From the IMG/VR virus record IMGVR_UViG_3300024339_000093, positions 1 through 22,141 of that record: a stretch of 22,141 bases of DNA, one strand, 5' to 3'. The notes under the pieces were generated by a model. That model ran no database searches, had not been told where the DNA came from, and saw only the letters and a list, made by a program, of their open reading frames with translations. This DNA is from a virus. Both the position numbers and the translations under genes were made by a program. The first letter of the stretch is position 1; each line of letters starts with the position of its first letter. Of this stretch, positions 1 to 22,141 are shown piece by piece.

Positions 1-1126
1 ATGCATCATCAGCACTACCTAAATAAAGGCTATCTCGAATCATCTGAGGCAAAACCGAAACCGACAACAAAAGATCAGAGCCAGCCCCCCATAACGTATG
101 CTTTATCCCTTTCTTAGTAATGATAATTTCATGACCGGAATCTTTGTTGATAACGGGAGCATCATAAAACCCATGATCAAATGCATGAGACAAGGCATCT
201 TTTGTTGACTCGATTACCCCACTTTTTATATCTATAACTGGCGCATTCTCAGGAACACGACTTGCTGAATCAGGCAATTGCCACCGCTTCACTTTTGGGT
301 TCATCTTCGAGGGCTGCAGCACCAGCTTCGAGCGATCTGCCTTCAGAAGATCCGGCCTGAATACAATTATGGATTTGGTTAACTTGCTATCGGAGGGATT
401 GTGGCCTATATTGCCTTTAGAAACGTTGGTGGAGCGAGCTGTGTCATCTCCACTCTTTGAACTAATAGTGTCCGTCCTCGTATTAGTGGCGTTTCGTCCT
501 TCCTCCTTCTCAAAAGCAGTAAGCAGCCAAGTCTTTGCTGCACCATTCCAAGCAAGACGCACAGAGACAAAATGGTCATCAGTCTCTAACCTTATCCTAT
601 TCTTTGTTTTTGAAACAACAGACATGAACTGAAGGATTCTTGGCAGAGCATCAATCACTCCCGGATGGTATTTAACAAGTTTCGACAGCCCATAACCGTC
701 ACTTTTACCAGTACCTTCCTGACCCCAGACTAAGTCAATATCACCAATCTCAGGGTGATATAGGGCTGCGATAGCCTCACCATTACGCTCTTTTTTCAGC
801 CGCGCGATAGCACCAGCAGGATTATGCCGGTACTCACGGTGAATAGGGCCAAAATCACCATCAGCAGGCAATTGCCACCGCTTCACTTTTGAGTTCGTCT
901 TCGAGGGCTGCAGCACCAGCTTCGAGCGATCTGCCTTCAGAAGATCCGGCCTGAATACAATTATGGATTTGGTTAACTTGCTATCGGAGGGGTTGTGACC
1001 TATATTGTTAACACCTGTGGATGGTTGCGCTGCGAACGATTCGGACGTTTGCGAGACGCTACCTTCTGGTATTGCACTTGGCGCGGAGCGAACCTTCCAC
1101 ATGGTCTTAAAAGAAATAATACGCAT
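1..1126 (-). CDS. MuF-associated polymorphic toxin-like protein (PBECR1-type nuclease plus LPD3-like domain), 3' end cut off
   Basis: An open frame of 375 codons runs off the left edge. The start ATG overlaps the stop of the MuF gene (TAATG), so translation is probably coupled. Residues about 90-207 look like the phage Barnase-EndoU-ColicinE5/D-RelE-like nuclease family (PBECR1). Visible signatures are IHREYRHNPAGAI, GDIDLVWG, GLSKLVKYHP, ETDDHFVSVRL and KTWLLTAFEK. Residues about 297-375 resemble an LPD3-type domain (NKDSGHEIIITKKGIKHTL), which also occurs in the portal tail. A 47-residue linker is present twice, at residues 41-87 and 239-285, encoded by a 143-bp direct repeat. The family is thought to comprise RNA-cleaving toxins linked to phage head proteins. 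The function here is inferred. No immunity gene is visible; one could lie beyond the edge. Confidence 0.75.
   Translation of the reverse strand, partial: MRIISFKTMWKVRSAPSAIPEGSVSQTSESFAAQPSTGVNNIGHNPSDSKLTKSIIVFRPDLLKADRSKLVLQPSKTNSKVKRWQLPADGDFGPIHREYRHNPAGAIARLKKERNGEAIAALYHPEIGDIDLVWGQEGTGKSDGYGLSKLVKYHPGVIDALPRILQFMSVVSKTKNRIRLETDDHFVSVRLAWNGAAKTWLLTAFEKEEGRNATNTRTDTISSKSGDDTARSTNVSKGNIGHNPSDSKLTKSIIVFRPDLLKADRSKLVLQPSKMNPKVKRWQLPDSASRVPENAPVIDIKSGVIESTKDALSHAFDHGFYDAPVINKDSGHEIIITKKGIKHTLWGAGSDLLLSVSVLPQMIRDSLYLGSADDA
271..413. repeat. 143-bp direct repeat, copy 1 (within toxin-like gene)
   Basis: This matches 865-1007 with four mismatches in 143 bases (at 298, 303, 398 and 404), offset by 594 bp. 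The offset is a multiple of three, so both copies are read in the same frame. They encode the linker that precedes each toxin-type domain, ending in KVKRWQLP. Confidence 0.95.
865..1007. repeat. 143-bp direct repeat, copy 2 (within toxin-like gene)
   Basis: This is the partner of 271-413, about 97% identical and in frame. It encodes residues of about 41-87 of the minus-strand toxin-like protein, just before the PBECR1-type domain. Recombination between the copies would delete 594 bp and leave an intact frame that joins the N-terminus directly to the second domain. Confidence 0.95.
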
Positions 1127-3300
1127 TACTTTTTCCTTAAAATATTCTGAATGACCCGAGTGAACTCCGGGTCATGGTCTTTCTCAGGGATATCCAGACG
1201 AATCCAAGTCCCACGGCAATTGTGGACAACCACTCCCCCACGAATCACATAACTTTCATCATCATCAACCCCGAAGTTGTACAGCCTGCGATTCCTAACA
1301 TTTCTCCGAGTCACCTTTTCAACAGTCAAACTACCAAACTTGTACTCACCAGAATGGTTCATTGCCAATCTAGCAACAGACTCAGAAACTGCAGAAGGGT
1401 TACTTTTTGCAAAAGCGGCATCAAACCTCATAGTTGTCCAACCAAGATCACTCATTTCTGCATCACGCGCTTCATCCCTGCCAGCATTTAACCTCCCATG
1501 CCATGGCGCACCATCGATTTCTACACATATCATTTCATTAGGCAGTGCAATGTCTGCGAAAAAACGCTTAGGACGACCAAGCGAATCAACAGAATTTCTA
1601 ATTACGGGGTGCTGCAGAGATACCGATAACCCAAGTCTACTCAACATATCCCCAATATTTTTTTCAGATACAGAAGGGGTGTAGTTTTTTGTACCATTGG
1701 ATAATGCACTTTTCCTTCTAACCTCTGCTGTTTGCATGTGCGAGTACCCACGCTCTTTCATAACAGCTCTTCCTGAAGAGGTTAGCTCTCTACGCTGCTC
1801 CACAGTCAACTTACTCATTCGATGACAGTTTCCAGCAGAAGCGGCCTGTTTCGCCGCCTCAAGCGCAACTGGATCATTGGTTGAGAATTGATTTTTTCCA
1901 TTCTTCGGGTGGCATGCAGCAGAACAATAAGTCACATGGTCATGCTTAATATTTATGAACTCTTTTCCGCACGTAGGACATATCTTGCAGACAGCCACAA
2001 CGCTATCATTACAATTAATTTCACCAGCGGGAACCCACCCACGCTTAGTTAGAACCGGGTGCTCAGGTGTCATAGAAGGAATGCTACTTCTATTTTTGCC
2101 GTCAAAAGAGGCATGCAGCGTTACGACTTCCCCGGAATATATCTCGTCTTCCAGAACCCAATTCACCGCCCTAAACCTGCCTTTATGCGTCAGAACAAGA
2201 TCACCGATCATGATGTCGCTTATACATTTCCAGCCATCGGTCGTATAGATTGGGACCGTAGGATCAACAAAACAATGAGGGTGCACCGTTCCAGCAGGAA
2301 CCCACCAAGTCTCTGAGGCAGTACGGTCAACCATCCCCATCGGAGTGCGTTTGCGAGCAGCAGAAGACCGACCGACATTCGACTTGCCAATCCATACCTC
2401 CTTCGCGCCATCCTTATCACGCTTGGCAGGCGGTACTACGGTAAACACCAGCCCATCGATCGACCGACAGAACTTGCACGCACCGTCATACATCTCAAGA
2501 CGGCGTACCTTGGCCCCATCCGGCATAGAGGCAATGAACCCCTGCCCGAAATTCTCCCCCCCTTCAGTCAGAGCAATACGCCGCCAATCCCGGTTGAAAG
2601 TGCCGAAATCATCAAACAGTTTCGTTTGCAGAGAGGAGACCGCCTCAGCATGGGGGGTGCCGCTGAACTCGTCCTCCTGCCAGCCAATAACAGCCATACG
2701 CAACTTGGCCCGCACAGAGCTATGGAGGTTTGATACGTGTTCGGCGCACTTAATCTGACCGAAGCGGAGTGCCGCGTGCTGCGCTTTTTTCAACTGCACG
2801 CCCGCACGATAACCCCCTGCCTGATACGACACCTCAGCAACAAGGGCAGAAGCTGCAGCCTCGGAGATTTTATCCATCCGAGAGTTCACCCGCCCCATCA
2901 TCTGGGCCTTCGATACCAGCCATTCGGCCTCATCGATCAACACGTCCTCCGGGAGATACCGCTGGACGAGGTACTCCACAACCAGCATCCAGTCGTAGAG
3001 TTCGAACTTATTAGTCGGGAGGTTTTCGAGGTAGATTTTTACAGCCTGCAGCTCGGCACGTGACCAGCGAGGGTGAATATTTGGGGCTGTATCAACCGGC
3101 TTACGATCGCGCCCACGGTCACGGTGACCATTAATCCAATACATCAACTCCGACTGCAGGGAACCATGGCGGTCAAGGCCGTGATTTGTCCACTCCTCAA
3201 TAAGCTGCCGGATGAATGGAGATTCATGGGGTCGCCACACCCCGTCATCATCAAACGAATCGGCCTTGAGCAGATCAGAGGACAAGCAATGATCACACAT
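1126..3300 (-). CDS. MuF-type minor head/head morphogenesis protein interrupted by an intein
   Basis: This is a phage Mu gpF/SPP1 gp7-like minor capsid protein that acts at the portal during head assembly. The family motif near the C-terminus, HPHCRGTW, is split after HPH by a 352-residue intein. Splicing would leave an extein of about 372 residues. CKFCRSIDG and the helical region before it also fit the family. The ATG at 3300 overlaps the portal stop (TGATG) and has AAGGA six bases upstream. A GTG three bases earlier is possible but badly spaced. The position after portal is typical. The toxin-like gene starts on its stop codon. The N-terminus MCDHC is a possible metal-binding knuckle. The MuF call is strong; the splicing activity is inferred. 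Confidence 0.88.
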   Translation of the reverse strand: MCDHCLSSDLLKADSFDDDGVWRPHESPFIRQLIEEWTNHGLDRHGSLQSELMYWINGHRDRGRDRKPVDTAPNIHPRWSRAELQAVKIYLENLPTNKFELYDWMLVVEYLVQRYLPEDVLIDEAEWLVSKAQMMGRVNSRMDKISEAAASALVAEVSYQAGGYRAGVQLKKAQHAALRFGQIKCAEHVSNLHSSVRAKLRMAVIGWQEDEFSGTPHAEAVSSLQTKLFDDFGTFNRDWRRIALTEGGENFGQGFIASMPDGAKVRRLEMYDGACKFCRSIDGLVFTVVPPAKRDKDGAKEVWIGKSNVGRSSAARKRTPMGMVDRTASETWWVPAGTVHPHCFVDPTVPIYTTDGWKCISDIMIGDLVLTHKGRFRAVNWVLEDEIYSGEVVTLHASFDGKNRSSIPSMTPEHPVLTKRGWVPAGEINCNDSVVAVCKICPTCGKEFINIKHDHVTYCSAACHPKNGKNQFSTNDPVALEAAKQAASAGNCHRMSKLTVEQRRELTSSGRAVMKERGYSHMQTAEVRRKSALSNGTKNYTPSVSEKNIGDMLSRLGLSVSLQHPVIRNSVDSLGRPKRFFADIALPNEMICVEIDGAPWHGRLNAGRDEARDAEMSDLGWTTMRFDAAFAKSNPSAVSESVARLAMNHSGEYKFGSLTVEKVTRRNVRNRRLYNFGVDDDESYVIRGGVVVHNCRGTWIRLDIPEKDHDPEFTRVIQNILRKK
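1219..2274 (-). mobile_element. Intein with zinc-finger and Vsr/DUF559-like homing endonuclease
   Basis: The element covers residues 344-695, counted from the GTG at 3303. It begins with Cys (CFVDPTVPIYT) and ends in VVVHN followed by Cys, a normal splice junction. The HINT N-terminal block includes SDIMIGDLVLTHKGRFRAV, block B is TPEHPVLT, and the C-terminal block is DDESYVIRGGVVVHN. Between them lie a Cys-rich finger (CPTCGKEF then YCSAAC), a basic NUMOD-like stretch (NQFSTNDPVALEAAK), and a nuclease of the Vsr/DUF559 type with CVEIDGAPWHG, D/RD pairs and GWTTMRF. All key splicing residues (Cys1, block B Thr and His, penultimate His, terminal Asn, Cys+1) are present, so it should be splicing-competent. 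The nuclease also looks intact. Confidence 0.9.
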
Positions 3301-6143
3301 CACTTATCCTTCAGAATTAAATCGCGCTCATCGTCGGCGTTTTTGTCGTCCGCATCATCAGCATTGTCGGTGGTGTCTTTGGGATTATCAGCCTCCTGCG
3401 CACCCACAAAATGATGTTTTCCCGTAACCCGGTCCTTCAGGATAGCACCAGCCTCCCCATGGTCCACCACATCATAGCCACGCTCTGCCCTTTTCTTGTG
3501 GCCAAGGAACGAACCCCATGGAACGCCGACATTGCCGCTGTCGTGGGATACTGTGCAGCCGTCCTCACCATGTGCGAGCACGCGACCAGAACCAATACCT
3601 TGCTCGGGGTGGTTGAAGAAAATCTCATCATCAATACCAACCCCAAGATCATTGGCCTTCGCCAGAACATTATCACTGAGAGAGAAAAACATCTTACCGT
3701 CAGAGTCTCGTTGGACATCACGCAATAATTGGACTATATTGATATTAGACCTCAGTGCTTGAGCCGATGGATGCGTCCTCGGTGGCCCCTCTAAAGCGGG
3801 GGACTCGCTGGGGTCGTTTAATTCTATCGATGTGAGCGCATGCATGTTTTTTCTGCTCGCCCCATCAGTCAACTGATAATCCTTCACAGTCAACTTCACA
3901 CGATATAGCTTTCCTCCCATTTCAACAGAGGAGTAGAAGCGATGTACCGCTTTAACGTCCGAATTACCTTTGTTATCGGTATGAGATTCAGCCAACACAG
4001 CATGGCGAACAATATCTTCCGCTCCAGACAAAATCATCTTCAGGTCTGTAGACGTTTGCCCTTGCCACTTTGCGAGCTTCTTCCAATCTTGCCGAGTTAC
4101 AATAAACCCCCAGCCAGTATCATCGTTATGCACTCCATTCTTAGGCCATTTTTTCAAAAACGAAACAGCCTCAGAGCGTAACTCACGCAACCCCATATCA
4201 GTATTCTTTTTGCTGACAGAAATATTTACAACCTGAATGCTCTTTTTTTCAAGACCACTTCGCTCTCCGTAAGAGCAATACTTTCCGTCATCATCATGAC
4301 ACCCATTGGCCTTCAGTAGCCCGCCCTCGCCCCCCCGATCATCAAGAATGTCTGGCGAAACCACTCCAGAAGAGTCGGCTTTTCTAAGCGTTCCCGCCTC
4401 CTCTCCTCCTTCTCTACCATCGCCGCTCTCCGAGGGAACAGTCGCGCTTCCTCTGCCCGCATTACCGCTGCCTTTCTGCGACGAATCGCTCTCTTCTTTT
4501 TCCGAAGTTTTTTCGTGTGCATTTTCATCTTCTTCACCCTCCTGTTTGAAATCAGGATGCTGCTCTTCACCATCCAAATCAGCATCGTCCGGAACCTCCC
4601 CAGAAGCACCCTCTTCCGCACCCTCTTCCATCTGCTTTTCCTGCTGCCAGATAGTAGCCAAAGACGGATTGACAGGAGCCTCACCCCAACCCTCTTCTAA
4701 CGGCGCATACCCCTCTTGAGCACGCACCTCATTAACCGTGAGCACCGTCTTTTTCAGCTCGTGTTCTTTGTCCTGATCGGTATCGTCCATGCCGGTCCAG
4801 CGGAACACCCACTGCTCGCCAAACTCTTGGACTATGAAATCGGTATAGATGGACTCGAAATACCCCAACAGAGGCTTGAGTCCCTTATCCTTTGAATCTG
4901 CAATACGCTCGGCAGTATCGGACCCAGAAAGAGCAGACTTCGAAGAGCTAAACGACTCGAAATTAATCTCATCCGGGGCGATACCGTAGATGGCACAGAT
5001 CATCGAGGTCAGAAAAGTCATCCATTTAGAGAAGTACATCTCGTCGAACTCTTTACCGAAGTTCTCAAAAGATGCCTTCGACTCCTGATCCTTCGATATC
5101 ATGACGGGAAGAGTCCATGAGTTGTGCACACCCTTCACCATCGCATTCCAGTACCGCTTAAATGCCTGCAGGTCCGTCTCGTTGTATTCGCCAGACAAAT
5201 GCAGCATCCCCTTCGGGATCGCGTTATCAGAAAACCCCTTGATATTGAGAGTCATGGCATTAAGGAACCCGGTAACCACTCGGACCAGCAGCTCGGTCTC
5301 AGAGAGACCATAACCACCAGCATTTACATCACTACGGGGATTGCGAGGCTCGTAGATCAGATCTTCGAAACCATAGGCGGTGGAGATACGCCCCTGAATA
5401 ACCTGCAGGGCAAAAATATCTTCATCCCCCCGGTACCCTGTATCTGGACAAAGACGAATGGTCGCTCCATCAACAGCGTACAGGCCATCCAGCCCGAGCG
5501 AGCGATCGCGCTTGTACTCGGTCTCGATAGCCGCCGAATCCATAGACAATGTGTCACGAACCAGTTTAGCCATGAACGCACGCATATTGTCACGCTTGAG
5601 CCGCCTACGCTTGCGCGGATTGAACTCCCAGCCGTTATTCACCACGAACTGCTGCATCAGATTGACACTGCGCTTCTCGATATCTGTAATCTCGTGATCA
5701 GAATCCCGATGCCGGATAGCAAAACCGGTACCCTCTCGGGTCTCCTGAATGCGGCAAAATGCCTGCACCTGCCGAACCCGAGTCATAACAACCGCGCTCA
5801 ATACAGGAGTTTGGTCGACCATATTGCGCAACCCCTCAAATGTCATGGAACCGGGCCGCTCCATATAGTCACCCATCCGGGCCATCTGCCACTCATCCTG
5901 ATAAACCGACTGCATCCCCTTGTCTCCGGCATTTTTGGAGGGAAACGGGACGATGTTGGAGTATTCATTGGCCTTGAGAATATGAGGCTGTGAGGACATC
6001 TCTCTGTAAATCTCTTCAATCATCGGGGCCAAGCGAGCGACTTCAGAGCGGTCAACAGCAGCTTCCTGTATCTCGGACTGAGCATCAAAACGCTCATCCG
6101 CAGGAGCAGAATCATTAAAGGCGGTTCTTTGAGTATCGTTCAT
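3300..6143 (-). CDS. Phage portal protein with long C-terminal extension (LPD3-like and SH3-like domains)
   Basis: Residues about 95-500 form the portal core of the phage_portal family. Landmarks are DLIYEPRNPRSDVN (261-274), SETELLVRVVTGFLNA and YGIAPDEINF. Portals form the dodecameric ring through which DNA is packaged. At 947 residues this is much longer than the usual 400-550. After an acidic, low-complexity linker (about 505-600) comes a domain at 635-775 (DDTGWGFIVTRQDWKKL, VHRFYSSVEMGGKLYRVKLTV) that resembles LPD3-type polyvalent-protein domains and aligns by eye with the C-terminus of the toxin-like gene. A small beta-rich SH3-like module follows at about 830-915 (GRVLAHGEDGCTV, LGHKKRAE). 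The tail ends in Asp/Asn-rich sequence. The gene overlaps MuF by TGATG. The ribosome binding site is weak (GCGGA). Confidence 0.9.
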   Translation of the reverse strand: MNDTQRTAFNDSAPADERFDAQSEIQEAAVDRSEVARLAPMIEEIYREMSSQPHILKANEYSNIVPFPSKNAGDKGMQSVYQDEWQMARMGDYMERPGSMTFEGLRNMVDQTPVLSAVVMTRVRQVQAFCRIQETREGTGFAIRHRDSDHEITDIEKRSVNLMQQFVVNNGWEFNPRKRRRLKRDNMRAFMAKLVRDTLSMDSAAIETEYKRDRSLGLDGLYAVDGATIRLCPDTGYRGDEDIFALQVIQGRISTAYGFEDLIYEPRNPRSDVNAGGYGLSETELLVRVVTGFLNAMTLNIKGFSDNAIPKGMLHLSGEYNETDLQAFKRYWNAMVKGVHNSWTLPVMISKDQESKASFENFGKEFDEMYFSKWMTFLTSMICAIYGIAPDEINFESFSSSKSALSGSDTAERIADSKDKGLKPLLGYFESIYTDFIVQEFGEQWVFRWTGMDDTDQDKEHELKKTVLTVNEVRAQEGYAPLEEGWGEAPVNPSLATIWQQEKQMEEGAEEGASGEVPDDADLDGEEQHPDFKQEGEEDENAHEKTSEKEESDSSQKGSGNAGRGSATVPSESGDGREGGEEAGTLRKADSSGVVSPDILDDRGGEGGLLKANGCHDDDGKYCSYGERSGLEKKSIQVVNISVSKKNTDMGLRELRSEAVSFLKKWPKNGVHNDDTGWGFIVTRQDWKKLAKWQGQTSTDLKMILSGAEDIVRHAVLAESHTDNKGNSDVKAVHRFYSSVEMGGKLYRVKLTVKDYQLTDGASRKNMHALTSIELNDPSESPALEGPPRTHPSAQALRSNINIVQLLRDVQRDSDGKMFFSLSDNVLAKANDLGVGIDDEIFFNHPEQGIGSGRVLAHGEDGCTVSHDSGNVGVPWGSFLGHKKRAERGYDVVDHGEAGAILKDRVTGKHHFVGAQEADNPKDTTDNADDADDKNADDERDLILKDK

Positions 6144-6174
6144 TCCGCAAGGGTATCGTCACGACCCGAGGAAT

Positions 6175-6645
6175 TTAATCAACTACATAACGATGATAGT
6201 TTTCAACAAACTCCTGCTCGGTACCAGCACCATTTTTAGTGTTGTATACCTCCTTCCACATCTCAGCAAGACCCTCGACATCGTTCGCATTCGGCAGAGG
6301 CAAAGGGGATCTCCAGTACACAAGACGCGCGATTGATGTGGCATACGGTAGACTGCTGACAAGCATGAAATCCTGATCAAACCCCGAATACATAAATGAT
6401 GACACCTTCTCAGCTATATCCGGGCGGTATTTCAGATATTTATTCCAAACATCCCTGTTGGTCTTCGGCTCAATTTGAAACATCCCACAGGCAGGACCGC
6501 CACCAATCTGACGAAGGTACGTCCCCATTTGGGACTCTTGAGCAGCGGTGCCGAGCAACAGGTTCTCAGCTGCAGGAGACCACTTATCAAGGAACTTCAG
6601 AGTGGGACGAATAATCTGCTTTCTTAAGTGGGCACAGTGAATCAT
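6175..6645 (-). CDS. Virion-associated lytic transglycosylase-like protein
   Basis: This 157-residue protein resembles SLT/lysozyme-like phage structural enzymes that cut peptidoglycan during DNA entry. Visible features are AAQESQMGTYLRQIGGGPACGMFQIEP, quoted here by parts: the likely catalytic Glu in AAQES, the GGGPACGMFQ loop, and NRDVWNKYL. There is no signal peptide, so it is more likely carried in the virion or released through a holin elsewhere. The ATG at 6645 has GGAG six bases upstream. An in-frame ATG at 6657 lies before that site and is less likely. Its place just before portal suggests a head or tail-linked role, but an endolysin cannot be excluded. Confidence 0.65.
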   Translation of the reverse strand: MIHCAHLRKQIIRPTLKFLDKWSPAAENLLLGTAAQESQMGTYLRQIGGGPACGMFQIEPKTNRDVWNKYLKYRPDIAEKVSSFMYSGFDQDFMLVSSLPYATSIARLVYWRSPLPLPNANDVEGLAEMWKEVYNTKNGAGTEQEFVENYHRYVVD

Positions 6646-6855
6646 GGCGGTCTCCATAAAATAGAATCAAGGAGATACTTGCATCACGACCCACTAGCCC
6701 ATACCTCTGACCATACCTCTGACCACAAAGAACGCCCTTATTCGAGGGAGCAAAACAGGAAATACCAGACTGCGAAGAGAAGATTCCCGGAAGGAACGAT
6801 CAGGGAAAAGCAGATGAAAGGATCGCCTTATCACCACAAGAGTCACAAAAGGATG
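6646..6855 (-). other. Gap of about 210 bp with no supported gene
   Basis: It separates the ASCH-like gene from the lytic enzyme on the minus strand. A 19-codon frame beginning MTSFCDSCGDK starts on the ASCH stop (ATGA), and a 50-codon GTG-started Arg-rich frame overlaps it. Neither has enough support to be called a gene. It could hold a late promoter, but no convincing -35/-10 pair was seen. It contains a 12-bp tandem repeat. Confidence 0.5.
6699..6722. repeat. 12-bp tandem repeat, two copies
   Basis: CCATACCTCTGA occurs twice back to back, followed by a partial third unit CCA. It lies in the gap before the lytic enzyme gene. No function is evident. Confidence 0.85.
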
Positions 6856-7140
6856 TCATGCGGCACCAGAGACATCAATCGCGCAAACCAATGCAGGCTG
6901 ATTATTGAAATGTGGGTGAACAATCTCCCGGAGTGTGTAGCCCCGGTATGGCAAATCGATGACCGTAGAGGGACTCACTTTCTGGAAGGCACGATAGAGC
7001 CGAATCCCGGTGTAGCTGTTTTTATCCAGACTCTCCTGCCACTTTTCAGCCAAACGGAACTCCTCCCGCTTGGTACCCGCCCGAATCTCATCAAAATATC
7101 TGAACGTGAGATGGAGATGGAGAATTTTATCCTCAGACAC
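6856..7140 (-). CDS. ASCH-domain-like small phage protein
   Basis: The 94-residue protein has the pattern of ASCH-like folds: LHLTFRYFDEIRAGTKREEFR near the N-terminus, given here as LHLTFRYFDEI then AGTKREEFR, then a beta strand with LYRAF, and LPYRGY followed by IVHPHF. The conserved GTKxxExR segment is the usual nucleic-acid or nucleotide binding region of this superfamily. Its role in phages is not established. It starts with GTG overlapping the stop of the 52-residue gene upstream (TAGTG), so it is probably translationally coupled within the Dam-methylase cluster. Confidence 0.6.
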   Translation of the reverse strand: MSEDKILHLHLTFRYFDEIRAGTKREEFRLAEKWQESLDKNSYTGIRLYRAFQKVSPSTVIDLPYRGYTLREIVHPHFNNQPALVCAIDVSGAA

Positions 7141-7298
7141 TACAGCTTCCCCCGTTCAATCAAAATATCAGGAGAAACACCACACATCTCTGCCAATTCT
7201 CGGTAATCAGTAGGCATCCGGTTATAACGCCGCCTCCAGTAGAACCTTCGGATAGCACGCCACGGTGATGGGAACCCCACCAGCAAGAAATCAACCAT
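7140..7298 (-). CDS. 52-residue HTH-like small protein
   Basis: This small gene is locked between two others by overlapping codons: its ATG overlaps the stop of the Dam-like gene (TGATG) and its TAG overlaps the GTG of the ASCH-like gene. GGAGG lies 7 bases before the ATG. The N-terminal half is aromatic and Arg-rich (SPWRAIRRFYWRRRYNRM), the rest looks like a helix-turn-helix (DYRELAEMCGVSPDILIERG). Function unknown. The tight coupling on both sides is the main support for it being real. Confidence 0.65.
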   Translation of the reverse strand: MVDFLLVGFPSPWRAIRRFYWRRRYNRMPTDYRELAEMCGVSPDILIERGKL

Positions 7299-7798
7299 CA
7301 AACACCCTCCATAAAAACACCACGATCACGCAGCTTCCACAAAGCCTCAGAACACTCTTCACCGCAGGCAAACATTACGGTCCCGGCACCAGAACGACCC
7401 TTCTTGTGCTCGTTCTCAAGCCCCGGTACAAAATCAATTCGACCCGACAGAAACAGTGTCCTTTTCGCCTTCTTCATCGCCTCCTGACACCAAGAGGCAT
7501 CGGTACGACTGAATACCATGGCAATACCGTTGTTATGATCGAAAAACCGGCGCATCCAAAAGCTGGTATCGACACCGTATGGTGGATTCATCCAGACCCG
7601 ACCAAACCACTCCTTCTGCAGCCCGTTATCAAAAACGGTGTACTTGGTGGTGGCAGGAATGAAAGACTCCATATCGTAGGGAGAAGCCGGATCAAGATCG
7701 AATTGCAACCCCAGCTCATCGAATACCCACGCAGGCGTATACCATTCAACACTCTTTCTTGCGTGCATCTTGCGGGAGACACCAAACATTCCGCTCAT
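7298..7798 (-). CDS. Phage DNA N6-adenine methyltransferase (Dam family of phages)
   Basis: The 166-residue protein matches the phage DNA N-6-adenine-methyltransferase family: VEWYTPAWVFDELG at the N-terminus, FDLDPASP, and the catalytic WMNPPYG, with a later GRIDFVPG segment. The family methylates adenine and commonly protects phage DNA from host restriction. The chosen ATG at 7798 overlaps the upstream stop (ATGA). The frame extends further upstream to 7891, but that part overlaps the preceding gene and is not conserved-looking. It is the second methyltransferase in the operon, alongside the ParB-fused enzyme. Confidence 0.85.
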   Translation of the reverse strand: MSGMFGVSRKMHARKSVEWYTPAWVFDELGLQFDLDPASPYDMESFIPATTKYTVFDNGLQKEWFGRVWMNPPYGVDTSFWMRRFFDHNNGIAMVFSRTDASWCQEAMKKAKRTLFLSGRIDFVPGLENEHKKGRSGAGTVMFACGEECSEALWKLRDRGVFMEGV

Positions 7799-8250
7799 TT
7801 CTCGAATAGACCCACAACCTTGCGGTAGATGTCCTTTATAGAGACCCATGAAATCGGTACAGACAGGGAGTAATCTCCCGCCCCACCGCACTCCTCACAA
7901 AACTCACCATCAATCACCCCCGAATCGCAATGCTCGCAAGCCAATATTACAGTTTCCTTAAACTCTCCGGAGAGAGCCTTTTTTGCACCATTTTCAGCCG
8001 TTAACTCGGACGGCAAAACAGTGTGGCTATCGGGCACCCGAAACCAACCCATGCGATTGGCAGCGTGCTCTTCCAGAGAGGAGAGGTCACCGTCAATACT
8101 GGTGATCCAGACATAAACATCAGGAGGAAGTATTTTTAGTAGTTTTGTGATGGCGAACTCATCCGCATCATCACTGCGAATAATCAGAATAGATCCGGGC
8201 TTCAGGGCAGAGGGATCAATCACAGAGGCATTATCTAAAATATTACTCAT
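7795..8250 (-). CDS. Hypothetical protein with C-terminal zinc ribbon
   Basis: 151 residues, not recognised. The N-terminal half is a possible Rossmann-like alpha/beta segment (SILIIRSDDADEFAITKLLK, DVYVWITSIDGDLSSLE). The C-terminal third has paired CEHC and CEEC knuckles with GGAG after them, as in DnaJ-type zinc ribbons. It overlaps the 81-residue gene upstream by 8 bases and the Dam-like gene downstream by ATGA. Confidence 0.65.
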   Translation of the reverse strand: MSNILDNASVIDPSALKPGSILIIRSDDADEFAITKLLKILPPDVYVWITSIDGDLSSLEEHAANRMGWFRVPDSHTVLPSELTAENGAKKALSGEFKETVILACEHCDSGVIDGEFCEECGGAGDYSLSVPISWVSIKDIYRKVVGLFEK

Positions 8251-8485
8251 CGATCAAAAACCCGTTATCTTCAAAATCGTAATAGATAAGCTCAAGACCC
8301 GAGTTATCCATCATATTGAGGGCATCCTGCACCGTTGTGCCGGTGGCGCAATGTGTGCCCAGAACGTGGGTGACCATCCGTTTAATGAATTGGTCCGATG
8401 CAGCATACGAGCGAGCAAGACGATCGATGACCTCCTCCCTGTTATCGTTATTTACCTTCAACATTTCAATATTTTCAATCGACAT
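8243..8485 (-). CDS. Small hypothetical protein after terminase
   Basis: About 80 residues, acidic, not recognised. Its ATG at 8485 overlaps the stop of the large terminase gene (TGATG). A GTG one codon earlier is also in frame. The sequence is predicted mainly helical with an acidic C-terminus (LIYYDFEDNGFLIDE). In this position phages often encode head-completion or small unknown proteins, but nothing in the sequence points to a particular one. Confidence 0.6.
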   Translation of the reverse strand: MSIENIEMLKVNNDNREEVIDRLARSYAASDQFIKRMVTHVLGTHCATGTTVQDALNMMDNSGLELIYYDFEDNGFLIDE

Positions 8486-10485
8486 CACTCACCCTTCGCA
8501 ATAAAAAAGTCACAGCCGGGATCCGTCTTCCGGACTCTCAGCACCACAGGACTCTCGCTACAACTCCCATCCTCCTGCATAGAGATGCAATTCCCACAAA
8601 CCTCACCCTCCAGAGGAGTCTCAATCATATCCAGCACGCTGGTCGGCAACCCCGGCATAGCCTGTTCAACCTTATTTCGCATATCGCTCACATCTGAGTC
8701 TCCTGTATCTGGCAATATAAATTGAGTGGTCCCGTAGGCCCGGCACCAAGCAGCGCAACAAAGCATGTAACTGAATGAGAAGTGAGGGTCGATCCCCACC
8801 TTGATAACCTTGCTGCGAATTTTGTGCTCGTGCTCGTCTTTTTCGGTGACCAGAGCGGTGTGGCAGAAGTGGTCAAAGACCATATCCCGGAGGATGGGAC
8901 GCTTCTCCTGCCGGCCCTTAATCTCCAGATCCTGAATCAACCCGGTAGGATCCGGGAAAACAGTGGTCATTCCGGTCAGGCGAGCGAACGCCCAACTCAT
9001 CATTTTGTACTGATCAAGAGACAGCGTGTAACGATCACGAGCCTCCGCAGCAGTCTTCCGGTCAGATTTCGAGACAACCGCATCCCCCCAGCGCATCATA
9101 TCGTCAGGAATTTGCTTGTAAGAAGCTACTAGAAAAACACGCCCTAAGTGACGCTGTGAAAAGGCTTTAGCAGAATCGTAATTGGGTAACTGCTCGCAGA
9201 CACAGACAGCCACATGATAATCATGCATCAGCTCACTCATCCGCGCCCAAGGGTCGAGGCCATAGATCGCCTCAACATGAATGATACCCATCCGACCATC
9301 ATTCAACCGCTCGGCAATAAGGGCACACGAGAACCCGCCCATGTTATCGATCCCCATAAACGTCTGCTTCCCGGTAGTCTTCCAGACAAGGCCGGCCTCC
9401 ATGCCAGCAGTGGCGCAACGGTTCAAGACATCAAGGTTAACCGGCATTTCGTCCGGATCAACATAGGGCTTACCGAGTTTACGGCGAAAAAAGTTGGTCC
9501 TATCGTGGGCATTGTAGAACGCCTCAATTATCTCCCGAGCTGATATCGTGGGAGAGAGCATCTGGTGAAAGTGCACCGAGATACGGCGAGCCTCCGGATC
9601 CTCGGGAATCCATTCACCCAACTGCGTGTCATCCACCCAGCCGTCACAATGGGGGCAACAGTACCGGTAATCTCGCAGATCCGTATCCATCCGAATAATG
9701 GTCCCAACCTTATCCGGGAAGTACTCGTCCATTATGAACGACTCACCACAAGAGGGGCACAATGTATGAAAACGATGCCGGGTACCGCGCTTGAACCACC
9801 AGTTGATGTCTCCGTCCGGGTACTTGGCAGTGGACCCCATCAAAATAAAGCGGATTTTCGAGGCAGAAAGACGCTCCGTTGTCTTCTCCATGTCGGAAAT
9901 TGTCATCTCTTGCACTTCGTCGAAGCTGAGCATATCCAGTGGGAACGACTCCGTAACAGAGGAGCCAGAGGTCCATAGGAAGTGGTAGCGACTACGCCCG
10001 ATGTTACGGATCATGACGTTACCCTCAGAGGATCGACCCCGAGTCAGAAGATAATATGCATCCGGGATCGTCCGGACCATCGGCAGAAAACGCTCTGAAG
10101 ACTTCGCCGCCGCCAACTTCTGATCAGGCAGATACATCCCAATCTTCACCGATATGAACTTGAGTCCCCAATAGATCGTAGCCAGCATCTCTAGCACCGT
10201 AAACCCAACCTGCGCACACTTCTGCAGGATTATCGTGGACTTATGCGCATCTTCTATAGTCGACGGCATCAGCTCGTAGAGCCACCGCATGGCAGGCCGG
10301 TCATCCAGAGAGAACGGGGTACCATCCACCTCCAAACCATCCTTAGCCAACTGTTCGCACCACTCCACAAACGTCATATCGTCAGGAACAACGATCTTCT
10401 CAGGCAAAGAGACGCGCTCAGCCAGTCTGCGCCTGCGCTCCCGCTCAACAGAACATGCCTGCGCCCGGTTGTACCGTCTACCCAT
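8485..10485 (-). CDS. Terminase large subunit, GpA family
   Basis: A 666-residue packaging motor of the GpA type. The ATPase has a Walker A-like loop at 88-98 (QKCAQVGFTVL) in which the usual Lys is replaced by Phe, and a Walker B at 184-191 (DMLSFDEV). A zinc ribbon follows, with CPSC (243-246) and CCPHC (276-280). The nuclease domain begins near TFMGIDNMGG, with D380 a likely metal ligand. It starts on the stop codon of the small subunit gene (TGATG). It cuts concatemers and drives DNA into the prohead through the portal. The deviant Walker A is probably a family variant, with the Lys earlier in the loop (K89). Confidence 0.93.
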   Translation of the reverse strand: MGRRYNRAQACSVERERRRRLAERVSLPEKIVVPDDMTFVEWCEQLAKDGLEVDGTPFSLDDRPAMRWLYELMPSTIEDAHKSTIILQKCAQVGFTVLEMLATIYWGLKFISVKIGMYLPDQKLAAAKSSERFLPMVRTIPDAYYLLTRGRSSEGNVMIRNIGRSRYHFLWTSGSSVTESFPLDMLSFDEVQEMTISDMEKTTERLSASKIRFILMGSTAKYPDGDINWWFKRGTRHRFHTLCPSCGESFIMDEYFPDKVGTIIRMDTDLRDYRYCCPHCDGWVDDTQLGEWIPEDPEARRISVHFHQMLSPTISAREIIEAFYNAHDRTNFFRRKLGKPYVDPDEMPVNLDVLNRCATAGMEAGLVWKTTGKQTFMGIDNMGGFSCALIAERLNDGRMGIIHVEAIYGLDPWARMSELMHDYHVAVCVCEQLPNYDSAKAFSQRHLGRVFLVASYKQIPDDMMRWGDAVVSKSDRKTAAEARDRYTLSLDQYKMMSWAFARLTGMTTVFPDPTGLIQDLEIKGRQEKRPILRDMVFDHFCHTALVTEKDEHEHKIRSKVIKVGIDPHFSFSYMLCCAAWCRAYGTTQFILPDTGDSDVSDMRNKVEQAMPGLPTSVLDMIETPLEGEVCGNCISMQEDGSCSESPVVLRVRKTDPGCDFFIAKGE

Positions 10486-11126
10486 CAGCGACCACCAGAA
10501 ATGATCCGGTCCAACTCAGCATCAGAGAGTTTAGTCGGGTCAAAGTCACCCAAATCATCCAGACCCCACGCCTTACGCTCTCCATCCTGACGAATCTTAA
10601 TCGCCTCAGTTGTGATCTTTGCCAGCTTCGCCTTCTCGAAAGCATCCTTCGTGCCTCCTATACGAGAAGTGAATGATTCCTGAAGCAACATACGGGGAAT
10701 CTTCCACTCCTCCCGGTGGCGAGCAATCACCACAGCTCGCAAATCCTCCGACTCTTCGCGGGAAGCCTGCTCTTTTTTAGACGCAACCCCGTTGCGCTCA
10801 TCCACGTCTTTCGTTGCGTTAGCGTTGCGTTTATCCGTTTCTTTCTTTTCAACATCTTGTTTTTCAGAGCTTTCCTCTAACGCAACGGTATCGGCCTTCC
10901 GGTGCGCGGCAGAATTGATCCCAGAGAGAGATCCCCTCCGTTCCCACGCGGAACCATTCTTCGCCTCAGCTTTTGCTTTGCGAGAAATGGAGCTTTTAAC
11001 GGGAGCTTTAAATCCATGCTTCTTAGCGGCACGCTGACCAGCAACTGTGAAGGAAGGCTCGTCCGGGTCATATTCCCAGATAGTGCGGATAGAGGCCCAG
11101 TCTGAATCGGTTAGTCGTGTATACAT
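10485..11126 (-). CDS. Terminase small subunit-like protein
   Basis: 213 residues immediately upstream of the large terminase. The N-terminus resembles the helix-turn-helix of small terminases (WASIRTIWEYD, then AAKKHGFKAPVKSSISRKA). A charged, Lys/Glu-rich middle (about 85-130) is likely coiled or disordered. The C-terminus (HREEWKIPRMLLQE, AKLAKITTEAIKIRQDGERKA, WGLDDLGD) has the look of the family's oligomerisation and large-subunit contact region. It should recognise the packaging site. The ribosome binding site is weak. Confidence 0.7.
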   Translation of the reverse strand: MYTRLTDSDWASIRTIWEYDPDEPSFTVAGQRAAKKHGFKAPVKSSISRKAKAEAKNGSAWERRGSLSGINSAAHRKADTVALEESSEKQDVEKKETDKRNANATKDVDERNGVASKKEQASREESEDLRAVVIARHREEWKIPRMLLQESFTSRIGGTKDAFEKAKLAKITTEAIKIRQDGERKAWGLDDLGDFDPTKLSDAELDRIISGGR

Positions 11127-11145
11127 CGGAAAGTCTTTCTTATTA

Positions 11146-11490
11146 TTATTTTAGGGGGGAAACGCCATATATCAGATGATCAGAGAGAGCTGGAGCTGGT
11201 ACTGGTACTGGTTTACCAGAAATATAACCATGACTCTTTTCAAGCCTATCAATCAGTTCGGGAACAGCCTCATAGATCAAAGAGACGACACTTTCATTTA
11301 TAAACGTGGATAAGGATATCCGACAGTGATAAATAAGAACGCCGTCCTTGACAGAAAAGGATTCAAAATCATATTCATCTCTTTTCAGATACTCCACGAT
11401 CACCTCAACATCTGATAGATTGGCGTAAACATCTGGTTTAAATTCTCGTAAAGCAGCAGGAAACACCCCCGGTCGATAATCAGTAGTCAT
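11146..11490 (-). CDS. Hypothetical protein between SNase and terminase
   Basis: 114 residues, not recognised. It contains alternating beta and helical segments (DVEVIVEYLKRDEYDFES, GVLIYHCRISLS) and ends in a Pro/Val stretch (PVPVPAPAL). No signal peptide or membrane segment. The ATG follows the SNase stop directly and GGAG is 8 bases upstream, so the two genes are probably expressed together. Confidence 0.65.
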   Translation of the reverse strand: MTTDYRPGVFPAALREFKPDVYANLSDVEVIVEYLKRDEYDFESFSVKDGVLIYHCRISLSTFINESVVSLIYEAVPELIDRLEKSHGYISGKPVPVPAPALSDHLIYGVSPLK

Positions 11491-11952
11491 CTACACATCT
11501 CCAGTGGCGCACCAAAATTCACGGCGACCACCATCATAGGCACGACCGTGTCCGGATTTGATCAGGGTTTCAGAGAGATTAACGCCATCCACATAGACAT
11601 CGGCAACGATCCGGAAATACTTTCCACGAGTAACGTCACGCAAAACAATGGACTGAGAGGTAAACAGGTGTCTACGGACGAAATCCCGAGCTGCAATGGC
11701 CTTGCGCTTCTCATAGGGGCACCTACCACGAATCTCAGGTGTATCAACACCACGCACACGAACGGGAATGCTTCTGCCGAATAGGGGGGGCCAATCATGG
11801 ACGGTCACCCGGAGAGTATCTCCATCATAGATGTTCTCAACACGATCGATCTCAACCCGAGACATCATCTCCTTGGCCTGTACAGCAGAGACCATGCAGG
11901 AGGAGAGCATCAACACTGCAACAGACAACCCAATAAACATATACTTTTTCAT
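11491..11952 (-). CDS. Exported thermonuclease-like (SNase) nuclease
   Basis: The mature part matches staphylococcal nuclease-like enzymes: VENIYDGDTLRVTV (metal-binding Asp), IPVRVRGVDTPEIRG (catalytic Arg and Glu), AARDFVRR, and GKYFRIVADVYVDG with an Arg in the position of the second catalytic Arg. The N-terminus MKKYMFIGLSVAVLMLSS is a signal sequence. The following SSC gives a plausible lipobox (LSSC), so it may be a lipoprotein; cleavage after VQA by signal peptidase I is the alternative. The ATG at 11952 has AGGAG 8 bases upstream. An ATG at 11961 is only 3 bases from that site. The protein is expected at the envelope, where it could degrade DNA. Its purpose for the phage is inferred. 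Confidence 0.85.
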   Translation of the reverse strand: MKKYMFIGLSVAVLMLSSCMVSAVQAKEMMSRVEIDRVENIYDGDTLRVTVHDWPPLFGRSIPVRVRGVDTPEIRGRCPYEKRKAIAARDFVRRHLFTSQSIVLRDVTRGKYFRIVADVYVDGVNLSETLIKSGHGRAYDGGRREFWCATGDV

Positions 11953-11968
11953 AACATACACTCCTTTT

Positions 11969-12277
11969 TTAATGCACCGTCTCGTTGTGTTTGGCCCTAG
12001 ATTCCTTCAAGGCTCTATTAACCGAATCGGTACTAACCTGAACATTGATATTTAGGGAGACGATTAATCTTTGAGATTTCTCTCCCGGCTTGTAATCAGG
12101 GATAAATACCAATCCGCGTTCAACCAAGTCCATGAACCCACTCCAGATCTCGGCATGAGTCACACTACCGGGGGGAATACCTGAAGCAATCTGGTCGATC
12201 AGAATGCGCACATACCCATTGTCGAATGGCATCGAAGACTTATCATCTGGTGATTTATTCGACTCCCAATCAAACAT
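11969..12277 (-). CDS. Hypothetical protein overlapping the ParB-methyltransferase
   Basis: 102 residues, not recognised. The ATG (MFDWESNKSPD) overlaps the end of the methyltransferase gene by 8 bases, which supports this start over the longer in-frame extension. The middle looks globular (NGYVRILIDQIASG, HAEIWSGFMDLVERGLVFIPD) and could be a winged-helix-like fold. The C-terminus is basic. Confidence 0.6.
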   Translation of the reverse strand: MFDWESNKSPDDKSSMPFDNGYVRILIDQIASGIPPGSVTHAEIWSGFMDLVERGLVFIPDYKPGEKSQRLIVSLNINVQVSTDSVNRALKESRAKHNETVH

Positions 12278-13640
12278 CTTTGGCCTCCTCCCAACTAGCA
12301 GTGAGGTCATCGACAATCTTCTTGGGGAAAGTCGCGCCAGTGAGAGCGTGTACAGGTGCCCTACCGGTGTATTTGTAGTACCGGGCACAGATCACATCAA
12401 CGAACCGGGGATCCAACTCCATCAACCGGGAAGACATGCCCATCCGCTCTGCAGCCATTAAGGTGGTACCAGAGCCACCGAAACCATCAATGACGATATC
12501 CCCCCTACGGGCAGAGTTCCGGAGTAGTCGCTCCCAGAGGGCTACCGGCTTCATTGTGGGATGAAGTGGACTTCGCTTGGGCTTGGGACAAAAGATCATC
12601 GATGTCTCAGCCTCCTCAACCACTGTACTCCCATCGATATAGATCACTTTATCGTCAGAACGGATCGCATATCGACCATCTGGCATCTTCTCAAACGGCG
12701 GGTATTCCCCAACGTCTTGAACTGTAATGTTTTTCCTGCCCCCGTACCAGCGGTGTGCGGCCCCTGTCTTCCATCCGTAGAGAATAGGCTCAGAGATAGG
12801 CTGGTAGTCCAAACGCCCCAGCACGAACTGATCCTTGCGCCACGTGAGGCATCCGGAGAGTTTGAACCCCGCCTCAATGAATGCACTACGGAAATTGATA
12901 CCCTCAGAGTCCGAGTGAGAAACATACATCGGCGCACCGGGCTTCATATTCAAGTAGGAGCAGCTATAGAAATCGAGCAGAAACTGCCGGAAGTCACCGT
13001 CCCCCATATTGTCATTCTCGATCTTTCCGGCAAGATCTGATTCGTAATTGACGTTATAGGGAGGATCACAGAGCTGAATGTCGGCCTTCTCCCCATCCAT
13101 CAGAGTCATCCAGTCATCGGATGTGGTAGAACTCCCGCACATCAACCGGTGTGGCCCCAGCACCCAGACATCTCCTAACTCCGAATGAGCCTCGTCTGGA
13201 ATGTCCGGCACATCATCAGGGTTTTTGTCTTCAGGATCCAAGAGATCCGGATCCAAAAGATCTGTGAGATCGTCACCAAACCCCAGAAGCTCAAGATCGA
13301 AATCAGCCAGATGAAGATCCGCTATTTCTAACTTTAGTAGATCGTTATCCCATTCTGCCCAATTTGCAGACTGATTGGCGAGCAGCCGAAAAGCCTTTAT
13401 TTGAGTATCTGTAAGCTCATCTGCGAGAGCAACCGGAATGGTTTTTAGCCCTAACACCTTGGCAGCCTTCAGCCGAAGGTGTCCATCAACAACAGTGCCA
13501 TCAGACTTAGCCACAACAGGGATTCTGAAACCAAACTCTTTGATTGCAGCGACCATCTGGTCAACGACAGCATCATTCTTGCGAGGATTTCTCACATAAG
13601 CTACTAATTTATCAATCTCCCACTCTTGTACATCAAGCAT
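12270..13640 (-). CDS. ParB-like domain fused to DNA adenine methyltransferase
   Basis: A 456-residue phage modification enzyme. Residues about 8-95 are a ParB/sulfiredoxin-like domain (NPRKND, VVDGHLRLKAAKVLGL). An acidic linker follows. The methyltransferase has catalytic DPPY (192-195) ahead of the SAM-binding FGGSGTT (387-393), the order of the beta class; DPPY suggests N6-adenine. LHPTMKP precedes the SAM motif. This architecture is widespread in proteobacterial phages and is believed to protect phage DNA or mark it. The ATG at 13640 with GGAG upstream fits the usual N-terminus; a GTG at 13688 would add 16 residues with no clear ribosome binding site. Confidence 0.9.
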   Translation of the reverse strand: MLDVQEWEIDKLVAYVRNPRKNDAVVDQMVAAIKEFGFRIPVVAKSDGTVVDGHLRLKAAKVLGLKTIPVALADELTDTQIKAFRLLANQSANWAEWDNDLLKLEIADLHLADFDLELLGFGDDLTDLLDPDLLDPEDKNPDDVPDIPDEAHSELGDVWVLGPHRLMCGSSTTSDDWMTLMDGEKADIQLCDPPYNVNYESDLAGKIENDNMGDGDFRQFLLDFYSCSYLNMKPGAPMYVSHSDSEGINFRSAFIEAGFKLSGCLTWRKDQFVLGRLDYQPISEPILYGWKTGAAHRWYGGRKNITVQDVGEYPPFEKMPDGRYAIRSDDKVIYIDGSTVVEEAETSMIFCPKPKRSPLHPTMKPVALWERLLRNSARRGDIVIDGFGGSGTTLMAAERMGMSSRLMELDPRFVDVICARYYKYTGRAPVHALTGATFPKKIVDDLTASWEEAKDV

Positions 13641-13716
13641 TACATGCTCCACTGTTATATGCGGCAGACAATGCTCTGCCAGACACACTGATAATTCGCT
13701 CCACTACTTCATCCAT
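13633..13716 (-). CDS. Possible 27-residue leader peptide before the methyltransferase
   Basis: An ATG-started frame (MDEVVERIISVSGRALSAAY and seven more residues) begins 6 bases after the zinc-ribbon gene and stops just past the methyltransferase ATG. Such an arrangement could couple translation. AGGA lies 10 bases before its start. Length and lack of homology make it doubtful. Confidence 0.3.
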   Translation of the reverse strand: MDEVVERIISVSGRALSAAYNSGACNA

Positions 13717-13722
13717 CTTTTC

Positions 13723-13959
13723 TCAATCCTCGCTATATCGCACAACAATCTCAGTTGGAAACTCAGGAGTCTGACTGGCATTTTTCACGCAACGTAAGCC
13801 AGACTTACGGGACGCGCCACAGAAACAAAGCTCCTTCAATTCCTCTTTCTCCTCACCGCACCCGGCGCAATGAAATACATCTCTCTTTTTTTTTACCCGG
13901 TGAAGAATCCTTCCACCACAGCAATGCCGACAAACGTGACCCACAATGTCCCAAGCCAT
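13723..13959 (-). CDS. Small zinc-ribbon protein
   Basis: 78 residues with several Cys pairs: CRHC, CAGC and the CFC/RC pair later. The pattern fits two zinc ribbons, likely nucleic-acid or protein binding. The ATG (MAWDIVGH) overlaps the stop of the upstream gene (TGATG). Not assigned to a named family. Confidence 0.65.
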   Translation of the reverse strand: MAWDIVGHVCRHCCGGRILHRVKKKRDVFHCAGCGEEKEELKELCFCGASRKSGLRCVKNASQTPEFPTEIVVRYSED

Positions 13960-14459
13960 CAAATCAACCTCAACTGACCGGTCTGAATAACATTAGTGTT
14001 CATCCCGATACAACATCCCGGGTGGTCACGTAAAGTCTGCAGAGCAGCCTCCTCCCAATCGATCGCATGAGAGATAACAAAGCACCCCTCACTGCTGGTA
14101 ACCCGCAACGAGTAGACCGGCTTCGCATGGATCGGGTAGGTGCCCTTGCGATTAACGCCAGCTAAAAACTCCCGCTCTCGGTTGTAGCAAGACTTGCAAA
14201 CTTGGTGACGAACCAAGGGCTGGTCTTTTCGACCACACCGAGTGCAGAGTGTCGCCGGAATTAGATTATGGTAATCCGCTCCAGCGTGTGCTGCACCTAT
14301 TTTGCAGTCACGACAAGTGTGATAACTATCGGATTTTGAATATTTTTTCCATCTTTCTCCGCAAGCTGAAACACTCAACCGAGCGTGCATCAAAGCGCAG
14401 TCAAAATACTCCCCCTCCAACCCCCTAATCTGCTGATACGCTATCTCTGGAACCTGCAT
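13959..14459 (-). CDS. Cys-rich phage protein with zinc-finger pairs
   Basis: 166 residues. It resembles a set of phage hypothetical proteins with repeated Cys knuckles: CRDCKIGAAHAG, CTRCGR, and VCKSCYNREREFLAG. The last ends in a basic, helix-forming segment often seen with RNA or DNA-binding fingers. The C-terminal part (SLRVTSSEGCFVISHAID) may be a separate beta-rich domain. GGAGG lies 6 bases before the ATG. It overlaps the end of rusA by 35 bases. Function unknown. Confidence 0.65.
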   Translation of the reverse strand: MQVPEIAYQQIRGLEGEYFDCALMHARLSVSACGERWKKYSKSDSYHTCRDCKIGAAHAGADYHNLIPATLCTRCGRKDQPLVRHQVCKSCYNREREFLAGVNRKGTYPIHAKPVYSLRVTSSEGCFVISHAIDWEEAALQTLRDHPGCCIGMNTNVIQTGQLRLI

Positions 14460-14853
14460 TCATATCCTCCGGTGTGTAAAATTCCAACAAAATATCTCCA
14501 CCCTTCCGCGCTTCTCCGAGCATCGTGAACGGGTGAAAACGACTATCATCAACCTTGTAAGCCTGCGCGATACCATCAAAACCCGATTTAATGGCTGCCT
14601 GCACATTGTCCCGATCCCTACGGTTTTTGTTGGGAGGCAAGGCTGTCACCAAGACAATGTAATCCTGATCCGGGAGCAAGGAACCCTTTGCGCAGCGGGC
14701 AAGCAACATCGCATCGTGGCGGTATACCTTTGTCCGTTTACTCTTTACCGCCCAATGAACCCGCCCATTCGGACTTAACTCAAAGGGGGGCCACGGAAGA
14801 CGAACCGTTAAAGATGGGGGGTAGGGAAAAGAGATCAGGTTATTCACACCCAC
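14425..14853 (-). CDS. rusA: RusA-like Holliday junction resolvase
   Basis: The 142-residue protein matches RusA-family endonucleases, which cut Holliday junctions during phage recombination. It has LPWPPFELSPNGRVHW near the N-terminus, PPNKNRRDRDN with the acidic pair that binds metal (D80 and D82), GFDGIAQAYKVDDSRF, and a basic C-terminal segment. It starts with GTG inside the end of the Ref-like gene. AGGGG lies a little upstream. With the Ref-like nuclease and the PD-(D/E)XK nuclease it forms the phage's recombination set. Confidence 0.87.
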   Translation of the reverse strand: MGVNNLISFPYPPSLTVRLPWPPFELSPNGRVHWAVKSKRTKVYRHDAMLLARCAKGSLLPDQDYIVLVTALPPNKNRRDRDNVQAAIKSGFDGIAQAYKVDDSRFHPFTMLGEARKGGDILLEFYTPEDMNAGSRDSVSAD

Positions 14854-15172
14854 TGAACACCACCCCTTGATTCGTCATCACTTCAATTTGTTTATTAACA
14901 CGCTCGAGAAAGGTGCTCTGCAAATCATACATACCCTCCCAAGCCCGCATTCCGAGACTGTGAATGCCAAATGCACCAGTATGATGGTCCATGCACAGTG
15001 GGATCGTGAATTCATCCCCAGCTTTCTGGCCCATTCCCCTGAACTTGGACCCAATCAGATGATGGATTTGCGCGGGCCTGCAGCAGATGCAGCAACCAAG
15101 TTGTGATAATCGATCAAAACGGGATGTACGCTCAGAGCGTGAAAGCTGGCAGCGTACCTTGAGATTTGTCAT
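14840..15172 (-). CDS. Ref-like HNH nuclease (RecA-dependent nuclease family)
   Basis: 110 residues. The pattern resembles the C-terminal nuclease part of phage P1 Ref: CCICCRPAQIHHLIG (zinc-binding Cys and the HH pair), IPLCMDHHTGAFGIHSLG and a helical C-terminus (FLERVNKQIEVM). P1 Ref is a RecA-dependent nuclease that cuts DNA in displacement loops. This copy is shorter and lacks the long basic N-terminal tail. The ATG overlaps the stop of the gene upstream (ATGA), with GGAGG 7 bases before. Next to RusA it likely serves phage recombination. Confidence 0.75.
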   Translation of the reverse strand: MTNLKVRCQLSRSERTSRFDRLSQLGCCICCRPAQIHHLIGSKFRGMGQKAGDEFTIPLCMDHHTGAFGIHSLGMRAWEGMYDLQSTFLERVNKQIEVMTNQGVVFSGCE

Positions 15173-15522
15173 TGGATGACCTCCCAGCCGCAGTGGTGCA
15201 GATCAGTCATCGAGGGAAGCCACAACGAGACACGCCCCCCATCCTTGTGTTGCTCAAGAACACCATTGATCGAGACAACACAACCGTCCAAGAGATCGCG
15301 TGTGATACGGTGCCCTTTGATCACAGCCTCAAGAGCCAAGCCAAACGGTAAACCATCAGCCGGACGGTTCGCGTACTCAAATTCCTGCTTAGGACACCAA
15401 CTCTGGTACCCATCCCGGTATGTAACCAAATACCCCTCAGAGCCAGCCGGGTAATTATCCCGATCAACAAGAGACTTCTCCGGTACAGCATCAACAATCT
15501 TTACACCAACATACTTCCCCAT
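15169..15522 (-). CDS. Tad2/DUF2829-like protein (possible anti-Thoeris)
   Basis: 117 residues. Residues 1-55 (KYVGVKIVDAVPEKS, GYLVTYRDGYQSWCPKQEFE) are a segment common in phage hypothetical proteins. The C-terminal half resembles DUF2829: LPFGLALEAVIKGHRITR and WLPSMTDLHHCGWEVIQ, aligning with the usual FxxAlxxLkxGkkvxR and WxPSxTDLxxxDWeV. Tad2 proteins of this family sequester the cyclic-ADP-ribose signal of the Thoeris defence system. The normal GWNG motif is replaced here by DLLDGC, so ligand binding may be lost or changed. The function is inferred. Confidence 0.6.
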   Translation of the reverse strand: MGKYVGVKIVDAVPEKSLVDRDNYPAGSEGYLVTYRDGYQSWCPKQEFEYANRPADGLPFGLALEAVIKGHRITRDLLDGCVVSINGVLEQHKDGGRVSLWLPSMTDLHHCGWEVIQ

Positions 15523-15536
15523 ACATCCTCCATGAA

Positions 15537-15722
15537 TTACCGACTATCCGTAGACCGCATAAACAAAGTCAGAAAAAAAAACAGCACCGAAAAACATAAA
15601 ATTACTGAAGAAACCAGAAGCATTGGGAGGATCGGATAGAAGAAAAATGCGAACAGGGTAAATGTCCTATCCAGCTTATCCAGCTTTTCCGATTGCTTCT
15701 CCCCACCAAAAAAATCCTCCAT
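15537..15722 (-). CDS. Small membrane protein
   Basis: 61 residues. A charged N-terminus (EKQSEKLDKLDR) is followed by about 36 hydrophobic residues (FTLFAFFFYPILPMLL, SVILCFSVLFFFLTLF), probably two closely spaced membrane segments broken at the Pro. GGAG is 6 bases before the ATG. It could be a holin-like, exclusion or envelope-modifying protein; the sequence does not decide. Confidence 0.6.
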   Translation of the reverse strand: MEDFFGGEKQSEKLDKLDRTFTLFAFFFYPILPMLLVSSVILCFSVLFFFLTLFMRSTDSR

Positions 15723-15795
15723 TCCTCACTCCAAAATACAATCAACCTATTGTTTTTTAATCTTCAAATTAGGTTGAAAAAATTAACATCAAAAT

Positions 15796-15876
15796 TCACC
15801 AACAAAATACCAAGTAAACAGCCAGAACCACCACAAACCCATACAGCGCAAACTCAACTCGTTTCAGGAATCCCAT
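15796..15876 (-). CDS. 26-residue single-pass membrane peptide
   Basis: The peptide is MGFLKRVEFALYGFVVVLAV then YLVFCW: a short basic N-terminus followed by one hydrophobic helix. GGAGG lies 5 bases before the ATG, and the start overlaps the end of the 44-residue gene by 13 bases. Both point to a real small gene. Function unknown. Confidence 0.55.
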   Translation of the reverse strand: MGFLKRVEFALYGFVVVLAVYLVFCW

Positions 15877-15998
15877 TTGACCCTCCAATAGCCCACCTGA
15901 CAGGCGGTACACACCTCGTCGTAGTCGTCATGCGAGCGGCACCAGTTGTGCCAACGTAGGGGCCACCTGAACCGCCTGCGAGCCAAACGTCTAATCAC
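15864..15998 (-). CDS. 44-residue basic Cys-containing peptide
   Basis: The GTG start overlaps the stop of the DUF1367-like gene (GTGA). The sequence is Arg/Trp-rich at the N-terminus (IRRLARRRFRWPLRWHNWC) and has CTAC later, possibly a zinc knuckle. It overlaps the membrane peptide gene. Similar short Cys peptides occur in phage early regions. Moderate support only. Confidence 0.45.
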   Translation of the reverse strand: MIRRLARRRFRWPLRWHNWCRSHDDYDEVCTACQVGYWRVKWDS

Positions 15999-16462
15999 CG
16001 CGAATACTCCAACACCCAAACATCGACCATCTCAAAGCGAGCCGATGGAGAGAGATGAGGCCAAAGGGTCTCCTGCGCATAACTGCTCCACATGAACGCC
16101 ATAACCGCATGGTCCAACCGGACAAACTCTCCTTGGTCCATCTTCTCCCACGATATAGATTTAGGGACCGGTACCAACTGGCCTTGCCACGGCACAAAAT
16201 CCACATACTCAGCCCCGATAAGTAACCACTTCCGAAGCATTTCCTCGGTTGAAAACTTCTCCTGACGGGAAAATAGCCCGTTGATCCTGCTGAAGAAGTG
16301 CCGGTGATGCTTGGGGGAACGAGGCTCTTTCCATGAAAAAATGAGACTCTCCATGTCGAGTTTTTTTGACAAAAAAGCAAACCGGGTAAAGAGGCTCTGA
16401 TCCTTCTCAGAAACACCTCTCCATTCGCCAGAGCCATCACGCCACAAGTTCACTGTCGGCAA
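15995..16462 (-). CDS. DUF1367-like phage protein
   Basis: 155 residues. The core EPRSPKHHRHFFSRINGLF, LLIGAEYVDFV and VPKSISWEKMDQGEFVRLDHA follows the pattern of DUF1367 proteins found in the nin-type region of lambdoid phages (HRxFFxxl, IPxSIxFxkMdQxEF). The family function is not known. The best start is TTG, with GAGGAG 7 bases upstream inside the preceding gene. Another frame of similar length on the same strand is an overlap artefact. Confidence 0.7.
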   Translation of the reverse strand: MPTVNLWRDGSGEWRGVSEKDQSLFTRFAFLSKKLDMESLIFSWKEPRSPKHHRHFFSRINGLFSRQEKFSTEEMLRKWLLIGAEYVDFVPWQGQLVPVPKSISWEKMDQGEFVRLDHAVMAFMWSSYAQETLWPHLSPSARFEMVDVWVLEYSR

Positions 16463-16643
16463 AGTTCAGCTCCTCAAGATTCGGCTTCTCAAAATTCAGA
16501 TATTTACTACGGCATTCGGGACACATCGTATCCACCAAGGATCCGTCCCAATGACCGCACGTCTCACAATCACCCATAGATCCAGCGGGAGAAATACCCC
16601 GAGCAGCACTGATATCTAATTTAAGATCGCATGGAATGCGCAT
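16437..16643 (-). CDS. Small zinc-ribbon protein
   Basis: 68 residues with CETCGHW and MCPECRSKYL, a four-Cys zinc ribbon. GGAGG lies 6-9 bases before the ATG. It overlaps the start of the DUF1367-like gene by 26 bases. Function unknown; the fold suggests binding of nucleic acid or protein. Confidence 0.6.
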   Translation of the reverse strand: MRIPCDLKLDISAARGISPAGSMGDCETCGHWDGSLVDTMCPECRSKYLNFEKPNLEELNFADSELVA

Positions 16644-16695
16644 ACTCAACCCCCTCCTCTCTCAACCACTTATTCGCAGCACGCCTGCCTGCGTT
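16621..16695 (-). pseudogene. In-frame coding-like remnant after the 60-residue gene
   Basis: Directly after the TAA of the 60-residue gene, the same frame continues for 24 codons as NAGRRAANKWLREEGVEYA and MRS, then stops. This reads like a genuine helical protein tail. A nonsense change may have cut an originally longer gene, or the tail is a chance frame that overlaps the next gene's ribosome binding site. Confidence 0.35.
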
Positions 16696-16878
16696 TTATT
16701 TTTTAATGCCATCAGGCTCTCCCTCCATAGCCGCTAACCAGACCACTTTGTACTGCCGCCAGACATACGCCTGCGCCGACCGAACTAACTCTTGAACCAT
16801 CCGTTTGAAGAACTTCTGATCTTCGAACAGAATCGCCACACCATCCTGCTCAATTCTCTGAACACGCAGCACTAGCAT
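16696..16878 (-). CDS. 60-residue small protein
   Basis: MLVLRVQRIEQDGVAILFED then a helical basic stretch (FFKRMVQELVRSAQAYVW) ending in GEPDGIKK. The ATG has a G-rich ribosome binding site and overlaps the upstream gene by 29 bases. No family recognised. The stop is followed by an in-frame coding-like tail. Confidence 0.5.
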   Translation of the reverse strand: MLVLRVQRIEQDGVAILFEDQKFFKRMVQELVRSAQAYVWRQYKVVWLAAMEGEPDGIKK

Positions 16879-17533
16879 TTCCCCCCAAAATTGATCGTAA
16901 ATGACGAATGTGTGGCTTGTGAGAACTGTCCTCTTCAGCGTCCGGACCAACAGATCCAGCGATAAACCCCCTAACGCTTTCAGACATAGGTTTTTCAGGA
17001 GTCGGAAGCAGAGACTGCACATAATCGGATGACAAATGCCCTTTTTCATACGCCGCCCTTAAAACCGCATGGCGCGAGGAAATATCATGACCCAGCGATG
17101 GCTTCCAATGGATTGGGATGGTCCCCTCGCGAGCCAGATCCACCGCCCGGTTGTACGAGGATTTGAACGCCATCCTTGCCGCTACATTGTCGCCAGTATC
17201 TATAATCGGCTTGGCATCCATCCATGCTGTAGATATCTCATCAGTCCAAACCACGGTCGCACCCTCGTCTGAAACCTGAACAGCGATAGCCCATGCCTCA
17301 TCAGCAGAGGGGCGACCATCGTTGCTCAGGATCATCAAACGAACATCCGCGAGCTTCGGTAGGAATGGACTGGTCTGAAGTACCCTGCTGAAGCCGTACT
17401 GCACAGCCGACAACGGATACTGCCCGACTCCCTCAACCCAAAGTCTCTTCGCTGCAGAGCTAACAGTCTTCCCATGCATCTCGTAGGCAGCATCTAGAGT
17501 TTCAAGAAAATCACGCTGTTCTCTCCGATTCAT
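16850..17533 (-). CDS. Replication-associated protein following the initiator
   Basis: 227 residues, in the place of lambda P. Its ATG overlaps the initiator stop (ATGA). The N-terminus (FLETLDAAYEMHGK, KRLWVEGVGQYPL) and DGRPSADEAWAIAVQV, VVWTDEISTAW and ARMAFKSSYNRAV are found in phage proteins paired with wHTH initiators. By position it could load the host helicase or otherwise support replication, but no helicase-loader motif is seen and there is no ATP-binding loop. Confidence 0.6.
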   Translation of the reverse strand: MNRREQRDFLETLDAAYEMHGKTVSSAAKRLWVEGVGQYPLSAVQYGFSRVLQTSPFLPKLADVRLMILSNDGRPSADEAWAIAVQVSDEGATVVWTDEISTAWMDAKPIIDTGDNVAARMAFKSSYNRAVDLAREGTIPIHWKPSLGHDISSRHAVLRAAYEKGHLSSDYVQSLLPTPEKPMSESVRGFIAGSVGPDAEEDSSHKPHIRHLRSILGGNASAACSEN

Positions 17534-18504
17534 CCCAGCTCTCCATCAAAAACATTTCCGGTACATGGATCGTCTTCACTCCCGAAGTATTCATCGAGCA
17601 AAGCCTCATTAGCTGCTTTTTTTGCCTCCGGTGACGTATACGATTTTGATTTCAAGTCAAACAGCCCTTTCCAGCCGTTGCGAACCGTCTGATCGACAAC
17701 CCCCTGCTGAGCATCAAACGTACCCTGTACAGCCAACCATTCCTTCTGCTTCATCATCGAAACCCCATCCATGCTGGGGAGTTTTATCCGCATCCGGTAA
17801 GCGATGTATTCCTGCCACGCGCTGAGGTTTAGGCCATCAGGGATGGTCGAGGGGTCAGGGACAGCTCCGGGGATATCCGAAGAGATCACGGTCAACGATG
17901 GTTTTGCAGGAGAGGCATCGGCAACAAAAGGGCTGTAACCCCCCCCGCCACCGATAGGTGGCCCCGATGATGGAGGGCGTGACTCGCCAACAGGGTCTTG
18001 GGGGGTATGGGGGGTTGTATCCTTCTCCTCTTCCTTCTCCTTCTCCTTAGCTTGAACACTAGGTGAACGCTCGCCGAGTGTTCGCCGAACACCATTACCA
18101 GTAGAGGGAGTTGTTCGCTGAACGCTCGCCGTTGTGGGGGTGTTGGTTCGCCGTCTACCAGACGTTTTCGGTATAACACCATCAGGCAGAGGGTGGTAGT
18201 AGGTTGGTTGGTCTATTCTCTGGTGTTTCCAACCACTTACAAGCCAATAACTCTCATTCTGAACCGTATATTCTGTGATTAATTTGGCCTCAATAAGCTC
18301 GTTAACCATCGCGCGAATATCTTCCTTAGAAAAAGCGTCCGCAGGGAAGACTTGCATTTTTAATCTCATGATTTTTGCAGGATGAACGCCAGAATCGTCG
18401 CAAAAAGTCCAAAGCCCAATGAACAGTAGGCGAGCGTTCGGCGAACACTCTACGATCTGCTCAGAAGTCCAGAATTGAGGCTTAATTGACCTTATGCGTG
18501 GCAC
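17530..18504 (-). CDS. Phage replication initiator (winged-helix, DnaT/O-like)
   Basis: About 324 residues. The N-terminus (PRIRSIKPQFWTSEQIVE, ARLLFIGLWTFCDDSG, LKMQVFPAD) is the winged-helix DNA-binding domain typical of phage O-like proteins. A low-complexity middle rich in Pro, Glu and Gly follows. The C-terminus (LNLSAWQEYIAYRMRIKLPSM, NGWKGLFDLK) resembles DnaT-like domains. The GTG at 18504 gives the usual MPRIRSIKPQFW start and has AGGAG 7 bases upstream; a GTG two codons earlier is too close. Repeats inside the gene are a candidate origin. Confidence 0.8.
   Translation of the reverse strand: MPRIRSIKPQFWTSEQIVECSPNARLLFIGLWTFCDDSGVHPAKIMRLKMQVFPADAFSKEDIRAMVNELIEAKLITEYTVQNESYWLVSGWKHQRIDQPTYYHPLPDGVIPKTSGRRRTNTPTTASVQRTTPSTGNGVRRTLGERSPSVQAKEKEKEEEKDTTPHTPQDPVGESRPPSSGPPIGGGGGYSPFVADASPAKPSLTVISSDIPGAVPDPSTIPDGLNLSAWQEYIAYRMRIKLPSMDGVSMMKQKEWLAVQGTFDAQQGVVDQTVRNGWKGLFDLKSKSYTSPEAKKAANEALLDEYFGSEDDPCTGNVFDGELG
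18064..18131. repeat. Candidate origin iterons inside the initiator gene
   Basis: The 13-mer TGAACGCTCGCCG occurs at 18064-18076 and 18119-18131. A near-perfect palindrome GTGTTCGCCGAACAC lies at 18078-18092, and its near-identical reverse complement GCGTTCGGCGAACAC at 18434-18448. GTTCGCTGAAC is at 18113-18123. A purine-rich tract (minus strand) follows at about 18022-18048. Repeats within an O-like gene are the lambda arrangement of the origin. Binding is inferred. Confidence 0.45.
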
Positions 18505-18662
18505 CGACACTCTCCTAACCAGCCTATGAGAACAGGAGTTGGGGCTTCAGATAATGTAACTTCACCCACATCTTCACGATGAGATGGATCTGGCTGAGAT
18601 AAAACAATATCGCTCTCAGTGTTTAAGGAAACCTCAAAGGGGTACATTTTCTTGATTTTCAT
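18492..18662 (-). CDS. 56-residue small protein before the initiator
   Basis: Start ATG (MKIKKMYPFEVSLNTESDIV) and stop inside the initiator's 5' end. Not recognised. It has no strong ribosome binding site (AGAGGAAA is about 10 bases away), so the start is uncertain. It lies just downstream of the short-RNA region on the opposite strand. Confidence 0.45.
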   Translation of the reverse strand: MKIKKMYPFEVSLNTESDIVLSQPDPSHREDVGEVTLSEAPTPVLIGWLGECRCHA

Positions 18663-18666
18663 CTGA

Positions 18667-18672
18667 TATAAT
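18667..18672 (+). promoter_or_regulatory. Extended -10 promoter for a short plus-strand RNA
   Basis: TGATATAAT at 18664-18672 is an extended -10 (TGnTATAAT). No consensus -35 is present, which is usual for extended -10 promoters. Transcription would begin near 18679. Confidence 0.6.
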
Positions 18673-18678
18673 TTCCTC

Positions 18679-18730
18679 TCTTCAAGAAGCCCCCTCACAT
18701 TGGCCTGCAAGCCAGAGGGGGTTGTTTTTT
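18679..18730 (+). ncRNA. Predicted short RNA, OOP-like by position
   Basis: A predicted transcript of about 52 bases starts 7 bases after the -10 and ends at a strong terminator hairpin. It runs opposite to the replication operon, between the cII-position gene and the initiator, where lambda encodes the antisense OOP RNA. It has no ORF. It would be antisense to the minus-strand early mRNA between the ribbon-helix-helix gene and the 56-residue gene. Not shown experimentally. Confidence 0.5.
18687..18730 (+). terminator. Rho-independent terminator
   Basis: CCCCCTC (18690-18696) pairs with GAGGGGG (18715-18721), extended by flanking pairs and with an inner TGGC/GCCA stem. The tail is TTGTTTTTT at 18722-18730. 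Only the plus strand has the U tract. Confidence 0.8.
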
Positions 18731-18750
18731 GTGGGGTTAAAACAACGTGT

Positions 18751-18778
18751 GCGCAAACGTGCGCAAACGTGCGCAACA
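18751..18778. repeat. Three 10-bp tandem repeats (TTGC-N6-TTGC-N6-TTGC)
   Basis: GTGCGCAAAC repeats with a 10-base period. Read on the minus strand, TTGC is present at 18776-18773, 18766-18763 and 18756-18753, each separated by the same six bases GCACGT. The TTGC-N6-TTGC spacing is that of the lambda CII site. No good -10 lies downstream. Possible regulator site. Confidence 0.7.
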
Positions 18779-18792
18779 GCTCTAGTTCGTGC

Positions 18793-19005
18793 TTATGCGT
18801 GCTGATCGGTATCAACTCCTTCGAATACACTGTTGAGTATGGAATGCTCATTCACCTTCTGCTCGATATGCTCAACCGCTAAATTGGTCAAATACAGACT
18901 GGAGGAGACTCCAGAGAAACTAGCGAGGCGATCCATGATCTGCTTCTGCTCATGCGTCATGTGGGCACTGATAGCCACAGTCTTACTCCTCCGAGGGCCA
19001 GCCAT
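18793..19005 (-). CDS. Ribbon-helix-helix-like regulator in the cII position
   Basis: 70 residues. The N-terminus is basic (AGPRRSKTVAISAHMTHEQK), followed by a helix (QIMDRLASFSGVSSSLYLTNLA) in the pattern of Arc/CopG-type ribbon-helix-helix proteins. GGAGG is 5 bases before the ATG and is encoded in the last codons of cro; the ATG follows the cro stop directly. It is likely a DNA-binding early regulator. It is not a CII homologue by sequence. Confidence 0.65.
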   Translation of the reverse strand: MAGPRRSKTVAISAHMTHEQKQIMDRLASFSGVSSSLYLTNLAVEHIEQKVNEHSILNSVFEGVDTDQHA

Positions 19006-19194
19006 CTATTCCTCCTGTGGATTAAATAAATGTGGAAACCGGCACTTAAAGAACTCGTACCACCCCTTCGGGATTCCTCTTTTTTTCCACGCAGAAACGG
19101 AAGCCAGACTGATACTGCAAATCTTTGAGACACTAGTTGTGCCGCCCAGTAAGTCGATAACGCGTATTGCTTCAATAGATTCTATAGATTCCAT
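19006..19194 (-). CDS. Cro-like repressor
   Basis: 62 residues from ATG 19194, or 66 from ATG 19206. The helix-turn-helix IDLLGGTTSVSKICSISLASV then SAWKKRGIPKGW is the Cro/CI-like pattern seen in short Cro-type proteins. It is transcribed divergently from cI. If transcription starts near 19198, as the promoter suggests, only the ATG at 19194 can be used, on a nearly leaderless mRNA. Neither start has a clear ribosome binding site. Confidence 0.78.
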   Translation of the reverse strand: MESIESIEAIRVIDLLGGTTSVSKICSISLASVSAWKKRGIPKGWYEFFKCRFPHLFNPQEE

Positions 19195-19204
19195 AACAGG
19201 GTCC

Positions 19205-19234
19205 ATCTTAGATAAAACTAAGACTCCATGTCAA
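19205..19234 (-). promoter_or_regulatory. PR-like early promoter of cro
   Basis: Minus-strand TTGACA (19234-19229) and TAAGAT (19210-19205), 18 bases apart. The -10 overlaps one half of the operator at 19207-19222. This would drive the long minus-strand operon. Confidence 0.6.
19207..19222. promoter_or_regulatory. Operator CTTAG-N6-CTAAG at the cro promoter
   Basis: CTTAG-ATAAAA-CTAAG, a perfect inverted repeat extended one base each side (TCTTAG...CTAAGA). It fills the spacer and -10 of the cro promoter. The same motif occurs at the right early promoter at 20605-20620. Confidence 0.65.
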
Positions 19235-19245
19235 CTTATACTAAC
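19230..19245. promoter_or_regulatory. Possible second, degenerate operator in the cI-cro region
   Basis: GTCAA-CTTATA-CTAAC has one good half site. Its reverse complement shares the 10-mer TTAGTATAAG with the operator at 20605-20620. It covers the -35 of the cro promoter and the -35 region of the cI promoter. Confidence 0.4.
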
Positions 19246-19253
19246 CTCTTGTA

Positions 19254-19262
19254 TGCTATAAT
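19254..19262 (+). promoter_or_regulatory. Extended -10 promoter of cI (leaderless mRNA)
   Basis: TGCTATAAT ends 6 bases before the ATG at 19269, so the predicted +1 is the A of the start codon. There is no Shine-Dalgarno sequence. This matches lambda cI transcribed from PRM. Confidence 0.65.
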
Positions 19263-19268
19263 TATTTT

Positions 19269-19658
19269 ATGGGATTTTCAGACAGAATTAATGAGGCTAT
19301 AAGTGAGGCCGGGGTTAAACCGGTTGAGGTTGCTGATGCCGCCGATATCACTGAAGCAACAATGTCTGCGTGGAGGCACGGAAACCCAAAGAAGCCCGCT
19401 GCAGACAATGTTTTGAAGGCGTGTAAATTTTTGAGGATCAATATTGAATGGCTGATCTTCGGAAAGAAGCCTATGTCAATTACAGACAACCACGCTTTAG
19501 TGATTGAGAAGCACCTGAAGCCTCAACATGAAAAGCTGTTAAAGCTCTTCGAAAAACTTCCTCCACATGAACAATCCTTATTGACAGAGAGGATGGAGGA
19601 GCAAGTTGCACACTATGATGATTTGTATAGCGCGATGAAAAAACAGCGCGAAGAATAG
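19269..19658 (+). CDS. CI-type repressor without peptidase domain
   Basis: 129 residues. The N-terminal helix-turn-helix (FSDRINEAISEAGVKPVEVA, DITEATMSAWRHGNPKKPAA) is of the lambda CI type, followed by NVLKACKFLRINIEWLIFGK. The C-terminal half (LKPQHEKLLKLFEKLPPHEQ) is helical and common to short phage repressors. There is no S24/LexA autocleavage domain, so RecA-triggered self-cleavage is not expected; induction probably uses another route. The mRNA appears leaderless. Confidence 0.82.
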   Translation: MGFSDRINEAISEAGVKPVEVADAADITEATMSAWRHGNPKKPAADNVLKACKFLRINIEWLIFGKKPMSITDNHALVIEKHLKPQHEKLLKLFEKLPPHEQSLLTERMEEQVAHYDDLYSAMKKQREE

Positions 19659-19661
19659 GTA

Positions 19662-20471
19662 ATGAACCAACCTGAACTAGCTAGAATTTACTTTCACTCA
19701 GGAACTAAAGAGGGGATCAGAGAGGCCAAAATCGCACTAAGTAGCATTCAGGCAACCTCCTTTCTTCGAGAGGCATTAAGTTATGCCTGTAGTAAAATTG
19801 AAGGCATAGACTCTTTAGGGGTATATATCCTGCTGGGTGCAGATAAGAATGCATATATTGGAGAGACAGAGAGTCTCTGTGAACGCCTCAAACACCATCA
19901 CAGTAAGGATGAGCTGAGTTTTTGGGAAGAAACAATCATCCTTACCGGAAAAGATGACTGGCTAACTAAAAGCCATATACGATACATAGAATCTGAACTC
20001 TTTAGGCGAGCAAAAAAAAGCGGCTGGAAACTGCACAACAAGAAGAACGCTGCAGTCAACGCTGGCAAACTGCCAGAAGCCGACAAAACCATTACAAAAA
20101 GATTCATCCAGCAAGCTGAAACTCTTGTCAGTATGCTGGGGTATGATCTCTTTGACAGCCAAGAGGAGACCCACAAGATAGAAGCCAACCTTTCAATGAA
20201 AGGCAACGAGTACGAAGCATACGCAAACCTAGACCTCAAAACCGGAATAGTCACTGTACTTAAAGACTCTAAAGCAAAAGTAACAGAGGCAGACACAACC
20301 CCTATTAGTGCCCGCAATAGAAGGATGGAGCTGATAGGTAACGAGACCCTCAAAAAAACAGCAGACAATCTTGTTTTTACCAAAAATACTTCATTTAAAT
20401 CAAAAAGTGCGGCAGCAGCAGTGGTTGCAGCACATAGCATTAATGGGCAAAAAAGCTGGAAGACTCTCTAA
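19662..20471 (+). CDS. GIY-YIG nuclease with DUF4357 domain
   Basis: 269 residues, starting 3 bases after cI, so it is probably expressed in the lysogen. The GIY-YIG core begins at GVYIL (53-57) and AYIGETE (64-70), followed by a conserved Arg (R75) and a Glu at 110 in YIESELFRR as the likely metal ligand. The C-terminus (RRMELIGNETLKK, FKSKSAAAAVVAAHSINGQK) is DUF4357. Known proteins of this architecture are poorly characterised. Placement in the immunity operon suggests lysogenic conversion or exclusion of other DNA, but that is inferred. Confidence 0.8.
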   Translation: MNQPELARIYFHSGTKEGIREAKIALSSIQATSFLREALSYACSKIEGIDSLGVYILLGADKNAYIGETESLCERLKHHHSKDELSFWEETIILTGKDDWLTKSHIRYIESELFRRAKKSGWKLHNKKNAAVNAGKLPEADKTITKRFIQQAETLVSMLGYDLFDSQEETHKIEANLSMKGNEYEAYANLDLKTGIVTVLKDSKAKVTEADTTPISARNRRMELIGNETLKKTADNLVFTKNTSFKSKSAAAAVVAAHSINGQKSWKTL

Positions 20472-20487
20472 AACTATTGCTCCACAC

Positions 20488-20509
20488 GTTATTAATCTCT
20501 CTTAATAAC
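20488..20509. repeat. Inverted repeat after the GIY-YIG gene
   Basis: GTTATTAA-TCTCTC-TTAATAAC, perfect 8-base arms. There is no U tract and the stem is AT-rich, so it is a weak terminator candidate or a binding site. Confidence 0.5.
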
Positions 20510-20569
20510 ATCACGTAAAACAGTCTGTCAGGACACAATCAGTGTATCTGAAATATATCCGGCAAAAAA

Positions 20570-20585
20570 CTTAGGTTTAACTAAC
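20570..20585. promoter_or_regulatory. Operator-like site upstream of the right early promoter
   Basis: CTTAG-GTTTAA-CTAAC differs by one base from the operator pattern CTTAG-N6-CTAAG. Its centre is 35 bases from that of the next operator. Confidence 0.5.
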
Positions 20586-20593
20586 TTTTTTCG

Positions 20594-20622
20594 TTGACTA
20601 ATAACTTAGTATAAGCTAAGTT
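20594..20622 (+). promoter_or_regulatory. PL-like early promoter
   Basis: TTGACT at 20594-20599 and TAAGTT at 20617-20622 are 17 bases apart. The -10 overlaps the operator half site, exactly as at the cro promoter. Drives the 99-residue gene and the nuclease. Confidence 0.5.
20605..20620. promoter_or_regulatory. Operator CTTAG-N6-CTAAG at the right early promoter
   Basis: AACTTAG-TATAAG-CTAAGTT, perfect 7-base arms. It has the same motif and the same place between -35 and -10 as the operator at 19207-19222. Confidence 0.65.
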
Positions 20623-20687
20623 AAACCCATATACACAACATCAGAAAACATCACTACACAACAAAGCACAACGTAGAGAGAGCCGAA

Positions 20688-20987
20688 ATGGGAAACGTAA
20701 TATTACTGAAACGGATAGACCCAGACAAGGAATTCAAGGAACTCTGTCAAGAGAAGTACGAAGAACTCCGGGCGCACTGGCTGCACGATCGACAAGACTT
20801 CGATGCCTTGCATCAAATCATGATTGAGTCTCTGGATCACGAAGGTCTTCAAAAAGCAATCCGGGGTCAAGATTACGAACGAATTGGTCGGGCATTTTTA
20901 GACTTCCAAGAGGAATTTCTGAGAGAGAGATCAGAGCGGATTGTTGATCAGGAGTATGGATCCACTAACAACCTGGATGACTTATGA
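20688..20987 (+). CDS. Hypothetical early protein of the right operon
   Basis: 99 residues, not recognised. It is highly charged and mainly helical (KEFKELCQEKYEELRAHWL, FLDFQEEFLRERSERI). It starts after a leader of about 60 bases and ends overlapping the nuclease start by four bases (ATGA). In lambda this region holds recombination helpers and host-takeover proteins; a partner for the nuclease is possible. Confidence 0.65.
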   Translation: MGNVILLKRIDPDKEFKELCQEKYEELRAHWLHDRQDFDALHQIMIESLDHEGLQKAIRGQDYERIGRAFLDFQEEFLRERSERIVDQEYGSTNNLDDL

Positions 20988-21784
20988 GTGAAACATACAG
21001 GGTAAGAGCATCCTCGTGGGCCAGTTTATTTGACTGCGCATACTCATGGCAAGGAACTCACCTCCTCGGAATGAAAAGACCCGGAGGCACGAGAGCTTTA
21101 CTCGGGACAGCGGTCCATGCCAGCACTGCAGTATATGACGGGCACCGCGAAGAGATATCGATGGATGATGCGGCAGATGCGCTCATCGAGACATTACATC
21201 ACCCAGAGTTTGAGGTGAACTACAACACAGACGATCTCACTATACCAAAAGCTGAGGCAATCGGACTGAAGCTACACTCCCTCTACTGTAGAGAAGTGTC
21301 GCCGCAATATGAATTTGCAGCAGTCGAGCGCGAAACAACTCCGATGGATATCGATTGCGGCGATGGAATCATTATCCAGCTAACCGGAACACTCGATCGA
21401 TCCAGATCGGTCGTCGGGAAAGAGGGGCACACGCGAATTGCTGACCTGAAGACAGGTGTGAGAGCAGTACAAAAGGGAGAGGCCAAAACGCAGGGGCATA
21501 AAGCTCAAGTGGGCACCTACGAGCTTCTGGAAGAACACACCACCGGCAACACGGTGGAAAGCCCCGCTGAGATTATCGGCCTCAGCACCTCCGGCACCCC
21601 TAAATATGCAGTGGGCCAGATCGAGAATGCCAAGCAGGTGCTGATCGGAACCGATGAGGCTCCCGGACTGATTGATCTTGCCAAGCAGATGTTTAAAACA
21701 GGATTGTATTACCCAAATCCACAAACTTGGTTATGTAGCGTTCGGTACTGTAGCCGATGGGAGACGTGTCCATATCATGAGTAG
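20984..21784 (+). CDS. PD-(D/E)XK exonuclease of the Cas4/RecB type, with Fe-S cysteines
   Basis: 266 residues. Landmarks are C18 (LFDCAYSWQ), GTAVHAS with H45, LTGTLDRS with D138, and IADLKTG with D154 and K156, the PD-(D/E)XK active site. The C-terminus has C251, C256 and C262, which with C18 gives the four-Cys iron-sulfur signature of Cas4/AddB-like nucleases. The phage probably uses it as a recombination exonuclease. It sits in the early right operon, as red exonucleases do. No single-strand annealing protein is visible in the window. Confidence 0.8.
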   Translation: MSETYRVRASSWASLFDCAYSWQGTHLLGMKRPGGTRALLGTAVHASTAVYDGHREEISMDDAADALIETLHHPEFEVNYNTDDLTIPKAEAIGLKLHSLYCREVSPQYEFAAVERETTPMDIDCGDGIIIQLTGTLDRSRSVVGKEGHTRIADLKTGVRAVQKGEAKTQGHKAQVGTYELLEEHTTGNTVESPAEIIGLSTSGTPKYAVGQIENAKQVLIGTDEAPGLIDLAKQMFKTGLYYPNPQTWLCSVRYCSRWETCPYHE

Positions 21785-22141
21785 AGGAATTGACTACTCC
21801 CCGTTTGTTGCCCGGTATCTGAATGGTGAGACAACCTATGGTATCGCTGCAGAAATTGGGGTGAACGCATCAACTGTATATAGAGGATTGAAAAAACTTG
21901 GCGTAAAAATGCGTAATCAGGGCACAAGAAATCCAAATAAAAAATATAACAGCCCTCAAAAACGAAAAAAATCATTTGATTACGAGCAAGCTAAAAAACT
22001 ATATGAATCCGGATTAAATCTGCGAGAAACAGCAGACTCCATTGGTGTATCAACTGGTGCAGTCAGGATGGCATTAGATAAGACTGGTGTTAAAAGGCGA
22101 AAACCGGGATTCAGCACAAAAGCATATAGATCGCATTCCTC
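21777..22141 (+). CDS. Double helix-turn-helix protein, 3' end cut off
   Basis: The ATG overlaps the nuclease stop by 8 bases. 121 codons are present before the edge. Two similar modules are seen: TTYGIAAEIGVNASTVYRGL then KKLGVKMR, and NLRETADSIGVSTGAVRMAL then DKTGVKRR, joined by a basic linker (NPNKKYNSPQKRKKS). Such repeats occur in the DNA-binding parts of resolvase-like proteins and of free-standing homing endonucleases; the missing C-terminus would decide. Function otherwise unknown. Confidence 0.6.
   Translation, partial: MSRGIDYSPFVARYLNGETTYGIAAEIGVNASTVYRGLKKLGVKMRNQGTRNPNKKYNSPQKRKKSFDYEQAKKLYESGLNLRETADSIGVSTGAVRMALDKTGVKRRKPGFSTKAYRSHS

What the first reader, a model, noticed from the sequence alone, without database searches (positions are those of the whole stretch)
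1..1126. Two toxin-type domains separated by a 143-bp in-frame repeat: a toxin cassette exchange footprint?
The gene after MuF carries PBECR1-like and LPD3-like domains, each preceded by the same 47-residue linker. The linker DNA copies are about 97% identical and 594 bp apart, in frame. In polymorphic toxins, new toxin modules are placed next to old ones through shared linker DNA. Here that would give an N-terminus, linker, domain 1, linker, domain 2 chain. Recombination between repeats would remove domain 1 neatly. That these are interchangeable cassettes is inference.
Basis: partly seen in the sequence, partly recalled or inferred. Interest (0 to 1): 0.8.

Follow-up and report, generated by a model that had tools for sequence, protein, structure and literature searches.

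The report
Repeated cleavage tags between phage domains
A phage gene for a large protein, probably packed in the virus head and injected into bacteria, carries the same short segment before successive domains, and that segment looks like a cutting tag for the phage's own head protease, so the duplicated DNA seems to mark domains added together with their release site.

Summary
In detail: a 143-bp in-frame direct repeat (97%, spacing 594 bp = 198 codons) precedes a PBECR1 domain and an LPD3 domain. Overlapping contigs show that the gene continues past the window edge: a third, 74-bp copy follows LPD3, then DUF6900 x2, WGR and a C-terminal ADP-ribosyltransferase (about 2060 aa). It is a phage polyvalent protein in the head operon, not a secreted polymorphic toxin; no immunity gene was recognised. 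The repeat is more than a linker. It holds two [LM]xK|[AS] motifs, which match the inferred site of this phage lineage's head protease: enriched in scaffold, protease, portal and cargo N-termini, not in terminase or adaptor, and anchored by a deposited capsid homologue that starts exactly after K|S. Identity of the third copy ends at its LLK|A; that copy matches the N-terminal tag of stand-alone cargo genes in relatives (profile E 2e-6). Best reading: domains joined in frame, each behind a processing tag, by recombination at the tag DNA. No sampled relative has a one-linker variant; relatives carry other cargo or none there, and one contig has an insertion element in LPD3. Cleavage and domain exchange are inferred, not shown. 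LPD3 is not shown to be a toxin.

The parts
1..1126 (-). 5' part (375 codons) of the polyvalent-protein gene after MuF; continues past the left edge to about 2060 aa
   Evidence: ORF; continuation in L002 and L064; start overlaps the MuF stop, TAATG
865..1007 (-). tag/linker copy 1 (47 aa) with motifs LTK|S (K codon 968-970) and LLK|A (K codon 935-937)
414..864 (-). [quoted passage not shown]
271..413 (-). tag/linker copy 2 (47 aa) with motifs LTK|S (K codon 374-376) and LLK|A (K codon 341-343)
1..270 (-). LPD3 module, cut by the window edge (complete in L002); the contig L005 leaves phage sequence at about 112-117 for an insertion-element end
1126..3303 (-). MuF minor head protein with an intein; N-terminal motif DLLK|ADSFDDDGVW (K codon 3265-3267)
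   Evidence: homology to MuF relatives; intein C-terminal model; motif
3300..6143 (-). portal protein with its own LPD3 (Pfam match 3867-4190), predicted cut sites before it (K codons 4380-4382, 4311-4313) and after it (3657-3659), and a portal N-terminal site (5973-5975)

Best explanation
The gene encodes a phage polyvalent protein that is probably packaged in the head and injected. The repeated linker is a processing tag with two cleavage motifs, LTK|S and LLK|A, for the phage's own head maturation protease. During head maturation the protease would cut the chain there and separate the PBECR1 unit, the LPD3 unit and the rest. The tag derives from the N-terminal tag of stand-alone cargo genes; copy 3 still looks like such an N-terminus. 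Domains were joined upstream of it, in frame, by recombination at tag DNA, each keeping a tag, which left the 97% repeat. Shown: the repeat, the third copy, the whole architecture, a protease gene in the same phage, motif enrichment, and profile similarity of copy 3 to cargo N-termini. Inferred: cleavage, packaging, order of events, exchangeability.
For: Motif [LIVMF]xK[AS]: head proteins of this phage 38 vs 21.8 expected (2 of 500 shuffles reach it), tail 11 vs 8.7, non-virion 6 vs 6.1. Six isolates: scaffold 31 vs 3.7, protease 29 vs 4.3, portal 14 vs 7.1, terminase 4 vs 8.2, adaptor 1 vs 2.7. A homologous capsid protein is deposited both as 463 aa and as 439 aa starting at S25, in register with K31|A32 here. 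Head maturation protease phrog_1028 E 2e-31 and major head protein in the sibling contig. Sites avoid Pfam domain interiors: 3 of 55 vs 12.3 expected, P 0.001; control K[AS] without hydrophobic P3 25 of 126 vs 27.9. 8 of 12 cargo proteins vs 6 of 40 controls have a site in the first 30 residues, P 0.001. Copy 3 found by a profile of other cargo N-termini, 27.7 bits, best decoy 9.8. L009 carries the twin-site tag twice in one 586-aa protein.
Against: No cleavage was observed. The motif is short; inside one 47-aa tag two sites would occur by chance about once in 100 (estimate from the densities). The three copies are duplicates, so they are not independent evidence. A profile of relatives' portal-side twin-site tags did not detect copies 1-2. 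The MuF/cargo class as a whole is only mildly enriched in isolates (23 vs 17.8). I chose the motif after seeing part of these data; the isolate counts and the capsid anchor were obtained afterwards.
Confidence: 0.6

Rival explanations
1. Cassette exchange only: the repeat is a neutral linker that serves as the recombination site for adding, swapping or deleting modules, as in polymorphic toxins; it has no processing role.
For: In-frame spacing of 594 and 678 bp; module borders at the repeat; tandem PBECR1 with three linker copies in L079; other modules in relatives.
Against: Motifs in the linker match the head-protease motif and identity of copy 3 ends at LLK|A. No variant with a swapped or missing module was found.
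Confidence: 0.22
2. The repeat is a recent duplication or gene-conversion product without function; its likeness to protease sites is chance.
For: Only four differences between copies 1 and 2, and no read-level data.
Against: Three copies, each between modules, in frame, shared by separate assemblies; a similar repeated tag, diverged in sequence, in the relative L009; copy 3 similar to cargo N-termini.
Confidence: 0.08
3. The repeat is a head-targeting (packaging) signal for each domain rather than a cleavage site, or it is both.
For: The same element stands at the N-terminus of stand-alone cargo genes; T4 propeptides both target proteins to the prohead core and are cut off (PMC10052503).
Against: One targeting signal per chain would suffice, so three copies before internal domains are better explained by cutting; untested.
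Confidence: 0.1

Closest known systems
Phage polyvalent proteins (Iyer et al. 2017, PMC5512222)
   Same: Large multidomain chain in a head-gene cluster with PBECR1, LPD3 and an ADP-ribosyltransferase; that paper defined PBECR and LPD domains and reported strong domain mosaicism in Helicobacter phages, LPD3 included.
   Different: No peptidase domain was detected in the chain here; a near-identical DNA-level tag repeat at the domain borders was not a theme of the passages I read.
Head proteins cut by prohead proteases in T4, phiKZ and SPN3US (PMC10052503)
   Same: A phage protease matures portal, capsid and internal head proteins at a short motif; several motifs can lie in one propeptide.
   Different: Motif is [LM]xK|[AS], not AxE; the sites lie between effector domains, not only in N-terminal propeptides.
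Bacterial polymorphic toxins with shared linkers (from general knowledge)
   Different: No secretion leader or recognised immunity gene; the modules are N-terminal and internal in a head-operon protein.
L079 (IMGVR_UViG_2838118685_000010)
   Same: Linker three times around PBECR1 modules, in frame.
   Different: There the PBECR1 module itself is duplicated (95%); the linker is a different sequence.

Membership tests
Phage polyvalent proteins | Several unrelated domains in one chain, among those defined for the class | tested here: met
   PBECR1, LPD3, WGR, ADP-ribosyltransferase
Phage polyvalent proteins | Encoded among virion genes | tested here: met
   Between MuF/portal and protease/capsid
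Phage polyvalent proteins | Transfer into the host cell | not testable with these tools
   Needs virion proteomics and an injection assay
Polymorphic toxins | Immunity gene next to the toxin module | tested here: not met
   Downstream 170-aa gene has no Pfam match, next is NUDIX; PADLOC no hit. An unknown immunity family cannot be excluded.
Polymorphic toxins | Secretion leader and C-terminal toxin | tested here: not met
   Chain starts MRIISFKTMWKV in the head operon; PBECR1 is near the N-terminus. No dedicated signal-peptide predictor was run.
Substrates of a head maturation protease | A head protease encoded by the same phage | tested here: met
   phrog_1028 E 2e-31 in the 48-kb contig that overlaps this gene through L004
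Substrates of a head maturation protease | Cleavage motif enriched in head proteins and present in the linker | tested here: met
Substrates of a head maturation protease | Observed cleavage | not testable with these tools
   Needs mass spectrometry
PBECR1 RNase | Family profile and conserved polar residues | tested here: met
   E 4e-10; the near-invariant H37 and invariant H67 and T116 of the 40-sequence alignment are kept here
PBECR1 RNase | BECR fold | tested here: inconclusive
   Good model (pLDDT 81) but no PDB match better than E 0.3; RelE toxins and a CdiA toxin are among the weak top matches
LPD3 as a toxin domain | Known toxic or catalytic activity | tested here: inconclusive
   Fold model matches LPD3-annotated phage proteins only; PDB matches weak; not in the list of probably enzymatic LPDs in PMC5512222

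The most novel reading that the evidence does not exclude
This phage lineage builds its injected effectors as a modular polyprotein: a domain placed behind a duplicated head-protease tag is packaged in one chain and then released individually, so the tag DNA is both the recombination joint that adds or removes effectors and the site that frees them.
Probability: 0.35. Interest if true: 0.7.

Novelty: new variant of a known kind. Interest (0 to 1): 0.48.

Why it matters
How polyvalent proteins without their own peptidase are separated into working parts, and how they gain and lose domains, is open. A DNA repeat that is at once the in-frame joint and the protease site would answer both with one element, and it predicts exact cut positions that ordinary virion mass spectrometry on existing isolates can test.

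Tried and rejected
Profile of relatives' portal-side twin-site tags against the linker: no hit, so copies 1-2 are not claimed as homologues on that basis. Linker alone against the ORFs of the loci then held: nothing significant; the relative L100 shows PSKKNPRVSRWQ just before its PBECR1 (linker: PSKMNPKVKRWQ), kept only as a lead. Linker DNA in IMG/VR: only contigs of the same phage. DNA search in GenBank phages: none. Insertion-element end in plasmids: none. Short window matches in the gammaproteobacterial MAG that holds the element: no repeats around them, so no CRISPR spacers. LPD3 fold against PDB: weak NTF2-like matches only, E 0.004 or worse, TM about 0.3. Portal LPD3 as the recent source of the second LPD3: similarity only at E 0.002. 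PADLOC: no hit.

Full report
Observation. The window's first gene (minus strand, 1126 to the edge) holds a 143-bp direct repeat at 865-1007 and 271-413, 97% identical, 594 bp = 198 codons apart. PBECR1 and LPD3 follow the two copies and pass Pfam's cut-offs. The copies differ at four bases, two of them silent, and the same copy-specific differences are in two sibling contigs from other metagenome datasets, so this is not an assembly artefact. Another sibling, a 48,167-bp contig, begins inside the third copy, as expected where an assembler breaks at a repeat.

What lies past the edge. L002 and L064 continue the gene: LPD3 is completed, then come a third copy of the repeat (74 bp, 96-99% identical), a long part with two DUF6900 and WGR, and a C-terminal ADP-ribosyltransferase. 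The chain is about 2060 aa (a composite length: N-part from L002, C-part from L064, 99.6% identical where they overlap). It starts in the stop codon of the MuF gene (TAATG) and lies between portal/MuF and, further on, head protease, scaffold and capsid genes. The next genes are a 170-aa protein without Pfam match and a NUDIX cargo protein; no immunity gene was recognised.

The linker is a tag. Each 47-aa copy contains LTK|S and, 11 residues on, LLK|A. The motif [LIVMF]xK[AS] is enriched in this phage's head proteins but not in its tail or non-virion proteins. In six isolates of the lineage it is strongly enriched in scaffold (31 vs 3.7 expected) and protease (29 vs 4.3), recurs at fixed places in portal and capsid, and is at or below expectation in terminase and adaptor; the consensus in scaffold and protease is [LM][AVLIT]K|[SA]L. 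The experimental anchor is the capsid: a homologous capsid protein is deposited as a 463-aa chain and as a 439-aa chain that starts at S25 of the former, in the same alignment column as K31|A32 here (that the short chain is the mature form is my reading of the deposited sequences). Across eleven cargo and portal proteins the sites avoid the interiors of Pfam domains (3 of 55 inside vs 12.3 expected, P 0.001), while K[AS] without a hydrophobic P3 does not. The portal protein of this window, which carries its own LPD3, has predicted sites before (K588, K611) and after (K829) it.

Origin of the tag. Stand-alone cargo proteins of the lineage begin with the same kind of element, for example MIVFLK|AQVAGYTRQDGTVVSPY (PHB04) and MMIVASSDFLK|SQVKGYTKKDGTVVKPY (this phage's NUDIX protein); 8 of 12 cargo proteins but 6 of 40 controls have a site in the first 30 residues. 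A profile of five such N-termini, built without this gene, finds copy 3 (MIVFRPDLLK|A..QIPGYTKSDGTVVKPH) at E 1.8e-6 (27.7 bits, best decoy 9.8), and more than 20 other ORFs in relatives. DNA identity of copy 3 with copies 1-2 runs from the end of the preceding domain (NIG) to LLKA and stops there. So copy 3 looks like the fused N-terminus of a former separate cargo gene, and its DNA was copied upstream with PBECR1 and LPD3 (inference). The relative L009 has the twin-site tag twice within one 586-aa protein, diverged in sequence. A limit: a profile of relatives' portal-side twin-site tags did not find copies 1-2.

Cassette exchange. The PBECR1 unit with its DDTAR..NI tail recurs in unrelated phages (BPP-1, Itty13 and many IMG/VR contigs), and in L079 an 84-bp linker occurs three times around two tandem PBECR1 copies. 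This makes modular gain plausible. But no one-linker or swapped variant of this gene was found in the collections scanned. The terminase relatives lack PBECR1 and carry other modules (RelA/SpoT, zeta toxin, inorganic pyrophosphatase, helicase or methylase) or none. The one variant seen, L005, leaves the phage sequence inside LPD3 at about window 112-117 for the end of an element that sits at contig ends with different flanks in gammaproteobacterial MAGs, so probably an insertion element and a host lead.

Verdict. The repeat is real and meaningful. The best-supported reading is a polyvalent protein assembled from domains that each follow a head-protease tag; cleavage, delivery and exchange remain inferred. 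The polymorphic-toxin reading fails on leader and immunity gene as far as they could be tested; LPD3 as a toxin is unproven. Polyvalent proteins, their mosaicism and prohead-protease cutting of injected proteins are all known (PMC5512222, PMC10052503); the combination in one duplicated DNA element is what is new here, if it holds.

Noticed in passing
window 1219-2274: Intein of 352 aa in the MuF protein (between GTVHPH and CRGTW) with an inserted DUF559/MTES_1575-type nuclease; the MuF relatives examined have no intein there.
   Followed up: partly
L005 1-121 (window about 112-117): End of a probable insertion element inside LPD3; the same end lies at contig ends with different flanks in gammaproteobacterial MAGs (DUYW01 from SI34jun09_200m, and JABGQL01), which hints at the host.
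   Followed up: partly
window 7260-8462: About 1.2 kb with an N6-adenine methyltransferase gene and a second ORF is absent from L004 and L005, which have 89 bp of other sequence there.
   Followed up: partly
L079 2899-4009: Unrelated phage contig with two tandem PBECR1 copies (95%) and three copies of an 84-bp linker, period 513 bp.
   Followed up: partly
L009 5615-7372: A 586-aa protein of a close terminase relative with the twin-site tag at residues 26/38 and again at 439/448, no Pfam domain.
   Followed up: partly
L070 6556-11814: Second large cargo protein of the same phage (inorganic pyrophosphatase plus helicase, 1753 aa) with predicted cut sites on both sides of the pyrophosphatase.
   Followed up: partly
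window 12270-13688: ParB-like domain fused to an adenine-specific DNA methyltransferase.
   Followed up: no
window 19662-20471: Protein with GIY-YIG (below cut-off) and DUF4357 domains.
   Followed up: no

Follow-up and report, generated by a model that had tools for sequence, protein, structure and literature searches.

The window analysed here is a stretch of viral DNA of 22,141 bp, which is a whole IMG/VR contig and probably a fragment of a phage genome. The genes of its switch region follow the order of lambda in mirror image: an exonuclease operon led by the promoter PL, a GIY-YIG gene and the gene for a short CI repressor, the operator region OR, and then, transcribed from the promoter PR, the genes for Cro, a ribbon-helix-helix (RHH)-like protein and a replication initiator. 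The genes are as follows.

17530..18510, minus strand: replication initiator, in the position of lambda O; PHROG replication initiation, 1e-35
18793..19005, minus strand: small RHH-like protein, in the position of cII; Pfam NikA-like, 8e-4, below cut-off
19006..19194, minus strand: cro, encoding a YdaS-type helix-turn-helix (HTH) protein, divergent from cI
19269..19658, plus strand: cI, encoding a 129-aa repressor with an N-terminal HTH and C-terminal helices
19662..20471, plus strand: GIY-YIG/DUF4357 gene (Pfam/PHROG), between cI and PL, in the position of lambda rex
20688..20987, plus strand: first gene of the PL operon, 99 aa, without assigned function
20984..21784, plus strand: PD-(D/E)XK exonuclease of the PL operon; Pfam, 3e-15; PHROG exonuclease, 1e-19

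CI matched Pfam HTH_26 (9e-7) and a PHROG transcriptional repressor (3e-11), and its AlphaFold2 model (mean pLDDT 89) contains a confident HTH and helices at residues 85-96 and 99-128. No S24 peptidase domain was found among the Pfam and PHROG matches of this 129-aa protein, so induction cannot take the RecA-stimulated self-cleavage route of lambda and must occur by other means, for example through an antirepressor. There are no close homologues of CI in the viral and bacterial genome collections searched, and its nearest CI relatives are about 25% identical to it. A sequence search of the PDB returned no significant relative of CI and spurious matches for Cro, and a fold search gave generic HTH matches (SinR, P22 c2, 434-like). 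Cro aligns with viral relatives at 31–41% identity, its YdaS Pfam match lies below the cut-off (16.5 vs 30 bits), and the YdaS of the E. coli Rac prophage shows marginal similarity to it (E 0.001). RacR was also considered as a sequence homologue of CI and is not detectable as such by BLASTP (E 2.2). The cro start is most likely the ATG at 19194, which would leave a leader of some 4 nt after a predicted +1 near 19198, since the first possible ATG, at 19206, falls inside the -10 of PR.

Several further features of the fragment were observed. The replication initiator gene contains repeats at 18064-18160 and 18421-18455 (GTTCGCCGAAC / GAACGCTCGCCG) that form a candidate origin of the iteron type, as in lambda O, and a tandem 10-bp repeat (GTGCGCAAAC) lies upstream of this gene at 18749-18778. 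On the plus strand at ~18690-18733, a terminator-like hairpin (CCCCCTC...GAGGGGG) followed by TTGTTTTTT opposes the minus-strand operon. Outside the switch region, the ORF at 1126-3303 probably contains an inserted intein, to judge from a weak Hint/intein-like region and a stretch resembling an endonuclease (MTES_1575/DUF559), and the portal protein encoded at 3300-6143 carries an extra LPD3 domain. The fragment, though short, encodes two DNA methyltransferases, one a ParB_N domain fused to an N6/N4 methylase (12270-13688) and the other a Dam-type methylase (7298-7891).

Predicted operators and promoters of the window

The promoters of the two early intergenic regions, and the predicted operators that lie on or beside them, are as follows.

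19205..19234, minus strand: PR, the cro promoter; TTGACA (19234-19229), 18 bp, TAAGAT (19210-19205)
19207..19222: predicted OR1, CTTAGATAAAACTAAG, an exact CTTAG-N6-CTAAG palindrome over the PR spacer and -10; same PR-relative position in 61 of 69 relatives
19230..19245: predicted OR2, GTCAACTTATACTAAC (minus strand GTTAGTATAAGTTGAC), degenerate; position homologous to O2 of relatives
19257..19262, plus strand: PRM -10, TATAAT, ending 6 nt before the cI ATG
20570..20585: predicted OL2, CTTAGGTTTAACTAAC, 35 bp upstream of OL1; ranked first in the window by a matrix derived solely from relatives
20594..20622, plus strand: PL, the promoter of the exonuclease operon; TTGACT (20594-20599), 17 bp, TAAGTT (20617-20622)
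20605..20620: predicted OL1, CTTAGTATAAGCTAAG, an exact CTTAG-N6-CTAAG palindrome over the PL spacer and -10; 40 of 69 relatives have an operator pair on the CI side

A sequence-only reading of this DNA had proposed that the two early promoters share CTTAG-N6-CTAAG as an operator, and the two copies that it named are exact and are the only exact copies in the 22,141-bp record. The core TTAG-N6-CTAA occurs exactly three times in the 22,141 bp (the third copy at 20571), always within the two early intergenic regions, and the motif is not frequent elsewhere in the 22-kb fragment scanned. In 20,000 dinucleotide shuffles of these two regions, three cores never arose (0/20,000), one core in each region arose twice (2/20,000), and a perfect 5-6-5 palindrome with any identical 5-bp half-site in both regions also arose twice (2/20,000). 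A search of the window allowing two mismatches showed no enrichment (8 matches vs 6.2 expected), and the case for the motif therefore stands on the exact and near-exact copies. Two further, degenerate copies had been claimed by the same reading. The copy at 20570-20585 is borne out, with one mismatch to CTTAG-N6-CTAAG, whereas that at 19230-19245 agrees with it at only 6 of the 10 bases specified (12 of 16 are identical to the 20605 site), which is weak by sequence alone, so its support is positional, as the counterpart of O2.

The promoters with a -10 of the form TAAG(A/T)T are as had been described, and at both PR and PL the -10 takes its first four bases from the CTAAG half-site. The plus-strand promoter had been called the right early promoter; its counterpart in lambda is PL, and that of the cro promoter is PR. 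PL matches 8 of 12 consensus positions. A promoter scan of 18700-21000 gave PR as its only sigma70 match, not above shuffles, and was dropped as proof. The right half of OR2 is the -35 TTGAC of PR, a double use that accounts for its degeneracy, and OR2 also stands at the -35 position of PRM. The PRM -10 ends 6 nt before the ATG, so the cI transcript probably begins without a leader, at a predicted +1 near 19269. OL2 keeps its core although it plays no part in a promoter.

Conservation among relatives and operator specificity

Loci were retrieved via the replication initiator and then by Cro alignment, which gave 69 distinct loci, viral or prophage, in which the genes for CI and a YdaS-type Cro diverge. 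The GIY-YIG gene and Cro alone, used as single-sequence baits, retrieved no relatives, and the loci retrieved with the exonuclease (L006-L008) are without any copy of the motif. Sites resembling TTAG-N6-CTAA were found between the CI and Cro genes in 66 of the 69 relatives, and TTAG ranked first of 256 half-sites, with 128 in-switch sites in 66 loci against 25 for the runner-up; enrichment was seen for a gap of 6 bp only. Allowing up to one mismatch, the relatives hold 128 sites in 9.4 kb of in-switch sequence vs 148 in 613 kb outside. Most of those outside belong to a second pair, 0.2–4.4 kb away on the CI side, and such a pair is present in 40/69 relatives, mostly with its sites 24-25 or 32-35 bp apart (32-35 bp in 13 relatives; 35 bp between OL2 and OL1). 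In most of these 40 relatives the downstream site of the pair lies on a PL-type promoter.

Nearly all intergenic regions of the relatives contain two to four palindromes, of which TTAGG-N4-CCTAA is the commonest, arranged so that O3 sits at the start of cI, O2 extends into the -35 TTGAC and O1 into the -10. One site lies over the PR -10 in 61/69, as in the window, and an O2 that overlaps TTGAC and is homologous to the 19230 site is found in relatives such as L100, L146 and L126. Unlike most relatives, the window has no core with up to two mismatches at the O3 position by the cI start (19246-19268). Short CIs are common among the relatives. Two other features of these loci were observed: the cro start follows the -10 by 10 nt or less (mostly exactly 6) in 39 of the 61 relatives with a clear PR, so that their cro mRNA would be leaderless too, and L012, L097 and L099, which share the replication-initiator family, have repressor ORFs with two HTH-like segments before an S24-like domain.

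Position 6 of the window sites reads A/T, T/C, G/T and T/C, and the inner G6/C11 of TTAGG-N4-CCTAA is absent, which explains why the relatives-only matrix fits the window poorly: it ranked the 20570 site 1st, the 20605 site 4th and the 19207 site 9th in the window, and the 19230 site went unrecognised. As a held-out test the matrix was set aside, as it recovered three of four sites and not cleanly, and positional homology and the TTAG core were relied on instead. The predicted operator specificity of the window phage is diverged, with the inner G/C relaxed; this inner pair is not fixed in the relatives either (the TTAGC class), nor in the published consensus of the CP-933P prophage. Neither this pair nor O3, though most relatives have them, is a defining mark of such a switch.

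Within the relatives examined, the recognition helices of CI and Cro resemble each other, and those of the window are similar as well (MSAW in CI, VSAW in Cro). Among distinct CI helices, an Asp before the conserved Trp went with an inner G in a ratio of 18:1, as opposed to 5:8 for other residues (Fisher p 9e-4), in a hand-compiled table of sequences that are related and not independent, so the association is a lead only. Both CI and Cro of the window have Ala before the conserved Trp, consistent with a relaxed inner base.

Comparison with known switches

Phage lambda has the same gene order, with operators on two sides, at PR/PRM and at PL, and a leaderless cI. The window is alike in its gene order, in operators predicted at PR/PRM and PL and in a probably leaderless cI, but its operator sequence is different, it has two sites per side vs the three of lambda, and its CI is without the autocleavable C-terminal domain.

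The sequence-only reading had supposed a repressor with no known site, and this does not hold, since RacR and PaaR2/YdaS are known to have sites of the TTAG...CTAA family. In CP-933P, PaaR2 and YdaS leave footprints on the intergenic region that overlap PRM and PR, and each of them represses the distant PL933P; paaR2 is leaderless and PaaR2 forms octamers (PMC8630535). This system has a short leaderless repressor with a YdaS-type Cro, operators common to PRM/PR and a distant PL, and accessory genes between repressor and PL, all of which are alike in the window (PMC8630535). The operators were compared through the published half-site consensus, GTTTAGTAA (an 18-bp palindrome), which includes TTAG-N6-CTAA, and PaaR2 through its published description (PMC8630535). 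The differences lie in the toxin-antitoxin operon that holds PaaR2, where the window has the GIY-YIG/DUF4357 gene, in four inverted repeats at PR/PRM plus three OL sites as opposed to two plus two, and in the cII position, occupied by YdaT in CP-933P and by the RHH-like protein in the window (PMC8630535).

In the Rac prophage of E. coli K-12, RacR yields three complexes with an intergenic region that contains GCCTAA/TTAGGC three times; the divergent repressor/YdaS pair and the TTAGG...CCTAA repeats are alike (PMC5700373). In the K-12 sequence O2 adjoins TTGACA and O1 overlaps TAATAT, also alike, but the Rac sites, TTAG-N7-CTA(A), have a 7-bp gap, one base wider than in the window. Downstream of racR (L246:3130-3170), a TTAGG...CCTAT-like pair 25 bp apart (ATAGGTAATGCCTAAT, ATAGGCTATGCCTAAT) was observed as a candidate OL/PL, and no description of such a repressor-side pair was found in the portion of the Rac literature covered. 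The TTAG...CTAA switch is thus one already studied in E. coli prophages, and, judged by its DNA, the window phage is a divergent addition to it.

The probable switch and its alternatives

Taken together, the palindromes are very probably the operators of a temperate-phage lysis-lysogeny switch of the CI/YdaS-type-Cro kind, with CI at OR1-OR2 and OL1-OL2 and Cro probably at the same sites. The shared operator and lambda-like two-sided switch proposed from the sequence are supported by the comparative evidence, and experiments on a related system have shown it to operate in this manner (PMC8630535). From the motif, its positions, the promoter overlap, the gene layout and the conservation in relatives, all read directly in the DNA, we infer binding and repression as follows. 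The short CI would bind OR1-OR2 and OL1-OL2, and on OR1 and OL1 it would exclude RNA polymerase from the cro/replication and the exonuclease/recombination operons, as these sites cover the spacer and -10 of PR and PL. OR2, on the PR -35 and at the PRM -35 position, should therefore set the expression of cI itself, in a direction of autoregulation that we likewise infer. Cro would probably bind or compete for the sites of CI and so favour the lytic state, and OR and OL, which are separated by 1.4 kb, may interact cooperatively or by looping.

It could be argued that the palindromes are mere promoter likeness, that is, two sigma70 promoters with TAAG.T -10s and similar spacers and no regulator, given that the CTAAG half-site falls within both -10s and that PR and PL are alike in sequence. 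This is very improbable, as sigma70 needs no TTAG half-site upstream of the -10, OL2 has the exact core without a promoter role, and the relatives carry O3 at the cI start and are enriched for the palindrome with a 6-bp gap only.

Equally improbable is that the sites serve another phage regulator and not CI or Cro. The RHH-like protein (18793-19005) is an uncharacterised putative DNA binder of the early operon, and a factor outside the fragment could also be involved, the window being part of a phage; the Cro-retrieved relatives, however, share CI/Cro and the sites and were not selected for an RHH gene, no RHH relative was found in the first set of retrieved loci, and in like systems the corresponding region is bound by RacR, PaaR2 and YdaS (PMC5700373, PMC8630535). 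That Cro alone uses the sites, with the divergent short CI acting elsewhere or being degenerate, has a marginally better but still very small chance of being right: CI is more diverged than Cro and has no close homologue, yet its 129-aa ORF is intact, its HTH fold is confident and its recognition helix is like that of Cro, and short CIs are common among the relatives.

A further and tentative reading, which we regard as possible but doubtful, is that half-sites embedded in promoters hold operator specificity nearly constant, that unrelated phages may thereby share or cross-talk in immunity, and that a CI helix residue may tune the inner base. Fusion of the half-site CTAA to the -10 (C-TAANNT) and, at O2, to the -35 across relatives could act as such a lock, with specificity staying near-constant while CI and Cro diverge to ~25–40% identity. 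The residue before the conserved Trp of CI (Asp vs Gly/Lys/Ala) may then tune the one free inner base, relaxed in the window phage.

For an uncharacterised temperate phage, the predicted operators are a concrete set open to testing, and a type of switch that had been known from two cryptic prophages of E. coli can now be recognised by a single operator code in at least 69 distinct loci of viral or prophage origin. Should the embedding of the operator in the promoter constrain specificity, cross-immunity between distant phages would be predictable from sequence.
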